DNA of 64,000 nucleotides, taken from assembly GCA_013141015.1 (NCBI GenBank), contig JABFRT010000031.1, positions 1 through 64,000 of the forward strand, written 5' to 3'. Shown here piece after piece: positions 1-64,000 of this stretch. Made by a program: the position numbers and the translations under genes. The notes under the pieces are model-generated. The model was not told the DNA's origin. It saw nothing but the letters and a program-made list of their open reading frames with translations, and searched no databases. Each line of letters begins with the position of its first letter. Positions within the stretch are counted from its first letter, which is position 1. Source of the DNA: Hyphomicrobium sp. (GTDB lineage Bacteria > Pseudomonadota > Alphaproteobacteria > Rhizobiales > Hyphomicrobiaceae).

Positions 1-1
1 C

Positions 2-244
2 AGTGCCAGCTTCAGGAGAGCGGAGAAGCCTCGCTCCTACTTGAACAAGTCATCCTGTCATCTCTGCAAATACATTTGCACCGGCCCAAGTGTGTCCAGT
101 GGCAGTGCCCCGATCATTCGCTACAGGCCAAATGGTTGTCCAAGTTCCTTCACAGACCAAGCTGTTCCTGGCTTTATTGAGCCTGCAGAATGTGAATCAT
201 TCGATGGGCCCGACGATGAACTTCCAACTACGGGAACTCAATAA
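2..244 (+). CDS. Rhs C-terminal tail, cassette 1 (partial, 5' end outside window)
   Basis: The reading frame is open from the left edge, so this is the 3' end of a longer gene. The visible 80 residues have five cysteines and no domain I recognise. I assign it to the Rhs family by context: the next four genes of the same arrangement carry a clear Rhs core followed by an equally short cysteine-rich tail and a small partner gene. The stop codon overlaps the start of the next gene by one base (TAATG), as expected for a translationally coupled toxin/immunity pair. No core sequence is visible here, so the Rhs assignment is inference. Confidence 0.5.
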   Translation, partial: SASFRRAEKPRSYLNKSSCHLCKYICTGPSVSSGSAPIIRYRPNGCPSSFTDQAVPGFIEPAECESFDGPDDELPTTGTQ

Positions 245-654
245 TGTCGATATCTGACGATGAGATCCTAGAAGCGGTCCTAGATATCGTTCACGCGAGG
301 CTAAGCACTGTTGTTGAGGCGGAGCAAGTGGTCAAGACACTGAGGAATGCAATAGGTGAAGGTAGCGGCGTTGCTGCTTACGAGCTCGCCATGTTTGTTT
401 GTCCAGGTTTTATGGCCGGGACCGACGAGGTGAGACAATATTTTTTGCAATTTAGCGGCGAGTGTGAGGACCTTTTCAAGACTGCTTTTCCAATGCTGCT
501 CAGGAATGCTGAAGAAGGCAGGGTGCATGCGATGAGCCGCTTGTCCGTTTACTATCAAACGGGAATTCCACCCGTTACGATAGACCATAATGTGATGCGG
601 GAATGGGACGATAGGATTGCCAAAGAACTCGCGAAGGATCGGAAAAACCCGTAG
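244..654 (+). CDS. Putative immunity protein of Rhs cassette 1
   Basis: This encodes a 136-residue, acidic, apparently soluble protein without a signal peptide. Residues about 78-110 contain an alanine/glycine/tyrosine pattern (A-x-x-G-x-x-x-A...L-x-x-x-Y-x-x-G) resembling one Sel1-type helical repeat. That suggests an all-helical fold but does not define a family. The ATG overlaps the stop codon of the upstream tail by one base, so the two are probably co-translated. By position it is the immunity partner of the upstream Rhs tail, neutralising it in the cytoplasm. The function is inferred from gene order only. Confidence 0.5.
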   Translation: MSISDDEILEAVLDIVHARLSTVVEAEQVVKTLRNAIGEGSGVAAYELAMFVCPGFMAGTDEVRQYFLQFSGECEDLFKTAFPMLLRNAEEGRVHAMSRLSVYYQTGIPPVTIDHNVMREWDDRIAKELAKDRKNP

Positions 655-690
655 CCACTTAGTTCGGAATAATCAAAGCGAAGAAACGGC

Positions 691-732
691 TGGGTTAGGT
701 TCGACCTCTGCACTTGGGCGAACCGTAACCCA
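691..732. repeat. Palindromic spacer repeat, copy 1
   Basis: An inverted repeat pairs TGGGTTAGGTTCG (691-703) with CGAACCGTAACCCA (719-732) around a short loop. Versions recur after each immunity gene of the array (about 2026-2100, 3684-3729, 5531-5578, degenerate near 8855-8905). It resembles intergenic REP-like palindromes and could also act as a terminator. Confidence 0.75.
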
Positions 733-895
733 ACAACCTCACGCACCGGCGGACGACGAGATGAGAGGGAGCATGACCGCCACGCCGTTGCGCTCCGACA
801 CTTCCTTCCAAAAATTCCCGCACCCCCATCCCCCGCGACGCGAAGCCTTCGCGTCGCCGTGCGCGAGGCGGCGCGGTTTTACGAGAAGCGTCTCC
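733..895 (+). repeat. Shared leader repeat, copy 1 (before cassette 2)
   Basis: This sequence recurs at about 2101-2335, 3730-3983, 5579-5824 and, as a remnant, 8896-9070. It begins with CACGCACCGGCGG, has a purine-rich ribosome-binding-like stretch just before an ATG (773 here), and contains a hairpin GCGACGCGAA / TTCGCGTCGC (835-844 and 848-857). Here it joins the Rhs core at about 896; other copies join the core at different points. Confidence 0.7.
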
Positions 896-1588
896 CCGGT
901 GCGGATGACGAACAGCGCGAAAGCGTCGGTATGGGATGTGATCTACACGCCGTGGGGATCATTCCACTCCGCGACAGGCGCGCGACCACTTGGAAGTCCC
1001 CTTGCGGGGCAGACCTTGAACACCCGCTTCCCCGGCCAGTGGTTCCAGCTCGAATCGGCCTTGCACTACAACTGGCACCGCCACTACGATCCGAGCCTCG
1101 GCCGCTACACCCAGCCCGATCCGCTGGGCTTCGTCGATGGGCCGAGTGTGTATGCGTATGCGCGAAGCGGGCCACTAAAATATGCCGATAAAGACGGTCG
1201 AAACGCATCGGCCGGTGGTACAATTGGTCAGACTATAGGGGCCTTAACTCCAATCCCTGGCGGAGCCGCAGCGGGTAGGATACTGGGCACAGTGATTGGA
1301 GCCGGTATTACATACTATTGCACACCGTCGGACAGTGGTTCGTCCGAGCAATCCGATACAGCACCTCCCCCACCCATTGCAGACGACGACAATGACTGCA
1401 AAGATCGAATGAGCGAATATCAAATTGAGCAATGTCTCGTAAATGCTCATCAATTGAAAATCGACACTCTCGGGCGACGCGCGAGAATTGCACGATACGA
1501 ATTATGCAAATGCCGTAACAGCGAAGTTGCTGTTAGATTAATTGGCTGCAAAGGGCCGACGCTGCGTACGGGTGTAATGTGTCCATGA
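773..1588 (+). CDS. Rhs core fragment with variable tail, cassette 2
   Basis: The frame encodes about 271 residues if the ATG preceded by GAGAGGGAGC is used. True Rhs homology starts at about position 896 and covers only the last part of the core, including the hallmark HRHYDPSLGRYTQPDPLG of the Rhs-repeat-associated core. A unique tail follows: a glycine-rich hydrophobic stretch (GGTIGQTIGALTPIPGG...), then an acidic region and seven cysteines. It is far too short to be a complete Rhs protein, which normally exceeds 1000 residues and has YD repeats and an export domain. It is therefore best read as a displaced 3'-end cassette. It carries one in-frame palindromic insertion (983-1009). The tail matches no toxin family I recognise. 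Confidence 0.65.
   Translation: MTATPLRSDTSFQKFPHPHPPRREAFASPCARRRGFTRSVSPVRMTNSAKASVWDVIYTPWGSFHSATGARPLGSPLAGQTLNTRFPGQWFQLESALHYNWHRHYDPSLGRYTQPDPLGFVDGPSVYAYARSGPLKYADKDGRNASAGGTIGQTIGALTPIPGGAAAGRILGTVIGAGITYYCTPSDSGSSEQSDTAPPPPIADDDNDCKDRMSEYQIEQCLVNAHQLKIDTLGRRARIARYELCKCRNSEVAVRLIGCKGPTLRTGVMCP
983..1009 (+). repeat. In-frame palindromic insertion P5 (cassette 2)
   Basis: Twenty-seven bases encode RPLGSPLAG between conserved GA and QTLN of the Rhs core. They are absent from cassettes 3 and 5 and identical in cassette 4 (4584-4610). The segment contains a small CCCC-TTGC-GGGG hairpin. Confidence 0.75.
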
Positions 1589-1986
1589 ACAAATCCACGA
1601 CCAGAGTGCGCTCGTACTTCGCGATCAGCGGGTTCGCTTGTCCGCCAGAGCAGCTCACCAATATAATTGGAATTGTTCCGGATAAGTCGTCTGGAGGCCA
1701 TCCGGACCGTAGCGGAATGAGTTACTGGGAAATCCAAGGAGCTGAGGGGCATTCATTGGAAATAGGCGACCACATTACCAATTTGATGCAAAAACTGGCG
1801 ATCGCCTCTTCGTCACTCAGAATTGCAACCGAGCTGGATGATGACAGAGTCGAAAGGAATATTTTCATTGTTATCGATCGCATTGACTGCCACAATTCTC
1901 GACCCTATTTGATCTTGACGCCTGCCCAAAGCGCATTTCTCGCAACGCACAAAATAAATCTGATCATAGATATGAACTCGGGGTGA
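1585..1986 (+). CDS. DUF4279-like putative immunity protein, cassette 2
   Basis: A 133-residue soluble protein. The N-terminal pattern (short strand, G-x-x-x-x-P-E-x-L-x-x-I-I-G-I-x-P), a central tryptophan in SYWEIQG and the later helix/strand order resemble DUF4279, a family often found beside polymorphic toxins. The ATG overlaps the stop codon of the upstream Rhs tail (ATGA), so coupled translation is likely and this start is preferred over GTG at 1579. Its role as the immunity partner of the cassette 2 tail is inferred from family and position. Confidence 0.65.
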   Translation: MNKSTTRVRSYFAISGFACPPEQLTNIIGIVPDKSSGGHPDRSGMSYWEIQGAEGHSLEIGDHITNLMQKLAIASSSLRIATELDDDRVERNIFIVIDRIDCHNSRPYLILTPAQSAFLATHKINLIIDMNSG

Positions 1987-2025
1987 TTTAGCCCGCATCG
2001 CCCAGAATAAGCAAAGCGAAGAAAT

Positions 2026-2100
2026 GTTGGGTTAGGTTCGTCCACTGCACACTTCCCAGTTTTGCTCCCTGCGGTCGCGGGACCGAACCGTAACCCAACA
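2026..2100. repeat. Palindromic spacer repeat, copy 2, with nested hairpin
   Basis: The same arms as copy 1 (TTGGGTTAGGTTCG and GAACCGTAACCCAA) are present, but the loop is enlarged by about 30 bases containing a second hairpin (TCCC-TGCGGTCG-CGGGA). One palindrome appears to have inserted into another. Confidence 0.65.
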
Positions 2101-2136
2101 ACCTCACGCACCGGCGGTTGTTTAAGGGAGGAGACC

Positions 2137-3225
2137 ATGACCGCCACGCCATTGCGCTCCGCAACTTCACTCCCGCACCCCCATTCCCCGCGACGCGTTC
2201 CCATCGCGTCGTCGTGCGCGAGGCGGCGTGGTTCGAGGATTAGCGTCTCCCGCGCTCGCTGTTCCAGCCGGCGCTTTTCAAATCTACCCTGGACCCCGGA
2301 TCGCTGCCGGTCGCTGCGCAACCGGGTCCGGGGCAAGCTCTACAACGGCTTCGAGCAGTTGATCGGCCGAGTGATCACCAACTCCGGCACCGCCAACGGC
2401 ACGACGTACTTTGTCCATGACCTCTGGGGCAATGTGATCGCCGAGCTGACCACGGCCGGCGCGACGGTGCGGGAATACATCTATCTGCCGGAAAGTGAAA
2501 TTGCGCCAACGCGGCAGGCGCGCGCCCAGGTCGATCGCCCCATCGCGGTCGTCGATGCCGTCAACACCGCGACGCCGGTGACGCTGATGGTGCATGCCGA
2601 TCATCTCAACCGCCCGGTGCGGATGACCAACAGCGCGAAAGCCAGCGTCTGGGATGTGATCTACACGCCGTGGGGATCATTCCACTCCGCGACCGGCGCG
2701 CAAACCTTAAATTCGAGGTTCCCCGGCCAGTGGTTCCAGCTTGAATCGGCCTTGCACTACAACTGGCACCGCCACTACGATCCAAGCTTGGGCCGCTACA
2801 CCCAGCCCGACCCGCTCGGGTTTGTGGACGGGCCGAGCGTGTATGCTTATGCTGGGAATAGTCCGTTAGATGCGACCGACACTACTGGAGAAATGAAAAG
2901 ACCCCAATATCCTTATCGAATGTGCAACTCGACGGAACAAGTACAGTGCTTCCAGAAGTGTGCGAAGATTGGCAAGGGATTGAAAACTTGCCGTGTCGCA
3001 CGTGTGCATCGATACCTGGGGCCCGGTGAAGATGGCAAACCGCAGTATGGGCCTAAGGATGGCGAGCTGAGCTGCAATTGCATGGAACCCGAACAGGCCG
3101 ACGAAACAAACCGGTCATATAGCCAATGCGGCAAAAACTGTCGCTCGGTCCGAAAATGGGTAAGAGATGCGGCCACTGGACTTCTTATCTTAACCACAGT
3201 TGTTGTTTGCGGGTTGGCATTCTGA
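2137..3225 (+). CDS. Rhs core fragment with variable tail, cassette 3
   Basis: About 362 residues from an ATG preceded by a near-perfect ribosome-binding site (AGGGAGGAG). The first roughly 65 residues derive from the repeated leader. Rhs homology begins at about 2336 (YNGFEQLIGRVITNSG) and runs through the core hallmark RHYDPSLGRYTQPDPLG. The tail of about 120 residues has nine cysteines and ends in a hydrophobic segment (GLLILTTVVVCGLAF) that could span or enter a membrane. This copy lacks palindromic insertions P2-P5 and so shows the uninterrupted form of the core. As a stand-alone gene it is truncated; it is probably a silent or donor cassette. The tail's toxic activity is not recognisable. 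Confidence 0.65.
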   Translation: MTATPLRSATSLPHPHSPRRVPIASSCARRRGSRISVSRARCSSRRFSNLPWTPDRCRSLRNRVRGKLYNGFEQLIGRVITNSGTANGTTYFVHDLWGNVIAELTTAGATVREYIYLPESEIAPTRQARAQVDRPIAVVDAVNTATPVTLMVHADHLNRPVRMTNSAKASVWDVIYTPWGSFHSATGAQTLNSRFPGQWFQLESALHYNWHRHYDPSLGRYTQPDPLGFVDGPSVYAYAGNSPLDATDTTGEMKRPQYPYRMCNSTEQVQCFQKCAKIGKGLKTCRVARVHRYLGPGEDGKPQYGPKDGELSCNCMEPEQADETNRSYSQCGKNCRSVRKWVRDAATGLLILTTVVVCGLAF

Positions 3226-3227
3226 AG

Positions 3228-3602
3228 ATGGCAGATTCATTGCATTTTCCTGGTCGACAGCTGAATACCTTTGCGACATCCGTCGATAAAGAACGATTGG
3301 TGGTTGGTGAGGCGTATTTTACAGTTGTATTTTTTGATGAAGATATGACCATTCCGAAAATGGAGACGATCATATATCTTGGCCAATCTAGTATCGATCA
3401 GATTGCGAAAAAGAAGAAGCTTCTGGCGATTGAAGGGGAGCTATATGTCTTCAGGGAAATTGAAAATCATCGCTGCGGAATAGACAAAAATGATATTGCC
3501 TTTGAGCAAGCGGAGTTGGCAGGTGTATACGAATTCGAGGCTGCAATAGATGTGCTGCTTCGTTGCGCGTTGTGTCGGACCACGCGGAGCAATACGATTT
3601 GA
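3228..3602 (+). CDS. Putative immunity protein, cassette 3
   Basis: A 124-residue soluble protein beginning MADSLHFPGRQLNTF, with its ATG two bases after the stop of the cassette 3 tail. Alternating strands (AYFTVVFFDED, METIIYLGQ, KLLAIEGELYVF) are followed by an acidic helical C-terminus, suggesting a compact alpha/beta fold. I do not recognise the family. The position directly after a variable Rhs tail, and the same arrangement in the other four cassettes, make an immunity role likely. Base composition is visibly more AT-rich than the Rhs core, as usual for exchanged cassettes. Confidence 0.55.
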   Translation: MADSLHFPGRQLNTFATSVDKERLVVGEAYFTVVFFDEDMTIPKMETIIYLGQSSIDQIAKKKKLLAIEGELYVFREIENHRCGIDKNDIAFEQAELAGVYEFEAAIDVLLRCALCRTTRSNTI

Positions 3603-3683
3603 TGAGATCCGCGCAGCCCGGAATAGGCAAAGCGAAGACATGTAGCCCTCGTAGCCCGGAATGAGCAAAGCGAGGAAATGTAG

Positions 3684-3729
3684 GTTGGGTTAGGTTCGTC
3701 CTCTGCACTTGGACGAACCGTAACCCAAC
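3684..3729. repeat. Palindromic spacer repeat, copy 3
   Basis: This is the best-preserved copy. GTTGGGTTAGGTTCGTCC (3684-3701) pairs with GGACGAACCGTAACCCAAC (3711-3729) with one small bulge. Upstream, two AGCCCGGAATxxGCAAAGCGA motifs (about 3610-3680) resemble a second widespread REP-like sequence. Confidence 0.75.
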
Positions 3730-3983
3730 AACCTCACGCACCGGCGGACGACGAGATGAGAGGGAGCATGACCGCCACGCCGTTGCGCTCCGCAACTTCA
3801 CTCCCGCACCCCCATCCCCCGCGACGCGTTTCCATCGCGTCGCCGTGCGATAGGCGGCAGCGTTCGAGGGTGCATGGGTCGCGAACTGCGGCCCCCAGGA
3901 GTCCATTTTCCAACCGGCGCTGTTCGCGTTTTCCCTGGACCCCGGATCGGTGCCGGTCGCTGCGCAACCGGGTCCGGGGCAGG
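3730..3983 (+). repeat. Shared leader repeat, copy 3 (before cassette 4)
   Basis: The fullest leader copy. It contains the GAGAGGGAGC-ATG start context (ATG at 3768), the GCGACGCG/CGCGTCGC hairpin and a long palindrome at 3940-3979 (CCCCGGA ... CCGGT ... ACCGG ... TCCGGGG). It joins the Rhs core at about 3984. The corresponding palindrome lies at 2294-2333 in the cassette 3 leader. Confidence 0.65.
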
Positions 3984-5120
3984 CTCTACGACAACGCTGG
4001 CAACATCCTAACCGACAGCCGCTCGGGCGGGCCGTGGGTTTACACCTACAACAAGGCCAACCGCTTGAAGACCGTGGCGGCCTCGGCGACCGTGCGCGGC
4101 ACTTATGTCTACAACGGCTTCGAGCAGTTGATCAGCCGCGTGATCACCAACTCCGGCACCGCCAACGGCCCTCTTTGCGTTGGCGCTTCGGATGCCCACC
4201 CGCATCCGCGCCGGTACTTCGTCCACGATCTGTGGGACAATGTGATTGCCGAGCTGACCACGGCCGGCGCGCCATCCTACTTGCCCGCCTCCGGCAGGAC
4301 GCGCGAATACATCTACCTGCCCGAGGCCGAGATTGCGCCGACGCGGCAATCCCGCACGCAAGTCGATCGCCCGGTCGCGGTCGTCGATGCCGTCAACACC
4401 GCAACGCCCGCGACGCTGATGGTGCATGTCGATCATCTCAACCGCGCATTTTTCGCGCTTCCGACTCCCCTGCGGGGAGCCTGCCGGAAGCGCAATCAAG
4501 TCCGGATGACCAACAGCGCGAAAGCGTCGGTGTGGGACGTGACATTCACCCCCTGGGGCGCATTCCACTCCGCGACCGGCGCGCGACCACTTGGAAGTCC
4601 CCTTGCGGGGCAGACCTTGAACACCCGCTTCCCCGGCCAGTGGTTCCAGCTCGAAAGTGGCTTGCATTACAACTGGCACCGCCACTACGATCCAAGCTTG
4701 GGCCGCTACACCCAGCCCGACCCGCTGGGGTTTGTGGACGGCCCGAGTGTCTATGCGTATGTTGGCAACGCGCCAGTACAAGGAAGTGATCCAGAAGGTT
4801 TGATGGGGAGATACACGGTGCCATGCGGCCGTTGCACGCTCACCTACGACTCCGATCAGTTCAAAGGAGCGCATACTCACTGGAACTGCCCGGGAGAACC
4901 GCAGGGGTGCATCAAAAAGGATGGCACATTGTGCGACGGTTCCAAGCCTCCACCACCGGAAGTAAAACAGTGTCTTGAGAATCGCAAGCGTATTCCAACT
5001 CCGGATACTAGTGCGCGAAACTACACTCCTTGGATCATTGGAGGCGCCTGTGTTGCGGCATGTATACTCGCTCCACAGTTTTGCTTGCCCGCAGCTGGCG
5101 CCGCCGCGTTGACCCAATGA
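3768..5120 (+). CDS. Rhs core fragment with variable tail, cassette 4
   Basis: About 450 residues, the longest cassette. After the leader-derived N-terminus, Rhs homology starts at about 3984 (RLYDNAGNILTDSRSGG, a YD-repeat-like segment) and continues through the core hallmark to a tail of about 115 residues with nine cysteines. The tail includes HTHWNCPG, a proline-rich stretch and a hydrophobic end (WIIGGACVAACILAPQFC). Four in-frame palindromic insertions (P2 to P5) interrupt the core relative to cassette 3, each keeping the reading frame. No export domain or full YD-repeat barrel is present, so on its own it is unlikely to be a working effector; it probably serves as an alternative 3' end. 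Confidence 0.65.
   Translation: MTATPLRSATSLPHPHPPRRVSIASPCDRRQRSRVHGSRTAAPRSPFSNRRCSRFPWTPDRCRSLRNRVRGRLYDNAGNILTDSRSGGPWVYTYNKANRLKTVAASATVRGTYVYNGFEQLISRVITNSGTANGPLCVGASDAHPHPRRYFVHDLWDNVIAELTTAGAPSYLPASGRTREYIYLPEAEIAPTRQSRTQVDRPVAVVDAVNTATPATLMVHVDHLNRAFFALPTPLRGACRKRNQVRMTNSAKASVWDVTFTPWGAFHSATGARPLGSPLAGQTLNTRFPGQWFQLESGLHYNWHRHYDPSLGRYTQPDPLGFVDGPSVYAYVGNAPVQGSDPEGLMGRYTVPCGRCTLTYDSDQFKGAHTHWNCPGEPQGCIKKDGTLCDGSKPPPPEVKQCLENRKRIPTPDTSARNYTPWIIGGACVAACILAPQFCLPAAGAAALTQ
4182..4212 (+). repeat. In-frame palindromic insertion P2 (cassette 4)
   Basis: The hairpin GGCGC-TTC-GGATGC-CCACCC-GCATCC-GCGCC lies inside a 45-base segment (4170-4214). That segment replaces 6 bases of cassette 3 and encodes PLCVGASDAHPHPRR. 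Confidence 0.75.
4272..4301 (+). repeat. In-frame palindromic insertion P3 (cassette 4)
   Basis: Thirty bases encoding PSYLPASGRT replace 6 bases (TV) seen in cassettes 3 and 5. A weak hairpin (TCCT...TGCC / GGCAGGA) is visible. Confidence 0.6.
4446..4499 (+). repeat. In-frame palindromic insertion P4 (cassette 4)
   Basis: Fifty-four bases replace one proline codon. A perfect 9-base stem, GCGCTTCCG (4455-4463) with CGGAAGCGC (4485-4493), encloses an inner CTCCCC-TGC-GGGGAG stem. The same stem type occurs intergenically at 10324-10364 and 14873-14914. Confidence 0.8.
4584..4610 (+). repeat. In-frame palindromic insertion P5 (cassette 4)
   Basis: Identical to the 27-base insertion in cassette 2 (983-1009), encoding RPLGSPLAG. 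It is absent at the same site in cassettes 3 and 5. Confidence 0.75.
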
Positions 5121-5139
5121 CAGCTTGGGAGCATTTGAA

Positions 5140-5511
5140 ATGAGCGATTCTGAAATAGGTGCCAAAATTCGAATGTGCATTCAGGTCTCGGCCACAGAAA
5201 CCAAGTGCTACGGAAACCGTGCCGCTTTGCAGGCTATTGCGACTGAATTGCAGCGGATTTCCGCATCTGATCCGTCGGAGAATTTTGAAATTCACCTGCG
5301 GCTTGGTTTGTCAGACCATGAAGCGCTCTTCGGCAATTGCATTCGCAAGAATATATGGGTGGTCGAGGAAGGCGATCAATGTAACGTGTCGCAAGGAAAT
5401 GATGTTCCTAACGACGCAATACCATCCGGTTTTGAGGTTACGTTTATGCACGTAACAGAGAGCCAGTTGGACAGTCTCGAGCCAAGCCCACAATGCTCGT
5501 GCAGCCCGTAA
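5140..5511 (+). CDS. Putative immunity protein (Imm32-like), cassette 4
   Basis: A 123-residue soluble protein starting MSDSEIGAKIRM, 19 bases after the cassette 4 stop. The central pattern C-Y-G-N-R-x-x-L-x-x-I-A-x-E-L followed by a strand with H-L-R-L resembles immunity families built on GN-x-x-GL-x-x-LA-x-x-L...HIHL, such as Imm32. The match is from memory and weak. The C-terminal part (GFEVTFMHVTESQLDSLEP) looks like a strand plus helix. Placement after the variable tail supports an immunity role. Confidence 0.5.
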   Translation: MSDSEIGAKIRMCIQVSATETKCYGNRAALQAIATELQRISASDPSENFEIHLRLGLSDHEALFGNCIRKNIWVVEEGDQCNVSQGNDVPNDAIPSGFEVTFMHVTESQLDSLEPSPQCSCSP

Positions 5512-5530
5512 TGAGCAAAGCGAAGATCCG

Positions 5531-5578
5531 TAGGTTGGGTTAGGTTTGGACCTCTGCACTTGGGCGAAGCGTAATCCG
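5531..5578. repeat. Palindromic spacer repeat, copy 4 (degenerate)
   Basis: It matches copies 1 and 3 on the left arm (GTTGGGTTAGGTTTGG), but the right arm reads GGGCGAAGCGTAATCCG, so the stem has decayed. The usual CACCGGCGG leader start follows. Confidence 0.6.
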
Positions 5579-5882
5579 TCGGCCTTACGCACCGGCGGTT
5601 GATGAGGTGAGAGGGAGCATGACTGTTCAACGATTGCGCTCCGTCACATCCCGCCATCAATTCCCGCTCCCCATCCACCGCGACGCGATTGCATCGCGTC
5701 GCCGTGCGAGAGGCGGCGTGGTTCGAGGATTAGCGTCTCCCGCGCTCGCTGTTCCAGCCGGCGCTGTTCGCGTTTTCCCTGGACCCCGGATCGGTGCCGG
5801 TCGCTGCGCAACCGGGGCCGGGGCAACCTCTACGACAACGCCGGCAACATCCTGACCGACTCGCGCTCGGGCGGGCCGTACA

Positions 5883-5922
5883 CCCCGGATCGCTTCCGCT
5901 CATTGCATGAGCGGGTCCGGGG
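5883..5922 (+). repeat. In-frame palindromic insertion P1 (cassette 5)
   Basis: CCCCGGA (5883-5889) pairs with TCCGGGG (5916-5922) around a perfect inner stem CGCTCA-TTGCA-TGAGCG. It encodes TPDRFRSLHERVRGRL inside the Rhs core, where cassette 4 has two residues. The same element occurs at the leader/core junction of cassettes 3, 4 and 5 in the same frame. Confidence 0.75.
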
Positions 5923-6985
5923 CAGGCTCTACGGCTACAACAAGGCCAACCGTTTGAAGACGGTGACGGTGGCGGCGACCGTGCGCGGCACCTACACCTA
6001 CAACGGCTTCGAGCAGTTGATCTCGCGCGTGATCACCAACTCCGGCACCGCCAACGGCACTTTTTGCATTGGCGCTTCGGATGCCCACCCGCATCCGCGC
6101 CGGTACTTCGTCCACGATCTGTGGGACAATGTGATTGCCGAGCTGACCACGGCCGGCGCGACGGTGCGGGAATATATCTATCTGCCGGAAAGTGAAATTG
6201 CGCCAACGCGGCAGGCGCGTGCGCAGGTCGATCGCCCGATCGCGGTCGTCGATGCGGTCAACACCGCGACGCCCGCGACCTTGATGGTGCATGTCGATCA
6301 TCTCAACCGACCGGTGCGGATGACGAACAGCGCCAAAGCTTCGGTCTGGGAGGTGACATTCACCCCCTGGGGATCATTCCACTCCGCGACAGGCGCGCAG
6401 ACGCTGAACACCCGCTTCCCCGGCCAGTGGTTCCAGCTCGAATCGGCCTTGCACTACAACTGGCACCGCCACTACGATCCGAGCCTCGGCCGCTACACCC
6501 AGCCCGACCCGCTGGGGTTTGTCGATGGGCCGAGTGTCTATGCGTATGCGAAAAACCATCCGGGTGAATACGTAGACCCAGATGGTCGATTCGTGCCTCT
6601 ATTTTGCCTGCGCTTCCCTCGGGTGTGCAAAGAGATATATAGCTGCATAAGAAATCCCGAACGGTGTAAAAAGTATTGTCGAGGAACTGCTTCGGCTATA
6701 TATCATCGTTTTTGTGATCGCGTGCCAGGATGCACAGGAAACGAATCGCCGAATACTGCGCAAATGAAGCTCGGTGCCGCTTCCATGTGTTATCACCTGC
6801 GCGTGATTGTCAAAGAAGTCTGCTATGGTAACAAGCCAGACGCCGGGCATGATCAACAGATAGAAATATACAGAAAAAAGAAGGAACAATGCGAACGCGT
6901 CTGTCGACCTGAGCCCGGAGATAATGGCGGCCCGCCATCGCTTCCTGATTTCGATATTCCAATGAGCCTATTGGGCGATGAATAG
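5903..6985 (+). CDS. Rhs core fragment with variable tail, cassette 5 (no proper start)
   Basis: Rhs homology begins at about 5825 (NLYDNAGNILTDSRSGG). Between the in-frame stop at 5603 and the TTG at 5903, which lies inside palindrome P1, I find no ATG, GTG or TTG. Here the leader ATG (5619) is in a different frame, unlike cassettes 2-4, so the cassette is probably silent. The core hallmark RHYDPSLGRYTQPDPLG is intact. The tail of about 145 residues has eleven cysteines (for example FCLRFPRVCKEIYSCIR and ERCKKYC) and a basic C-terminal helix. P2 is present (6071-6101); P3, P4 and P5 are absent. No toxin domain is recognised. Confidence 0.6.
   Translation: MHERVRGRLYGYNKANRLKTVTVAATVRGTYTYNGFEQLISRVITNSGTANGTFCIGASDAHPHPRRYFVHDLWDNVIAELTTAGATVREYIYLPESEIAPTRQARAQVDRPIAVVDAVNTATPATLMVHVDHLNRPVRMTNSAKASVWEVTFTPWGSFHSATGAQTLNTRFPGQWFQLESALHYNWHRHYDPSLGRYTQPDPLGFVDGPSVYAYAKNHPGEYVDPDGRFVPLFCLRFPRVCKEIYSCIRNPERCKKYCRGTASAIYHRFCDRVPGCTGNESPNTAQMKLGAASMCYHLRVIVKEVCYGNKPDAGHDQQIEIYRKKKEQCERVCRPEPGDNGGPPSLPDFDIPMSLLGDE
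6071..6101 (+). repeat. In-frame palindromic insertion P2 (cassette 5)
   Basis: Same hairpin and site as in cassette 4 (4182-4212), within a 45-base segment (6059-6103) encoding TFCIGASDAHPHPRR. It is absent from cassette 3. Confidence 0.75.
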
Positions 6986-7550
6986 TCCGATGCCACCCGA
7001 GCCGAACCAGAGCCTAATTGCCGATGCAGCGAAGCTTTCAGCCTACTTATCGTCAGGCAGAGCGTTCGATGCGCTGGCTGTTCTGCAGCAATATGAAGAG
7101 TGTTATGCGGACGAACTAAGGGAATTAGTTTCGTTGGCAATTCCGAATTCAGAAATTATCTACCTAACGAGATTCGATGACAGTGAGCTTGAGTTGTTCA
7201 CTACAATGCTCTCCAATGGACTCGCCGCCGATTTCCGCGTTGGCGGTGTTGATTATATTCTTGCCCGAATAATGAATGACCACAATCCGCATGGTGTAGG
7301 GAGCGAAGGACTCTTCAAACTCTTTTTGAGTTTCGGCGCAAATCCAAATGCAATTGCTTTAGGTGGTGGTACGCTTCCGATGCTCCACTATGCCGTTCAA
7401 GAGCACGCCAATTCATTCATTGAACCTCTACTTCGATCTGGCGCCGATGCTAGACTGGCAAGCGAAAGCGGGTGGGATGCTTACCAAATGTGCGCAAGAG
7501 CAAAGAATTCTACAGCGCGGCAAATACTTGATCGCATACTAAACGGCTGA
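6978..7550 (+). CDS. Ankyrin-repeat-like putative immunity protein, cassette 5
   Basis: A 190-residue soluble protein. The C-terminal half carries two ankyrin-like units: GLFKLFLSFGANPNAIALGGG followed by TLPMLHYAVQEHANSFIEPLLRSGADARLAS, then SGWDAYQMC. The start overlaps the end of the Rhs tail by eight bases; an alternative ATG at 6990 would leave a 4-base gap. Ankyrin-type proteins are known among immunity proteins of polymorphic toxins, which agrees with the position. The exact partner activity is unknown because the upstream tail is not recognised. Confidence 0.6.
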   Translation: MNSPMPPEPNQSLIADAAKLSAYLSSGRAFDALAVLQQYEECYADELRELVSLAIPNSEIIYLTRFDDSELELFTTMLSNGLAADFRVGGVDYILARIMNDHNPHGVGSEGLFKLFLSFGANPNAIALGGGTLPMLHYAVQEHANSFIEPLLRSGADARLASESGWDAYQMCARAKNSTARQILDRILNG

Positions 7551-7560
7551 CGAGCGCCAG

Positions 7561-7682
7561 TAAGTAGGACGGGTCAAAAAAACTATTCACTTGTAGGTTG
7601 GCGTCAAGCGGAGCGCAGACCCAACAATCCTTCGATGCGGCTTTGTGTTGGGTCTGCGCGAACGCTTGACCCAACCTTGTCT
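7561..7682. repeat. Palindromic intergenic element, copy A
   Basis: Begins TAAGTAGGACGGGTCAAAAAA. Arms AGGTTGGCGTCAAGC... (7595-7625) and GTTGGGTCTGCGCGAACGC... (7647-7677) are near-complementary and form a stem of about 30 bases. A second copy lies at 16195-16325. It has no coding capacity and looks like a MITE- or REP-type element. Confidence 0.75.
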
Positions 7683-7855
7683 CTTGGCTTTCTGGCATAG
7701 TGTGATGAGACGGCCTCCAAGGAGACCGTCTCGCGGGGTCGGAGATCGAACCCAACCTCGGGCACGAGCCCGCAGCGTAGCTCAATCCCGCCCCGCGCCA
7801 TTGTGAACCCGAACGGTTGCACGGCGCAAGACGCCGCAGACAAGGCAGGGACCCG
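7683..7855 (+). ncRNA. Candidate IS110 bridge RNA region
   Basis: Non-coding sequence between the element's left end and the recombinase start. Strong hairpins include GAGACGG...CTCC-AA-GGAG...CCGTCTC and CGGGC-ACGA-GCCCG. Known IS110 elements transcribe a bridge RNA from this position. I infer the RNA from location and foldability; its guide loops were not identified. Confidence 0.3.
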
Positions 7856-8791
7856 ATGACGGCTGCACCTCAATGGATTGGCATCGACGTTTCAAAGAAA
7901 ATGCTCGATGTCTTTTCTCAAAATCTCGGCGCCTTCCGCGTCGCCAATTCGGCGCAAGGTCTCGACACTTTGATTGCAAAACTCGCAAAGATCACTGTCG
8001 CTGGCGTTGTTATGGAAGCAACGGGCGGATACGAACAAGCGGCACATCAAGCGCTGATGTTCCACGGCATCAATGCCTCCATTGTAAACCCGGCGCGCGT
8101 CAGGGCGTTCGCTACCGGCACCGGACAACTCGCCAAAACCGATAAGATCGACGCGCAAATTCTCGTTCACTACGCCGCATTCAAGAAGCCCGCGCCAACA
8201 CCGCTGGCATCGACAGCGCGCGCAAAACTCAAGGAAATCCTGGCTTATCGTGCTCAAATCGTCGCCGAGATTACCGCGCGGACGGCGCAGTTGCGCCACT
8301 TCGAAAGCCAAGACATCGTTGAGCGCGCAACCGCTGCCATTACAAGCCTTAAGGCCGATAGAAAATCTCTCGACGCTGAAATCGAAGCGCTGATCAAGGC
8401 CGATGCAGACTGCGAAACGGCCTATCGCATTGTGACATCTGTTCCAGGCGCCGGTCTCATCGTGGCTGCGACCCTGATTTGCGAGCTGCCGGAACTGGGA
8501 TCTTTGAACCGCCGCCAAATCGCAAGCCTCGCCGGCCTCGCGCCATTCCCGCGAGAAAGCGGCCAACGCAAAGGCTATCGCGCCATCCGCGGCGGCAGGG
8601 CCGAAGTTAGGACCGCACTCTTTAATGCCGCAAGAGTCGGAATTCGTTTCAATCCAAAACTAAAAGTCTTCGCAGAACGCCTGGCGGCCAAATCCAAGCC
8701 CTACAAAGTGATCATCGTTGCTGCCATGCGAAAGCTGCTCACCATTCTCAATGCCATGTTGAAGGCCAATGAAATGTGGCGCTTGACCTAG
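7856..8791 (+). CDS. IS110 family transposase (DEDD recombinase)
   Basis: A 311-residue recombinase. The N-terminal RuvC-like DEDD domain shows D11 in GIDVSK, E54 in VMEATGGYE, and D96/D99 in KTDKIDAQ. The C-terminal Transposase_20 part has SVPGAG...LAGLAPFPRESGQRKG and RGGRAEVRTALFNAARV, typical of IS110. It catalyses excision and integration of its own element. The length is close to the family norm and all key motifs are present, so the gene appears intact. The ATG at 7856 is preferred because the frame upstream of it is not family sequence. Confidence 0.9.
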   Translation: MTAAPQWIGIDVSKKMLDVFSQNLGAFRVANSAQGLDTLIAKLAKITVAGVVMEATGGYEQAAHQALMFHGINASIVNPARVRAFATGTGQLAKTDKIDAQILVHYAAFKKPAPTPLASTARAKLKEILAYRAQIVAEITARTAQLRHFESQDIVERATAAITSLKADRKSLDAEIEALIKADADCETAYRIVTSVPGAGLIVAATLICELPELGSLNRRQIASLAGLAPFPRESGQRKGYRAIRGGRAEVRTALFNAARVGIRFNPKLKVFAERLAAKSKPYKVIIVAAMRKLLTILNAMLKANEMWRLT

Positions 8792-8895
8792 TCATCAAGA
8801 CGGTTGCTACAGATCGCGCAGCCCGCGTAGCACGGATCAATCAAGGCGAAGAAATGTAGGGCGCGAATAGCTTCGCACCCTGCACTTGTGCGAAG

Positions 8896-9075
8896 CGTAT
8901 TCCGCGGAGCCTCACGCACCGGCGGTTGATGAGATGAGAGGGAGCATGACCGTTACGCAGTTACGCTCCGTCTCTTTGCTTCCGCACCCCCATCCGCCGC
9001 GACGCGTTTGCATCGGGTCGCCGTGCGATAGGCGGCGGCGTTCGAGGTTGCGAAACGCGGCCCCGTCCAAGGACC
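8896..9075 (+). repeat. Leader remnant at the end of the Rhs array
   Basis: Contains the usual leader order: CACGCACCGGCGG, GAGAGGGAGC-ATG (8947), CACCCCCATCC and GCGACGCG...GGGTCGC. It runs into the DUF302 gene without any Rhs core. It marks a deleted sixth cassette or the outer boundary of the array. Confidence 0.6.
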
Positions 9076-9077
9076 AG

Positions 9078-9464
9078 CTAAGCCGCTGATATAGCCTTCT
9101 GCAATTTGCTGGCGACATCGCTGGCGATGGCTGTCAGCGCCGGGTTATTGATCGCGCCCATCGCGGCTGACGGATTGATGGCGGCGATTTCTATGGCGCC
9201 GCCACCCACATCCTGCACAATCACATTGCACGGCAGCATCACGCCGATTTTGTCTTCGGCGGTTAGCGCTTTGTGGGCGAGCGGCGGGTTGCACGCGCCG
9301 AGAATGCGGTAGCTTTGAAAATCGACGCCGATCTTGGTCTTCAACGTTTGCGCAATGTCGATGTTGGTCAGCACGCCGAAGCCTTCGGCCTTCAATGACG
9401 CCGTGATGCGCTCGGTGACATCATCAAACGATCCTGTAATCTTGCGGGCGAAATAATAGCTCAT
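9078..9464 (-). CDS. DUF302 domain-containing protein
   Basis: A 128-residue protein beginning MSYYFARKITGSFDD. It shows the DUF302 pattern: an N-terminal helix with ...V-T-E-R-I...L-K-A-E-G-F-G-V-L-T-x-I-D, then YRILGACNPPLAHKAL and the strand GVMLPCNVIVQD. The two conserved cysteines are present. The biochemical function of the family is not established. A clear AGGAG lies 6-7 bases before the ATG, which rules out the longer upstream extension. It is transcribed away from purQ in the same direction, 139 bases downstream. Confidence 0.85.
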   Translation of the reverse strand: MSYYFARKITGSFDDVTERITASLKAEGFGVLTNIDIAQTLKTKIGVDFQSYRILGACNPPLAHKALTAEDKIGVMLPCNVIVQDVGGGAIEIAAINPSAAMGAINNPALTAIASDVASKLQKAISAA

Positions 9465-9603
9465 GATGCTGCTCCTGACCGGCCAGGGAACGGCGGTCAT
9501 CATAGAGATGGGGAGCGGGCAGGCGATTTGGGAGTGGCAGATGCTGCGGTCGCGCGACGCGGGGCACGAAATCCCGTGCCAGCCCTTCGCGTGACCAATG
9601 AGT

Positions 9604-10305
9604 TTAAGCCGCTTCCAAAGTCGACAGCAGCGCCGATTCGAACACGCGGCGGCCATCAGTGCCACCGAGTGCAGTTTCGTAGAGGCGCTCCGGGTGAGGC
9701 ATCATGCCGAGCACGCGGCCGCTCTCGTTTGTAATGCCGGCGATGTTGGCCAACGCGCCGTTTGGATTGGCGGCCTGTGTGACGTGGCCATCGGCGTCGC
9801 AATAGCGGAACGCCACGCGGCCATCGCCCTCAAGCCGGTCGAGCGTGTCCTGATCTGCGAAGTAATTGCCCTCGCCATGCGCGATCGGCACTTTGATGAC
9901 TTCGCCCTTGCGGTAGCACTTGGTGAAGAATGACGTGTCGTTCTCGACTTTCAAAAACACGTCGCGGCAGATGAAGTGCAGGGACGCATTGCGCAACAGC
10001 GCGCCCGGCAGCAGGCCGCTTTCGCACAAGATCTGGAAACCGTTGCAAATGCCGATCACCGGCGTGCCGGCGCGGGCCTTGGCGATCACGTCTTTCATGA
10101 TCGGCGAATGGGCCGCCATCGCGCCGCAGCGCAAGTAGTCGCCGTACGAGAACCCGCCCGGCAGCACAATCACGTCGGACGAGGGGACTGATGCGTCGCC
10201 ATGCCAGACCATTTTCGGCGCAAAACCGGTCACCCGCTCAATCGCGGTTTTAACATCGCGGTCGCAGTTGGAGCCGGGGAAAACGATGACGGATGCGCGC
10301 AGCAT
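9604..10305 (-). CDS. purQ: Phosphoribosylformylglycinamidine synthase subunit PurQ
   Basis: A 233-residue class I glutamine amidotransferase. It supplies ammonia from glutamine to PurL for converting FGAR to FGAM in de novo purine synthesis, as part of the PurS-PurQ-PurL complex in the cytoplasm. The nucleophile is C87 in VIGICNGFQ, and the catalytic HPE is in MMPHPERL near the C-terminus; [10 protein letters not shown] is typical of PurQ. The length is normal. It is separated from purS by five unrelated genes, although the two are usually adjacent. purL is not in the window. Confidence 0.95.
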
Positions 10306-10323
10306 AGGTGGACCTCTTTGGTT

Positions 10324-10364
10324 GCGCCTTCCGGCACGCCTTCGTCGAGCCGGCCGGAAGGCGC
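10324..10364. repeat. REP-like hairpin upstream of purQ
   Basis: A perfect 12-base stem: GCGCCTTCCGGC (10324-10335) with GCCGGAAGGCGC (10353-10364). It matches the stem type of in-frame insertion P4 in the Rhs array. It could also terminate transcription from the gene at 10466-11056. Confidence 0.75.
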
Positions 10365-10465
10365 GTCAATCTCCCTCCCCACGACGGGCGGGCGAAAATT
10401 GAGCCTCTGCAACTAATGGGACTCTGCCGCAAAGTCCACCCGGCCCGTTGCCGCGCCGTCCGAAT

Positions 10466-11056
10466 TCAGGTCTTGGGTTTTGTCGTCGAGACGCGGCTTT
10501 CCAATTCTCGGATCGTAGCGTTGGAGGCGTCCTTGTAGGCTTCTGGAACCCATAAATCGAGGGCGATGGCCTCGTTGCCGGAAATCATTAGAGCGACATA
10601 ATGCACGCTGCCCGCGCCGCCGTGGAACTGGTTGAAGCGCGCGCGCCAGCCGAAGCTTCCATTGTCAAAGGCTACCGCTTCGAAATTTTCGGGCTTGATG
10701 AACAGACTTGACGAAAGTGCCAGCCCCAACACGCGGAAGGCCTCGCGGATCGGCAAGCGGTTCTTAACATCCTGGACGGATGTGATTTCAGTGCGGCGCG
10801 GCAAGGTCCATCCGGCGACATGACCCTCGGCGGGCGTGCGGCAGTGCTGTGGTGCACACGTGATTGCCGCAAAGTAAAAATGGTCGGACAATGGCGGTAC
10901 CATTGATCGCGGGCGCCAATCCGGATCAAGCGCCAGTTCAAAATTTCCTTGGGGACTTTTCGTTGGGGCAGCTTGAGCCCAGCACACAACCGGTGTCGTG
11001 CAGACTGCCGCAATGGTGATGGCGAGCGCGATTGCGGATGTCAGTCTTCGCATCAC
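10466..11056 (-). CDS. Secreted hypothetical protein A (paralog cluster)
   Basis: A 196-residue protein with a classical signal peptide (MMRRLTSAIALAITIAAVCTT...AQA, cleavage near residue 28). The mature part starts SPQGNFELALDPDWR and contains FDNGSFGWRAR and a C-terminal ATIRELESRV. The same landmarks (SPQGNF, FENGFVGYSAR, ILKDFESHL) occur in the gene at 11714-12310, so the two are diverged paralogs. The start overlaps the stop of the gene at 11053 by four bases, indicating an operon. The function is unknown; periplasmic location is inferred. Confidence 0.7.
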   Translation of the reverse strand: MMRRLTSAIALAITIAAVCTTPVVCWAQAAPTKSPQGNFELALDPDWRPRSMVPPLSDHFYFAAITCAPQHCRTPAEGHVAGWTLPRRTEITSVQDVKNRLPIREAFRVLGLALSSSLFIKPENFEAVAFDNGSFGWRARFNQFHGGAGSVHYVALMISGNEAIALDLWVPEAYKDASNATIRELESRVSTTKPKT

Positions 11057-11697
11057 ATAATCACCAATTCTCCGACCAGCCGGTCGAGTGTAAAATCAAC
11101 GATATCTTCAAGAGGTGCGCCGGTCACAACGTGGATCATCAGGAAGCGATCTTTCCACAACACCCAGTCGGTCGCCCAAAAAACCATTTTCTGTTGCTCG
11201 TTGCGGCCCTGGCACATGGTACGCACAGTGCGGACATCAGACTTTGTCGTGATCAGCCTGCTTTTAAGTGTCGCATTGGATTTGCAGTGGTGGGCCGCGA
11301 GATCGACGACGGCACCGGTCATTTGTTCGTTGTCGAGGTCCCGCAAATCCCGGCCATCTGACTTGAGTTTTCCCGTCATCAGAACAAGTTTTGCTTGCCC
11401 ATTGCAACCGGAGTTGGCCGGGCATACAAACCCTTCGACGGCTCTGTCAGTTGCCGTTCTCGGACCAATATCCATCATGTGCCTGTGTGCCCATCCGCTG
11501 TGATCTGCCTTCATCGGCTGCCAGCGCTCGTGCAGGCGTATCGTCAAGCCGTCCAATTGGTCGGAATTGGCAATTGCAATCCCGGATTGAGCTGACGGCA
11601 AGCCAGATTTCAATGATGGGATGAGGTTGGAAGAAGACAGCACCACTGCCAGCAAGGCACAGGCGATGACAGCGGCCGCAATCGTCTGAAGTTTCAT
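11053..11697 (-). CDS. Secreted hypothetical protein B (paralog cluster)
   Basis: A 214-residue protein with an N-terminal signal or anchor (MKLQTIAAAVIACALLAVVLSS). The mature domain has four or five cysteines (FVCPANSGCNG, HHCKSN, TMCQG) and ends WKDRFLMIHVVTGAPLEDIVDFTLDRLV. This end resembles the last strand/helix of the two neighbouring secreted proteins. It is translationally coupled to protein A (4-base overlap) and lies 16 bases after protein C. The operon order is C-B-A. I recognise no family; function unknown. Confidence 0.65.
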   Translation of the reverse strand: MKLQTIAAAVIACALLAVVLSSSNLIPSLKSGLPSAQSGIAIANSDQLDGLTIRLHERWQPMKADHSGWAHRHMMDIGPRTATDRAVEGFVCPANSGCNGQAKLVLMTGKLKSDGRDLRDLDNEQMTGAVVDLAAHHCKSNATLKSRLITTKSDVRTVRTMCQGRNEQQKMVFWATDWVLWKDRFLMIHVVTGAPLEDIVDFTLDRLVGELVIM

Positions 11698-11713
11698 GGG
11701 GTAGCCTCAGCCT

Positions 11714-12310
11714 TTATTTTACCTCGACCTGCGCGTGCAAGTGCGATTCGAAATCCTTCAGGATCGACGCTGATTGGGGCACGTAGTCGGCCGCGATCAT
11801 CATGTAGACGAACAGGTACTCGCTGCCTCGCATCAATAGGCGTATATCAAGTGCATGCGGTTCGGTGCCAAACCACTGACGCGCCGAATATCCAACGAAG
11901 CCGTTCTCAAACATCGTGGTGCGGTAGTCGTGAGCCATAATGCTCATAGCGTGGCCCATGGCGTCCTCACTGAACGTCCGGAGATTTTCGCGTGGCACTG
12001 TATCTTCAGCATCGGCAAGACTTCTGACGCGCGCGCCCGGTGGCAGGACGCCACCAATCAGCCGGGCACGTGCGGAGAAGTCGGCTTTTGTTGGATTGGA
12101 TTTCACCCAGATCCGCATCCAATGACGGGAAAAAGTTTCTGTATAGCCGTCGTACGCCCAGGTATCCGACAGATCGATCTTGAAATTTCCCTGGGGTGAC
12201 GTGATCGACTGCTTCGTGTTCTGCGGTTGTTTCTTGCTACACGCGCCAAGTGACGCTGCAGAGATGCTGGCGGCCGATAAAAGTAAATTCCGGCGGTTGA
12301 TCGGCAACAT
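11714..12310 (-). CDS. Lipoprotein, hypothetical protein C (paralog cluster)
   Basis: A 198-residue protein starting MLPINRRNLLLSAASIS with the lipobox SLGAC; the cysteine would be lipidated. An upstream in-frame start would add 14 residues but would displace the signal sequence. The mature part has SPQGNFKIDLSDTW and FENGFVGYSAR, which align with protein A. It is the first gene of a three-gene minus-strand operon of related secreted proteins. Membrane anchoring is predicted from sequence; the function is unknown. Confidence 0.7.
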   Translation of the reverse strand: MLPINRRNLLLSAASISAASLGACSKKQPQNTKQSITSPQGNFKIDLSDTWAYDGYTETFSRHWMRIWVKSNPTKADFSARARLIGGVLPPGARVRSLADAEDTVPRENLRTFSEDAMGHAMSIMAHDYRTTMFENGFVGYSARQWFGTEPHALDIRLLMRGSEYLFVYMMIAADYVPQSASILKDFESHLHAQVEVK

Positions 12311-12419
12311 GCATCGAAACCCGGTTGGAACGAGATTGGCAATGTGCTGCATCAGCCGTTAAAATGACGCTAACGGACCAATTTGCGTTAGGTTCTTAGG
12401 GTGTTCGGCCGCGACGGCG

Positions 12420-12554
12420 TTACTTCAACACCCAATACGCGGCTACTCCCGCTGCTACCGCCGGGATGAGTATGAAGATCGCGGCTTTGATGGCCATGAA
12501 GCGAAGCGCTTCCTCGGCATCGGTGCGCTTTTTCTTGTCCTGAGGTTCGGTCAT
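12420..12554 (-). CDS. Small membrane protein, 44 residues
   Basis: It starts MTEPQDKKKRTDAEEALRF and has one transmembrane segment (AAIFILIPAVAAGVAAYWVL) at the C-terminus, with the charged N-terminus likely in the cytoplasm. The ATG overlaps the stop of the upstream gene (ATGA), which fixes the start and indicates co-translation. No family is recognised. Confidence 0.6.
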   Translation of the reverse strand: MTEPQDKKKRTDAEEALRFMAIKAAIFILIPAVAAGVAAYWVLK

Positions 12555-13024
12555 GGGCTCACCACACAGGTCCCGCTTTCCAGCGCTTCGATTGCTTGGC
12601 CGCGGAAGGACGATGCCTTCAGTGACAGCGTATCGGCTTTGATGACGGCGAGCAGCAAGGCTTCCTCCGCCGCGAGCTTGTCGAGCGCTTTGGGAGCGGG
12701 CGCCCACAGTTGCGCGTCGCCACCCGCTGACAATGACATCGGGCAACCGGCGGCGCACGCGGTTTTGAGGGTGTTGGCGAACGCCCCCTTGTGGGCCTCA
12801 TCAGCGGAGACGGGGCTCCAAGTGCTGGCCGTGGCCGGGTCTTTCAATTCAACCCGCAGCGTCACGGATCCCCGTGTCGGCGCGGGGCCGTTATCTTTGA
12901 CAACAATCGCCTGGGTCTGGCAGGTCAGCGTCACCGGCTTGCCGGCTTCAAGCTTTAGCGGCTCGGCGGCGGCACGTTGAGCGAGCGCGCCCAACGTCAA
13001 TGCGAATACGGCAAGGCGAGCCAT
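12551..13024 (-). CDS. Secreted hypothetical protein
   Basis: A 157-residue protein with a signal peptide (MARLAVFALTLGALAQRAAA, cleavage near residue 20). The mature part contains four cysteines (LTCQTQ, KTACAAGCP, GTCVVSP), suggesting disulfides in the periplasm. It lies 24 bases after purS on the same strand and overlaps the small membrane protein downstream by four bases, so it is probably transcribed with purS. I do not recognise the family. Confidence 0.6.
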   Translation of the reverse strand: MARLAVFALTLGALAQRAAAEPLKLEAGKPVTLTCQTQAIVVKDNGPAPTRGSVTLRVELKDPATASTWSPVSADEAHKGAFANTLKTACAAGCPMSLSAGGDAQLWAPAPKALDKLAAEEALLLAVIKADTLSLKASSFRGQAIEALESGTCVVSP

Positions 13025-13048
13025 GCTGTCCCCGGGGCGCATCGGCAA

Positions 13049-13288
13049 TCAGCCGATTTCGTAAGCGTAATTCTCGATCACCGTATTGGCCAGCAGGTCC
13101 TTGCACATCTGCTCGACGATGACCTTGGCTTTGGCCGGGTCGTTCTCGACCAAATCGACCTCGATGTACTTGCCCTGGCGGACGTCGCCGACGCCTGAGA
13201 TGCCAAGGCCCTTGACGGCGCCTTCAATGGCCTTGCCCTGCGGGTCGAGCACGCCGTTCTTCAAGGTAATTTTGATACGGGCTTTCAT
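13049..13288 (-). CDS. purS: Phosphoribosylformylglycinamidine synthase subunit PurS
   Basis: A 79-residue protein starting MKARIKITLKNGVLDPQG, the typical PurS opening, followed by GISGVGDVRQGKYIEVDL and a C-terminal helix ending LLANTVIENYAYEI. PurS dimers bridge PurQ and PurL in the FGAM synthase complex. The start at 13288 gives the family length; an earlier in-frame start would add 15 unrelated residues. It follows purC on the same strand, a common alphaproteobacterial arrangement. Confidence 0.93.
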   Translation of the reverse strand: MKARIKITLKNGVLDPQGKAIEGAVKGLGISGVGDVRQGKYIEVDLVENDPAKAKVIVEQMCKDLLANTVIENYAYEIG

Positions 13289-13304
13289 GGGGTCTCCGTC
13301 GTGT

Positions 13305-13343
13305 CCCTCTCCCCATGGCAAGCGCAGTGTCATGGGGCGAGGG
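13305..13343. repeat. Hairpin between purC and purS
   Basis: CCCTCTCCCCATG (13305-13317) pairs with CATGGGGCGAGGG (13331-13343), 13 bases with one mismatch. There is no T-run on the purC strand, so it looks more like a REP element or mRNA-stabilising hairpin than a strong terminator. Confidence 0.6.
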
Positions 13344-13352
13344 GGAAGTTGT

Positions 13353-14141
13353 TTAATTCGGCTTACCCGTCGGGTTGGATGCCACCAGCACGGGGCCTGA
13401 GCCGCGCGGGCGCGGGTTCTCGGTCAAAACGCCCAGACGCTTGGCGACTTCCTGATAGGCTTCCAGCATGCCGCCAAGGTCGCGGCGGAACCGGTCCTTG
13501 TCGAGCTTGTCGCCGGTCTGCATATCCCACAGGCGGCAGCAGTCCGGGCTGATCTCATCGGCCAGAATGATGCGCATCGTGTCGTTTTCGAAGTGGCGGC
13601 CGAACTCGACCTTGAAGTCGACGAGGCGGATGCCAATGCCAAGGAACAGGCCAACGAGGAAGTCGTTAATGCGCAGCGCCAGCTGCATCACTTCGTCGAT
13701 TTCCTGCGGCGTTGCCCAGCCAAACGCCGTGATGTGCTCTTCCGAGACCATCGGGTCGTTCAGCGCGTCGTTCTTGTAATAGAACTCGATGATCGAGCGC
13801 GGCAGCTGGGCGCCTTCTTCCAGGCCAAGCCGGGTCGACAGCGAGCCGGCCGCGACGTTGCGGATCACGACTTCCAGCGGAATGATCTCGACTTCGCGGA
13901 TCAGCTGCTCGCGCATGTTGATGCGCTTCATGAAGTGCGTCGGCACGCCAATTTCACCGAGCTTCTGGAAAATATATTCCGAGATCCGGTTGTTGAGCAC
14001 GCCCTTGCCTTCGATCACCGCATGCTTCTTTGCGTTGAACGCAGTTGCGTCGTCTTTGAAATGCTGGATGAGCGTGCCCGGTTCAGGGCCCTCATAAAGC
14101 ACTTTTGCTTTGCCTTCATAGATGCGGCGACGCTTGGTCAT
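13353..14141 (-). CDS. purC: Phosphoribosylaminoimidazole-succinocarboxamide synthase
   Basis: A 262-residue SAICAR synthetase (EC 6.3.2.6) that condenses CAIR with aspartate using ATP in purine synthesis. It shows the family opening [16 protein letters not shown], then [27 protein letters not shown], the substrate-site LVDFKVEFG and [14 protein letters not shown]. The start at 14141 has GAGGA upstream and matches the usual N-terminus; an alternative at 14180 would add 13 residues but lacks a ribosome-binding site. It is the first gene of the minus-strand purine group. Confidence 0.95.
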
Positions 14142-14536
14142 TCCGGGTCCTCTGAGGATCAACTTTTCGTTCTCACTCATTTACGCGGCTGCGACGGGTA
14201 ACGCACGCCCAAAGACACTGTCCCTTTGATTTTCCAACGTGTTTTTGCATGTCGGGGAAGGGGACGGGCCACCTGGCGCGCTCAATTCTGGTTTGGCCAG
14301 ACTAGCCGATGAGCCCCTCCAAAACAATCAAGACCATGAGCCGCATGGGGTGTTGGTTGAGGGCTTATGCCAACCCGTTGATTTGCCTCAGCGAGCGCGG
14401 TATCGGTCATGTTAACGCGCCGCATTGGCCGCCCTGCAACTCGCGTTGAGAGGGTGCTAATTGTCTATGCAACCATAGGTTAACACGGTTTCACCGGCTG
14501 GCCAACAGCTGGGGTGCCGGTTCTGGGAGAGAAAAC

Positions 14537-14860
14537 ATGACCACGTTCGATGATCGCGAAAAGGGCTACGAGAAGAAGTTCGCCCACGACGCCGATCTGA
14601 AATTCAAAGCTGAGAGCCGCCGCAACAAGGCGCTCGCCGAATGGGCCGGCGGCAAGCTGGGTCTGACGGGTGCCGCACTCGAAGATTACATCAAGGCCGT
14701 GCGTAAAGCTGACCTCGCTGAGAAAGGCGACGACGACGTGTTCGGCAAAGTCAAAGCCGACTTCGCCGCCAAGGGTGTTGCCGTCTCCGACGCCGACATC
14801 CGCAAGGTCATGGGCGAAGCCCTCGCCAAGGCTGTCACGGATATCGAAAGCGGGAAGTAA
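14537..14860 (+). CDS. ATPase inhibitor subunit zeta (DUF1476)
   Basis: A 107-residue helical protein (MTTFDDREKGYEKKFAHDADLKFK...) of the DUF1476 family, the zeta subunit described in Paracoccus as an inhibitor of F1-ATPase hydrolysis. The conserved N-terminal inhibitory segment and the AWAG-like ...LAEWAGGKLGL... are present. It is divergent from purC, a conserved alphaproteobacterial neighbourhood. The last 57 codons are duplicated at 16326-16499. Confidence 0.9.
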   Translation: MTTFDDREKGYEKKFAHDADLKFKAESRRNKALAEWAGGKLGLTGAALEDYIKAVRKADLAEKGDDDVFGKVKADFAAKGVAVSDADIRKVMGEALAKAVTDIESGK

Positions 14861-14872
14861 GGTGTTTGTTTT

Positions 14873-14914
14873 GCGTCTTCCGGCCGGCTCCCGGAACGGG
14901 AGTCGGAAGGCGCG
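14873..14914. repeat. REP-like hairpin after DUF1476 gene
   Basis: The outer stem CTTCCG.../...CGGAAGG encloses CTCCCG-GAA-CGGGAG. This is the same architecture as in-frame insertion P4 of the Rhs array. A second palindrome (CCTGGCC...GGGCCGGGATACC, about 14945-14975) follows, so the region up to 15060 is repeat-rich and non-coding. Confidence 0.7.
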
Positions 14915-15096
14915 GATAACAAGTGTCATCCTGGGCCTCGCCAATCCTGGCCTTCGTGGGCCGGGATACCAGGGCTCCATTGTGCGGCTGCTCAGACGAC
15001 GGCTATTGCGCTCAGCGTGTGAGCTGCTGGACGGGGCATTCGCAATGGCACGTGTTCATATAAATTTTGTCAAAGGACAGAAAACAATTGGCACCG

Positions 15097-16197
15097 ATGC
15101 GGTTTCGCATACGTCGTCATTTTCTAGCCATTGGAATTCTGCTGCCGCTTAGTGCGGCACTACTCATTTTTTTTGCATCACAAAGCGACGCGCGGCGCGA
15201 CTGGCCATCGGCCGCTTGGCAAACAGACAATCCGAGCTCTCACGGCGTATCGTCGTCAGGTCTGGCGCGGGCCGAAAGCTACGCCGCCGCGAACAAAACC
15301 CATTCACTGCTCGTTATCCGGCACGTCCGCCTGATTTTCGAAAAATACTATCCACCATTCACGGCATTGACGGCTTTCGACGGCAAATCGGTCGCCAAAT
15401 CACTGATCAGCATTGCAATCGGGCGGGCCGTGCATGAAGGCCTGTTACCGTCGATTGAAACGCCCGTTCATAAGATCCTCGGCGATAGCCGTCAGAACGC
15501 TTCGTGGCAGTCCGTCACTGTGCGTCACGCTCTTAACATGACGACTGGAATTGAAAGTATCTATGCAGACATGATCGCAACCAGCGATTGGCCAGCATAC
15601 ATCCGCGGACTTCCAGGAACGCACCCGCCAGGGACTGTGTGGCACTACAAATCAGATCCAATGATTTCTTCGGCGGTAATTTCAGCGGTCGCTGGCGTGA
15701 ACGCCCGGACCTACTTTCAAAACACGATTGGACGGGCGCTGGGACTTGCGGACTTTGCTTGGGGTCAAGATCCATCCGGCTACACGGACGGGAACGGCGG
15801 CGCCCTTCTAACATCACGCGACATGGCCAAGATTGGCTATTTAATGCTCAATGATGGCATGTGGAATGGAGATCGATTGCTTCCGCGCGATTGGGTCGCC
15901 AATGTCACGTTCCCGAGCCAGTCGGCCAGCCGCCAATATGCCAACATCTGGGCCGGAGCAACGCCAACAGCCATAACGTCTCCGCCAATTGAATACGGAC
16001 TAGGTTGGATGTGCCGGAAGCTCAATGGCGTTCCGTGGGACGCTTATTGGGCCTTTGGTGGAACGGGGCAGTTTATAGTCGTGATCCCGTCTCTCGACCT
16101 TGTCGTCGTTCGAACAGGGAGCAATGGCCCATCGAATGATGAAACGGTGTTCCCAACGCTTTTAGCAAATATCGTGGCTGCTGTTGCGGACAAGTAA
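15097..16197 (+). CDS. Serine hydrolase of the beta-lactamase (class C-like) family
   Basis: A 366-residue protein with an N-terminal membrane anchor or signal (residues about 8-30), so it acts in the periplasm. The catalytic SxxK is S98-V-A-K101 in DGKSVAKS. The second motif position reads HYKS rather than the usual Y-x-N, and the third region reads FGGTGQ. MTTGI after the serine motif and GGALLTSRDMAKIGYLMLNDG are typical of the penicillin-binding-protein-like esterases. The true substrate is unknown; there is no evidence for antibiotic hydrolysis. An in-frame TTG at 15088 is an alternative start. It lies between the complete and partial copies of the DUF1476 gene, and its stop codon is provided by the adjoining repeat. 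Confidence 0.8.
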   Translation: MRFRIRRHFLAIGILLPLSAALLIFFASQSDARRDWPSAAWQTDNPSSHGVSSSGLARAESYAAANKTHSLLVIRHVRLIFEKYYPPFTALTAFDGKSVAKSLISIAIGRAVHEGLLPSIETPVHKILGDSRQNASWQSVTVRHALNMTTGIESIYADMIATSDWPAYIRGLPGTHPPGTVWHYKSDPMISSAVISAVAGVNARTYFQNTIGRALGLADFAWGQDPSGYTDGNGGALLTSRDMAKIGYLMLNDGMWNGDRLLPRDWVANVTFPSQSASRQYANIWAGATPTAITSPPIEYGLGWMCRKLNGVPWDAYWAFGGTGQFIVVIPSLDLVVVRTGSNGPSNDETVFPTLLANIVAAVADK

Positions 16198-16325
16198 GTA
16201 GGACGGGTCAAAAAAATTCACTTGTAGGTTGGCGTCAACCCCGGCCATCGAGCCGGGGGCAGACCCAACGATCCGTTATCGCCGCTTTGTGTTGGGTCTG
16301 CGCGAACGCTTGACCCAACCTCGTC
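16195..16325. repeat. Palindromic intergenic element, copy B
   Basis: Second copy of the 7561-7682 element. It starts TAAGTAGGACGGGTCAAAAAA and ends GCGAACGCTTGACCCAACC. It differs by a nested hairpin CCCCGGC-CATCGA-GCCGGGG (about 16240-16259) where copy A has a short spacer. The element's first three bases form the stop codon of the serine hydrolase gene. Confidence 0.75.
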
Positions 16326-16499
16326 TACGTCAAGGCCGTGCGCAAAGCGGACCTCGCTGAGAAGGGCGATGACGACGTGTTCGGCAAAGTCAAAGCCGAT
16401 TTCGCCGCCAAGGGTGTTGCCGTCTCCGACGCCGACATCCGCAAGGTTATGGGCGAAGCGCTCGCCAAGGCTGTCACGGATATTGAGGCTGGGAAGTAA
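16326..16499 (+). pseudogene. Partial duplicate of the DUF1476 (zeta) gene
   Basis: It encodes the last 57 residues of the protein at 14537-14860 (YVKAVRKADLAEKGDDDVF...) with only one or two amino-acid changes and several synonymous differences. It lacks the N-terminal inhibitory part and any start codon. The terminator that normally follows the gene lies after this copy, suggesting the DNA between the copies was inserted with a duplication of the 3' half. Confidence 0.85.
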
Positions 16500-16513
16500 G
16501 TTTTCACCAGAGA

Positions 16514-16545
16514 GGTCATGCCCGCCGAATTGGGCATGACCCTTT
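16514..16545 (+). terminator. Rho-independent terminator
   Basis: A perfect 10-base stem GGTCATGCCC (16514-16523) and GGGCATGACC (16532-16541) followed by CTTTT. It lies just after the partial DUF1476 copy and before the convergent cupin gene. Confidence 0.8.
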
Positions 16546-16552
16546 TGGTGAC

Positions 16553-17023
16553 TTAACCCGGCCAGACGACCGGCTTGTCGGGCACCACAACGCCGTCAGT
16601 CAAACCATACTGACGCAAAGATTTATCGCGCATCTGGATCACGATGTAGACCAGTGTGTCGCGTCCGTTATTGCGCCAGGTCCGCACGCCATCGGGTGAT
16701 ACGCGCACGATTGACCCCTCGCGCACATCCAACGTTTCGCCGTCGATCTGCACCTGGCCGCGGCCATGAATGAAAATGTAGATTTCCTCATTCTCTACAT
16801 GCGTGTGATGGAACGGCATTCCACCACCCGGCATCATTGCGTTGATGGACATTTCGCAAGACGTGAAGCCGAGCAGGTCTTTGAGGAACAGTTTGCCCGG
16901 AACTTTGCCGAGCCCCGGAAGAACGACGGAGTTGTTCACCCAGGCGGCAAGCGCGCCGCTGTCGAATGTCGAATAGTTCTTGGAGTGCTTCGCGGCACTT
17001 GCGTTGTGAATGGATTGCTGCAT
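16553..17023 (-). CDS. Cupin domain-containing protein
   Basis: A 156-residue single-domain cupin. The metal-binding motif 1 is visible as G-G-G-M-P-F-H-H-T-H-x-E-N-E-E-I-Y-I-F-x-x-G, with two histidines and a glutamate, and motif 2 as D-G-V-R-T-W-R-N in place of the usual histidine-bearing form. No signal peptide is present, so it is cytoplasmic. Such proteins often bind a metal and a small ligand; the substrate is not predictable. It lies 23 bases after the tautomerase gene on the same strand, and both are probably controlled by the divergent TetR regulator. Confidence 0.8.
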   Translation of the reverse strand: MQQSIHNASAAKHSKNYSTFDSGALAAWVNNSVVLPGLGKVPGKLFLKDLLGFTSCEMSINAMMPGGGMPFHHTHVENEEIYIFIHGRGQVQIDGETLDVREGSIVRVSPDGVRTWRNNGRDTLVYIVIQMRDKSLRQYGLTDGVVVPDKPVVWPG

Positions 17024-17046
17024 GAAAGTGATCCTTGGGGTTGGCC

Positions 17047-17463
17047 TCAGCCATTTGAAATTGCCGCGGCGATTTCGGCATTCGTCATGGCGTGGCCGTC
17101 AAAGTTCCAAGCGCCATCGGCCGCGTGCACGACGTTGATGAAAATCTTGTCCCTGGGCAGCGTGCCGCCCGACATCTCGTGAATGATATCGGTTGCCTCA
17201 GCAAAGTAGCCGGTTTGAACGTCGCGGCTGGCGAACGCGAACGACGGCACTTTCCATTCGACAAAGGCGACAGGCGTTTCCTGCATGCCTGTGAACGTGC
17301 TGCCCTTGGGCAGGACGTGCAGCGATCCGACCACGTTTGCGGTCATGACTTTATTGCCGGCAAGGCCGTGCCACTTGAGCATGGCTTCCGACAGCCGCGC
17401 GAACGCGATTTTTTCCTGACCGTTGGGCAAAACGCCCTCGGTCAACGTGAGCGTGAGTGGCAT
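17047..17463 (-). CDS. Tautomerase family protein (4-oxalocrotonate tautomerase-like)
   Basis: A 138-residue protein starting MPLTLTLTEGVLP. After removal of methionine, proline becomes the N-terminal residue, the catalytic base of the tautomerase superfamily. An upstream in-frame start would add 25 residues and bury this proline, so 17463 is chosen. The rest (GLAGNKVMTANVVGSLHVLP, FVEWKVPSFAF, DKIFINVVHAADGAWNFDG) fits a fused, double-length tautomerase. The reaction is unknown. It is probably co-transcribed with the cupin gene and repressed by the adjacent TetR protein. Confidence 0.75.
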   Translation of the reverse strand: MPLTLTLTEGVLPNGQEKIAFARLSEAMLKWHGLAGNKVMTANVVGSLHVLPKGSTFTGMQETPVAFVEWKVPSFAFASRDVQTGYFAEATDIIHEMSGGTLPRDKIFINVVHAADGAWNFDGHAMTNAEIAAAISNG

Positions 17464-17543
17464 AGGGTTCTCCAAATTGAGGGTGCGGAATTCAGGGCGC
17501 AGACAGCCGTCCGCACTCTTGCGGAGTGCGCTGCGCATGTGAT

Positions 17544-17611
17544 ATAACGACCGTTATTCATTGATAGAATAGCGATCGTTATTGAGTCAAGAGATAAATA
17601 ACGATCGCTAT
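17544..17611. promoter_or_regulatory. Three TetR-type operator palindromes
   Basis: ATAACGACCGTTAT (17544-17557), ATAGCGATCGTTAT (17569-17582) and ATAACGATCGCTAT (17598-17611) are near-identical 14-base palindromes spaced 25 and 29 bases apart. They lie between the divergent tautomerase and TetR genes, with the last one 15 bases before the TetR ATG. This is the expected layout for autoregulation and repression of the divergent genes. Confidence 0.8.
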
Positions 17612-17626
17612 GCATTGAGGCTCAGG

Positions 17627-18208
17627 ATGCGGTACGGACCGGGACACAAAGAAGAAGCAAAAGCTAAAATTCTCGGCGCGGTTGGGCGTGGGTTTCGCCG
17701 CCTCGGCTTTGGCGGCATTGGCGTCGATGGCCTTGCCAAGGAAGCTGGCGTGACGTCCGGCGCGTTTTATGGCCACTTCCCGTCGAAAGCTGATGCATTC
17801 CGTGCGGCCGCAGTTGCCGGCATGATTGACGTGCGCTTGGCGATTGAGCAAACGCGCGCCAGCCAGGGCGCGTCGTGGCTTTCGAAGTTCGCAGACTTCT
17901 ACATGAATGCCAAACGGACTTGCGATCTCAGCGACGCCTGCGCGTTACAAAGCCTGACGCCGGAGGTCGGGCGCGCCGGCAGCGAAACGAAGGCAGCCTA
18001 TGAAGCGGAGCTGCTGAAGGCCGTCGAGGCGATGGCGGAGGGATTGACTGGCGGCACACTTGCGGCCCGCCGCACAACCGCGTGGGCAATCCTCTCGATG
18101 CTGTCGGGTGGCGTCACGCTGGCGCGCGCAACCGATGATCCGGCTGTTGGCGCGAAAATCGCGAGCGACGTCAAGGCGGCCGTTGCCAAGCTCGCCAAGC
18201 AAAACTGA
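17627..18208 (+). CDS. TetR/AcrR family transcriptional regulator
   Basis: A 193-residue regulator starting MRYGPGHKEEAKAKILGAVGRGFRRLGFGGI, the typical start of this TetR subgroup. The helix-turn-helix is at residues about 25-50 (GVDGLAKEAGVTSGAFYGHFPSK). The C-terminal ligand-binding domain is helical and contains two cysteines (TCDLSDACAL). The ATG at 17627 has CTCAGG before it and lies downstream of three operator-like palindromes; earlier in-frame starts would overlap these. It most likely represses itself and the divergent tautomerase/cupin genes in response to an unknown ligand. Confidence 0.88.
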   Translation: MRYGPGHKEEAKAKILGAVGRGFRRLGFGGIGVDGLAKEAGVTSGAFYGHFPSKADAFRAAAVAGMIDVRLAIEQTRASQGASWLSKFADFYMNAKRTCDLSDACALQSLTPEVGRAGSETKAAYEAELLKAVEAMAEGLTGGTLAARRTTAWAILSMLSGGVTLARATDDPAVGAKIASDVKAAVAKLAKQN

Positions 18209-18535
18209 GCCCGCTTAGCGCGAAAAAAAATGCGATCTCTTGTGGGGGCAATAGGCACACTTGGCGGTTTGATGTGTCGCAGCCGCCGCAGCGGGCCGGT
18301 CCTAAGGCACCTGGGGTCCGTCTGGTTTTGATGAAATCAAAGCCGGTCCCTAATTCTTTGTCTTGTTGTGCGTGTTGTCGAAACGCCGGTTTCCCCTTTT
18401 CCGGTAGCACTCTAGGTCTCGCCGGATCGTTGAGCGCTTTCCGTTCAACGTGCACTTGCCTAGCGGCGAGGTTCTGGAGCATTTTCAAGATCTGCACGGC
18501 GATTCGCACGCATACTGAGTAGTGATCGATATCCG
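18209..18535. other. Intergenic region upstream of the SWIM operon
   Basis: About 330 bases without a supported gene. An A-run with weak dyads follows the TetR gene and could terminate it, but no clean terminator is seen. The five-gene SWIM/VWA operon starts immediately downstream, so its promoter probably lies here. I could not pick a convincing -35/-10 pair. Confidence 0.4.
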
Positions 18536-19972
18536 ATGTCCCTATCGCGCGAGAAAATCGAGGGGCTTGCGCCGGATCAGGCTTCGCTGTCTGCGGCCTT
18601 GAAGCTCATTAAGCCGGCGGCTTGGCCGGTGCTGGCGGCCAACGCCGGCGCCTCGATTCTGTGGGGCGAATGCCAGGGTTCGGGCGCAACGCCCTATCGC
18701 GTCGTCGTGACGCCGGGTGACACCGGCTACAAGTGCACGTGCCCGAGCCGCAAGTTCCCCTGCAAGCACGTGCTCGCGGTGCTTTGGATGTGTGTGGACA
18801 AGCCCGAGCGTTTTCAAAGTTCGACGCCACCGCAATGGGTCGAGGAATGGAGTGCACGGCGGCGTCCCGGCACCGCTCGGCCGCAGGGGCGGCCACAGCC
18901 GGAGGACAACACGCCAAAGCCGGCGCCGTCGCTTGATGCGGCGCTGAACGCCGGGCCGGCGGTCGAAAAACCGCTGGACGCCAAGGCTGCGGCGCGCGCT
19001 GATGCGCTGCGCAAACGCGTGCGTGACGAACGCGAGGTGTCGGTGCTTGCTGGCGTCGATGAACTTGATCTGTGGATCTTTGATCAACTCGGACAGGGCA
19101 TGGCGTCCTTTGCCGGACGTGCGCCGCAGGCCGTGCGCGCGGTATCGCAGCGGCTTGTCGATGCCAAGGCCGGAGGGCTCGCCGCTTACCTCGACCGGTT
19201 ATCGGCCGAGTTGTTCCGCGTCGCCGAGGCTGAGCGCGCCGATACGGCCATCGAGCGGCTTGCCATAGTGACCCTGATTGCCTCCGCGTACCGGCGCCAG
19301 GATCACTTGCCGCCGCTGTTGCGCGAGGATGTGCGCCGGGCTGCCGGATGGGTGCAGAAGCGGGAGGATCTGCTTGCCGACGCTACCGCGCCACGCGTCG
19401 AGTCGACGTGGATTGTCGCGGCCAACATATCCGAAGTGCAGCCCGGCAAAATCCGGCGGCTCGAGACTTGGCTCATCAATGCCGCGCCGGTTGAGGGGGC
19501 GCCGCGCGTCGGCCTGCTGGTCGATTTTGTTCCAGTGTCGGGCGGCGCCTACGGCTTTGCCTTCGAGCTGGGCGAAACTCTCAACGGCGAGATTGTGTTC
19601 TATCCCTCGATGGCGCCGCTGCGGGGGTTGCTCGCGACGCGCAAGGCAGCGGCGGCTTCGGCGCCTTGGCCGCAGATGCATGCGGGATTGCCGTCCGCGA
19701 TGGATGAGTTCGCGACGCGGCTTGGCTCGTTGCCGTGGCTTGAGCAATGGCCATTGCTGGTCTCGGGCGTCGAGTTCCGCACGGCCGGGAAAGGTCTGTT
19801 TGCGCTCGCGGACGCAACCGGCGCGGCGATCCCGGTCGATGGCGCACAAGTCAACGCACTGACGCCGATGCTTGGCCTTGGCGGTCTTGCCGTGCTGTTG
19901 TTGTGGAACGGCCGGCAGGCACGCGTGCTCGCCGTCGAAAGTCCAATCGGCAGCTGGCATGAGGATGCGTGA
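18536..19972 (+). CDS. SWIM zinc finger protein (YehQ-like)
   Basis: A 478-residue cytoplasmic protein. The SWIM zinc finger is at residues 67-78 (C67-T-C69...C76-K-H78), a CxCxnCxH motif thought to bind DNA or protein. A proline-rich linker (about 110-145) leads to a large helical C-terminal region without a recognised domain. It heads an operon with DUF5691, a MoxR ATPase, DUF5682 and a VWA protein; the next gene starts one base after its stop. The composition parallels E. coli yehL/yehM/yehP/yehQ, where YehQ is the SWIM protein. The cellular role of the cluster is not established. Confidence 0.85.
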   Translation: MSLSREKIEGLAPDQASLSAALKLIKPAAWPVLAANAGASILWGECQGSGATPYRVVVTPGDTGYKCTCPSRKFPCKHVLAVLWMCVDKPERFQSSTPPQWVEEWSARRRPGTARPQGRPQPEDNTPKPAPSLDAALNAGPAVEKPLDAKAAARADALRKRVRDEREVSVLAGVDELDLWIFDQLGQGMASFAGRAPQAVRAVSQRLVDAKAGGLAAYLDRLSAELFRVAEAERADTAIERLAIVTLIASAYRRQDHLPPLLREDVRRAAGWVQKREDLLADATAPRVESTWIVAANISEVQPGKIRRLETWLINAAPVEGAPRVGLLVDFVPVSGGAYGFAFELGETLNGEIVFYPSMAPLRGLLATRKAAAASAPWPQMHAGLPSAMDEFATRLGSLPWLEQWPLLVSGVEFRTAGKGLFALADATGAAIPVDGAQVNALTPMLGLGGLAVLLLWNGRQARVLAVESPIGSWHEDA

Positions 19973-19973
19973 C

Positions 19974-21449
19974 ATGAGCTGCGATATGGAAGATCCGATC
20001 ACCAGTGAGGTTCATGCGCGCATCCGGCAAGCGATGATGCTTGGGCTCACCCGGCAGCCGCTCACCGTGCCGCTTGCGCTACAACCGCTATTGTCGGGTT
20101 TGCCGGAGGAGCGTGCGCCGGCTCTGGCGCTGCTGGCACTTGCCGGACAGAGGCAACGCTTCGTGCCGCCGCTACTGCCAGCGCTCGATCCCGTCTCTGA
20201 GACGGCACGGCGCATGCACGACGACACGCGCCCTGTGATGCCGCCGGTTGCGCGCCGTGCCATGCTCCGGCTGGCGGCAAGCGTCGAGAAGGAGCATGCG
20301 GGAAGTGTGCTGGCCATCGCCGTGCGCCGCGCTGGCGAAGCCGGCTGCCGCCTGCACCCTTTCGATCTTCCCGGTCTCGCGCGCCACATTAAAACCGACG
20401 CTGCAAATCCCGGCCTCGCCGAGCGCGCCTACCTATCGCTGGTCGATACCGGCAGCGAAGAGGATGAGGCAAGCCAGGGGCCAATATTTGACCGCATTAC
20501 GCCCGCTAACTGGACCACCTTTCCGCGTAGCGACCGCCGCACGTTCGTTGCCGGTATGCGCCGCACAGATGCAGCCGGCGCCCGCGCACTCGTTGAAAGC
20601 GTATGGAAGACCGAGCAGGCACCGATGCGCGTGGCGCTGATCGAAAGCCTCGCCGCTGGCCTTTCGCTGGACGATAAGCCATTTCTTGAAAGGGCCGCCA
20701 CCGATCGCGCCGACAGCGTCAAGCAGAAGGCTTCGCAATTGCTTTCGAGCATGCCGGCAACGGAAGGATTTGAAGCGCGTCTCGCTGAGGCCGCGCGCTG
20801 CTTCACCCGCCCGCACGGGCTTGCCCGCGTCATTGCCGCAATTGGCGCTGGGACCGGCGGTTCGCTGACGTTTGCGCTGCCAGATTCTATTAAGACGCCC
20901 GCCGAGGCACTGGCCGCGCGGGACAGACTGTTCTCGGGGGTGCCGCTTGATGCGCTGGCGTCAGCGGCCGGTGCGGCACCCCTGGAGATCCTCGCCGCTT
21001 TGCCCGCAGACCCCTTCTACGCCATGCTGTTCCTGACCACGGCGCTCGATGCCGGCCAGACGGAGTGCGCCCGGCGCATTCTCGGCATGGGGCTACTGGC
21101 GTTGGGCCGGGCAGGGCTGACGTCGCACGCACTTCTGCAGTTTTCCGGCACGGCGCGTCTTGCAATGACGGCTGGTCACGCGGGCCAGTTCCTCGCATCT
21201 TCTGCCTGGGCCGATGTGGTTCGCGCCGCCAGCGAGCCCTCTTCGCCGGGCGCATTGAATGACGGCGGCCGTCTCATATTCACGGCCGCACTTATGCCGC
21301 GCGAGGCCATGCAATCGTTTGTGGCCACCCTCGAACCGCTCGGACCGGGTGTGACGCGTGCCGCTCGCGATTTTGCCGGTTTTGTATTGGCACTGCCCGC
21401 GAGCAACGCGCCGCCTGACCCCACTTTGAACCGGAGTTCGAATTCATGA
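19974..21449 (+). CDS. DUF5691 family protein
   Basis: A 491-residue, almost entirely helical protein (ALALLALAGQR, LRLAASVEKEHAGSVL, RAYLSLVDTG) resembling HEAT-like or tetratricopeptide-type scaffolds. I assign DUF5691 from its position between SWIM and MoxR genes and its general pattern; the family has no known activity. The ATG at 19974 follows the SWIM stop after one base; ATG 19986 is an alternative. Its stop overlaps the MoxR start by four bases, so translation is coupled. It probably acts as an adaptor in the MoxR/VWA machine. Confidence 0.7.
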   Translation: MSCDMEDPITSEVHARIRQAMMLGLTRQPLTVPLALQPLLSGLPEERAPALALLALAGQRQRFVPPLLPALDPVSETARRMHDDTRPVMPPVARRAMLRLAASVEKEHAGSVLAIAVRRAGEAGCRLHPFDLPGLARHIKTDAANPGLAERAYLSLVDTGSEEDEASQGPIFDRITPANWTTFPRSDRRTFVAGMRRTDAAGARALVESVWKTEQAPMRVALIESLAAGLSLDDKPFLERAATDRADSVKQKASQLLSSMPATEGFEARLAEAARCFTRPHGLARVIAAIGAGTGGSLTFALPDSIKTPAEALAARDRLFSGVPLDALASAAGAAPLEILAALPADPFYAMLFLTTALDAGQTECARRILGMGLLALGRAGLTSHALLQFSGTARLAMTAGHAGQFLASSAWADVVRAASEPSSPGALNDGGRLIFTAALMPREAMQSFVATLEPLGPGVTRAARDFAGFVLALPASNAPPDPTLNRSSNS

Positions 21450-22552
21450 CCAAGGCCGGCACAAGTCACACGACAGACACCAATTTGCGCCGCACGGCCG
21501 AGCAGCTGTTTGCGCATGAACTCGCGGCGATCGCCAAGGACGACGAGCGCGCGCGGCCAGCCGAGTGGCGGCTCTCGCCACAGGCTGTCGTCACGTACAT
21601 CATGGGCGGAACGACGAAGTCTGGTGTGGAGATTACGCCGAAGTATATCGGCAATCGCCGGCTTGTTGAGACGGCCGTCGCGACGCTGGCCACCGACCGC
21701 GCGTTATTGATCCTCGGTGTGCCGGGCACAGCAAAGTCGTGGGTGTCGGAGCATCTGGCCGCGGCTGTCAGCGGGTCGTCTCAGTTGATCGTGCAGTGTA
21801 CCGCTGGCACCGACGAAAACCAGATCCGCTATGGATGGAACTACGCACAGCTTCTTGCCAAGGGGCCCTCGCGTGAGGCCCTCGTTGCCACGCCGCTGAT
21901 ACGTGCAATGGAGCAGGGCACGCTCGTCCGCTTCGAGGAGCTGACACGCATGCCGTCCGACGTGCAGGACACGCTGATCACCGTTTTGTCAGAGAAGATG
22001 CTGCCGATACCCGAGTTGAACGACGCGGTGCATGCCAAACGCGGTTTCAACATGATCGCCACAGCGAACAACCGCGACAAAGGCGTCAATGACCTATCGT
22101 CGGCATTGAAGCGGCGATTTAATGTCGTGGTGCTGCCGCTGCCGGCCACACTCGACGAAGAGGTGCGCATTGTGGTGAAGCGCGTCGGCGAGATTGGTGG
22201 CGGGCTTGAGTTGCCGAAGATCGCGGCGGCCGATCAGGAGATCATGCGCATCGTCACGGTATTCCGCGAACTGCGCGACGGACAGACGCTGGACGGCCGC
22301 CTGAAGCTCAAGTCCCCGTCGGGTTCACTTTCGACTGCGGAGGCCATCGCAGTGACCATCGGCGCCTGGGCCGAGGCGGGACACTTCGGCACCGGCGAAA
22401 TTGACGCCCAGGCGATGGCCGCAAATCTTGTCGGTGCCATCGTCAAGGACCCGGTGCAGGACAAGGTGGTGCTCGCCGAATATTTGGAGACTGTGGTACG
22501 CGACCGCAAGCCTTGGGCCGATCTCTATGGGGCGATCCGCGAAGTCATGTAG
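21446..22552 (+). CDS. MoxR-family AAA+ ATPase (YehL-like)
   Basis: A 368-residue AAA+ ATPase. Walker A is GVPGTAKS (91-98), Walker B is LVRFEE (160-165), sensor 1 is IATANNR (204-210) and the arginine finger lies in ALKRRF (220-225). MoxR ATPases work with VWA-domain partners as chaperone-like machines that insert metals or remodel protein complexes; the VWA partner is encoded two genes downstream. All nucleotide-binding motifs are intact. The N-terminal 70 residues are family-specific. The start overlaps the upstream stop (ATGA). Confidence 0.9.
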   Translation: MTKAGTSHTTDTNLRRTAEQLFAHELAAIAKDDERARPAEWRLSPQAVVTYIMGGTTKSGVEITPKYIGNRRLVETAVATLATDRALLILGVPGTAKSWVSEHLAAAVSGSSQLIVQCTAGTDENQIRYGWNYAQLLAKGPSREALVATPLIRAMEQGTLVRFEELTRMPSDVQDTLITVLSEKMLPIPELNDAVHAKRGFNMIATANNRDKGVNDLSSALKRRFNVVVLPLPATLDEEVRIVVKRVGEIGGGLELPKIAAADQEIMRIVTVFRELRDGQTLDGRLKLKSPSGSLSTAEAIAVTIGAWAEAGHFGTGEIDAQAMAANLVGAIVKDPVQDKVVLAEYLETVVRDRKPWADLYGAIREVM

Positions 22553-22607
22553 GTCCGGATAAACGCATTGCAGTAACTAACGCGACGAGACACTGGGAGC
22601 CGTCAGA

Positions 22608-25019
22608 TTGGCTGTGCTGAAGCATACGGATCGTCTGCATCTGTTCGGCATCCGGCATCATGGGCCGGGGTCAGCGCGCGGCGTGTTGGCGGCGCTGGAA
22701 GTGGCCGATCCGGAGGTGGTGCTAATCGAGGGGCCGCCTGACGCCGACAACATGATTCCGTTCGCGGCCTCTCCGGCGATGCGCCCGCCTGTGGCGCTTC
22801 TGGTGCATGCCGATGAGGATCCGTCAAACGCCAGCTTCTACCCATTGGCGGAGTTTTCGCCTGAGTGGCAGGCAATGCGTTGGGCTCTGTCGCGCGGCCG
22901 GCCGGTTCGCTTCATCGACCTGCCGTCGGCGATCCGTCTTGGCGAACGTGCGCGCCTTGCCGCCGGCGCTGCGGCGCGCGCCGGAGGTGACGGCCAAGCG
23001 TCCGCTGATGACGCGGCCCCGCCCGGTGTGGCGGCGTCAAACCCTGTCGAGCTTTCCCGCATTCACCGCGATCCGCTGGCGTACCTCGCCGGAATCGCCG
23101 GCTACGACGATAGTGAAGCGTGGTGGAACGCACTCGTCGAGCAGGGCGCGCATGGTCCAGAGATCTTTTCATCTCTTGAATCTGCGATCACTGAACTGCG
23201 CGCGGCGATTGATCCAACGTCGCTGTGGTGCGCTGAAGAGATCAGGATCGAATCCAGCCGCGAGGCGCACATGCGGCTCGCAATCGCCGACGCGCTGACA
23301 GCAACCGGAGGGCAGGTCGCCGTCGTGTGCGGCGCATGGCACGTGCCCGCTTTGCGCCAGAAGGTTCCGGCCAAAGACGACCGCGCAGTGCTAAAGGGGC
23401 TCGCCAAGATCAAGGTGACCGCTACCTGGGTGCCGTGGACCGAAACGCGGCTTGCCACCGGATCTGGCTACGGCGCTGGTGTTGCGTCGCCCGGCTGGTA
23501 CGCGCATCTGTGGGACGAGCTTCAGCGCCACAGAAGCGGGGGCGATACGCTTGCTGCCAATGCTTTCACGTCGCGCTGGCAGGGCCGGGTCGCGGCATTA
23601 CTGAGGAAGAGCGGCCGGCCGGCATCGACAGCGTCAATCATCGAGGCCGCGCGGCTCGCCCTGTCGCTCGCCGCGTTGCGCGATCTGGCACTGCCGGGCA
23701 TCGAAGAAATGCGCGAAGCGTCTCTTGCCACGCTGTGCGATGGCGAGGCGGCGCCGTTGAAGCTGATCGAGCAGGAGCTGATCACCGGCCGAGGTGTCGG
23801 CGAAATCGACGGCGGCGTTCCGCAGATGCCACTCGCCGCCGATCTCGCCCGCTGGCAGAAGAAGCTGAAGCTCAAGCCAGAGGCGCTCGACAGCGACATC
23901 TCGCTCGATCTGCGCAGCGATGCGGGGCTCGCCAAGTCGCAGCTGCTGCATCGTCTCAGCCTCATCAATGTGCGTTGGGGTAAGATGCAGGGCAGCGGCT
24001 CCAGCCGTGGCACATTCCGCGAGAACTGGCGCATGCGCTGGGAGCCTGAATATTCGGTATGTCTCGCTGAGGCGCTGGTCTTTGGCACGACGGTTGAGCA
24101 AGCGGCCGGCAACGCCGCTATTGCTGCGGCCGTCAAGGAGCCATCGCTGGCCGGCATTTCCGCGCTGGTACGGGGCTGCCTCGATGCAGGGCTTGAGAAG
24201 GCGGCTGAGGCCACCATCGCCACACTACAGCGGCAAGCGTCGCAATCGAGTGACGTGGCGGCGCTTGGCGGGGCCATTCCGCCGCTCGCTGGCATCCTGC
24301 GCTATGGTACGGCGCGCGAAATGCCGGTCGCGCCCCTGCGCCTGCTTGTCACCAGTCTGGTTGAGGCCGTGTGTGCGGGCCTCGTTTATGCCTGCCGTAG
24401 CCTGCAGGCCGGAGAAGCAGGCGACATGCGCTTGCGGCTCACCGACCTCAACGTGGCGATGGGGCTGATTGACGATGATAAACTCAGCAGCGATTGGCTG
24501 CATGCACTCTCATGCGTGGCGGGCGACCAGAGTGTGCATCCGCTGCTGGCCGGCTTTGCGGTGCGTGCGCTCTATGATCAGGGTGCGCTCAGCCAGGACG
24601 TGACTGCGAGCCATCTCTCGCGCGCGCTGTCACCGAGCGTGCCGCCGCTTGCCGCCGGCGACTGGATCGATGGTTTTCTCGGCACCAGCGGTCAGATTCT
24701 GCTGCACGACATGACGCTGCGCACCATCATCGACGCTTGGCTGCTCTCGCTTGGCGAAGAGGAGTTCACCAATCTTCTGCCGGTGTTACGCCGCGGTTTT
24801 TCCAGCTTCGACCGCTCCGAGCGCCGCCGCATGCTCGACGAGATCGCCAAGCTGCGGGATGCGGCTGCTGCCGCGACGCCGGTTGCGCCACCGCTGCCGG
24901 GCACGGCTGGCGATGTCTGGGCCGATGCAAAGGCAGCGCCGGGCTTCGCTGCAGCCTTGCCGTTGCTTCTGACCATTCTCGGTGCCAGCCCGGACGCGAG
25001 CCAGGGAGACGGACCATGA
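22608..25019 (+). CDS. DUF5682 family protein (YehM-like)
   Basis: An 803-residue cytoplasmic protein. The N-terminus has the family signature H-L-F-G-I-R-H-H-G-P-G-S-A-R followed by VVLIEGPPDAD, an alpha/beta fold resembling TraB/haem-uptake (erythromycin-esterase-like) domains with conserved histidines and acids; CGAWHVPAL near residue 245 fits the same domain. The rest is helical repeats. Translation probably starts at TTG 22608, which has GGGAG nine bases upstream. It is the counterpart of E. coli YehM. The activity is unknown; an intact catalytic-looking N-terminus suggests an enzyme regulated by the MoxR/VWA pair. Confidence 0.83.
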   Translation: MAVLKHTDRLHLFGIRHHGPGSARGVLAALEVADPEVVLIEGPPDADNMIPFAASPAMRPPVALLVHADEDPSNASFYPLAEFSPEWQAMRWALSRGRPVRFIDLPSAIRLGERARLAAGAAARAGGDGQASADDAAPPGVAASNPVELSRIHRDPLAYLAGIAGYDDSEAWWNALVEQGAHGPEIFSSLESAITELRAAIDPTSLWCAEEIRIESSREAHMRLAIADALTATGGQVAVVCGAWHVPALRQKVPAKDDRAVLKGLAKIKVTATWVPWTETRLATGSGYGAGVASPGWYAHLWDELQRHRSGGDTLAANAFTSRWQGRVAALLRKSGRPASTASIIEAARLALSLAALRDLALPGIEEMREASLATLCDGEAAPLKLIEQELITGRGVGEIDGGVPQMPLAADLARWQKKLKLKPEALDSDISLDLRSDAGLAKSQLLHRLSLINVRWGKMQGSGSSRGTFRENWRMRWEPEYSVCLAEALVFGTTVEQAAGNAAIAAAVKEPSLAGISALVRGCLDAGLEKAAEATIATLQRQASQSSDVAALGGAIPPLAGILRYGTAREMPVAPLRLLVTSLVEAVCAGLVYACRSLQAGEAGDMRLRLTDLNVAMGLIDDDKLSSDWLHALSCVAGDQSVHPLLAGFAVRALYDQGALSQDVTASHLSRALSPSVPPLAAGDWIDGFLGTSGQILLHDMTLRTIIDAWLLSLGEEEFTNLLPVLRRGFSSFDRSERRRMLDEIAKLRDAAAAATPVAPPLPGTAGDVWADAKAAPGFAAALPLLLTILGASPDASQGDGP

Positions 25020-26215
25020 GCGATGAAACGCGTTTGGTTGGCGAGCAAAGTCTGCGGCGCTGGCGGTTGGCGCTCGGCGGCGGCGATGCGCACGGGCTGT
25101 CCGAGCGCGACCTGCGTCTCGATGCGGCGCTGTCCGGCCTCTATAACGGCCGAGACGACAAGACGGGCGGCAAGGAGGGTAAGAAGAGGCGCGGCGGGCT
25201 CGAGGGTTCAGCTCCGCGCGTCGCGAGTTGGCTCGGTGATATCCGCGAGTTTTTTCCAGCACCCGTGGTCCAGGTGATCCAGAAGGACGCCTTCGAAAGG
25301 CTTGGTCTCAAGCAGATGCTGCTCGAACCGGAGTTCCTCGCCGCGCTCGAGGCTGATGTGCATCTCGTCGCTGACCTGATCGCACTGCGTTCGGTTATGC
25401 CCGAGAAGACCAAGGATACCGCGCGCCAAGTCGTGGCGAAGGTCGTCGCGGATTTGATGGACAAGCTTGAGCAGCGCACGGCTGAGACGATCCGCGGTGC
25501 CATCGATAAGCGCCGCCGCACGCGCCGGCCGCGCCACAGCGACATCGACTGGCCGCGCACCATCACGCGAAATCTGCGCCACTGGCAGCCTGAACTCCGC
25601 ACAGTCATGCCGGAGAGTTTGATCGGCTATGGCCGTATGTCGAAGCGGACGAACCTCGAGGAGGTGATCCTGTGCGTTGACCAGTCGGGCTCGATGGGAA
25701 CCTCAGTCGTGTACTCGTCGATCTTTGCCGCAGTGATGGCATCGATCCCTGCGGTCGCCACCAAGCTCGTGGTGTTTGATACCAACATTGTCGATCTGAC
25801 CGACGAGTTAGCCGATCCCATTGAAGTGCTCTTCTCGGTACAACTCGGCGGCGGCACCGACATCAATCAGGCGCTGGCCTATTGCGAACGGCTGGTCGCG
25901 GAGCCCGGACGCACACATCTGGTGCTGATTAGCGACCTGATTGAGGGCGGCATTGCCGAGCAGATGCTGGCGCGGGCAAAGTCTATGGTGATGGCTGGCG
26001 TCAACCTCATTGTACTTCTGGCGCTCAACGATGATGGCCGCCCGGCGTATGACGCCAATCACGCCGCCATTCTCGCCTCGCTCGGCTGTCCCGTATTTGC
26101 GTGCACGCCGCACCTGTTCCCAGAGTTGATGGCGGCAGCGCTGAAGCGCCAGGACATCTGGGCTTGGGCCGCCGAGCGCGATATTAAACTCGTGCGCCCT
26201 GGTGAGACGGCGTGA
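25016..26215 (+). CDS. VWA domain-containing protein (YehP-like)
   Basis: A 399-residue protein. The C-terminal von Willebrand A domain has a complete MIDAS metal site: D222-x-S-G-S in CVDQSGSMGTS, a threonine in GGGTDINQ, and an aspartate in VLISDLIEGG. The N-terminal 200 residues are helical, with a basic cluster (RGAIDKRRRTRRPRHSD). There is no signal peptide or membrane segment, so it acts in the cytoplasm, probably docking on the MoxR hexamer. Its ATG overlaps the DUF5682 stop by four bases; it is the last gene of the operon. Confidence 0.88.
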   Translation: MSDETRLVGEQSLRRWRLALGGGDAHGLSERDLRLDAALSGLYNGRDDKTGGKEGKKRRGGLEGSAPRVASWLGDIREFFPAPVVQVIQKDAFERLGLKQMLLEPEFLAALEADVHLVADLIALRSVMPEKTKDTARQVVAKVVADLMDKLEQRTAETIRGAIDKRRRTRRPRHSDIDWPRTITRNLRHWQPELRTVMPESLIGYGRMSKRTNLEEVILCVDQSGSMGTSVVYSSIFAAVMASIPAVATKLVVFDTNIVDLTDELADPIEVLFSVQLGGGTDINQALAYCERLVAEPGRTHLVLISDLIEGGIAEQMLARAKSMVMAGVNLIVLLALNDDGRPAYDANHAAILASLGCPVFACTPHLFPELMAAALKRQDIWAWAAERDIKLVRPGETA

Positions 26216-26513
26216 TGACGTGCGCCGCATCACGATGCGCTGGTTGACCCGCACGCCGGGACATTTGTTGGCTTCACGGCGCCGGTATCAGGCGAGGCGC
26301 AGGGGAAAAATTCCCGAGCTCGGCAGTGAAATAGCATTGAAGTCTCATGCAGCGCAGCAAAGCGACGGATATTGTTGTACTTCTGTGACAAAGCCAACGG
26401 GTCGCGTGCGCGCCCATGCGCGAACTGTTTGCAAGATGTGAAATCTGAAACTAAGAGTGGAACTCGTCAATTGAGTGCTGCAGACAGTGGCACGGCTAGG
26501 TATCGGGGACACG
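26216..26513. other. Intergenic region upstream of the iron-uptake genes
   Basis: About 300 bases, noticeably AT-richer than its flanks, presumably holding the promoter of the DUF2946/receptor pair. I looked for Fur-box, Irr (ICE) and RirA-type palindromes and saw no convincing match. Confidence 0.35.
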
Positions 26514-26921
26514 ATGGGCATCCGGGGGGATGGCATCAGTTTTGCGGCGTTGCGGCGGTGGGTGGCTCACCTGCTGCTTTTTGCGTTCGCTTTGCGCGCT
26601 ACTGTCCCCGTTGGCTATATGCCGGATTTTGCGGCCGTTGCTCAGGGCACCTTTAAGGTCGTCATCTGCTCGTCGTCGATGACAGCGCCGGTTTCAATCG
26701 ACCTGCTCGACGGAATCCAAACCGGTAAGCCGGGCAGTCACGCAACCGACATTTGCGCATTTTCCGGGATCGCTGCGCTCGCACTCCCAGATCTCCTCAG
26801 CGCGCCGGTCGAAACCCTTGAGTTTGCGGCCATAACACTAACTTATCCGCTGGCAGTTCACCTGCCGCCGGTTCGTGCCGGGCCAGCGCATGGTGCCCGC
26901 GCACCCCCAAAATTCTCCTAA
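26514..26921 (+). CDS. DUF2946 family protein
   Basis: A 135-residue protein with one N-terminal hydrophobic segment (AALRRWVAHLLLFAFALRATVPVGYMPD) followed by a short periplasmic region with two cysteines (VVICSSS and DICAFSG). The pattern A-L-R-x-x-x-P-x-G-Y-M-P is typical of DUF2946, a family commonly found next to TonB-dependent receptors for metals. Here it lies 61 bases before a siderophore receptor, so it may belong to the same uptake system. The function of the family is unknown. Confidence 0.75.
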   Translation: MGIRGDGISFAALRRWVAHLLLFAFALRATVPVGYMPDFAAVAQGTFKVVICSSSMTAPVSIDLLDGIQTGKPGSHATDICAFSGIAALALPDLLSAPVETLEFAAITLTYPLAVHLPPVRAGPAHGARAPPKFS

Positions 26922-26982
26922 CCCAAACGCGTTGACGGGAGTGGCTAAGCCACGCCCGCATTCTTGGTTTCAGGAGAATCCC

Positions 26983-29556
26983 ATGTCTATTTTCGTGCGC
27001 CGCCGCCGCGCGCTTCCGATTGCCGCTGCGCTTGCGATCTCGACGGCTGCAGTTGCCTACATGATCTATGGTGCGCAAGCGCAAGATGCTGCAAAACCGG
27101 CGGCCGGCACAGGGGGCACCGCTGTACCACCTGCCGCCGCTCCGGCCGCGGTAACTGCAGCGCCGGCGCCGCCAGCACCACAGGCACCAGCTGCCAAGGA
27201 TCCGGCTCTTCCCGAAGTCAAAATTATCCAGGAGAAGCCGAAGCCTGCACCTGTTCAGGAGGCCGCGCCCAAACCAAAACCCAAACCGGCGCCGGTTGTC
27301 GAAGTCGAGGAGCCTGCTCCCAAGCCGAAGAAGAAGGCGGCTGCAAAGACGTCAGCGCCTAAGCCGAAACCTGTCCAACAAGCAGCGCCCGCTCCCGAGC
27401 CGGCGGCCCCTGTCGAAGCCGCGCCAGAGCCCGCACTCGTCAATGCAACCGGTACATACAATCCCGCGCTCGACCTGGACGGGGTCGATCTTCCGCCCGG
27501 CACCACGATTACGACCGCGGGCCCCGTCGATGGCTACCGCGCGATTTCGGCCATGTCGTCGACCAAGACCGCGACGCCGCTCGAGCGCATTCCGCAATCG
27601 ATCCAGGTTGTGCCGCAGGACGTCATCAAAGATCAAACCAGCCTCAGCGTTGACGAGACCGTGCACAACGTCAGCAACGTGCAGTCATTCAACGATCTGA
27701 ATATCGGCAACACCGATATGGCGGGATCGAAGATCCGAGGTCTCAAGGCCGAACAGTGGCTCGATGGGTTGGTCGTCAATTACAATACAGGCAATCGCGA
27801 TGCGTTTGCAAACGTCGAGCGCATTGAAGTTCTCAAAGGACCAGCAGCCATTCTCTATGGTGGCGGTTCCGGCGCACCGGCGGGCGGCGCGATCAACGTC
27901 ATCTCAAAACTTCCGACCGATAAAGCTGGCGGGGCGTTTGGCATAACATTCGGGTCTAACAGCTACGCTCGTCCGTACTTCGACATCAATCAGCCGGTTT
28001 CTGCCGACGGCTCTGTGCTGTTCCGTGTCACCGGCGAATACACCGCGGCAGACAGCTTCGTCGATGTGCTTGAGCAAGACCGGTACTCTTTCAATCCGAC
28101 GCTCACGCTGACCAACAAGACTGATACGACACTCACGATCCAAGCACGAACATCGCGCTTCGAACAACAGGCCTATCCTGGTTTGCCAGCCGTCGGCACG
28201 GTTGCTGGAAATTTCCGGATTGATCCGCATCTCTACGCAGGCGATCCTACAATTCCGCGCAGCTATTCCAAAGTTGAGGGCGTTACAGTAACGCTTGACC
28301 ACAAACTCGATGATGTCTGGTCGTTCAACGTCAAGGGCCGGTGGAGTCAGTCTGGTTTCGACCAGATATCGCAAGGGCCGTACACGGCTGCGCCGGATGG
28401 CTTCCTTGGACCGAACAACTGGCAGCTTATCGATGTCGATATGTTCCAGGAACAGCGTGAATTCACTATAAATCCGAACGTGCAGGCCAAGTTTAGCGCT
28501 GGCCCCACGAAAAACGTAATGCTGGTTGGCGCCGACTATTCGCGTTCAACTGACAGCGGGTTCATGAATACCAATTTCTTTGGGTACGGCATGGGTCTTC
28601 TTCCAGAGTGGAACCCGCTCAATCCTGTTTTCACAACGCCGTATATCGATCCACGTCTCTCGCCGCTCTTTTTCCCGATGTTCGATTTCGATACCGTCTA
28701 CAAGACGAAGGGCGTGTATGGGCAAATGCAGACGACGATATTCGACAGCGTCCACCTCTTAGGTGGCTTGCGCTATGCCAACATCGACGTTGAATATCTC
28801 GAAAAGGCGTACTTCGACCCCGCCACGTTTACGCTCATCTCAAAGACGTTTGCAGTAGACGAGAGCAAGCTTCTGCCGCGTGCCGGTATCGTCGTCGATC
28901 TCGCCAAGGGCTTCTCGGTTTACGCAAGTTACAGCGAGGGTATGCGCTGGGCAGGCTTCAACCAAGCACGCGACGTCAAGCCGGAATTTTCCGAGCAGCG
29001 CGAAGCCGGTGTGAAATTCAACATCAATCATCAGTTGAGCGGTACAGTCGCGGTCTTCGATATCGACCGCAGCAACATTCCGGTCATTGCTTCGGGCTTT
29101 GTTGCCGGCCTCACCGATCAGCGTGCCAAAGGATTTGAGACGGATATCGTCTATCAGCCGAATCGCAATTGGCAGATCCTTGCTAACTACGGTTACACGG
29201 ACGCTGAAATCACGTCAGGTGCCTCATCCGGAAATGCACTGGCCGAAGTTCCGAAGCATTCGGGCCGCGTCTGGGTCAATTACGCGTTTGATCCTGACGT
29301 TCTCAAGGGTTGGAGTGCCGGCGCAGGCGTCTACGCGGCATCGAGCCAATTCGTCGATAGCGCCAACGTCTACAAGACTGACAGCTATTTCACCGTCGAT
29401 GCCAAAATCGGCTACGAGAACGAAAAATTCGCCGCCAGCTTCAACGTCAAGAACCTGACAGGCGAGGAATACTTTGTGCCCTACGCTTGGTTTGGCGGGC
29501 AGGTCGCGCCAGGTGCCGACCGCGCATTCTACGGTACGCTTGTCTACAAGTATTGA
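26983..29556 (+). CDS. TonB-dependent siderophore receptor with long Pro/Ala/Lys linker
   Basis: An 857-residue outer-membrane receptor. The start has CAGGAGAA upstream; the N-terminal signal is at residues about 10-34. Next comes an unusual stretch of about 115 residues of alanine, proline and lysine (KPKPKPAPVVEVEEPAPKPK...) like that of TonB itself. The plug domain begins near 190 (IPQSIQVVPQDVI...VERIEVLKGPAAILYGGGSGAPAGGAINVISK). The 22-strand barrel ends with the typical aromatic terminal strand (YGTLVYKY). It imports ferric siderophores using the TonB-ExbBD motor. Genes for the inner-membrane permease are not nearby. Confidence 0.9.
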   Translation: MSIFVRRRRALPIAAALAISTAAVAYMIYGAQAQDAAKPAAGTGGTAVPPAAAPAAVTAAPAPPAPQAPAAKDPALPEVKIIQEKPKPAPVQEAAPKPKPKPAPVVEVEEPAPKPKKKAAAKTSAPKPKPVQQAAPAPEPAAPVEAAPEPALVNATGTYNPALDLDGVDLPPGTTITTAGPVDGYRAISAMSSTKTATPLERIPQSIQVVPQDVIKDQTSLSVDETVHNVSNVQSFNDLNIGNTDMAGSKIRGLKAEQWLDGLVVNYNTGNRDAFANVERIEVLKGPAAILYGGGSGAPAGGAINVISKLPTDKAGGAFGITFGSNSYARPYFDINQPVSADGSVLFRVTGEYTAADSFVDVLEQDRYSFNPTLTLTNKTDTTLTIQARTSRFEQQAYPGLPAVGTVAGNFRIDPHLYAGDPTIPRSYSKVEGVTVTLDHKLDDVWSFNVKGRWSQSGFDQISQGPYTAAPDGFLGPNNWQLIDVDMFQEQREFTINPNVQAKFSAGPTKNVMLVGADYSRSTDSGFMNTNFFGYGMGLLPEWNPLNPVFTTPYIDPRLSPLFFPMFDFDTVYKTKGVYGQMQTTIFDSVHLLGGLRYANIDVEYLEKAYFDPATFTLISKTFAVDESKLLPRAGIVVDLAKGFSVYASYSEGMRWAGFNQARDVKPEFSEQREAGVKFNINHQLSGTVAVFDIDRSNIPVIASGFVAGLTDQRAKGFETDIVYQPNRNWQILANYGYTDAEITSGASSGNALAEVPKHSGRVWVNYAFDPDVLKGWSAGAGVYAASSQFVDSANVYKTDSYFTVDAKIGYENEKFAASFNVKNLTGEEYFVPYAWFGGQVAPGADRAFYGTLVYKY

Positions 29557-29681
29557 ACGGGTTCGGGCTGCGCGTTTTGATCCCCCGTCGTCCGCGCCGC
29601 CAGAATGTGCGTCAGAGTCTGCAACTCTGACGCACACCCATTTTCTCATCATCCGCACAATCAGAAAACTGGGAAATTTCT

Positions 29682-29921
29682 ATGTCTGACGATTCACGAC
29701 CCTCGTTTATCGAGCGCGCACTTCGCGCCATCCCGGTCATCGGCTATGCCGCGCGCTGCGTCGAGGAGGAGCGCGTCAAAGAACTCCTTATTCTTGTTGG
29801 CGTTGTCCTGCTTGCCGCCGTATTGGCCGTCGTCACGTGGGGCTACCCGGCTCTCATCACGATTGCCTTGACATTGGTTGCACTTGTCGGCGCCATCGTC
29901 ATCGGCACGACGATGGGTTAG
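29682..29921 (+). CDS. Small membrane protein, 79 residues
   Basis: A charged amphipathic N-terminus (MSDDSRPSFIERALRAIP) is followed by two hydrophobic segments (LLILVGVVLLAAVLAVVTWG and ALITIALTLVALVGAIVIGTTMG). The start is at the end of an AT-rich gap after the receptor gene. I do not recognise a family; it could be a two-helix inner-membrane protein. Confidence 0.6.
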   Translation: MSDDSRPSFIERALRAIPVIGYAARCVEEERVKELLILVGVVLLAAVLAVVTWGYPALITIALTLVALVGAIVIGTTMG

Positions 29922-29967
29922 ATAAGGCATACACCTCAGTGCCCCACCGGCCATGCGGAGAACATGA

Positions 29968-30804
29968 ATGACAATTTCAAAGCGTGATCTGCTGTTGGCG
30001 ATGGCGTCCGGCATTGCGGTTGCCGGAGTAGGCGCCGCATCCCCGGCCAGCGCTGACGAAGCAAAGCCGTCACAAGAGCCGGGCCACGATATGTCAGGCA
30101 TGCCGCCCAACTGGCACGGCAATGAAAAGATCGCCTTCCTCATCTATCCGAAGTTTACCGCCCTCGACATGGCCGGACCGCACTACATGCTCGGCAATTT
30201 GATGGGGGCGACAACCTACATCGTTGCCAAGAACAAAGTTCCAGTCGTCAGCGACATGGGTTTGGCGATTGTGCCGACGCATTCTTTCGACGAATGCCCC
30301 ACCGATCTCGATATCATTTGCGTTCCGGGCGGCACGGAGGGAACGCTTGCCGCGATGGAAGACGAGGCGACGATGGCGTTTCTCAAAGACCGTGGCGCGC
30401 GGGCAAAATATATCACCAGCGTCTGCACGGGGTCCCTCGTCCTCGGAGCGGCGGGATTGTTGACCGGTTACAAGGCCACGTCGCACTGGGTTGCGCGCGA
30501 GGTTCTGAAAGACTTCGGTGCCGAACCAGTTGACGCGCGCGTCGTCATCGACCGAAATCGCATAACAGGTGCCGGCGTGACAGCCGGCCTGGATTTTGGT
30601 TTGGCGTTGGTTGCCAAGCTGCGCGACGACACCTATGCGCAATCGCTGCAACTGCTCGCCGAATACGCGCCTGAACCACCTTTCAACGCTGGTACGCCCA
30701 AGACCGCACCCGCTCCGGTTCGCGATATGATGGCGGCCATGTTCCCGCAATTTCTGGCAAACGCGCATGCGGCCGCGAACCGGGCCATGGCGAAACGCGG
30801 GTGA
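29968..30804 (+). CDS. DJ-1/PfpI family protein, isonitrile hydratase-like, exported
   Basis: A 278-residue protein. The N-terminus (MTISKRDLLLAMASGIAVAGVGAA) resembles a Tat or Sec signal, so it is probably periplasmic, unlike most relatives. The domain from residue 54 (KIAFLIYPKFTALDMAGP) matches the glutamine-amidotransferase-like DJ-1/PfpI fold. The nucleophile elbow is S-V-C153-T-G-S, and D67 corresponds to the conserved aspartate of isonitrile hydratase, which converts isonitriles to N-substituted formamides. SHWVAREVLKDFGAEPVDARVV continues the similarity. There is no AraC-type helix-turn-helix. Substrate uncertain. Confidence 0.78.
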   Translation: MTISKRDLLLAMASGIAVAGVGAASPASADEAKPSQEPGHDMSGMPPNWHGNEKIAFLIYPKFTALDMAGPHYMLGNLMGATTYIVAKNKVPVVSDMGLAIVPTHSFDECPTDLDIICVPGGTEGTLAAMEDEATMAFLKDRGARAKYITSVCTGSLVLGAAGLLTGYKATSHWVAREVLKDFGAEPVDARVVIDRNRITGAGVTAGLDFGLALVAKLRDDTYAQSLQLLAEYAPEPPFNAGTPKTAPAPVRDMMAAMFPQFLANAHAAANRAMAKRG

Positions 30805-30974
30805 GTGCCGAATAGGGGACGCTCTATTGACGTTATTGGCGTTCTCCTGACCCATCATGTCTGATTTTCTGCAATCGAGCTGCGCGTGTAAACGCTGCAT
30901 CAACCGTTTGACATCTAGCGTTTTGGCAGGAGGCGAGTTCTGAGCTCACCTTGGGCGGAGGCATCAAGAGCGGC

Positions 30975-31502
30975 ATGGCGGCACGAGTATTGGTGATTTG
31001 TCTGGCATTCGCTGCGGTCGCCGCCCTCACTGCCACGGCGGCCAAGACTATTGCGGACCGGCACGGGTGGCGGTCAATCAAACCGGGCGGGATGCATTGG
31101 ACCGGCCTTTGGCTGAGCGCCGCGCTGACGGGCTTCATGTCCTTTATTTTTCTGTTCGTCGGCTCAGCTCGAGCCGATGCCGCACAGCAGATGCAGATTC
31201 TATTCTGGTTGATTGTTGTGTTCGGGTTGGCAACCATAGCAAGCGCTGTCAGCGTCCGGGTCATTCGCCGCAGCGCTGCGCGATGGCGCGGGGAAAAGAT
31301 TGCATTCACCCTGAGGGGCGCTGAGCAGACGCGCTCATTCGCAGACGTCACCGGGCTGCAGAGCACACCGTTCGGCGGTGTCGTCGTCAGCTTCCGTGAT
31401 GGGGTGGGGCTCCGGCTGGATCCCCATGCCCGCGGTGCTCAAGAGCTGATCGAGCAAATTGACGAGCATTTGGCGGCCAGAGCAGGCCAGGCAATTGGCT
31501 AA
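30975..31502 (+). CDS. Membrane protein, hypothetical
   Basis: A 175-residue protein with three hydrophobic segments (residues about 4-22, 40-60 and 75-97) and a cytoplasmic C-terminal domain of about 70 residues (GEKIAFTLRGAEQTRSFADVTGLQ...VVSFRDGVGLRLDP) that resembles a pleckstrin-like, bacterial PH-type barrel. The start at 30975 is chosen because the earlier in-frame TTG adds little; an AGGAGG upstream (30928) is too far away. The stop overlaps the stop of the convergent response-regulator gene by four bases. Function unknown. Confidence 0.6.
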   Translation: MAARVLVICLAFAAVAALTATAAKTIADRHGWRSIKPGGMHWTGLWLSAALTGFMSFIFLFVGSARADAAQQMQILFWLIVVFGLATIASAVSVRVIRRSAARWRGEKIAFTLRGAEQTRSFADVTGLQSTPFGGVVVSFRDGVGLRLDPHARGAQELIEQIDEHLAARAGQAIG

Positions 31503-32116
31503 GGTTTAAGCGTCTCGACGGCCAAGCGAATGAGATCGGCGGTGCGATCGACGCCAAGCTTGACCTTCATTTGCGTGCAGATGTTGGCCACCGTTTTATA
31601 GGCAATGCCAAGGCCCTCAGAAATTGCCGTCATGCTTTTGCCTTGACCGAGCAGCCGCAGAATTTCGACTTCCCTGAGCGACAGGACCTGAAGGGGATCT
31701 TCGTTGCTCGCATGACTTGTGGCGATGCGCGATGCGAGGTCACGATCAACGTACTGGCCACCGCTTGCAACAGTGCGCACCGCCATCAGCAATTCTTCAA
31801 CCGGTGCACTCTTGCTGACATAGCCGCGTGCGCCCGCGCGCAGAGCCCGCACAGCGTACACCGGCTCGTGATGCATGCTGAAAATGATAACTTTGGCTTG
31901 GTTGTCGGAAATGTGCAGGCGGCGCAGCATTTCAAGCCCGCCCGGACCTTCCAGGTTGAGGTCGAGAATGACGACGTTGGGGCGCTCGCGCTTGTAGGTC
32001 TCAAGCGCGCTGTCGACGGAGGGGGCTTCCGATAACTCGACATCGAAATGGGCCGAGAGCAGGCGGCTCAAGCCTTCCCGTACCACGCCGTGATCGTCGA
32101 CGATTAGGATCTTCAT
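31499..32116 (-). CDS. NarL/FixJ-type response regulator
   Basis: A 205-residue two-component regulator. The receiver domain (1-120) has the acidic pair D8/D9, the phospho-acceptor D52 in VVILDLNLEG and the conserved lysine in GYVSKSAP. A LuxR-type helix-turn-helix follows (LSLREVEILRLLGQGKSMTAISEGLGIAYKTVANICTQMKVKLGV). The start at 32116 overlaps the stop of the kinase gene by four bases, so the pair is co-translated. The target genes are not known. Confidence 0.9.
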   Translation of the reverse strand: MKILIVDDHGVVREGLSRLLSAHFDVELSEAPSVDSALETYKRERPNVVILDLNLEGPGGLEMLRRLHISDNQAKVIIFSMHHEPVYAVRALRAGARGYVSKSAPVEELLMAVRTVASGGQYVDRDLASRIATSHASNEDPLQVLSLREVEILRLLGQGKSMTAISEGLGIAYKTVANICTQMKVKLGVDRTADLIRLAVETLKP

Positions 32117-33468
32117 GAGTTGTTCGCAGTGTCCCTGTGTTCGGCGGAAGGCCGCCGTGCCGGTTGCATGTAGGGCATCTCCGCCCTCAAGCACACGCCT
32201 TGGCCATTAGTCCCCGATTGAATAGTGAGCGTGCCGCCCATGCGGGCAAGCCGGTCGCGCATGCCGGACAGGCCAAAACCTTTGCGCTCGCTGGCTTTAA
32301 GCCCGCCGCCGTCGTCCGTGACGGAAACGACAAGCATTCCGGTATCGAGTTTGCGCGTTGCAAGTGAGATATGTGCCGGTTTGCCGTGGCGCACGGCGTT
32401 GCTGGTGCCTTCCTGCAAGATGCGGAATGCGGTCTCATCGAGCGCGCCGCCAAAACTCTCGTCGGAGCAATCAATGTCGAATTGGATCGCGGGATAGCGG
32501 GCACGCCAAAACGCTGCCAGCTGTTCTGCTGCGTGCGAAACGCCAAGGTCCAAAAGCATCCCGGGACGCAGCCGGCTTAACACCGAACGCAGATGCGACT
32601 GCATGTGCGCCACCGATTGGCGGATCGCCTGCGAGCGTGCGCTCACATCAGCGGTTGCGCCGCGGTCGAGCAGAACGGGAATGGTTTGCGCATCGACGTC
32701 GACTGCAAACAAAAAAGGCCCAACCTCGTCATGCAAATCGCGGGCGATTTCCGCGCGCTCTTCGTCTTGAATGGAATTGAGCTGGGCATTCAGGCTGCGG
32801 TTCTGCACTTCGGCATCCGCTAATTTGGCGGCCATTGTGTTGAAGCCCTTGTAGATCGCAGCCAACTCTTCTGGGCCGCTTTCCGAGACATGGGCTTGAT
32901 AGTCTCCGCCGCCCACCTGCTGGAGTGCAAGCGACAAGGATTCAAGTGGCCGTAAAGCCCGGCCCAACGTGACCGATATCATCGCCAGCACAAGCGTGCA
33001 GAACCCAGCGACGATTGCCAGTTTAAGCTTGGCATCCTCCCAGACTTCGGTGACTTCATTCAGCGGGTCTGCTTGCAAAACGATTTTGCCGCGCTCGTCA
33101 GGCAGCAGCAGTTCAGCGCTATGCGGTGTGCCGGTCAGCAGGCGTTGCAACCAGCCGGGCGCTGGGTCTGCCGGAGGGCGCACGCGCGATTGAAACTTGG
33201 TTTTGCTGTCGCTGGTGACCAGGGTTGCGCGGAGATGCCGGTCGCCGTCGAATGTCGAAACAACGCGTTCAATCTGGCCGTCGGAAATCGGTCCTGGCAG
33301 GAACGGCAGCACCGCGTCGCGCAGTGCATTGTCTCCAACCGCAATCGCCGAAGACATCTCAAGTTCAATTTTGCGCGTGCCATGCCAATAAGTCAGCAAA
33401 CCGCCGGCCAACAGGCTGGCAGCGAGAAGCAGAGCAATGAGGGCGAGCAGACGGCGCCGCAGCGACAT
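32113..33468 (-). CDS. Two-component sensor histidine kinase (NarX/UhpB-like)
   Basis: A 451-residue inner-membrane kinase. It has a first membrane helix at residues 7-27, a periplasmic sensor of about 115 residues, a second helix at about 148-168, a HAMP linker, the HisKA_3 dimerisation helix with H246 in AEIARDLHDEVGP, and a GHKL ATPase domain with NAVRHGKPAHI, TDDGGGLKASERKGFGLSGMRDR. It autophosphorylates and passes phosphate to the overlapping response regulator. The signal is unknown; the periplasmic domain is not a family I recognise. Confidence 0.9.
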   Translation of the reverse strand: MSLRRRLLALIALLLAASLLAGGLLTYWHGTRKIELEMSSAIAVGDNALRDAVLPFLPGPISDGQIERVVSTFDGDRHLRATLVTSDSKTKFQSRVRPPADPAPGWLQRLLTGTPHSAELLLPDERGKIVLQADPLNEVTEVWEDAKLKLAIVAGFCTLVLAMISVTLGRALRPLESLSLALQQVGGGDYQAHVSESGPEELAAIYKGFNTMAAKLADAEVQNRSLNAQLNSIQDEERAEIARDLHDEVGPFLFAVDVDAQTIPVLLDRGATADVSARSQAIRQSVAHMQSHLRSVLSRLRPGMLLDLGVSHAAEQLAAFWRARYPAIQFDIDCSDESFGGALDETAFRILQEGTSNAVRHGKPAHISLATRKLDTGMLVVSVTDDGGGLKASERKGFGLSGMRDRLARMGGTLTIQSGTNGQGVCLRAEMPYMQPARRPSAEHRDTANNS

Positions 33469-33623
33469 ATTGGGGTCTCGAATAAATCTGTAATACTATA
33501 ACTATTTGAAATGCCTGGGCGCAAGGCACCAAGCGGCGGGAATTTTTCCCGAAAGCTGGGTAATCGTCTGGTTTGGCAAACTTCCTGCATTCACCATTGC
33601 GTGTTCCAAGGAGGCAGCCGCCA
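33469..33623. other. AT-rich intergenic region between the kinase and a small gene
   Basis: It holds an AT-rich block (AATAAATCTGTAATACTATAACTATT, split over about 33480-33505) that could supply promoters in both directions. No clear operator was identified. Confidence 0.35.
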
Positions 33624-33818
33624 ATGCCATCTCACTTTCAAGTTTATCTCGGAAATCTCAATCGTGTCCGGCTTTCGGAAATGATTGATTTTTATGCGAT
33701 GCAAGCGCGCATTGACCGCGCCAAACCGTCGTTGGTGTTTCAGCCGTTGACGGGCCGCTGTTATAGTTATGATGGCATCGCAGCGCCCCAGCCGTCCATG
33801 AATGGCACAAACGGCTAA
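33624..33818 (+). CDS. Small hypothetical protein, 64 residues
   Basis: It starts MPSHFQVYLGNLNRVRLSEM and is predicted soluble. Support comes from a strong AAGGAGG at 33608-33614, nine bases before the ATG, and from a terminator shortly after the stop (33848-33882). The protein has no membrane segment or recognised motif. It may be real, or the signals may belong to a non-coding transcript. Confidence 0.45.
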   Translation: MPSHFQVYLGNLNRVRLSEMIDFYAMQARIDRAKPSLVFQPLTGRCYSYDGIAAPQPSMNGTNG

Positions 33819-33847
33819 TACGCTTCGTATCGGCCCCCTCGAAACTC

Positions 33848-33882
33848 AACCGCCACGCCATATCCGCGCGGCGGTTTTTTTT
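33848..33882 (+). terminator. Rho-independent terminator
   Basis: Stem AACCGCC (33848-33854) with GGCGGTT (33870-33876) followed by a run of eight T. It ends the plus-strand transcript carrying the 64-residue gene, facing the convergent polysaccharide gene. Confidence 0.8.
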
Positions 33883-33925
33883 CGGCGCCAATTCAATTCG
33901 GCGCCACGTCTTAATGTGCGCGGTG

Positions 33926-35374
33926 CTATATGCTTCCGCCAACGATGCGGTTCTGGCGCCGGGGGCCGGGACGGCGCCGCGGATGCGCTAAGCGGCCGAG
34001 CGGTATTGGCAGCCGCTTCGGTATGCGCCCGGTTATGCGAACGCCGCGCTTTGACGGCGGAACAATCAATATCGCCCGCATCAGGACCGGCCGCACGTCG
34101 CGCACGATCCGCGCCTTGCGTTTGACCCGGGTATCGCTGGCCATCAGTCCCCAGCAGACGCCCATCAGCAAGTAGAAGTGGCGCCAATGATCGGTGTCGA
34201 TCAGATACCCTTCAATGATATTGCCGGCCAGGGCCGCATAGGCGATGACAAACAGCAGCTGAGTTTGGGTCGGTCTCAAGGCGTGCCGGAAACCGAGCAC
34301 CAGCGTGCCGAGACAGACGATCAGATAGACCATCCCTCCGAGCCACCCGGCATTCATGAACATGCTCAGATAGACGTTATGGGCTTCTTCATGATGGTAG
34401 AAGTGCGTGAATGTCTGGCCGCCGATTCCGAGCGGATTTTCAAGTATCAGCGCAAAGGCCTTCTGTTGGCCGCCAAACCTTCCCTCGGGACCTTCATCAT
34501 AGGGCTGTGTCAGTGCGGCGCGTTCTTCCAGCAACTGCGCGACGCCATCGCTTTGTAAAGCCACCGCCAGCAGCAGGCCGAGGATGCCTGCGCCCAGCAG
34601 CACCAAACCACCGAGTTTCAAACGCTGGATATTGCGTTCGGCGGAATACAGGTAAACATAGCCGTAGATGGCGAGAGCGATCGCGGTCGCTGCCCACGCG
34701 CCGCGCGAGAAGCTGAACAGAATGGCCAGTGTGATCAACGCGGCCGCCGCCAAAGGCAGGATGCCTCGGGCGAGGGGGCGGACCAGCCAAAGATGCAAGG
34801 CCATCAACAGGCCGGGGATCAAGAAGGGGCCGAAAACGTTGGGGTCTTTGAATGTCCCTGTTGCGCGGCCGTAGCGGGTCAGCAAATCAAAGGCACCCGG
34901 AAACAGGTCAAGATAGCCAACAACACCGAGAGCCGCCGCCAAAACCGTCGCCGTGAAATAGGCGTTAAGAACGAGGCGGGTGTGCGCCAGCGGATTGCGG
35001 GCGATGAAGCCCGCGAACAGCAGACATGCGCCATAGAGATAGAACGTGACGGTCGAATGCAGTGTCGCTTCCGCTGCATCGCGCGCCAAAAAGCAGCTGA
35101 TCGCAAGGCACGCAGCGACCACCAGCCAGAGTGCGAAGCCAGCGGTAAGGCCGCGTTTGCCATCAAACAGCCCGATCACCGGCAGAAGTACAAATAGCCC
35201 CATCGTCAATGCGTCGGACGGCGCAGGCTCGGAAAACACCAGAAAGCTCAGCGCTACCGTCAGCCAGACTACGGCGAGTGCCAGTCTATGGACAGCGCTT
35301 TTGGTACGTCCGGTGCGCGGGCGCTTTGGGATCAGAATTGCGGGCGCCGGATCAAGCGTCAGTGCATTGGACAT
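33926..35374 (-). CDS. O-antigen ligase / Wzy-type polymerase family protein
   Basis: A 482-residue integral membrane protein with about ten to twelve hydrophobic segments. The Wzy_C-like periplasmic loop contains EGRFGGQQKAFALILENPLGIGGQTF...HHEEAHNVYLSMFMNAGWLG, including the conserved arginine- and histidine-bearing motifs, followed by the final helices. It would polymerise or ligate lipid-linked repeat units on the periplasmic side. The C-terminal 60 residues are strongly basic and cytoplasmic. It belongs to the exopolysaccharide gene group extending to 42665. Confidence 0.8.
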   Translation of the reverse strand: MSNALTLDPAPAILIPKRPRTGRTKSAVHRLALAVVWLTVALSFLVFSEPAPSDALTMGLFVLLPVIGLFDGKRGLTAGFALWLVVAACLAISCFLARDAAEATLHSTVTFYLYGACLLFAGFIARNPLAHTRLVLNAYFTATVLAAALGVVGYLDLFPGAFDLLTRYGRATGTFKDPNVFGPFLIPGLLMALHLWLVRPLARGILPLAAAALITLAILFSFSRGAWAATAIALAIYGYVYLYSAERNIQRLKLGGLVLLGAGILGLLLAVALQSDGVAQLLEERAALTQPYDEGPEGRFGGQQKAFALILENPLGIGGQTFTHFYHHEEAHNVYLSMFMNAGWLGGMVYLIVCLGTLVLGFRHALRPTQTQLLFVIAYAALAGNIIEGYLIDTDHWRHFYLLMGVCWGLMASDTRVKRKARIVRDVRPVLMRAILIVPPSKRGVRITGRIPKRLPIPLGRLAHPRRRPGPRRQNRIVGGSI

Positions 35375-35481
35375 GGCTGTGACTTACGTTTGCCGGAAGT
35401 GATGGCGGGTATTTGGAGGGACGTCCGTCATAAAATCCTCGACAGCACTTTGCAGGCTTGAGTGAAGCGGCCCAAATCCGG

Positions 35482-37014
35482 TCAATAAGCGTTCTCGGAT
35501 TTGAGCAGTGACACCGGCGTTTTCAGCAGAATGTAGATGTCGAAAAACACGCTCCAATTTTCGATGTAATAGAGGTCGTGTTCTACGCGTTTGAGGATCT
35601 TTTCCTCAGTGTCGGTCTCGCCGCGCCAGCCGTTGATTTGCGCCCACCCGGTGATACCGGGCTTGACCTTATGGCGTGCGAAATATCCATCGACGACTTC
35701 GTCATAGAGTTGCGTGCCGGCTTTTGCTTGAACAGCGTGCGGACGCGGCCCGACGAGTGACAGATCGCCAAGAAGGACGTTAAATAGCTGTGGCAATTCA
35801 TCCAGGCTTGACTTGCGAATGAAGCGGCCGACGCGGGTCACGCGCGGATCGCCCTTGGTGACGAGTTGCGTTGCAGCCGCGTCGCAGCGGTCGGTGTACA
35901 TGGAGCGGAATTTGAAGACTTCGATCATCTCGTTGTTGAAGCCGTAGCGCTTCTGGCGGAACAGCACCGGGCCTTTGCTGTCGAGTTTCACGGCCAGCGC
36001 GACCAGCGCCATGACGGGCGCCAGGAACACGAGAGCCGCCGCGCCGACGAACTTGTCGAACAGCCATTTGGAAATGGTGCCCCAGTCTGCAATTGGCTTG
36101 TCATAGAGGTCGATCATGGCGACCGTGCCGACATGCGAATAGGTGCGCGGCGAGAAGCGCAGCGACGTTGCTCGCGCCGGCATTTTGATGTCGGCCGGCA
36201 ATACGGAGATCTGCCGCACTACGCTCGCGAGCCGGTCTTCGGCGGCCAACGGTAGTGCAACTATGACCAGATCGAGACGCGTGGCGCGGCTCATGGCGAT
36301 CAAGTCGTCGAGCCCGCCGAGGCGCGGATACCCCGACACTTGGCGCGGTGCGCGGTCGTCGTCGCGGTCATCGAAGATGCCGGCAATGCGGACGATGGAG
36401 TCGGTGTCGGCTTCGAGTTGGCCGATCAGGTCTTCGGTCACCGACCCTGCGCCATAGATGACGGCGCGCTGATAGAGCCGTCCGCTCTTGGCCCATCCGC
36501 GCATGGTCCAAGCGACAAAAATGCGGCCAGCGACCAAGGCGACGGCGCCCGCAAGATACCACGCGCCAAGCCAGAAACGCGAAACGTCTGCGCCGATTTT
36601 GAGGAAGAAGATGGTCGCCACAAGTCCGGCAAACGCGATTGTCCAGCCAAGCACGATGGCTGGCATCTTCTCAACAAACGAGGACAGCACGCGCAGCGTA
36701 TAAAGGCCGAGCAATTCTAGGGTTGCGACCGCCGCTGCGCCGGTCAGAATGGCAGCCGTGATATAGCGCGAATTTCCGAGAACGCCGGTTTCATTGATGT
36801 ACATGTGGGCGATGAAAAGCCCGAGCGCGGTCACGAGCAAGAAGTCTGTGAGGCGCACAAGTCCGCGCACTACGACAGGTGAAATCACACTCGATTTGTC
36901 GGCGGTCCGTGTATCGGCGAGGCGGGCGCCGTGCAGCGGGATCGGCTCAGCCGCGCCAAACCCCCGGTTCAGCGCCGTTGCGTTCGATGTTGGGGACTTC
37001 AGAGAAAAAACCAT
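35482..37014 (-). CDS. Undecaprenyl-phosphate glucose phosphotransferase (initiating sugar transferase)
   Basis: A 510-residue polyprenyl glycosylphosphotransferase. It has four N-terminal membrane segments, a CoA-binding-like central domain ([21 protein letters not shown]), a fifth membrane helix ([21 protein letters not shown]) and the catalytic bacterial-sugar-transferase domain with [41 protein letters not shown] and [15 protein letters not shown]. It transfers hexose-1-phosphate from a UDP-sugar to undecaprenyl phosphate, the first step of exopolysaccharide assembly. The length and layout match the WcaJ/TIGR03023 type. Confidence 0.92.
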
Positions 37015-37124
37015 AGGACTTGGACTCGCAGGTCATCATTTGGCGTGTGATGACTGTGAGCAAGCATTGTCCGTGCCATGAGCGGTTAACCGACGTTAAC
37101 AGCCGCAATGATTTACAAACACGG

Positions 37125-38240
37125 TTAGCGATTGGCGGACGCGTAGAAGTCGAGTACGGCGCTGGTCATACCCGACACCGTGAATTTCGCGGCAACGTTG
37201 TCTCTGAGGCGCTTGGCCTTTGCGGCCGCCGCCGCGGGAATGGATAACGTCTCGCGCAGCGCCGTACTCAATGCGGGCACGTTGCCCGGTGCAATCAGCC
37301 CCGTATCAGTGCCCGCGACAATTTCCGGAATGCCGCCGACGTTGGTCGAGATCAATGGCAGCCCGGCCGCGGCCGCTTCGAGCACGACATAAGGAAAGCT
37401 TTCAGCGAGCGAAGGCACAACCATGACGCGGCCAAGATTAAAAGCAAGGCGTGCGGGCAATGCGCCGGTAAAGGTGATCAAATCCGGCAGCCCAAGCGCT
37501 TCGGCCTTGGCTTTCAGAGCATCACCATCCGGCCCGGAGCCGACAATTGCGGCAGTCACTTTGCGCTCGCCCTGCAACGCCGCAATCGCGTCGATCAAAA
37601 CGTCGATGCCTTTGAGGTGGCGAAGTTCACCGACGAACAGCAGATCTTTGGCGTCATTGCCCGGCTGCGCCAATTCAAAGTCAGCTGGCTGCAAACCGTT
37701 TGGAATAACGCGGATGGGAACGCTTGGAACCCGCACGCGTTCGGCGTAGACGCGGGCTGCGTAGGCACTTTCGAAAATAACACCGGTTGAATAGCGCTCC
37801 AAAATCCGCTCAAGGCCGAGGAAGATTTTGGCTTCAGCCGTGCCGGGCTTGAAATGCAGGCTTCCGCCGTGCGGCGTGTAGAATGATTTGATTTGCGGAT
37901 TTTTGTGCTTGAGCGCGCGAACGGCTAATCGTGCATAAGCACCGCCTTTGGCACCATGGCCATGCAACACGTCGAGATTGAGGGTGCGGGCGTGTGCCAA
38001 CACGGTGCGGTAGGCTTGCACGTCACCGAGGCCCGGATTCCGGCTCATCGGTGTGCGCAAGATGCCAAGTGTCAGGAGAGGCGCAACCGCATCAAACTTC
38101 GATGAGGTTAGGCGGTCTTCGGCATTGCTGTCGGCCAGTATGCCGACGTCGTGGCCAAGCCGCGCCTGCTCAGCCGCGAGATCAAGCACGTGCCGGAACA
38201 ACCCGCCGACGGGTGCGCGAAGGCAATGAAGAATACGCAT
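37125..38240 (-). CDS. Glycosyltransferase family 4 protein
   Basis: A 371-residue GT-B glycosyltransferase. N-terminal motif ILHCLRAPVGGLFRHVLDLAAEQARLGHDVGIL; the C-terminal donor site has FVGELRHLKGIDVLIDAIA and the E-x7-E-type PSLAESFPYVVLEAAAAGLPLI. It adds a sugar to the growing lipid-linked unit on the cytoplasmic face. The ATG at 38240 is used; an upstream TTG adds five residues. It sits between the initiating transferase and the export gene. Confidence 0.88.
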   Translation of the reverse strand: MRILHCLRAPVGGLFRHVLDLAAEQARLGHDVGILADSNAEDRLTSSKFDAVAPLLTLGILRTPMSRNPGLGDVQAYRTVLAHARTLNLDVLHGHGAKGGAYARLAVRALKHKNPQIKSFYTPHGGSLHFKPGTAEAKIFLGLERILERYSTGVIFESAYAARVYAERVRVPSVPIRVIPNGLQPADFELAQPGNDAKDLLFVGELRHLKGIDVLIDAIAALQGERKVTAAIVGSGPDGDALKAKAEALGLPDLITFTGALPARLAFNLGRVMVVPSLAESFPYVVLEAAAAGLPLISTNVGGIPEIVAGTDTGLIAPGNVPALSTALRETLSIPAAAAAKAKRLRDNVAAKFTVSGMTSAVLDFYASANR

Positions 38241-38283
38241 CAGGAGGCCCCGCAAACGGACTTAAACAGAGCCTCCTTGGGTC

Positions 38284-39072
38284 TCAGAAGAACCTTTCGA
38301 ACACGTAAACCGTGTCGCCTGGCTTGACCACATAGTCGCCAGGGGCCTCGATTTGTTCGACAAAACCGTTAACGCGGCGTGTGAGGCGGTATTTGCGTTC
38401 GCTGGCGCGGTCGGTGTATCCGCCAGCAATGGCAATCGCGGTTTCAATCGTCATGCCGGAGACATAAGGATATTGGCCGGCGGTCTTGACCTCACCGTAA
38501 ATAAAGAACGGGCGGTTTTGCTGGACATCAACGGTCACCTGCGGGTCCTTGACAAACTGCGAGCCCAGGCGCGAGCGGATGATCCCTTGCAGTTCGCTGG
38601 TGGTCTTGGCACGGGCCGTAACTTCACCGATCAGCGGCACCGAAATCTTGCCGTCGTGATCGACGATGTACTGACGCGACAGGTTCGGCTGGCCATATAC
38701 GAAAATGCGCAACCTGTCGCCGGTATCAAGCAGATAAGGGCCATCGGTTTCAGCAACCGCGCGGGGGCCTATGACTTCGCTTGGCATCATCTGCGGCTCG
38801 CCGTAGGCGACGTGCTGGGCTGAGATATGTGCATCTGCCATTGCCGCGCGGGCATCGATGGGTGGCGCTGCAACTGGGACCGGGTAACCGTTATCGGCCG
38901 GTAGATCGGCAACGGTGACCGCACCGTCTTTCACCGATCCTGCATTTTCCTCCGCCACGATCTGCGCATCGGCAACCGTGAAGGGATTGTTGTCATGCGC
39001 GCATCCGCAGAGAAGTGCGGCAGCAGCTGCGGTGGACATAAGCGTTAAGCGAACTGACATGGACGTACTCAT
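38284..39072 (-). CDS. Polysaccharide export outer-membrane lipoprotein (Wza/ExoF-like)
   Basis: A 262-residue lipoprotein. The signal ends in lipobox LLCGC (MSVRLTLMSTAAAAALLCGC). The mature part has the Poly_export domain (YLLDTGDRLRIFVYGQPNLSRQYIVDHDGKISVPLIGEV) and a SLBB domain (FFIYGEVKTAGQYPYVSGMTIETAIAIAGG). It would form the outer-membrane exit of the polysaccharide. Start 39072 is used; 39060 is an equally possible in-frame ATG. It is divergent from the co-polymerase gene at 39225. Confidence 0.88.
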   Translation of the reverse strand: MSTSMSVRLTLMSTAAAAALLCGCAHDNNPFTVADAQIVAEENAGSVKDGAVTVADLPADNGYPVPVAAPPIDARAAMADAHISAQHVAYGEPQMMPSEVIGPRAVAETDGPYLLDTGDRLRIFVYGQPNLSRQYIVDHDGKISVPLIGEVTARAKTTSELQGIIRSRLGSQFVKDPQVTVDVQQNRPFFIYGEVKTAGQYPYVSGMTIETAIAIAGGYTDRASERKYRLTRRVNGFVEQIEAPGDYVVKPGDTVYVFERFF

Positions 39073-39117
39073 CCCAACTAAAAGAACCCGATAATCGAGA
39101 CGGTACGCCCGCAAAGT

Positions 39118-39147
39118 TAAAAAAATCTGAGCACGTGCATTTTTTTG
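39118..39147. promoter_or_regulatory. Inverted repeat in the divergent exopolysaccharide promoter region
   Basis: A seven-base A-run (39119-39125) and a seven-base T-run (39140-39146) flank the perfect palindrome GCACGTGC (39131-39138). It lies between the divergent wza-like and wzc-like genes. It may be a regulator site; no regulator is identified. Confidence 0.4.
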
Positions 39148-39224
39148 GAACGTTTAACGACTTGCTAACCGCGCAGCCCCTTTACTTTCGAATCAGAAGT
39201 CAACATTCAGACTCGAGCGCACAC

Positions 39225-41429
39225 ATGCCCGCACACCCGACCGCTTCGCCCGACGATATCGAAATGTCATCGATTTTCGGGGCATTGAAACGGAACGCTT
39301 CCAAGCTGCTGCTGACCAGCGCAGTGCTTGGCGGACTGACGTTTCTGGCTCTGACCCAAATCGCGCCGAAATATCAAAGCGAGGCTGAGCTGGCGATTGT
39401 CGCGCGCAGTTCGTCTAACAGCTTTCCCGACGCCAAGGGCGCCGCCGGGCCAGATTCTGTGACGACAAAGATGGACAAGGAAGCCATCAACACCCACGTC
39501 CGGGCGCTGCGCTCGACAGATCTTCTGGCCAAAATCGCCGAACAGATGGCGTTGAAGGACAAGCCGGAATTCAACGCAGCGGTTGGGCCGGTCGATAAGG
39601 CCGACAGCATCATGCGGTTGATCGGCCTTGGCGGGCCGCGCGCCGGCGAAAGCGAACGCGACCGCGTGCTCAATGCGTTGCGCAATCAGCTTGAAGTCTA
39701 TTCGGCTAAGGAAAGCCGCTTTATCGGCGTGCGCATGACATCAATCGATCCGGCGCTTGCCGCAAAGATTGCCAACGGCGTTGCTGAAACATACCGCAGC
39801 ACGCTGGCCAGCGACAGTGTTGTCGAAATCGACGATCAGCAAAAGGTTATTCAGGGCAAGATCGAAAAGCTGATGCCGGAAGTGGCTGCCGTTGAAACGG
39901 ACGTCGACCGCTATCGCCGCGAAATCGACAGCTATAAGGGTGGCTCGCAGAACATCGGCTTGAATGAACAGCAGATGTCGGAGTTAACCGCCGAACTGGT
40001 CAGAGCCAAGGGCACACGCGGCGAAGCCGAAGCCCGCGCCAAGTCGGCTAAGGAAATGATGAAACTCGGCTCGGCCGACGCACTGCCGGACGTGCAAAAG
40101 TCGCCGCTCATTCAGAACCTCGTGCAGCAGCGCGTGCGCATCGAACGGCAGATCTCCGAATTGTCGGCGTCTCTGTTGCCGGGTCATCCGCGCATGCAGC
40201 AATTGAATGCCGACCTTGCCGGTCTCAAAAAGCAGTTGACGGGCGAAGTTAACAAGCTGGTCGATAGCTTGGAGAAGGAAGCCAAGGTTGCGCAGGGTCG
40301 CGAAGACAGCATTAAAAAGAGCCTCGACGACATCAAGTCGAAGGTTGTGACCAATGCGCCGGAAGAAGCCAAGCTGCGGCAGCTGGAAGCCAACGCCAAG
40401 GCCAAGCGGACGGAACTTGAGAATTTGCAGACCCAGCTAGAAGGCAATCGCAAGAAGCAGGATACCCGCGCGGCGCCTGTGGAAGTCAAAGTGATTTCTG
40501 AAGCGCAGGCTGCAAGCGTTCCGGTTTTCCCGAAGAAGATTCCGCTCTCCGCGCTTGTCGCGGTCGCCTCTCTGATTTTTGGCGTGGCTTGGACGGTGCT
40601 GCGGGCATTGTTCAGCGGTGCGCGCAGCGGTGGCGTGACAGCACTTCCGGCAAAATCGAAGGGCAAGGCTTCAGCGGCTCAGCGGGCTGAGCCGGTTCTG
40701 GCGAGTGTGCCTGCAACGGAATCTACGCCGAAAGCGCCAGTCAGTGCTCCTACGGTCGCCAGTGCTTCGACGGCAGCTGAATCCAATATCGCGAACCTCG
40801 TCCGCCGGCTTGTTGCCAAGCGTCCCGAAGAAGGCGGTCACCGCACGCTCATCACCGGCGATAGCAATTCGATTGAGCCGGGAGCCGAAGCGATCGAACT
40901 TTCCAAGGCGATTGCCGATACCGGAGTAACGGTTGTGCTCATCGATTGGAGCCCATCGGGCAAAGGAATTGCTGGGCAAGCTGGCATTGTGGCCAAGCGT
41001 GGATTGACCGAATTGCTGTCAGGCGACATCAGCTTCGATGAAGCGGTCAACAGACTTCCGTCTAGTACCGTGCATTTCATCGGTTGCGGTGGATCTCTGG
41101 ACGAAACCGACAGCGACATCGAACCTGATCAGCTGAACCTCGTCCTCGACGCTTTGGATGAGGCCTACGATCACATCATTGTCAGCGGTCAGCATGAAGA
41201 CGCCCGCTTCTTGTTTGAAGCGATCCAAGGCCGCTTCGACGCTGGTATTCTGGTGGCCGACGGCAAGAAGCGGCAAACGGTGCTCGATGATCCTGCCGGA
41301 TCGTTTCTGGGCTTTGAAGTCTCGGATATCGATGTCATCCGCTTTGAAAGGGCGGCCACGCCCCAGGCGATCAGTCAGCGCATTTTAAGGGCGGCACCGA
41401 AGAACGGCGGTGAGGCGCGGCCGGCCTAA
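39225..41429 (+). CDS. Wzz/Wzc-like polysaccharide co-polymerase with degenerate kinase domain
   Basis: A 734-residue inner-membrane protein. First membrane helix at about residues 26-46; Wzz and GNVR regions with long coiled coils (about 180-440); second helix about 445-465 (LSALVAVASLIFGVAWTVLRALF); then a linker and a C-terminal BY-kinase-like domain from about 520. In that domain the P-loop position reads LITGDSNSIEPGAEAIELSKAIA with no G-x-G-K-[ST], and no C-terminal tyrosine cluster is seen. It should therefore control chain length without autophosphorylation. The ATG at 39225 is chosen over an upstream start outside the conserved region. Confidence 0.85.
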   Translation: MPAHPTASPDDIEMSSIFGALKRNASKLLLTSAVLGGLTFLALTQIAPKYQSEAELAIVARSSSNSFPDAKGAAGPDSVTTKMDKEAINTHVRALRSTDLLAKIAEQMALKDKPEFNAAVGPVDKADSIMRLIGLGGPRAGESERDRVLNALRNQLEVYSAKESRFIGVRMTSIDPALAAKIANGVAETYRSTLASDSVVEIDDQQKVIQGKIEKLMPEVAAVETDVDRYRREIDSYKGGSQNIGLNEQQMSELTAELVRAKGTRGEAEARAKSAKEMMKLGSADALPDVQKSPLIQNLVQQRVRIERQISELSASLLPGHPRMQQLNADLAGLKKQLTGEVNKLVDSLEKEAKVAQGREDSIKKSLDDIKSKVVTNAPEEAKLRQLEANAKAKRTELENLQTQLEGNRKKQDTRAAPVEVKVISEAQAASVPVFPKKIPLSALVAVASLIFGVAWTVLRALFSGARSGGVTALPAKSKGKASAAQRAEPVLASVPATESTPKAPVSAPTVASASTAAESNIANLVRRLVAKRPEEGGHRTLITGDSNSIEPGAEAIELSKAIADTGVTVVLIDWSPSGKGIAGQAGIVAKRGLTELLSGDISFDEAVNRLPSSTVHFIGCGGSLDETDSDIEPDQLNLVLDALDEAYDHIIVSGQHEDARFLFEAIQGRFDAGILVADGKKRQTVLDDPAGSFLGFEVSDIDVIRFERAATPQAISQRILRAAPKNGGEARPA

Positions 41430-41585
41430 CCGGCGGCCTTCCCGGTCCCAAAGTGCAATAGCGGATTTACCAACTTTCATCGCGGTCTTGCAGCAAGCAC
41501 GCTCCTTGCACATGGAAAGGTGTATGCTTGGCGCGATCTTCAATGCGCGCCGATCTGTGCAACGCCTTGAGACCGATGAGATAGC

Positions 41586-42665
41586 ATGACACGCCGCTCT
41601 ACAAAGCTGTTCAAAGCCGCACTGTCGGCGCTCCACTATTCGGGTGCGGATGGCCTTATTGCGCCATTTACCGCCGGAAATGGCGTTATTCTGATGCTTC
41701 ATCAGGTGACGCCGGATGCGCCGCAGGACTTCGAGCCGAACCGGATTTTGAAGGTGACGCCGGACTTTTTGGATAGTGTTATTGTTCAGGTGCGGGCCGC
41801 CGGCTTCGACATCATCAGCATGGACGATGTGCCAGAACGGATCAAAGGGTCACAATCTGGCAAACCGTTTGCGGTCTTCACTCTCGACGACGGCTACAAG
41901 GATAACCGCGAGCACGCCTATCCCGTCTTCAAACGGCAAGGCGTTCCATTTACCATTTATGTCGCGTCCGACTTTGCCGACGGGATTGGCGATCTGTGGT
42001 GGCTGTCGATTGAGGAGGCTATTCGCCGGCTACCGGCCGTCACGCTGGAAATGGATAGCGTCCGCCGCCATTTCGACCTGACGACCGTCGAACAAAAAGA
42101 TGCAGCGTTCGAGGTCATTTACTGGTGGCTGCGCACGCTGCCGGAGAATATTGCCCGCGCCGTAACGCATCGCTTGGCCCGCGAGGCGGAATTCGATCCC
42201 AATGCCTTCTGCCGTAACTTGGTGATGGATTGGCAGGAGATCAAGGCGCTCGCCGAAGACCCGCTTGTGACGATTGGCTCCCACACATGCACGCATTTGG
42301 CTCTCGCCAAGCTCAGTGAAGCCGAAGTACGCCGCGAAATTTCAGACTCGATCCAGCGTATCGAAGCCGAACTCGGCCGGCCCTGCCGCCACTTCAGTTA
42401 TCCTTATGGTTGCGACAAGAGCGCCGGTGAACGCGAATTCGCTATCGCCCGCGAACTCGGCGTCACGACCGCCGTCACCACGCGCAAGGGCATGCTACAC
42501 GCGTCGCAGGCTTCTGAATTGTGGTCATTACCGCGGCTGTCGTTGAACGGCGATTTCCAGGATGCGCGCTACGTCAAAGTGCTGCTGTCGGGTGCGCCGT
42601 TCGCGTTTTGGAATGCCGTGCAGCGCTTTGGCCCGCATCGCGAAGGTCCATCTCAATCCTACTAG
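41586..42665 (+). CDS. Polysaccharide deacetylase (NodB homology) family protein
   Basis: A 359-residue carbohydrate esterase 4 protein. The metal site is visible as TLDDGY (D101, D102), then GSHTCTHLAL (H233, H237) and the SYPYG motif. The domain starts at GNGVILMLHQVTP. No cleavable signal peptide is present, so it may act on cytoplasmic or lipid-linked precursors. It would remove N-acetyl groups from the exopolysaccharide or a related glycan. It follows the co-polymerase gene on the same strand by 156 bases. Confidence 0.88.
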   Translation: MTRRSTKLFKAALSALHYSGADGLIAPFTAGNGVILMLHQVTPDAPQDFEPNRILKVTPDFLDSVIVQVRAAGFDIISMDDVPERIKGSQSGKPFAVFTLDDGYKDNREHAYPVFKRQGVPFTIYVASDFADGIGDLWWLSIEEAIRRLPAVTLEMDSVRRHFDLTTVEQKDAAFEVIYWWLRTLPENIARAVTHRLAREAEFDPNAFCRNLVMDWQEIKALAEDPLVTIGSHTCTHLALAKLSEAEVRREISDSIQRIEAELGRPCRHFSYPYGCDKSAGEREFAIARELGVTTAVTTRKGMLHASQASELWSLPRLSLNGDFQDARYVKVLLSGAPFAFWNAVQRFGPHREGPSQSY

Positions 42666-42701
42666 ATAGACCCGCCACGCAGGGCCATTGAAGTCCAGCG
42701 G

Positions 42702-42908
42702 CTAGTCGGGCTTTTGCATCCAGCTGATGATCAGTCCGGCCGGTAGTACCCACAGCAGGCCGGCAACCACGTAGTAGATCAGCTCGGCCAGCTTGTTGGC
42801 GTTGTGAACTTGCAGCGCTACGGCCACAGCGAGCGCTATGAACGCGTAGATCGTAATCATCGCAAGAAGTGCGACCGTGCCGGCCAATTTTCGCTGTCTT
42901 TGCTTCAT
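42702..42908 (-). CDS. DUF2842 family small membrane protein
   Basis: A 68-residue protein with two membrane helices. The pattern M-K-Q-R-Q-R-K-L-x-G-T-V-A-L...Y-Y-V-V-A-G-L-L-W-V-L-P-A-G-L-I-I-S-W-M-Q-K-P-D matches DUF2842, which is found almost only in alphaproteobacteria, often near heme A synthase as here. Function unknown. Confidence 0.85.
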   Translation of the reverse strand: MKQRQRKLAGTVALLAMITIYAFIALAVAVALQVHNANKLAELIYYVVAGLLWVLPAGLIISWMQKPD

Positions 42909-43037
42909 GAGTGATCAATCGACCTTGATGAGCCGTACGGAGAGACGCTAGGACAGCCGCGCCGGATGGGCGCATTCCGCAGCGGCATTGGCCCCGGTAT
43001 TCCAGGCGGCATGGCGCGGCGCAAGGATAATTTGGAA

Positions 43038-44141
43038 ATGCCAGGTCTCTCACCCAAAGCGCAGGCGGCACGGCGCGCCGGTAAAAGCTCGCAGGACGCA
43101 TCCGCGGCGGTCGAGGTGTGGCTGTGGCTCGTGGCGGCTCTGGTGTTGGCAATGATCGTGGTCGGTGGCGCAACGCGGCTGACCGATAGCGGGCTGTCGA
43201 TCACCGAGTGGAAGCCAATCCTCGGCGCGATTCCGCCATTGAGCGAAGCCGACTGGCTGGTGGCGTTTGAGAAGTACAAGCAGATCCCGGAATATCAACT
43301 CGTCAACAAGGGTATGTCACTCGCCGGTTTCAAGTTCATCTTCTGGTGGGAATGGAGCCATCGCTTTCTCGGCCGCATGATCGGCGTCGCGTTCGCCTTG
43401 CCGCTGTTGGCATTTTGGATGTTGAAGCGGTTGCGTCCGGGGAGTGGGTTGAAGTTTCTCGGTGTGTTGGCGCTTGGCGGGCTTCAAGGCGGCATCGGCT
43501 GGTACATGGTGTCGTCTGGGCTGGCTGACCGGGTTGACGTCAGCCAATACCGGCTCGCGCTGCATTTGTCGGTGGCGATGACGATCCTCGCACTCGTGGT
43601 GTGGTTGGCGCTTGATGAACGTGCCGCGCGCATGGGCAGTGCGGCGCCAAATGCAGTGGCGTCTGTCCGCCGTTTCGCGAGCCCGCTATTGGCGTTGATT
43701 GGCGTGCAGATAGTTCTTGGCGCATTCGTAGCCGGGCTCAAGGCAGGGCTCGTTTATAACACGTGGCCGTTGATGAACGGTCAGATGATCCCGTCAGACT
43801 ATTGGATTGCAGAGCATGGCCTATTGAGCTTGTTCGATAGTCATGCGGCCGTTCAGTTCAATCACCGCATTGCCGCGTTTCTGGTCTTTGCAGCCGCAAT
43901 CTATCAAGCAATCCGCGCCCTCAATGGCGGCGCGACGGGCCAGGCTCTGGCCTCAGCTGTTGTGCTGGCGGGTGCGGTGCTGGTGCAGGCGATGCTCGGC
44001 ATTTTTACGCTTTTGCTGCACGTGCCGCTGGCGCTGGGGCTGCTGCATCAGGGCGGGGCTGCCATCGTGCTGGCGATTGCCGTGTGGCATGTATTCGCGT
44101 GCGCTGGGGGATCTCCTTCGTCGAGACTGCCGCCAGCGTAG
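43038..44141 (+). CDS. ctaA: Heme A synthase (COX15/CtaA family)
   Basis: A 367-residue integral membrane enzyme with eight helices that oxidises the C8 methyl of heme O to give heme A for cytochrome c oxidase. Conserved histidines are in WEWSHRFLGR, YRLALHLS, VQFNHRIAAF and GLLHQGGA; GGATRLTDSGLSITEWKP is the classic type-2 opening. The start at 43038 (TTGGAA upstream) is preferred; ATG codons at 42966 and 43011 would extend the N-terminus by 24 or 9 residues. Heme O synthase is not in the window. Confidence 0.92.
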   Translation: MPGLSPKAQAARRAGKSSQDASAAVEVWLWLVAALVLAMIVVGGATRLTDSGLSITEWKPILGAIPPLSEADWLVAFEKYKQIPEYQLVNKGMSLAGFKFIFWWEWSHRFLGRMIGVAFALPLLAFWMLKRLRPGSGLKFLGVLALGGLQGGIGWYMVSSGLADRVDVSQYRLALHLSVAMTILALVVWLALDERAARMGSAAPNAVASVRRFASPLLALIGVQIVLGAFVAGLKAGLVYNTWPLMNGQMIPSDYWIAEHGLLSLFDSHAAVQFNHRIAAFLVFAAAIYQAIRALNGGATGQALASAVVLAGAVLVQAMLGIFTLLLHVPLALGLLHQGGAAIVLAIAVWHVFACAGGSPSSRLPPA

Positions 44142-44147
44142 AAGTGT

Positions 44148-45074
44148 CTATGCCAATCCCAGCATCAGCTTAAGGTTCTGCACGGCGGCACCGGCGGCGC
44201 CCTTACCGAGATTATCCAGCCGCGCGACGAGCAGCGCGTGATGCTGCGTGTCGTTGCCGAACACATAGAGTTCGAGCTTATCGCTATTGTTCAATGCTTC
44301 GGGTTCGAGGCGCGTCATCGACGCTGCATTCGGCACCACGCGCACGCCTGAGCCGGCGTAGTGCTTCACAAGCGCCGCCTCGAGATCTGCAAGTTTCGGC
44401 TTGCCCGGCTGCGCATCGAGATGCAGCGGGATCGAGACCAGCATGCCCTGCTTGAAGTTGCCGACGCTCGGCACGAAGATGGGCCGGTACGTCAGGCCCG
44501 TATAGGCCATCAGTTCGGGTACGTGCTTGTGCTCCAGCCCAAGCGCGTACAACTCGAACGCGGGCGCGGTTTTGGAAACCTCGTAAGATTCAATCATCTG
44601 CTTGCCGCCGCCGGAATATCCGGAGACCGCGTTGACCGAGATTGGAAAGTCCTTCGGCACGATGCCCGCGTCAACCAGTGGCCGCAGCAGTGCAATCGCG
44701 CCGGTGGGATAACAGCCGGGATTGGCGACGCGCGTTGCTTTACGTATGGCGTCAGCCTGCTTGCCATCGAGCTCAGCGAACCCATACACCCAGCCTTTGG
44801 CCACGCGATGCGCGGTCGAGGCGTCGACGATTTTCGGCGCGTCGCGGCCGAGGCTATCCGCTAGAGCGACGGCTTCCTTGGCCGCATCATCCGGCAGGCA
44901 CAGCACAACCGCATCGGCGTCGCGCATCATCGCAAGCCGGGCGGCCGCATCTTTGCGCAGCGTCGGGTCGATGCTTATGACGCTAAGACCTGTGACGCCC
45001 GCCAGCCGGTCGGCGATCTGCAAGCCGGTGGTGCCGGCTTCGCCATCGATAAAGACCTTTTTCGATTTCGCCAT
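44148..45074 (-). CDS. argC: N-acetyl-gamma-glutamyl-phosphate reductase, type 2
   Basis: A 308-residue NADPH-dependent enzyme (EC 1.2.1.38) of arginine biosynthesis. The N-terminal Rossmann segment KVFIDGEAGTTGLQIADRL and the catalytic cysteine in VANPGCYPTGAIALL are clear; LEHKHVPEL contains the conserved histidine region. The short length and GEAGTTG loop identify the type-2 form. The start at 45074 is used because the upstream extension lacks homology. It lies one base after the terC gene on the same strand, so the two are probably co-transcribed. Confidence 0.94.
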   Translation of the reverse strand: MAKSKKVFIDGEAGTTGLQIADRLAGVTGLSVISIDPTLRKDAAARLAMMRDADAVVLCLPDDAAKEAVALADSLGRDAPKIVDASTAHRVAKGWVYGFAELDGKQADAIRKATRVANPGCYPTGAIALLRPLVDAGIVPKDFPISVNAVSGYSGGGKQMIESYEVSKTAPAFELYALGLEHKHVPELMAYTGLTYRPIFVPSVGNFKQGMLVSIPLHLDAQPGKPKLADLEAALVKHYAGSGVRVVPNAASMTRLEPEALNNSDKLELYVFGNDTQHHALLVARLDNLGKGAAGAAVQNLKLMLGLA

Positions 45075-45075
45075 T

Positions 45076-45831
45076 TCAACCGCCGAACCCAAGCCGGTGT
45101 TTGATGCCCATCCAAATGGTCTCCGAGCAGCCCATGCCATAGGCGGCGCAAACAACCTGGTGGCTGCCACGATAGATCATGTCGAGCGCGACGTAGACGA
45201 TGATGATCAGGCCGAGCCAGGCAATCCACGGGTAGCGCTGCAGCAGTTTGGCGATGACGTTCGAGGCGAGCGCCATCAAGATGATTGCGACCGCGAGGCC
45301 AATCACCAGCACGAGTGTCGATTCACCAGCCGCACCGGCGACGGCCAGCACGTTGTCGAGCGACATCGACAAGTCGGCGATGATGATGGTCCACAGCGCC
45401 GCCCAGAACCCGGCCTCTGTTCCGGTGACGGAATCTGAGTGCAGGTTCTTTTCGATATCTTCGATCGAATGTCCGTCGCCATCCATGATCTGGCGGTACA
45501 TCTTCCAGCACACGAACAGCAGCAGAATACCGCCGGCGAGCGTCAGACCAATCACCTGCAGCATCTGCTGAGCGACCGCCGAGAACAGAATGCGCAGCAC
45601 AACCGCGCCCGCGATGCCCCAGAAGATCACCTTGGCGCGCATGTCCTTTGGAACGCGGGACGCGGCCATACCGACCACGATGGCGTTGTCGCCGGCCAGC
45701 GTCAGGTCGATCATTAGAATGTTGAACAGTGGAACAGCGTGAGCACGCCACCACTCGGGCGACATCAGGTGGCCGAGCTCAACGACGAACGATGACAGCG
45801 ATGTGCTGATGATCGTGAACAGCCAATCCAT
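45076..45831 (-). CDS. TerC family integral membrane protein (YjbE-like)
   Basis: A 251-residue membrane protein with about seven helices. The two TerC signatures are the acidic segments IDLTLAGDNAIVVGMAA and IIIADLSMSLDNVLAVAGAAG, which line a metal path. Relatives export manganese or support metalation of exported enzymes. A histidine/acid-rich loop (DGDGHSIEDIEKNLHSD) lies between the halves. No yybP-ykoY manganese riboswitch was recognised upstream. The C-terminus has a loop with two cysteines (VVCAAYGMGCSE), which is unusual. Confidence 0.85.
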   Translation of the reverse strand: MDWLFTIISTSLSSFVVELGHLMSPEWWRAHAVPLFNILMIDLTLAGDNAIVVGMAASRVPKDMRAKVIFWGIAGAVVLRILFSAVAQQMLQVIGLTLAGGILLLFVCWKMYRQIMDGDGHSIEDIEKNLHSDSVTGTEAGFWAALWTIIIADLSMSLDNVLAVAGAAGESTLVLVIGLAVAIILMALASNVIAKLLQRYPWIAWLGLIIIVYVALDMIYRGSHQVVCAAYGMGCSETIWMGIKHRLGFGG

Positions 45832-45934
45832 GAAGTATCTCCGGAAGCGGGCGGGTGTTTGTGGCGGGCGGCGTTGAGGCGCCGGGCTGAGGGGTATGTG
45901 GCATCAGTTGCGATGCGCGGCAACCCTTGGCCGC

Positions 45935-45970
45935 TGAAAAACAGAACAGCCCGCCGGTGAGGGCAGGCTG
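45935..45970 (-). terminator. Terminator of the rplM-rpsI operon
   Basis: On the minus strand the stem AGCCTGCC / GGCGGGCT is followed by GTTCTGTTTTT. It lies 30 bases after the rpsI stop codon. Confidence 0.75.
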
Positions 45971-45998
45971 TCTGCAGTTTGAAATGTCCAAAAAGCGA

Positions 45999-46484
45999 CT
46001 AGCGCTTCGAGAACTGGAACGATTTACGGGCCTTGACCTTACCGTACTTCTTACGCTCGACGGTGCGGCTGTCGCGCGTCAGGAAGCCCTGCTTCTTGAG
46101 AACGCCGCGCAGTTCGGGTTCGTAATAGGTCAGCGCCTTCGAGATGCCATGACGGACGGCACCTGCTTGACCCGAGAGACCGCCGCCGGCGACCGTAATA
46201 CGAATGTCGTACTGCGTAGCGCGGTTGGCGAGGTTCAACGGTTGCTGCAGCATCATCTGCAGAACCGGACGGGCGAAATAAGCTTTGAAGTCTTTGGTGT
46301 TGACCGTGATCATGCCCTTGCCCGGCTTCAGCCAGACGCGAGCGACCGCGTCCTTACGCTTGCCGGTGGCATAGGCGCGGCCGAGCTTGTCGAGCTTCTG
46401 CACGCGGACAGGTGCTGCTTCAGGCGCGGCAGCAACGGTTTTCACGCCGCCCAGGTCGGCGAGGGTCTTTGTTTCGGTAGCCAT
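45999..46484 (-). CDS. rpsI: 30S ribosomal protein S9 (uS9)
   Basis: A 161-residue ribosomal protein. It carries an alphaproteobacterial N-terminal extension of about 30 residues, then the S9 core [69 protein letters not shown] and the invariant C-terminal [11 protein letters not shown] that reaches the ribosomal P site. It is co-transcribed with rplM, four bases upstream. Confidence 0.97.
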
Positions 46485-46488
46485 TACT

Positions 46489-46950
46489 TTAGACCCTCAC
46501 GTTCTTACGGTTCATTTTGGCGACATCGAGCGTCACCGGGTTCTGCGCGACGTGCGGATGCTCAGCACCCTTATAGATGCGCAGGTTGCGCATCAGCTGG
46601 CGCTGCAGCGGGCCGCGGGCCAGCATGCGCTCAACGGCCTTTTCAACGATGCGTTCCGGATGCTTGCCATCCAGGATTTGGCGGGGTGAGCGCTCCTTGA
46701 TGCCGCCCGGGTAACCGGTGTGGCGGTAGTAGACCTTGTCATCGCGCTTGGCGCCCGTGAAGACGATCTTCTCGGCGTTGATGATGACCACGTTGTCACC
46801 GCAATCGACGTGCGGCGTGTAGATGGCTTTGTGTTTGCCTTTGAGGCGCATGGCAACGATGGTCGCGAGGCGGCCGACGACAAGCCCTTGGGCGTCGATC
46901 AGGATCCACTTCTTTTCCACGGTTGCCGGCTTGGCGACATAAGTTGACAT
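46489..46950 (-). CDS. rplM: 50S ribosomal protein L13 (uL13)
   Basis: A 153-residue ribosomal protein with the L13 landmarks [59 protein letters not shown] and [28 protein letters not shown]. The ATG at 46950 is the family start; an earlier one would add 40 unrelated residues. First gene of the rplM-rpsI operon. Confidence 0.97.
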
Positions 46951-47070
46951 TGCGAGTTTAGGCTCCTGCCGGCTGCCGGATATGAGGCGTGTGTCGTATC
47001 TTGAGATATGCGTCCGCCGGAGGCCGGCGTGAGCTGGCCTGTGAATACACAGATCGCGATCCTCACACAA

Positions 47071-47344
47071 TCAAAAAATGCAGGCAGTTAAAAAGTATAG
47101 CAAATACAGCAGGTTGCTAATTGTGGTAATTTAATACCGTAATGAGGTATCAGGCTACCGGCGCGGGTTGGGTTCCGGCGGGATGGCCGGCAACACGCTT
47201 CGTGCATTGCCGGACAAATCATGATTTGCTCGGGCGGCGGAAATCCGGGGCGCGCGTTTCTTAATATCGTCTCAGTCCACGTGTCTGGTCCGGTTGCTAC
47301 AGATGCTTGGCGATTCGCGCCGAACTGTTCGAGGAGAAATACTC
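47071..47344. other. Intergenic region between rplM and a secreted protein gene
   Basis: Divergent promoter space. It contains an AT-rich block near 47090-47150 with a small dyad (ATACC...GGTAT, about 47132-47149), suitable for the ribosomal promoter. No RNA gene was recognised. Confidence 0.35.
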
Positions 47345-47863
47345 ATGACGGTCTATTTCGATCGTATCGCTAAGGTCTTTGGTCTTGTGGTCGCGGCGCT
47401 CTGGCTCGGGCTTGCAGGCGTTAGCGCCCAAGACGTCAAGCAGATCAAGCTCACTGACGCGCAGGTCACCAACTTCATCAAGGCGCAGGCCGATCTCGCG
47501 TCGATTGCCTCGAAAATTCAAGCGGCGGGCGAAAAGCCTGATCCTGCTCTGCAGACTGAACTTGAAGGCATCGCCAAGAAGCATGGCTTTACAGATTTTG
47601 CTGAGCTGGACGATGTGGCAGCCAACATCTCGATTGTGATGGCTGGTCTCGATACGCAGTCTGGCAACTTCACCGATCCGGTCGAAGCGCTGCAGAAGGA
47701 ACTGGAAGACGTCAAAAAGGACGAAAGCATTCCTGAAGCCGACAAGAAGCAGCTGGTCGATGAGTTGACGGAAGCCATCAAGACCACGCCGCCGCTCCAG
47801 AACAAAGAAAACATCGACGTCGTCAAAACGCATCGCGCCGAGATTGAAAAGGCGCTGCAGTAA
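47345..47863 (+). CDS. Secreted helical hypothetical protein
   Basis: A 172-residue protein with a signal peptide (IAKVFGLVVAALWLGLAGVSA, cleavage about residue 27) and a long, acidic, entirely helical mature part (ADLASIASKIQAAGEK, ALQKELEDVKKDESIPEADKKQLVDELTEAIK). It resembles small periplasmic proteins of Hyphomicrobiales with no known function. GAGGAGA is positioned well before the ATG, so the start is firm. Confidence 0.75.
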   Translation: MTVYFDRIAKVFGLVVAALWLGLAGVSAQDVKQIKLTDAQVTNFIKAQADLASIASKIQAAGEKPDPALQTELEGIAKKHGFTDFAELDDVAANISIVMAGLDTQSGNFTDPVEALQKELEDVKKDESIPEADKKQLVDELTEAIKTTPPLQNKENIDVVKTHRAEIEKALQ

Positions 47864-47884
47864 GTTCAAGGACTGACCCGCACG

Positions 47885-48700
47885 ATGTACGATAGCGCAG
47901 CAACGCCCGGCCCCGAACTCGTGATCACGAATCCGGAGCCGGGCGTTGCTGTGTTGACGCTCAACCGGCCCAAAGCGCGCAATGCGCTGTCGCTTGGGCT
48001 CATTCGTTTGCTGCACGAAGCGATTGCGTCCAGCGGCCAGGATACGGGCGTTGCTGCCATTGTGATCGCGGCCAACGGCCCGGTATTTTCCGCTGGCCAC
48101 GACTTGAAAGAACTGACCGCGCACCGTGGCGACGCAGGTGGCGGGCGGGCGTTTTTCGAGACCACGATGCAGGCCTGCGCGGCGCTAATGCAGGCGATTG
48201 TCGCGTGCCCCAAGCCGGTAATCGCGGCCGTGCAAGGAACAGCAACCGCCGCAGGGTGCCAATTGGTTGCGACCTGCGATCTGGCGGTTGCAGCCGAGAC
48301 GGCAGAATTCGGCACGCCAGGCGTCAATATCGGACTATTTTGTTCGACACCGATGGTGGCGCTCGCCCGCAACGTGCCGCGCAAGCAGGCCATGGAAATG
48401 CTGCTGCTTGGCGAGACAATGAGTGCGACGGACGCTGAACGCTTTGGCCTAATCAATCGTGCTGTACCAGCTGGGCAGGTTATGGATCTAGCGTTAGATA
48501 TGGCGGGACGGATTGCTGCAAAATCAAAAGCCACCGTCGCCATCGGCAAGCAGGCGTTTTACCGGCAGATCGACATGCCGGTAGGCGAGGCATACGACTA
48601 TGCGGCCAAGGTGATGGTTGAAAACATGATGCACGCCGACGCCAACGAAGGCATCTGCGCGTTCATCGAGAAACGTGCGCCATTGTGGAAGGACAGCTAA
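47885..48700 (+). CDS. Enoyl-CoA hydratase/isomerase (ECHDC3-like)
   Basis: A 271-residue crotonase-fold protein. LNRPKARNALSLGLIRLL and the oxyanion-hole segment FSAGHDLKELTAHRG are typical, and GTATAAGCQLVATCDLAVAAETAEFGTPGVNIGLFCSTPMVALARNV matches the ECHDC3-type branch. It would hydrate or isomerise an acyl-CoA; the substrate is unknown. The glutamate pair of classical hydratases is not obvious, as in this branch. Followed after four bases by the VOC gene. Confidence 0.88.
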   Translation: MYDSAATPGPELVITNPEPGVAVLTLNRPKARNALSLGLIRLLHEAIASSGQDTGVAAIVIAANGPVFSAGHDLKELTAHRGDAGGGRAFFETTMQACAALMQAIVACPKPVIAAVQGTATAAGCQLVATCDLAVAAETAEFGTPGVNIGLFCSTPMVALARNVPRKQAMEMLLLGETMSATDAERFGLINRAVPAGQVMDLALDMAGRIAAKSKATVAIGKQAFYRQIDMPVGEAYDYAAKVMVENMMHADANEGICAFIEKRAPLWKDS

Positions 48701-48704
48701 GCCG

Positions 48705-49139
48705 ATGCAGCCGCGATTGAGCCTCGTCACGCTTGGCGTTGCGGATGTCGCGGCATCGCGGGCGTTTTATGAGCGGCTCGGGTTCAAGGCGTCGTCTGAC
48801 AGCAATCCGAACGTGACGTTCTTTGATGCCGGCGGCGTTGCGCTCGCGCTCTTTGGCCGCGCCGCACTTGCGCACGATGCGAGCATAGAGAATTCCGAGC
48901 CAGGGTTTTCTGGCGTGACGCTTGCCCACAATGTTGCGAGCGAGGCCGAGGTCGATGCTGTGATGTTAGAAGCCGTCGCGGCGGGTGCTCAGCTGACCAA
49001 GCCAGCCGCTAAAACCTTTTGGGGCGGATACTCCGGATACTTTGCCGATCCGGACGGCCACCTCTGGGAAATCGCGTACAATCCTTTCTGGCCGTTCGAC
49101 GACGCAGGGCGCGTGATCCTGCCGGGACCCGCCACATGA
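48705..49139 (+). CDS. VOC (glyoxalase/bleomycin-resistance-like) family protein
   Basis: A 144-residue protein with two beta-alpha-beta-beta-beta modules: LSLVTLGVADVAASRAFYERLGFKAS...VTFFDAGGVALALFG and VTLAHNVASEAEVDAVM...GGYSGYFADPDGHLWEIAYNP. The last segment carries the metal-site glutamate. It is cytoplasmic and the substrate is unknown. It lies between the enoyl-CoA hydratase and CoA-binding genes in a tight run; its stop overlaps the next start (ATGA). Confidence 0.87.
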   Translation: MQPRLSLVTLGVADVAASRAFYERLGFKASSDSNPNVTFFDAGGVALALFGRAALAHDASIENSEPGFSGVTLAHNVASEAEVDAVMLEAVAAGAQLTKPAAKTFWGGYSGYFADPDGHLWEIAYNPFWPFDDAGRVILPGPAT

Positions 49140-49573
49140 CCGCTGACCGCAACAGTGATGAGGCGATCGACGCAATACTCAGCACAGCGCGCGTGTTCGC
49201 CGTTGTTGGCGCCAGCAACAAGCCGTACCGGCCAAGCTATGGCGTGATGAAGGCTCTGATCGAGCACGGCTATACCTTGCATCCGGTCAATCCGGGCCTC
49301 GCTGGGCAAGAGATCCACGGGCGGCGCGTCTATGCGTCCTTGGCGGATGTTCCGGCACCCGTCGATGTGGTCGATATCTTCCGCAATTCAAACGACGCGC
49401 TGGGCGTGGTGCGCGAGGCGATTGCGTTGCGGAACACGCTTGGAATAACTGTTGTTTGGATGCAGCTCGGGGTCATCAACGCCGGGGCCGCTGAGGAAGC
49501 GTCTGCCGCCGGTCTTGCAGCCGTCATGGACCGCTGCCCGCGCATTGAATTAGCCCGCAAGTCGCGCCGCTAG
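49136..49573 (+). CDS. CoA-binding domain protein (YccU-like)
   Basis: A 145-residue Rossmann-fold protein: VFAVVGASNKPYRPSYGVMKALIEHGYTLHPVNPG, VDVVDIFRNSNDALGVVREAI and VVWMQLGVINAGAAEEA. This is the CoA_binding_2 family also found as the N-terminal domain of acyl-CoA synthetases; stand-alone forms such as YccU bind CoA and have no defined reaction. Translation is coupled to the VOC gene. Confidence 0.88.
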   Translation: MTADRNSDEAIDAILSTARVFAVVGASNKPYRPSYGVMKALIEHGYTLHPVNPGLAGQEIHGRRVYASLADVPAPVDVVDIFRNSNDALGVVREAIALRNTLGITVVWMQLGVINAGAAEEASAAGLAAVMDRCPRIELARKSRR

Positions 49574-49776
49574 AGGGTCCTCATCTTGCGGATGGGCCGG
49601 GTCATGCCCATCTGAGCCTGATCATCACGAAGCCTTGAAGGCGTCCTATTTCAGGGCCTTAAGTGATCCAACGCCGCAATTAACGACTACATAGCGGTAA
49701 CCAGACGCATAGCTATCACCTTTGCTTTCGCACAGCGGATGAGGCATATGCGGTTATCGTGCAGGAGTGACGCCAC

Positions 49777-50406
49777 GTGGGTGCTTTGAAATCAGTGAAA
49801 ATGCCAGCGGATTGGTCGGTTGAGACGGTTCTGCCCATCGCGTTCGAGGGCCGCGAACTGACGCTTGAGGCGCACGCATTCCAGGGCGACACGGCCGAGG
49901 AGCAGGTGCTGGTTCTGATCCACCGCGCGCCGGATATGGCGAAGGGCACTCTGCCGGTTGTGCGCATTCATTCCGGCTGCGTGACGGGCGATATTTTTCA
50001 TTCGTTGCGCTGCGATTGCTATCAGCAACTCCAGGCCGCGTTAAAGGTGATCACCGCGTCTGCGTTCGGCGCCATTGTCTATGTGCCGTATCATGAAGGC
50101 CGCGGCATCGGCTTATTTAAAAAAATTCAGGCCTATGCTTTGCAGGATCAGGGGCAAGACACCATTGAGGCCAATATTTCCGTTGGCGCGCCCGTCGATA
50201 GCCGCGACTATGATTTGTCGGCCCGCGCGCTGATTGACCTTGGCATGGGCGAGATAAAACTGTTGTCGAACAACCCGGCGAAGGAAGCGGCTTTGAAAGC
50301 CAAAGGCATTCGCATTGCAGAGCGCGTTTCAATCGTTGTGCCGCCGAACAAGTTCAACAAGCGGTATCTCGAAACCAAGCGCTCGCGGATGTCGCACAAG
50401 ATTTAG
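49777..50406 (+). CDS. ribA: GTP cyclohydrolase II
   Basis: A 209-residue enzyme (EC 3.5.4.25) that opens GTP to the pyrimidine precursor of riboflavin. Zinc ligands are C68 and the two cysteines of SLRCDC; HEGRGIGLFKKIQAYALQDQGQDTIEAN is the GTP site, and KLLSNNPAKEAALKAKGI the C-terminal signature. Translation starts at GTG 49777, with AGGAG nine bases upstream. It stands alone rather than fused to RibB. A RibD C-terminal-type reductase lies 4 kb away, so it could serve riboflavin or another pterin-like product. Confidence 0.9.
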   Translation: MGALKSVKMPADWSVETVLPIAFEGRELTLEAHAFQGDTAEEQVLVLIHRAPDMAKGTLPVVRIHSGCVTGDIFHSLRCDCYQQLQAALKVITASAFGAIVYVPYHEGRGIGLFKKIQAYALQDQGQDTIEANISVGAPVDSRDYDLSARALIDLGMGEIKLLSNNPAKEAALKAKGIRIAERVSIVVPPNKFNKRYLETKRSRMSHKI

Positions 50407-50431
50407 AAACGGCATTATCGACCTGGTGTCG

Positions 50432-50455
50432 CCCCGGCCCTCAAGCCGGGGTTTC
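50432..50455. terminator. Hairpin between convergent ribA and glucan exporter genes
   Basis: CCCCGGC (50432-50438) and GCCGGGG (50445-50451) form a perfect stem followed by TTTCC. The last codon and stop of the exporter gene lie inside it, so it can act in both directions. The same hairpin type is nested in the repeat at 16240-16259. Confidence 0.6.
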
Positions 50456-52258
50456 CATTTGCGGGGCTTCCGCGTCGCCTGTGGTTTTCGGCACGGTGAA
50501 CCCGCCCTCGGCCACAAGGCGCGCGAACAGCCCCGTGCCATCAGCCAAGCCTTGGAACGTGCCGCGTTCGACGATGCGGCCATGATCGAGCACCAGGATT
50601 TCATCGGCATTGGCAACGGTTGAGAGGCGGTGGGCGATCACGAACGTAGTGCGGCCCTCGCGCAGTGTGTCGAGCGCCCGTTTGATCTTGGCTTCGGTCT
50701 CGGCGTCGAGGGCGCTTGTGGCTTCATCCAGGATCAGGATGGGGGCATCTTTGAGGATGGCGCGCGCAATTGAGATGCGCTGGCGCTCGCCGCCCGACAA
50801 GGACGCGCCACGTTCGCCGATCATGAAATCGTATCCGCCCGGCTTTTGCGAAATGAACTCGTGTGCCTCGGCAAGGCGTGCGGCGCGCTCAACCTCAGCG
50901 TCCGTTGCGTCCGGCTTGCCGATGCGGATATTCTCGCCAATCGAGCGATTGAACAGGCCGGCGTCCTGGAATACCACGGCAATCGATTGACGGAGCGATT
51001 GCAGCGTGACACCCGCGATCGGTGTGCCGTCAATCGCGATCACACCGTTCTGTGGTGTCCGGAAGCGCTGCAACAGGGCAATCGCCGTCGATTTGCCGGC
51101 ACCCGTTGGGCCGACCAGCGCGATTGTTTGCCCGGCTTTGGCGGTGAAGCTGACGTCATAGATGCCTTGGGGGCCTCTGCCATAGGCGAAGCTGACGTTG
51201 TCGAAGCGGACTTCGCCTTGGACGGGCGGCAACGGCTTAGCGCCGGGCGGATCGGCACTGGCGACAGATTCATCCATCAATCCGAACAGCAGCCGCAAGG
51301 TTGGCGCTTGCTGATGCACGCGCACGACAAAGCCAGACAGCTGGTCGAGTTTGCCGATCAGCAGAGATGCGAACGCGACGAAGCTGACGATCTCGCCAAC
51401 GCTTAATTCACCGCGCTTTGAAAGGATGGCGCCGACAATGAATACCGTCACCATTGTCAGCGTGGCGGCGGCGCGTTGCAGCACGGCCAGAATACCCCAC
51501 CACGACAACACCGGATACTGAGCGCGCAACAGATCGTGCATGATTTTGCGCAGCGCGCCAGCTTCGGCTTGCATGCGTGCGTAGCTCTGCACCACCATCA
51601 CATTGCCGATCACATCGACCACGCGGCTTGAAAGTTGCGTCTCATAGGTCTCGACGGCGGCTTGCCCCTCGGACGTTTTGCGCATCACAAACACGTTCAT
51701 CAACGTGTAGGCAACGGCGGCGGCCAGCAGGATTAGCGCCATCCGGTAATCCATGCTCAGCGCCGTTGGGATCAGCAGAATAATACCGAACAGCGCTGTC
51801 AGCTGATCGCGCATTGCACCGAGCCACAGCCAGAACAGCGAGCTTGTTCCCGACAGGATCATACGGATAACAGCACCCGAGCCACGCTCGGCGTGATAGT
51901 TCTGCGGCAGCGCGATGGCGCGCTCGAATACGTCGGACAATTGCACAAGCTTTTGGCGATGCGCCAGCCGGTCAGCGTAGGTCGCAACGACTACACCCGC
52001 CAGAATGCTGAACAGGCCGAGTGCTGCCCAAAGACCGATAAACCCGAAAGCATCATCGCCCTTGCTCAAAGCATCAACGACGCGGCCAAACAGAACGGGT
52101 TCGGCAAGCTGAATAGCCGCGATAACCACGCCCGCGAAGGCGAGCGCCATTGCCAGATATTTTTCCGGCGCAAGCAGCCCAAGTGCCCGCTTGTAGATTT
52201 GCACAAGGGTCAAGGGGACTGCGGGGAGAGGCGCAGAAGACATTGTTTGGCTGGTCAT
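50441..52258 (-). CDS. ndvA: ABC exporter, cyclic beta-1,2-glucan type (NdvA/ChvA-like)
   Basis: A 605-residue half-size exporter: six membrane helices (start of domain LTLVQIYKRALGLLAPEKYLAMALAFAGVVIAAIQLAEPVLFGRVVDALS, as in NdvA) followed by an ATPase with Walker A VGPTGAGKST, signature LSGGERQR and Walker B LILDEATSALD. In Rhizobium and Agrobacterium, NdvA/ChvA exports cyclic beta-1,2-glucan to the periplasm. ATG 52258 or 52243 are both possible. An NdvB synthase is not in the window. The specific substrate is inferred from similarity. Confidence 0.85.
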   Translation of the reverse strand: MTSQTMSSAPLPAVPLTLVQIYKRALGLLAPEKYLAMALAFAGVVIAAIQLAEPVLFGRVVDALSKGDDAFGFIGLWAALGLFSILAGVVVATYADRLAHRQKLVQLSDVFERAIALPQNYHAERGSGAVIRMILSGTSSLFWLWLGAMRDQLTALFGIILLIPTALSMDYRMALILLAAAVAYTLMNVFVMRKTSEGQAAVETYETQLSSRVVDVIGNVMVVQSYARMQAEAGALRKIMHDLLRAQYPVLSWWGILAVLQRAAATLTMVTVFIVGAILSKRGELSVGEIVSFVAFASLLIGKLDQLSGFVVRVHQQAPTLRLLFGLMDESVASADPPGAKPLPPVQGEVRFDNVSFAYGRGPQGIYDVSFTAKAGQTIALVGPTGAGKSTAIALLQRFRTPQNGVIAIDGTPIAGVTLQSLRQSIAVVFQDAGLFNRSIGENIRIGKPDATDAEVERAARLAEAHEFISQKPGGYDFMIGERGASLSGGERQRISIARAILKDAPILILDEATSALDAETEAKIKRALDTLREGRTTFVIAHRLSTVANADEILVLDHGRIVERGTFQGLADGTGLFARLVAEGGFTVPKTTGDAEAPQMETPA

Positions 52259-52322
52259 AAAAACATTCGCGCTGCTGAAGGGTCGAGCGGTGTTTAGAGG
52301 CGTCGCGTGGCCGCGCAAGCGG

Positions 52323-54632
52323 TTATTTGCCCCACTTCGACGCAAGTTGGTGCGTGGCGCCTTTGAGAGCATCGAATGTGAAGGTGATTGTGTGGCGGCC
52401 AGCGGGAACTTCGACCGCGCGGAATAGCACGTTGGCGCGCAGCATTGGCACGTCAGCGCCGTCGATGGCCGCAAACCACCACGGCTGCCAGATGTCGTTC
52501 AAGACGACGAAACCGCCATCTGGACTATCCGCTTCAAGCGTGATGCGGGTGTTGTGATAGGCGGTGATGCGCACTTCGCCAGGCTTTCGGCCACTGCCCG
52601 ACGGCTCGGCTTCAAGCACGATGGTCTCCTCGGGATTGGCATTCGGCCATTGGCCCGACGCCGAAATCGCATTGAAATCGCCACGCACACTTTCAGGCAC
52701 AAACATCACACGCGGAAGCGCGCGCGGATTTTCATAAACGAAGCCGTCGGCGGTTTTGGCGACCAGCATCACGTCACCCGGTTTTAAGTTTTTGTCGATT
52801 TGATCAATCGGCACGCTGGTTGCGATGTAGCGAAGCCCGAGCATGTCTGCGAGCCGCGAGCGGTAGGACGGGAGCAGCGGCGCAAAGCCTTTCTGTTCGG
52901 GCAAACCAACAGTATCGCCAGCACCGGTCGCGCGCGTGTGGGCGCCAAGCCGCAGAGGATTATAGCCGAGTGTATTCTCAAGACTGTGGGTCAGCGATGC
53001 ATTCGGCCAATGAAACCCAAAGCCCACGAGTTCGACGCGGTCGCGCCGCGTGTCGCTTTGGCCCGCTTTGGTCTTCTGTTTCAACAGTGCGATTGTGGGG
53101 TTCTGAGTTGTTGGCTCTAGCACATCGTAGGTCTGAGGCGGCAGGCCAGTGGCGCCGCCCGGCGTATTCGAATACCCAAGATCCAGAGCCATGAAGGCGG
53201 CAATCCCCAGAACCGCCGTCATTGGCGGCATGGGACGGCCAGACATCGCATAGAGCAACGCTGCTGCCGCTGCGAACGTCACTGCCGGAACGAGGATTGC
53301 AATCCAAGCCTGATCAAGCATGCCGGTCTCTGCGGCAAGAGCCGTCATGCCCGCATACGCCAGCAATGGCACGGCAAGCAGCAGCGAAAATTGCGCCCAG
53401 TTCAAGCGTGGAGCTGGCTCAGACAGAATTTCGTTCAACGCAATACCGGCGAGAACGCTGACAAAAAATCCGATCACGAACACCGCGTCCGCCGGGCGGC
53501 GATAAAGATCGACTCCGGGAATGAGGCTATGGAATACTTGAAATACCGGCGTGTACCAGCCGAGCGCGTAGGTCAAGCTAAACACCAGCGCTGCCGCATA
53601 GAGCCGCGCGCCTTTGCGCCAATAGAGCCCGGTCACCGCGCCCCAAAGCAGCAGAACCGCAGTCATTGCGCCCAAATACATCTGGCCCATGTTCTGCGCC
53701 AGATAGAGGCCGGTGTCCTTCCAGCGTCCGCTGGGTGGCCCCCAATACTCAGCACCGCGGCCGCTTGCGCCAAATACATCAGGGGCCAGCAACGACAGCA
53801 AGTGGGCAGGGTGCAGCGAGCCGCGGCCGGCTCCTTCCAAATCAATCGACGGTCTGTTTGAATCTGCCGCGACAAGCAGTGTCAGAATAACGGGCACGGC
53901 GATCATGAGGCACCCGGTGATCGCCGCGGCTGAGAGCGGCTTAATTGAGCGGCGAACGGCGTCGCCCGGCGACTGGGCCGTGATCCAGTAGGCGAGCACG
54001 TAAGAGATGAGAAAATACACCGACAGCAACGCGATCTGATCGCGGCCGAGAACCAACAGGGCCGCAGCCAAGCCCGCCGCGACGCCATAGCCCCATGAGG
54101 CGCGAGACAGCGCGCGATCCAGAAACAGCAGCGTGACTGGTAGATAGGCGAGGCTCATCACTTGGCCGATATGCTGAATACGCCAAGCCATCGCCGCGCC
54201 AAATGCAAAGGCGAGGGCCGAGAGAAGGGCTGCCGCCGAATGCCAGCCCTTGTCCGCGAGCCACAGGAACATCGCGGCCGCACTGATCAGCAACACCACG
54301 TAGAGCGTTACGTCGGCGGCCCAGGCGGTCGGCGCGGGATTAAGCGCTGCAAGAACCAGAAACGGCGGCGAAAAAATCAACGACTGCGGATCGGCAATTT
54401 GCGGCATGCCTGAAAACGCATACGGCACCCAGAACGGGCTTTCACCTTTTGCGAAACTTGCGGCAAGGAACTGCAGTTGCGGCAGGAACTGCGCTTTCGC
54501 GTCCCACGGAATAGTGACGGCGCCCGACAGCCACGGCCAGGCGAGAACCGTCCAGGCGGCCGCCAGGAAGACCAGCGCCAGCGCGCGTGAGCCTTGTTCG
54601 CGCCCCACGAAACGACTATGGAAATCCGTCAT
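52323..54632 (-). CDS. Large multi-spanning membrane protein (YfhO-like)
   Basis: A 769-residue protein with about twelve to fourteen membrane helices and a C-terminal periplasmic domain of about 190 residues. The first periplasmic loop (IPWDAKAQFLPQLQFLAASFAKGESPFWVPYAFSGMPQIADPQS) and the second (LLSLLAPDVFGASGRGAEYWG) match the YfhO/GT-C type, which is thought to glycosylate lipid-linked polymers. The C-terminal part ends in a beta-rich domain (EVRITAYHNTRITLEADSPDGGFVVLNDIWQPWW) typical of the same family. The substrate is unknown. Confidence 0.75.
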   Translation of the reverse strand: MTDFHSRFVGREQGSRALALVFLAAAWTVLAWPWLSGAVTIPWDAKAQFLPQLQFLAASFAKGESPFWVPYAFSGMPQIADPQSLIFSPPFLVLAALNPAPTAWAADVTLYVVLLISAAAMFLWLADKGWHSAAALLSALAFAFGAAMAWRIQHIGQVMSLAYLPVTLLFLDRALSRASWGYGVAAGLAAALLVLGRDQIALLSVYFLISYVLAYWITAQSPGDAVRRSIKPLSAAAITGCLMIAVPVILTLLVAADSNRPSIDLEGAGRGSLHPAHLLSLLAPDVFGASGRGAEYWGPPSGRWKDTGLYLAQNMGQMYLGAMTAVLLLWGAVTGLYWRKGARLYAAALVFSLTYALGWYTPVFQVFHSLIPGVDLYRRPADAVFVIGFFVSVLAGIALNEILSEPAPRLNWAQFSLLLAVPLLAYAGMTALAAETGMLDQAWIAILVPAVTFAAAAALLYAMSGRPMPPMTAVLGIAAFMALDLGYSNTPGGATGLPPQTYDVLEPTTQNPTIALLKQKTKAGQSDTRRDRVELVGFGFHWPNASLTHSLENTLGYNPLRLGAHTRATGAGDTVGLPEQKGFAPLLPSYRSRLADMLGLRYIATSVPIDQIDKNLKPGDVMLVAKTADGFVYENPRALPRVMFVPESVRGDFNAISASGQWPNANPEETIVLEAEPSGSGRKPGEVRITAYHNTRITLEADSPDGGFVVLNDIWQPWWFAAIDGADVPMLRANVLFRAVEVPAGRHTITFTFDALKGATHQLASKWGK

Positions 54633-54721
54633 GAAGGTCCCGCAAGTTGGGTGGAAGTCCCCATCCTGGCGGCTCTATAGCACTTCATTTGGGCGAGAGT
54701 TTACAGAAAGCAGACGAGCTC

Positions 54722-55444
54722 ATGACGGCCCAGTCCCGTGTTCATCTGACCGCTGCCAGTTTGTCCACTTCGCCCGGCTTTGTGGAGCCCTTGGTTAACG
54801 CCCGCTCCGACCGCCCTTTTGTCATTGCCCAGCTCGGACAGTCACTTGATGGCAGGATTGCGACGCCCACAGGTGACTCGCGCTGGATCAACGGCAATTG
54901 TGCGCTTGACCATGTGCACCGGCTGCGGGCCAACGTTGACGCAGTGGTCGTGGGCATCGGCACGGTTGTCGCGGACGACCCCTATTTGACTGTGCGCCGC
55001 GTAGCAGGCCGCCACCCGGCCCGCGTGGTGATTGACCCCAATCACCGGCTGCCGCCGTCGGCACACGTGCTCGCGGCCGATGGTATCCGGCGGCTGATCG
55101 TATGCGGGGAAACACACGTATGCCCTCAAGGGTCGGAAACGGTGGTCGTCGGCCGCCGCGGTTTTCTGCTTGATCCCGCAGAAATCGTTTCGGCGCTGTT
55201 CAAATTGGGCTTGAAGAAAATCTTGATTGAGGGCGGTGCAAGCACCATTTCTGCGTTCATGGATGCCGGAGTGGTCGATAGGCTGCACGTACTTGTGGCG
55301 CCGGTCATTCTGGGGTCTGGTACAACAGGGTTGTCATTGCGGGCCATTCAAGGATTGGATGAAGCGCGCCGCCCCCGCACTTCTGTCCATGTTTTGGACG
55401 ACGGTGACGTGCTTTTTGACTGCGATTTGCAGAAAGATATTTGA
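54722..55444 (+). CDS. RibD C-terminal (dihydrofolate-reductase-like) family protein
   Basis: A 240-residue NADPH-dependent reductase of the RibD_C superfamily without the N-terminal deaminase. Motifs: RPFVIAQLGQSLDGRIATPTGDSRWINGNCALDHVHRLRANVDAVVVGIGTVVADDPYLTVR, KKILIEGGASTISAFMDAGVVDRLHVLVAPVILGSG. It would reduce a ribosyl-amino-pyrimidine or a related pteridine intermediate. It starts a plus-strand pair with cytochrome b561 (13-base gap). Free-standing RibD_C beside a separate ribA and a pterin-synthase homolog suggests a role outside housekeeping riboflavin synthesis. Confidence 0.83.
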   Translation: MTAQSRVHLTAASLSTSPGFVEPLVNARSDRPFVIAQLGQSLDGRIATPTGDSRWINGNCALDHVHRLRANVDAVVVGIGTVVADDPYLTVRRVAGRHPARVVIDPNHRLPPSAHVLAADGIRRLIVCGETHVCPQGSETVVVGRRGFLLDPAEIVSALFKLGLKKILIEGGASTISAFMDAGVVDRLHVLVAPVILGSGTTGLSLRAIQGLDEARRPRTSVHVLDDGDVLFDCDLQKDI

Positions 55445-55456
55445 GGAGCGGACGCC

Positions 55457-56089
55457 ATGGCCAGCCCCAACAAACCTACCCTTGATTACGATATTCCAGT
55501 TTATGCACCGGCAGCGCGTCGTTACCATTGGTGGGCGGCGGCACTTGTGCTGCTGCAATTGCCGCTTGGCTTTTACATGATGTACCGCGCCGAGGAGATG
55601 CCCGGTGTCAACGACAAAGGCGAGGCGGTCAAAGGCGTTTGGAACGGCATCGCCGATGGCGGGCTGACGGACACTCTGTTCAGTTCACACAAAATCCTCG
55701 GGCTTGTAATATTTGCTCTCATCGTAGCGCGACTAGCCTATCGCTTAATGAATGGCGCGCCACGCTCGGACCCAACAGTACCTGCCGCTTTGACCGGCAT
55801 CGGCCACGCGGTCCATTGGAGCCTGTATCTGCTGCTGCTGGCTGTACCGGTTGGCGGCTATCTTGGAATTTCTTATGGCAACTATCTCGACGTGTTCGGC
55901 ATCAATCTGCCGGCGTTGACGGCTGAGAACAAAGATATGTCGAAAGCGATGTTGGAATACCACGGCATCGGCGCCGCCCTTCTAGGCCTGCTGGCCGCGA
56001 TGCATATCGGCGGAGCACTGTTTCACAAAGTGATCCGCAAAGACCGCGTGGTCGAGCGGATGCTGCCGAAGAAAAACAGGGTTGCTTAA
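55457..56089 (+). CDS. Cytochrome b561 family protein
   Basis: A 210-residue membrane protein with four main helices. Candidate heme ligands are histidines in RRYHWWAAALVLL, SHKILGLVIFALIV, GHAVHWSLYLLLL and MHIGGALFHKVI. A periplasmic loop of about 35 residues separates helices 1 and 2. It would move electrons between the quinone pool and a periplasmic acceptor. It lies 13 bases after the RibD-like gene. Confidence 0.87.
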   Translation: MASPNKPTLDYDIPVYAPAARRYHWWAAALVLLQLPLGFYMMYRAEEMPGVNDKGEAVKGVWNGIADGGLTDTLFSSHKILGLVIFALIVARLAYRLMNGAPRSDPTVPAALTGIGHAVHWSLYLLLLAVPVGGYLGISYGNYLDVFGINLPALTAENKDMSKAMLEYHGIGAALLGLLAAMHIGGALFHKVIRKDRVVERMLPKKNRVA

Positions 56090-56102
56090 ACTTGGCGCGT
56101 GG

Positions 56103-56996
56103 TCAAAGCGGTGATGAGGCCCCTGGCACCGCGAACATGTCGGTATGGCCAATCTGGGCGCCGTTGCGCTGCACCTTGATCCAGGTCTCGATCGACTTGG
56201 CATCAACGAGGCCGGTTTCGCCAGCCGCCATCGCGTGGCCGCGCACCAGTTCCTCAATCAGCATGCGATCATTGCGCCCGAGCACCCACGGGCTTTCACC
56301 TTCAAGGACTGAAAAGCCGTTGAGCCGGAATTGGTCTGCGAGGTGGGTGGCAGCCATAGGACCCGCTGCGGGCCCAAAACCCTTATCGCCCATTTGGTGG
56401 CGATGGAACGCACTGGCAATTTGATTGTCGGCTGGCCGGTGCGGGCTCCAGCGCTGTACGCCGTTGTAGGTGAGCACTGCATAAAAGGCGGCGTTGATCG
56501 CCGCACATGCGCGCGCCAGTTTGCGGATGAAATCTTCAGACACGAGATCGAACAGTGCCGACGCTGTAATAAGCCCTGGCCGGCCGGCGAGCGCGCGGTC
56601 AAGATCTGATGCCAGATTGATATTGGCGAATTCCACGTTGATCGTGGTGTGACCTTTGGTCAGCACAAGGCCATCTTTGCTTGCATCGGCGCTATCGGCC
56701 CAGCGGCTCAGCATGTCGCGGGCAGCATCCAGCAGCGATGCATCGGAATCAACCAGCAGCCAAGATTGGGTGTTGGGAAGTAGGGAGGCCGTCGCCCGCA
56801 GGTTAGCGCCGGTGCCGCAGCCAAGATCGACGACGCTGACTTGGTCGCGTAAGGCAAAACGTGCAGAGACCGCATTGGCGATATCATAATTGCGCGCGGC
56901 ATTGTCGGCGCCTTCGCGCAATTGAAGCCACTCGCGGGAAAAAGAGGCCGGTGCCACGCTGGCCGCTGGCGTGTCTTTCGTGGGCGCGTTTTTCAT
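56103..56996 (-). CDS. SAM-dependent methyltransferase
   Basis: A 297-residue class I methyltransferase. The SAM site is VSVVDLGCGTGANLRATASLL, followed by the acidic VDSDASLLDAA; a helical insertion includes ASALFDLVSEDFIRKLARACA. It is cytoplasmic. The start at 56996 overlaps the stop of the glycosyltransferase gene by four bases. With the glycosyltransferase, pterin-synthase homolog and dehydrogenase it forms a minus-strand operon, suggesting it modifies a shared small-molecule product. Confidence 0.85.
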   Translation of the reverse strand: MKNAPTKDTPAASVAPASFSREWLQLREGADNAARNYDIANAVSARFALRDQVSVVDLGCGTGANLRATASLLPNTQSWLLVDSDASLLDAARDMLSRWADSADASKDGLVLTKGHTTINVEFANINLASDLDRALAGRPGLITASALFDLVSEDFIRKLARACAAINAAFYAVLTYNGVQRWSPHRPADNQIASAFHRHQMGDKGFGPAAGPMAATHLADQFRLNGFSVLEGESPWVLGRNDRMLIEELVRGHAMAAGETGLVDAKSIETWIKVQRNGAQIGHTDMFAVPGASSPL

Positions 56997-58039
56997 GGCC
57001 GCATCCCGAGAATAACGGCGGCGACGCGGCGCGCGGTTTCGTGCCATGTCGGCAGCGTGCGGCCGGCGTCCCAGGCGGCATCCGCCAGCCGGTCGCGCAA
57101 TTTTTTATCGGTCAAGGCTTGGCGCAAGGCGGCTGCGAGTTCATTGACGTTGCCGGCTTCCACGTGCAGCGCGACGGCTTGGCCGGCTGTATCGCCAGCT
57201 GCTCCACCCGTTGCCGTGACAATCGGAAGTCCGCGCGCCATCGCTTCGGCAAGCACCATGCCGTAGCCTTCAAATAGCGATGCTGAGACAAACAGATCGG
57301 CGCTTTCGTAAATCCGCTCCAGCGTTGCGGGAACGACTTTACCGGCAAGCTTGACGCGATCTCCAAGGTTGTGGGTTTCAATGGCCGCGCGCAGCGCTTC
57401 TACCGCGGCCGGGTGGCGGTCGAGTGCGCCGGCTATCGTCATGCGCCAATCGAGGTCGGTGATTTTGGCGAGAGCTTCGACCAGAACGTCATAGCCCTTG
57501 CGCGGCAGCACCGCACCAACCGACAGAATTTGCAGCGGCATGCCCGTGCCTGTGGCGCGGCCGGCTGGATCGGTGCCCGGCTCGGCAACCGTCATTTTAT
57601 GCGGTGACAGGTTCAAGTGTTCGGTCAGGATGCGTTTGGTCGCGCGGCTGGTGACAATGATGTGGTCAGCCCGTTGCAGGGCAGCCGTCTCGCTGCCGCG
57701 CAATTCGAGTTTGCGGGCGTGCGGCAATCCCGTTTCAAGAAACAGCGGATGATGGACCAGAGCGATCACGCGGCCATCCAAGGCGTCGAGCATGGGCTTG
57801 GTGAACGCACCATAGGCAAGCCCGTCGACTACCAAAACAGATGGCGTGACGCGGTCAGCCAGGACGCGCAGCGTCTCCGCGATGTCCGCGTCTGTGGGAT
57901 TGGGGAAGCTTCCCGGCAAGGCCAAATGGGTGACGCTGACGCCGAAATCCGCCAAGCGCTCCATCACGCGCCGGTCATAGGCATAGCCGCCGGTGGGGCT
58001 TCTCAAATCGCCGGGTACTGCAAAAATGGCTTCAGGCAC
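56993..58039 (-). CDS. Glycosyltransferase family 4 protein
   Basis: A 348-residue GT-B enzyme starting with GTG: VPEAIFAVPGDLRSPTGGYAYDRRVMERLADFGV. The C-terminal donor half has ILSVGAVLPRKGYDVLVEALAKI and the motif FEGYGMVLAEAMARGLPIV with the expected glutamates. The start overlaps the pterin-synthase stop by eight bases; an upstream in-frame start would run far into that gene. The acceptor is unknown; the operon context suggests a pteridine or another small molecule rather than a polysaccharide. Confidence 0.83.
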   Translation of the reverse strand: MPEAIFAVPGDLRSPTGGYAYDRRVMERLADFGVSVTHLALPGSFPNPTDADIAETLRVLADRVTPSVLVVDGLAYGAFTKPMLDALDGRVIALVHHPLFLETGLPHARKLELRGSETAALQRADHIIVTSRATKRILTEHLNLSPHKMTVAEPGTDPAGRATGTGMPLQILSVGAVLPRKGYDVLVEALAKITDLDWRMTIAGALDRHPAAVEALRAAIETHNLGDRVKLAGKVVPATLERIYESADLFVSASLFEGYGMVLAEAMARGLPIVTATGGAAGDTAGQAVALHVEAGNVNELAAALRQALTDKKLRDRLADAAWDAGRTLPTWHETARRVAAVILGMRP

Positions 58040-58437
58040 GCAAGGATCCCTCGAATGTTGCCCGCGCCAGATCCGTTTCCGATAGCGTGACGCGTATCCG
58101 CGACAGCGTTTGGCCGTCGTCACCAAGCGCACCCTCGCGGGCTGCGGCGGCTATGGCATTGAAGATGTAGCGGCAGAGAAATTCGGTGGTGGTCAGGACG
58201 CCTTTGAATTGCGGCAGCGCGTCGAGATTCTGATAAGACAAAGGCTTCAAGGTTTTGGAGAGCACGTCAAGCGCCGCGCCGATATCAACCACCACATTCT
58301 GCGCGGTCAGATGTTCGCGGTAAAACGCGACGTCAACCACAAAATGTTGCGCCGTGCATGTTCTGCGCCGGACCGAAAAACGTATCTGGCAGGGAATGGG
58401 CGATCATGATGCGGTCGCGGACTTCGACGGAGTACAT
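58032..58437 (-). pseudogene. 6-pyruvoyl-tetrahydropterin synthase homolog with a +1 frameshift
   Basis: The first part reads MYSVEVRDRIMIAHSLPDTFFG...NMHGATF, with a zinc-site histidine in IAHSL and another in NMHGA. The frame then breaks in a run of four T (58341-58344, minus strand) and resumes as VVDVAFYREHLTAQNVVVDIGAAL...LDALPQFKGVLTTTEFLCRYI, the rest of the PTPS fold. The whole gene is 406 bases, exactly one base more than 135 codons, so a single extra base explains it. The usual HGH zinc motif is HGA here. Either a real inactivation or a sequencing error. Confidence 0.8.
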
Positions 58438-58451
58438 GGTGCGGGCGGTTC

Positions 58452-59495
58452 CTAGTTATTGGCGTAACGCAGGATCGGGCAGGGGGCGGATGCGCCGCCT
58501 GCCAATATTTGCGGCATCGCGGCGGGCGCGTCTTCGAAAGCAATCTCGTCTCGCACCAGTGCATCAAGGCGCGCGTCGTCGAGAAGCGCGATGGCCTTGG
58601 CGAGCCGCTGGCGATGGGTGATTGTGGCCCGCAGCGCCGGCGCGATATGGCCGACTTGCGATGAGATGATCTGCAACCGGCGGCTATGGAAGGCCCCGCC
58701 AAGGCGCACCGTTGCTGCCCGCGCGCCATACCAGCTCATCTCGATAATCCGCCCTTCAAACGCAGAGGCGTTGATGGCTGTGTCAAGGCCCGCACCTGTC
58801 GCCGAGGTGTGAAAGACGATGCGGTTATCAGCCGGCAGGCTGTCCAGTATAGCAAACTTTAGCCCGAGTTCTGCCGCGAAGTCCGCGCGCGCGCCGTCGA
58901 TGTCGGTGACGACAACTTCGGTCCCGGCGATCCGCCGCGCCAGATAGGCAACCAGCAGCCCGACGATGCCAGCGCCAACGACGGCGACTTTATCGCCGGG
59001 CAGCGTGCCAGCGTCCCAATGGGCGTTCAATGCGGTTTCCATGTTGGCGGCGAGCGTCGCACGTTTTGCCGGGATGTGGTCCGGAATAATGGCCAGCATA
59101 TCCTCGGCCACTTGAAAGGCGTCTTGGTGTGGATGCAAGCAGAACACGGTTTTGCCGAGTAGCGCGTCGGATCCCGCCGTCACGACGCCCGTCGCTGAAT
59201 AGCCGTATTTGACGGGGTAGGGAAACGCCCCGGCCTGGAATGGCGCGCGCATCCGGGCCCACTCGCTTTCGGGCACCTCACCGTTGGCAACGAGACGCTC
59301 GGTGCCGCGGCTTATGGCGCTATAACGGGTGGCGACGCGAGCTTCTCCCGGGCGGGGTGCGGCCAAGCGTTCGGTGCGCAATTCCGCGACGCCGGGCTTG
59401 ACGTACCACAGGCTCTTCGCCACGACGATCTGGCCTTGGCTGCGCCGCGGGGCGGTGGCTGCCGGATCAGAGGCGCTGACGGGCTTTTGGTGCAT
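58452..59495 (-). CDS. Zinc-binding alcohol-dehydrogenase-type oxidoreductase
   Basis: A 347-residue medium-chain dehydrogenase/reductase. The Rossmann motif is VAVVGAGIVGLLVAYLARRIAGTEVVVTDID; SAISRGTERLVANGEVPESE and YPVKYGYSATGVV mark a distinctive subgroup found beside pterin-synthase homologs in alphaproteobacteria. The structural four-cysteine zinc lobe of classical ADH is absent. It probably oxidises or reduces a polyol or pteridine side chain. It ends 14 bases before the start of the PTPS homolog and is likely the first gene of the operon. Confidence 0.83.
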   Translation of the reverse strand: MHQKPVSASDPAATAPRRSQGQIVVAKSLWYVKPGVAELRTERLAAPRPGEARVATRYSAISRGTERLVANGEVPESEWARMRAPFQAGAFPYPVKYGYSATGVVTAGSDALLGKTVFCLHPHQDAFQVAEDMLAIIPDHIPAKRATLAANMETALNAHWDAGTLPGDKVAVVGAGIVGLLVAYLARRIAGTEVVVTDIDGARADFAAELGLKFAILDSLPADNRIVFHTSATGAGLDTAINASAFEGRIIEMSWYGARAATVRLGGAFHSRRLQIISSQVGHIAPALRATITHRQRLAKAIALLDDARLDALVRDEIAFEDAPAAMPQILAGGASAPCPILRYANN

Positions 59496-59515
59496 AACAG
59501 GTATTGACCAGGACG

Positions 59516-61325
59516 ATGGGCGTTCCGACGGATAGCTTTGACAGCCCGCTGCCGGGCATTGACGCCCCAAGCCTTAGCTCACCGGCGGGGTTACAGGCAA
59601 ACGCCACGCTTAACGGGCGGCGCGCGGTGGTGCTGGCCATCAACCTTTTGACCTGGGGGCTGCTGCTTTTTTGGATGGCGTCGATCCTGGCCACTGGCGG
59701 GTGGACGGCTGCCGATTGGGTTATATTCACGTGCTTCGTGCTCGGAACGCCCTGGTCGGTGCTCGGCTTTTGGAACGCTGTGATCGGGTTGTGGCAGTTG
59801 TCGCGGGGCCGGGCGGGGCTGGCCGATGTCGCGCCGTTTCTAGCCGCAGCTGACGGGCTGGCGCCGCTTGCTACCCGCACGGCTGTTCTGATGACTTTGC
59901 GCAACGAAGACCCGTCGCGGGCGTTGCTGCGTTTGAAGACCGTCAAGACGAGCCTGGACGCGACCGGTGAGGGATCAGCATTCAGCTATTTCATTTTGAG
60001 CGATACGGACCGGGCGGATGTGGCCGCAGCCGAGGAGCGCCTGGTTGACACTTGGCGCGCGGTGGACGCGGATCGCAACCGCATCGTCTACCGGCGGCGC
60101 ACGGACAACACCGGCTTCAAAGCCGGTAACGTACGGGATTTCTGCGAGCGCTGGGGCGCGGACTATGAACTCATGCTGCCGCTCGACGCCGACAGCCTGA
60201 TGACCGGCGGCGCAATCCGCGCCCTTGTACGCATTATGCAGGCGCATCCCAAAATCGGCATACTGCAAAGTCTCGTCGTTGGCATGCCGTCACGCTCTGC
60301 GTTCGCGCGGATTTTCCAATTCGGCATGCGCCACGGCATGCGCGCCTACACGATGGGGCAGGCGTGGTGGGTTGGTGAATGCGGGCCATATTGGGGGCAC
60401 AACGCTCTTGTCCGCATCAAGCCGTTCGCCGGAACAGTGTGATCTTCCTATTCTCCCGGGCAAGCCGCCGCTGGGCGGCCATGTGTTGTCGCACGATCAG
60501 GTCGAAGCAACGCTGATGCGGCGCGCAGGGTTCGAGGTGCGCGTGATGCCGGTCGAAGGCGGATCGTACGAAGAAAACCCTCCCGATGCACTCGCCTTCA
60601 TCGGCCGCGATGTGCGCTGGTGCCAGGGTAATATGCAGTATCTGAAGTTGCTCGGATTACCGGGGCTGAAACCTGTCAGCCGGTTTCAATTGGTCTGGGC
60701 TATTTTGATGTTCGTTGGAATTCCGGCTTGGACGCTGATGATCGCGCTGCTTCCCGTCGCGGCGATTGAAGCGCAAGGGTTGGCAGATTTTCCTGTGGCA
60801 TCGGCGAAGTCGCTTTATGTTGTGTTCCTGCTGATGTATTTGAGTCCTAAACTTGCAGGGCTTGTTGATGCAGTGACGACGAAGGGTGAAGTGCAGCGCT
60901 TCGGCGGCGGGTTGCGCTTCGGATTGAGCGCGGCAATTGAAATCGTGTTCTCGTTCCTGCAAGGAGCGGTCACCACCATCCGCACGTCGCTGTTCATGAT
61001 CGGCTTGCTGTTTGGCAAATCGATTGTCTGGAGCGGCCAAAAGCGCGACGGCGATGGTGTGACGTGGACGGCAGCCGTCGCGGCTCTCTGGCCGCAACTC
61101 GTGTTCGGCCTCGCGGTCTGCGGGGCGCTGTATCTGATCTCACCAACCGTACTGCTGTGGAGCCTGCCGCTGACCGCTGGATATCTGCTGGCCATTCCTT
61201 TTACGGTGCTGACGGCCAAACCCGCGCTTGGCCGCTTCATGCTGCGCCACGGGCTTGCTGGTATCCCTGAAGACTTCGTGCCGCCGCCGGAGATTGCCAG
61301 CATTCAAGCGCCGGAGGCCGGCTGA
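59516..61325 (+). pseudogene. opgH: Glucan biosynthesis glucosyltransferase H (opgH) with a +1 frameshift
   Basis: The first part (59516-60442) has membrane helices, a family 2 glycosyltransferase domain with LSDTDRAD and LPLDADSLMTGG, and ends ...YWGHNALVRIKPFAG before a stop. The expected continuation QCDLPILPGKPPLGGHVLSHDQVE and the RDVRWCQGNMQYL motif are in the next frame to 61325, followed by the C-terminal helices. GCCGGAACAG at about 60428 with one G removed gives the expected AEQCD, and the total is exactly one base over 603 codons. Intact OpgH makes the beta-1,2-linked backbone of osmoregulated periplasmic glucans. opgG is not nearby. Confidence 0.85.
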
Positions 61326-61326
61326 C

Positions 61327-62076
61327 ATGGTGTCGGATGCTTTGAAGGGCGTGTTCCGCTCATTGCGGGTTTATCACGGGGCACAGGCGCCCAAAGATGA
61401 GATGGATGCGCTCTACGCGCACTTTGTTCAGCCGGGTGATCTGGTTTTCGATATCGGCGCGCACGTTGGCGACCGCATCTCATCTTTCCGGCGGCTGGAC
61501 GCCCGTGTCGTCGCGCTGGAGCCGCAACCGTTGTTGCAGCGGGCGCTGCGTTTGATCCATGGCCGCGACCGCCACGTGTTCCTGATGCCGGCGGTGGCTG
61601 CTGCCCAATCCGGCGCCATGACGCTGCATGTCAACACGCGCAACCCGACCGTATCGACCCTGTCGGACGCATTCATGGTCGAAGCGTTGGACGCCGATGG
61701 ATGGCGAGGGCAAGCCTGGGATGCGGCGATCACAGTGCCCGCGGTAACGCTCGACCGGTTGATCGGTGCGTTTGGCCCGCCGACCTTCATTAAGATCGAC
61801 GTCGAGGGGTTCGAGGACGAAGTGCTCCGCGGCTTGACGCAAGCGGTTCCCACGTTGTCGTTCGAGTTTACGACCATCGCCCGCGACGTGGCGCAGCGCT
61901 GCCTGACGATGCTCGCAGCACTCGGTCCCTATCGCTTTGACATCGCTTTGGGGGAAAGCCAAACTTTCACCTTCGGGCGCTGGGTCTCCGTCACAGAAAT
62001 GTCTCAACACTTGGAGCATTTGCCGCACGCTGCAAACTCCGGCGACGTCTATGCCGTGCTTGCAGAGGATGCGTAA
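61327..62076 (+). CDS. FkbM family methyltransferase
   Basis: A 249-residue methyltransferase. Motifs: GDLVFDIGAHVGDRISSFRRL (SAM site), RVVALEPQPLLQRAL, and the FkbM hallmark PTFIKIDVEGFEDEVLRGL. The start codon follows the opgH stop after one base, so it is probably translated with it. It may methylate a glucan or other sugar, but the substrate is not shown. Confidence 0.87.
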   Translation: MVSDALKGVFRSLRVYHGAQAPKDEMDALYAHFVQPGDLVFDIGAHVGDRISSFRRLDARVVALEPQPLLQRALRLIHGRDRHVFLMPAVAAAQSGAMTLHVNTRNPTVSTLSDAFMVEALDADGWRGQAWDAAITVPAVTLDRLIGAFGPPTFIKIDVEGFEDEVLRGLTQAVPTLSFEFTTIARDVAQRCLTMLAALGPYRFDIALGESQTFTFGRWVSVTEMSQHLEHLPHAANSGDVYAVLAEDA

Positions 62077-62110
62077 ACTCATGCCATCAACACCACGTCT
62101 GGAGAAGTCT

Positions 62111-63124
62111 ATGCGCACGCTTCCTACCCTAGTCGCGGCACTCGCCGTTGGTTTGCTGTCGAGTGCCTCACTCTCGAGCGCGCGCGCAGCCTCCCTCGAT
62201 GGCTTGGCGGTCGATGTCAAGAACGAGAGCGAGCCGGTGTTGTGCGCCGAAAAGGACAACGTCGCAGTCTCGTTCGCCAACAAGGATGTACGCTCGTTCC
62301 GTATCGAGGCCGCGCATCCCGTGTATCTGTCTGCCGGTATGCGCGACAATTTCGAGGCTGACTGGACCGCGTGCGATATGAGCGCCGATCCGTCGTACGC
62401 AGCACCCGGCCAGCCGCGCAAAGTCACGCTCTACGAAGAGACCGAGCTGTGGGTTGTCGGCTATGCATTTCCCGCCTTCTGGCGTCCGTCAACGGCCACC
62501 GTGCGGATCGGTGACCGCGTCGAGAAGGGCTTGCATCTGTTGCAGGTCTGGGTATTGCGCACCGATGGCGCCGAGGAAGTGCTGGTGCTGTACCCGCAAG
62601 ACGGCTATTGGCGCCCGCGCCCGATGACACCGCCCAACATGCGCAACACAGGTTACGGCTCGTCTTTCCTGGTCGGCCCAGTTGAAGTTGATGGCCGTCC
62701 GCTGGTCAAGTTCAAGGAAGTGGCGTTCGATCCGAAAAACCGAACGTTCACGATGACGTTTGAGAAGGGCGGCTCGGCAACGCTGAAAATGGCGAGTGTC
62801 GATTCCAACAAGCTCGCGCTCGACGTGGCGTTTGAGAAGGGCATAGAGGGCGGACCGTTTGCAATGTTGCGCTCGATGTACGTGACCGAGTTCAACAACG
62901 ACATGGCCCGCATCGCGGTGCGCGAGAAGGGTGCCAAGAGCTGGCGCGAAGACAACATCATGAAGTTCGATCACGCCAAGGCGACCGACATCTGGATGGG
63001 GCGCCTGTCGCCGTCGCAGCACAACACGTCGGCGCCGGACGTCGTGTTCAATAGCTTCTCGGATGGCCCATATCCGAAGCGCCCAAAGAGCGAACCACCG
63101 CCAACGATTGAACCGAAGAAGTAA
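62111..63124 (+). CDS. Secreted hypothetical protein
   Basis: A 337-residue protein with a signal peptide (MRTLPTLVAALAVGLLSSASLSSARAA). The mature part is beta-rich with two cysteines (PVLCAEKDN and TACDMSAD) and several aromatic strands (ELWVVGYAFPAFW, LLQVWVLRTDG). GGAGA lies seven bases before the ATG; an upstream ATG at 62081 lacks this. It follows the FkbM gene by 34 bases and ends with a proline/lysine tail. I do not recognise the family; it may act in the periplasm with the glucan genes. Confidence 0.7.
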   Translation: MRTLPTLVAALAVGLLSSASLSSARAASLDGLAVDVKNESEPVLCAEKDNVAVSFANKDVRSFRIEAAHPVYLSAGMRDNFEADWTACDMSADPSYAAPGQPRKVTLYEETELWVVGYAFPAFWRPSTATVRIGDRVEKGLHLLQVWVLRTDGAEEVLVLYPQDGYWRPRPMTPPNMRNTGYGSSFLVGPVEVDGRPLVKFKEVAFDPKNRTFTMTFEKGGSATLKMASVDSNKLALDVAFEKGIEGGPFAMLRSMYVTEFNNDMARIAVREKGAKSWREDNIMKFDHAKATDIWMGRLSPSQHNTSAPDVVFNSFSDGPYPKRPKSEPPPTIEPKK

Positions 63125-63134
63125 ACAATAGGCG

Positions 63135-63170
63135 TCTCCTTCGCCCGTACAGCCGGGCGGGGGCGAGGGA
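63135..63170. terminator. Hairpin between convergent genes
   Basis: TCTCCTTCGCCCG pairs with CGGGCGGGGGCGAGGGAGA, GC-rich, between the stop codons of the secreted protein gene and the HAD hydrolase gene. There is no strong T-run; it may be a REP element that also terminates. Confidence 0.5.
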
Positions 63171-63175
63171 GATAG

Positions 63176-64000
63176 CTACCAGACCAGCTCAACCATCGCG
63201 CCGATGGCGGTGGGTGTGCCGGGCGGGAAGAGTGCTGCAAGTTTCAGGGCGGACAAGAATTCGCCGTCCATGGCTTCGTGCTTATGAATTCCGCTCGCGA
63301 CAAACAGCGCGTCGCAACCAAAGTTTTCAGCGCCCTTCAAATCGGTGCGGATCGCGTCGCCGATGACCAGCGCCTTGCGGCGCGGCACGTTGGTATCACG
63401 TAGTGCTTCTGCCTTGTGGTGAGCGGTCTCATAAGCCGAGAGATGGGGCTTGCCGGCCCAGAATACCGCCCCGCCCATATGCTGATAGATGTCGGCAATC
63501 GCGCCCGCGCAATAGAGAATCGTGCCGCCGACATCGACAATTAGATCCGGGTTGGCGCAGACGAACGGCAGGTTCATCGCCAATGAACGGTCAAGCAGCG
63601 GACGGTAATCCTCGGGCCGTTCGTTCCGGTCATCGTTGAGGCCGGTGCAGATGATCGCTTCGGCATCCTCAAGCGCCACAGAGCGGGCGTTCAGCGCCTT
63701 GAACAGTGCTTGATCCCGGTCCTGCGGGCCGATGCAATGGAGTGCCGAAAATCCGCGCTCGGCTACATGGGTCAATGCGATATCGCCCGACGAGACAATG
63801 TCGTCCCAGGCATCGCGTGGCACATGGCGCGAGGCCAGCATGTCGGCGACGCGCTTTTTGGGAACCGGCGCGTTTGAAACGAGAATGACGGTGCCGCCTT
63901 CGGCACGAAAGCGTTTCAAGGCGGCGCAGGCGCCGTCAAATGCCACCAACCCGTTATGGACCACGCCCCAGACGTCGCAGAACAGCACGTCGTAGCGGTT
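63176..64000 (-). CDS. HAD-IIA hydrolase, TIGR01459 type (partial at right edge)
   Basis: The frame is open to the window edge (RYDVLFCDVWGVVHNG), so the first 15-25 residues are missing. Motif I is CDVWGVVHNG, motif II VILVSNAP, and motif III/IV RRKALVIGDAIRTDLKGAENFGCDALFV; the type-II cap contains VDVGGTILYCAGAIADIYQHMGG and FWAGKPHLSAY. These phosphatases (NagD-like, EC 3.1.3) dephosphorylate small sugar- or nucleotide phosphates; the exact substrate is unknown. Common in Hyphomicrobiales. Confidence 0.9.
   Translation of the reverse strand, partial: NRYDVLFCDVWGVVHNGLVAFDGACAALKRFRAEGGTVILVSNAPVPKKRVADMLASRHVPRDAWDDIVSSGDIALTHVAERGFSALHCIGPQDRDQALFKALNARSVALEDAEAIICTGLNDDRNERPEDYRPLLDRSLAMNLPFVCANPDLIVDVGGTILYCAGAIADIYQHMGGAVFWAGKPHLSAYETAHHKAEALRDTNVPRRKALVIGDAIRTDLKGAENFGCDALFVASGIHKHEAMDGEFLSALKLAALFPPGTPTAIGAMVELVW

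Follow-up and report, generated by a model that had tools for sequence, protein, structure and literature searches.

Palindromic repeats in frame within Rhs cores and housekeeping genes of Hyphomicrobium

Within a 64-kb window of Hyphomicrobium sp. DNA (the whole stretch analysed, to whose positions all coordinates refer unless a contig or genome label is given), four Rhs cassettes, A to D, have cores that differ in length by discrete segments. Are these segments variable loops of the protein, or are they palindromic elements that have entered the genes? The original prediction favored the latter: it named five palindromic inserts, P1 to P5, all in frame, likened them to the coding palindromes of Rickettsia and held that they act on polymorphic-toxin genes.

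Length differences among the Rhs cores

All four cassettes match the Rhs core domain TIGR03696 (E 1e-19 to 2e-21), and a Pfam search at 1e-3 matched none of the four. A four-core alignment reproduced the predicted net lengths: P1 adds 45 bases to D relative to C, P2 adds 39 to C and D relative to B, P3 is a 24-base difference between C and both B and D, P4 adds 51 to C relative to B and D, with core A beginning at the P4 site, and P5 adds 27 to A and C relative to B and D (Table 1). All five lengths are divisible by three, with a chance of 1/243 if they are independent and of 1/81 if P3 is excluded. According to ORF reading, the frame that begins at the leader ATG of A, B and C stays open across the core and every insert in it. 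In D the frame of the leader ATG (5619) meets a stop at 5855, so that the inserts of D share a frame with the core but not with the leader. Cores B, C and D start at P0, a palindrome of the P1 family, and core A starts at the P4 site; these positions may be core breakpoints.

Table 1. Rhs cassettes and palindromic segments of the window
Feature	Positions	Strand	Evidence
Cassette A: leader, short Rhs core (from ~899), variable C-terminus; with P5	773..1588	+	ORF, leader ATG, TIGR03696, alignment
P5 in core A (net +27)	983..1009	+	alignment; dispersed copies
Cassette B: shortened Rhs core lacking P2-P5, preceded by leader and P0	2137..3225	+	alignment, TIGR03696, leader ATG
P0 in B	2293..2343	+	82% to P1, E 3.9e-8
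Cassette C: Rhs core carrying P2, P3, P4 and P5, preceded by leader and P0; single open frame	3768..5120	+	alignment, TIGR03696, leader ATG
P0 in C	3939..3990	+	83% to P1, E 1.1e-8
P2 in core C (net +39)	4178..4214	+	60.8 bits; dispersed copies
P3, 24-base length difference, unsupported as dispersed palindrome	4272..4301	+	alignment, copy search, hairpin test
P4 in core C (net +51), with T-rich 5′ tag	4446..4499	+	67.6 bits at 4449-4495; hairpin covariation
P5 in core C (net +27)	4584..4610	+	alignment, dispersed copies; weak hairpin
P0 in D	5783..5834	+	77% to P1, E 1.3e-4
Cassette D: Rhs core with P1, P2; leader ATG out of frame	5831..6985	+	alignment, TIGR03696, ORF
P1 in core D (net +45)	5882..5926	+	alignment; 45/45 identical copy C8:4135-4179; hairpin
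P2 in core D (net +39)	6067..6103	+	59.9 bits
P4 copy outside Rhs cassettes	10319..10365	+	48.2 bits; no flank scored as coding
P4 copy outside Rhs cassettes	14871..14918	-	60.6 bits; no flank with clean coding frame

A search of the genome found dispersed copies of P1, P2, P4 and P5. An 851-base query from core C gave 39 matches, mostly short and limited to its P2, P4 or P5 part, and P3 had no further match; an initial P2 pattern search had no match, and the dispersed P2 copies came from other searches such as this one. Further P1 copies lie on contigs C8, C56 and, twice, C3 (E ≤ 2.4e-4), and the C8 copy, which occupies a different position within a fifth core, is identical across 45 bases. 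Contigs C43 and C11 were considered as two whole-contig haplotypes and rejected, as their similarity stops after ~10 kb. We compared hairpin stability with that of 500 mononucleotide shuffles, counting the shuffles at least as stable: the count was 1 to 4 for P1, P2 and P4, 31 for P0, 138 for P5 and 220 for P3. The predicted palindromic nature holds for P1, P2 and P4, P5 is dispersed yet weakly palindromic, and P3, with no copies and a hairpin no better than its shuffles, was rejected as an element; the proposed in-frame inserts are reduced to P1, P2, P4 and P5.

That the segments are ordinary length-variable loops of the Rhs core is likely true of P3, where a core of genome G030 also varies in length. 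For P1, P2, P4 and P5 it is refuted by near-identical copies elsewhere in the genome, and we regard it as an extremely improbable account of the inserts. Nor were the peptides seen as conserved loops in the homologues compared: among the matches listed for query C and for part of query D, the two longest cores, from G005 and G030, have empty sites in their place.

A further possibility is that the cassettes are silent or decayed and the inserts neutral junk, whose frame would be due to chance or to core-to-core copying. Cores are truncated, the D leader stands in another frame than its core, the C8 core is broken and divided over two frames, a G009 core shifts frame at its P2, and inserts are common to cores through duplication. 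In-frame retention is not universal, because both the G009 core and an IS copy on contig C33, frameshifted just past P2, are broken at or near the palindrome; of the prediction that inserts are always in frame, the divisible net lengths stand. However, A, B and C are open through their inserts, each of the five net lengths is divisible by three, and the same palindrome families occur in frame in housekeeping genes, which makes decay an unlikely explanation. Two P2 copies were seen in the Rhs region of genome G006, and an Rhs core from another genus has P2 and P4 at other sites.

A tagged hairpin found across the genus

P4 is a short imperfect palindrome present in at least 91 copies in the genome (E ≤ 0.01), a lower bound obtained by scoring 150 of 4087 candidates. 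It consists of an unpaired 5′ tag, CTTTTNNTTG, and an imperfect hairpin that contains an asymmetric bulge. As predicted, this stem type recurs near 10324 and 14873, where both hairpins score as P4 copies (Table 1). Both sides have changed in 7 of 15 hairpin pairs, and none of 500 shuffles reaches any of five covariation measures, although these counts overstate independence because the copies are related by descent. A GTAG or CGTC motif stands near the 5′ end in just 3 of 69 copies, and 8 of 69 have one of these motifs, direct or complementary, near the 3′ end; the tag of P4 is CTTTTNNTTG instead. Of the 69 top-scoring copies tested, 63 are stop-free in all six frames, against a shuffle mean of 26 and maximum of 36; most P4 copies examined would therefore be tolerable as coding sequence. 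P4 is present in 22/22 genomes of the genus, 6/14 others of the family and 0/24 from other families. Exact matches all fall in Hyphomicrobium, Hyphomicrobiaceae, Hyphomicrobiales or Proteobacteria MAGs (22/22), a set from which the window's own records were possibly left out. The genus name rests on these matches and on loci of genome G011 that match a named Hyphomicrobium MAG.

The palindromes could be kept for an RNA-level function, as terminators, attenuators or determinants of mRNA stability, with coding as a side effect. The P4 hairpin covaries, most copies lie outside recognised genes by a codon-model test of their flanks, and three sit a few bases past tRNA-like genes. Against this, the hairpin is not followed by a T run, the T-rich tag being on its 5′ side, and an Rfam search of the window and seven loci (8 sources) matched no RNA family, on which ground a known RNA family was rejected as the identity of the palindromes. 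The phase bias of P4 inside genes, described below, likewise points to the peptide rather than to RNA function. We consider an RNA-level function very unlikely.

Alternatively, the palindromes may be REPs mobilised, now or recently, by a RAYT, a tyrosine transposase of the Y1_Tnp type. The genome holds one RAYT-like Y1_Tnp gene (a 179-aa ORF), and short, tagged, imperfect hairpins look like REPs. However, Y1_Tnp was found in just 1/22 genus genomes, although P4 is in 22/22, and the P4 tags are neither GTAG nor CGTC. Within ~1.5 kb of five Y1_Tnp genes (the genome's own and four others, including those of P4-bearing G024, G025 and G030, the last with one of its two loci), there is no P4 at E ≤ 1. 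The transposase check proposed with the original prediction thus speaks against RAYT mobilisation, which we hold to be highly improbable. Junctions in Rhs and GlyQ, examined by eye, have replaced bases and no clear target-site duplication; the transposase search covered Y1_Tnp only.

P4 within protein-coding genes

P4 is found in frame in GlyQ, IleS, UvrA and TrmFO, twice in MazG and three times in a terminase, and additionally within a methyltransferase gene. Because of these carriers, a special tie to toxin genes is unsupported, and what is left of that proposal is the in-frame position within Rhs cores. Copies within genes were recognised with a home-made codon model applied to 180-base flanks, with training stretches that included mis-oriented parts of C3 and C9; this model misses genes with a weak codon signal, and its threshold missed the genome's own three P4 copies in terminase, so that counts of copies within genes are floors. 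It covered 90 of the 91 own copies (C39:99744 was left out) and 94 of the 102 matches found in other genomes, the 8 left out being partly duplicates and some of the remaining loci overlapping. LysA on contig C3 was rejected as a carrier, as two in-frame C3 cases vanish in the correct orientation.

The best solved homologues of TrmFO, GlyQ, MazG, IleS and UvrA each lack the P4 peptide, and it is absent from 29/29 other GlyQ loci read. A GlyQ structure model (mean pLDDT 74) places residues 241-253 between two helices with pLDDT <50. By model, a single IleS loop contains P4 in 11/22 genus genomes, with the forward orientation in 6 of them and the reverse in 5, and in 7 genomes it contains a different palindrome (by eye). 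Template switching at coding inverted repeats homogenises the arms and can flip the spacer (PMC8604942). In contrast, the unpaired tag at the IleS site, by reading, moves with the P4 orientation and flips together with the hairpin; spacer inversion alone cannot explain both orientations, and in-place inversion was rejected on this reading. At a second IleS site, a named Hyphomicrobium MAG has three tandem P4 copies.

One reading phase accounts for 12 of 15 gene-site-orientation P4 events (P about 9e-4; 8.6e-4). The remaining three use another phase; they are the Rhs insert of the window, the third copy in the terminase and a copy in an acyl-CoA dehydrogenase. A script read 13 of the 15 events, the G030 Rhs event was read by eye and the third terminase copy separately. 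Three pattern matches off the hairpin (L116, G010, G002) were dropped, and the genome's own IleS site-2 element was unmatched by the script, that event resting on L116.

Comparison with known palindromes

To judge by the title of Ogata 2002, listed among the references of PMC3733652, coding palindromes were at first regarded as peculiar to Rickettsia. The RPE of Ogata, Claverie et al. are cited in PMC3733652 as short palindromic repeats in frame in many proteins. The predicted likeness to them, in another alphaproteobacterial group, is borne out at the level of description: here too, short dispersed palindromes lie in frame, with empty sites in related cores, and P4 occurs in genes of known function, with empty sites in homologues. 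No mobiliser is known for the CGTC-type ones, and for P4 a RAYT link is likewise unsupported. The present palindromes differ in their non-Rickettsiales genus, their 5′ tag and their occurrence in both orientations in one protein loop.

According to PMC3733652, GTAG/CGTC REPs are short imperfect hairpins in high copy, mostly extragenic; some are intragenic, including in uvrA and tRNA synthetases, CGTC families lack a transposase, and different REPs occupy nearly the same site in Xanthomonas recB. P4 shares the short imperfect hairpin, the high copy number and the mostly extragenic, partly intragenic distribution, but has neither tag. Palindromes inside genes are thus a known kind of event, since intragenic REPs have been described there, although the sections of that paper compared here report no phase preference and no loop filled both ways across a genus, and its main text does not mention Hyphomicrobium. 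A literature search on palindromes in Hyphomicrobium showed nothing on these elements in the titles and abstract openings listed, one on REPs in connection with Rhs gave no paper, and one on palindromic elements in tRNA synthetases showed none on topic by title among the matches listed.

Sequence comparison shows that palindromes, in either orientation, have been inserted into Rhs cores and housekeeping genes. Those within genes are apparently read through as added protein loops. We think it probable that P1/P0, P2, P4 and P5 are separate REP-like families of short, non-autonomous, dispersed repeats that enter Rhs and housekeeping genes and are kept in frame. Intragenic copies would survive if they lengthen a loop by a number of bases divisible by three, and the retained copies would mostly be in the phase in which the two arms are translated into small polar residues (A-P-S ... 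E-G-A). Owing to the complementarity of the arms, this phase yields near-identical peptide ends in either orientation. The multi-copy, truncated Rhs cores may then be merely permissive targets.

More tentatively, Hyphomicrobiaceae may possess a class of tagged, RAYT-independent palindromes characterized by repeated re-insertion into the same protein loops, an orientation-tolerant phase and tandem growth, which may also steer cassette recombination. If so, palindromes at Rhs core breakpoints (P0 and the P4 site) could direct that recombination, and essential enzymes would have in the palindromes a permanent supply of new protein segments. Coding palindromes are seen here genus-wide outside Rickettsiales, in GlyQ, IleS, UvrA, MazG, TrmFO, terminase and Rhs, with empty sites in relatives. 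The genus could offer a direct test of RAYT-less spread and of the uptake by proteins of random segments of 15-20 residues.

Palindromic inserts in the Rhs cores

Four Rhs core fragments lie at the start of the window (contig C13, positions 1-64000, of a 3.94-Mb genome in 69 contigs), and all four match TIGR03696. The five net length differences that the original prediction ascribed to in-frame palindromes are reproduced on alignment, and every one is divisible by three. In cassettes A, B and C, an open frame runs from the common leader ATG through the core, inserts included; in cassette D, the core is not in frame with the leader ATG. A fifth, broken Rhs core on contig C8 has P4 in the position it occupies in C, and P1 at a site different from the window's. 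By reading, the cores of B, C and D start at a P1-family palindrome, P0, and that of A starts at the P4 site, so that cassette breakpoints coincide with palindrome positions.

None of the five inserted peptides is found in the Rhs core of G005, a member of the genus, or in that of G030, which belongs to another genus, although at the P3 site the G030 core is of a different length. Two further inserts occur in a second core of G030 (L090); the models identify them as P2 (40.7 bits, E 4e-7) and P4 (39.7 bits, E 7e-8), both reversed, within one open frame and at sites that differ from the window's; P2 and P4 thus reached Rhs cores independently in each of the two genera. The in-frame rule has a counterexample in the G009 Rhs core, whose frame breaks where P2 sits, and the G006 Rhs region contains two P2 copies in an ambiguous frame.

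Dispersal of the palindromes and the transposase question

The stability of P1, P2 and P4 was matched by only 1 to 4 of 500 shuffles. The P0 fold is less clear-cut (31/500), and P5 (138/500) and P3 (220/500) do not stand out from the shuffles. Short near-identical copies of P1, P2, P4 and P5 are found across several to many contigs, and these four are elements. The prediction holds for P1, P2, P4 and P5, the last dispersed but with a weak hairpin; P3 is not upheld as an element.

In the covariance model of P4 (21 copies), both sides have changed in 7 of 15 pairs, and none of 500 shuffles reaches the observed values. Searching with this model, as had been proposed, recovered at least 91 copies in the same genome (E ≤ 0.01) and, among 60 genomes at E ≤ 1e-5, found P4 in 22/22 of the genus, 6/14 others of the family and 0/24 from other families. 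The exact P4 pattern matched 22 stretches across a named genome collection, all from Hyphomicrobium, Hyphomicrobiaceae, Hyphomicrobiales or Proteobacteria MAGs. P2 has 12 copies in the window's genome (E ≤ 1e-5) and is present in 10 of the 60 genomes.

The unpaired 5′ tag of the 69 best P4 copies is CTTTTNNTTG, and the known REP tags GTAG and CGTC are rare among them. The suggested link to a RAYT-type transposase did not hold: the Y1_Tnp domain occurs once in the window's genome and was absent from the 21 other genus genomes searched, and neither that locus nor any of four further Y1_Tnp loci contains P4. For CGTC repeats, too, one study reports no known mobiliser, and it describes intragenic REPs in several species, with uvrA and tRNA synthetases among their host genes (PMC3733652).

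Locations of palindrome copies and associated features (C, contigs of the window's genome; L, fetched loci)
Feature	Location	Observation
Core starts of B, C, D	window 2293, 3939, 5783	P0
Core start of A	window 899	P4 site
Further cassette leader	window 8820-9051	81% to leader of C; no adjoining core match
P4 in TrmFO	C25	in frame (codon model, Pfam)
P4 in GlyQ	C43	in frame (codon model, Pfam)
P4 in MazG	C64	in frame (codon model, Pfam); two adjacent copies, opposite orientation
P4 in IleS	C2	in frame (codon model, Pfam)
P4 in UvrA	C23	in frame (codon model, Pfam)
P4 in terminase-like gene	C15:22741-22976 (L137)	three copies; first two look nested, one interrupting another
P4 in SAM methyltransferase	four MAGs	in frame; four copies, about one site
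P4 in IleS	one MAG	in frame; three tandem in one loop, one in another loop
P4 in terminases	other genomes	in frame; two copies
P4 in acyl-CoA dehydrogenase	other genomes	in frame; one copy
~10-kb region with GlyQ	C43:1-10824; C11:220-9842 (L251-L258)	present twice, 94-96% identity; one GlyQ with P4, other without
P2 in integrase-core (rve) transposase	L032 5606-6643; L303; L288	in frame in the window's genome and, at the same site, in G006
Further copy of this transposase	C33	frame-shifted just after P2
Second IleS palindrome family	L259-L281	peptides such as PPHPNPLPKGRG; in G005 runs on into GRGNDASE repeats
P4 downstream of tRNA/tRNA-like genes	L019 2105-2151; L020 1998-2044; L030 2001-2033	start within ~15 bases
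Three P4 copies	C55:7305, 7691, 8077 (L031)	spacing exactly 386 bases; flanks near-identical
RAYT-like Y1_Tnp gene	L011 1297-1836 (C3)	sole one found in 22 genus genomes; adjoining 299-aa ORF presumably an IS110-type transposase

P4 within housekeeping genes and the IleS loop

Of the 91 P4 copies in the window's genome, 90 had their flanks assessed with a codon model, the genes being named by Pfam, and at least 11 of the 90 lie inside genes, two Rhs copies included. The other host genes remove any special tie of the palindromes to Rhs genes. At the threshold used, none of these copies had coding flanks on one strand but in different frames. Seven sub-threshold copies were inspected: three share the terminase-like gene, two are intergenic (C39, C25), and those on C36 and C5 are ambiguous. 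The peptide is absent from the best solved homologue listed for TrmFO, GlyQ, MazG, IleS and UvrA alike.

The GlyQ survey had a match in 40 of 41 genomes. Of the loci read besides the P4-bearing one, all 29 (20 within the genus) show just a short loop at this site, and P4 is also missing from the second GlyQ copy of the window's genome. In the AlphaFold model of GlyQ (mean pLDDT 74), residues 241-253 fall below 50, between two helices. The doubled GlyQ region may have been duplicated, or may reflect a mixture of two strains, contamination being estimated at 3.9%.

In other genomes, 11 of 94 classed P4 copies are in frame within genes, each kind of gene being named by Pfam from one example. One more copy (L118), whose frame is kept but contains a stop, sits at what looks like the end of a gene, and the three same-strand, different-frame copies lie at a gene start (two, L194) or in a repeat array (L203). 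The P2 peptide GASDAHPHPRR is common to Rhs cores C and D and an integrase-core transposase.

The loop that follows TPQWFI in IleS was read in all 22 genus genomes, and the model finds P4 in 11, forward in six (G002, G006, G008, G010, G015, G020) and reversed in five (G001, G007, G012, G019, G021). The G016 loop resembles a worn reverse P4; seven loops (G000, G003, G004, G005, G011, G013, G018) seemingly hold, by reading, another palindrome family, CCCTCTCCCC...GGGGAGAGGG; and nothing clear is seen in G009, G014 and G017. On reading, the T-rich tag lies to the left in most alleles of forward orientation and to the right in those of reverse orientation. Because the tag side follows orientation, whole P4 elements lie both ways in the loop, which implies either that P4 inserted there two or more times or that it was inverted in full. 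P4 also occupies a second IleS site, in the window's genome, as three tandem copies in L116 and, by weak matches (E 0.002-0.003), in G005 and G013.

Reading phase and comparison with known coding palindromes

With a single count for every combination of gene, site and orientation, the P4 arm lies in one codon phase in 12 of 15 events (P ~9e-4, allowing for free choice of phase); another phase is used by the third terminase copy, by the insert in the acyl-CoA dehydrogenase and by the one in the window's Rhs core. Since the arms are complementary, a single phase gives similar peptide ends either way, and the reverse peptide, APSGRLPAGESEGA, has ends similar to the forward one. All six frames are open in 63 of the 69 best copies in the window's genome (shuffles: mean 26, maximum 36), a count that characterises the family as a whole, since shared ancestry means that the copies are not 69 independent tests.

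The in-frame palindromes are real, but they are spread more widely than originally described and have no special tie to Rhs genes. Coding REP-type palindromes are already known; those described here lie outside the Rickettsiales and are probably translated, neutral and mobilised. Compared with known coding palindromes, they have a different tag, lack a RAYT link and favour one reading phase; in addition, a single loop of an essential enzyme has been filled repeatedly, in both orientations.
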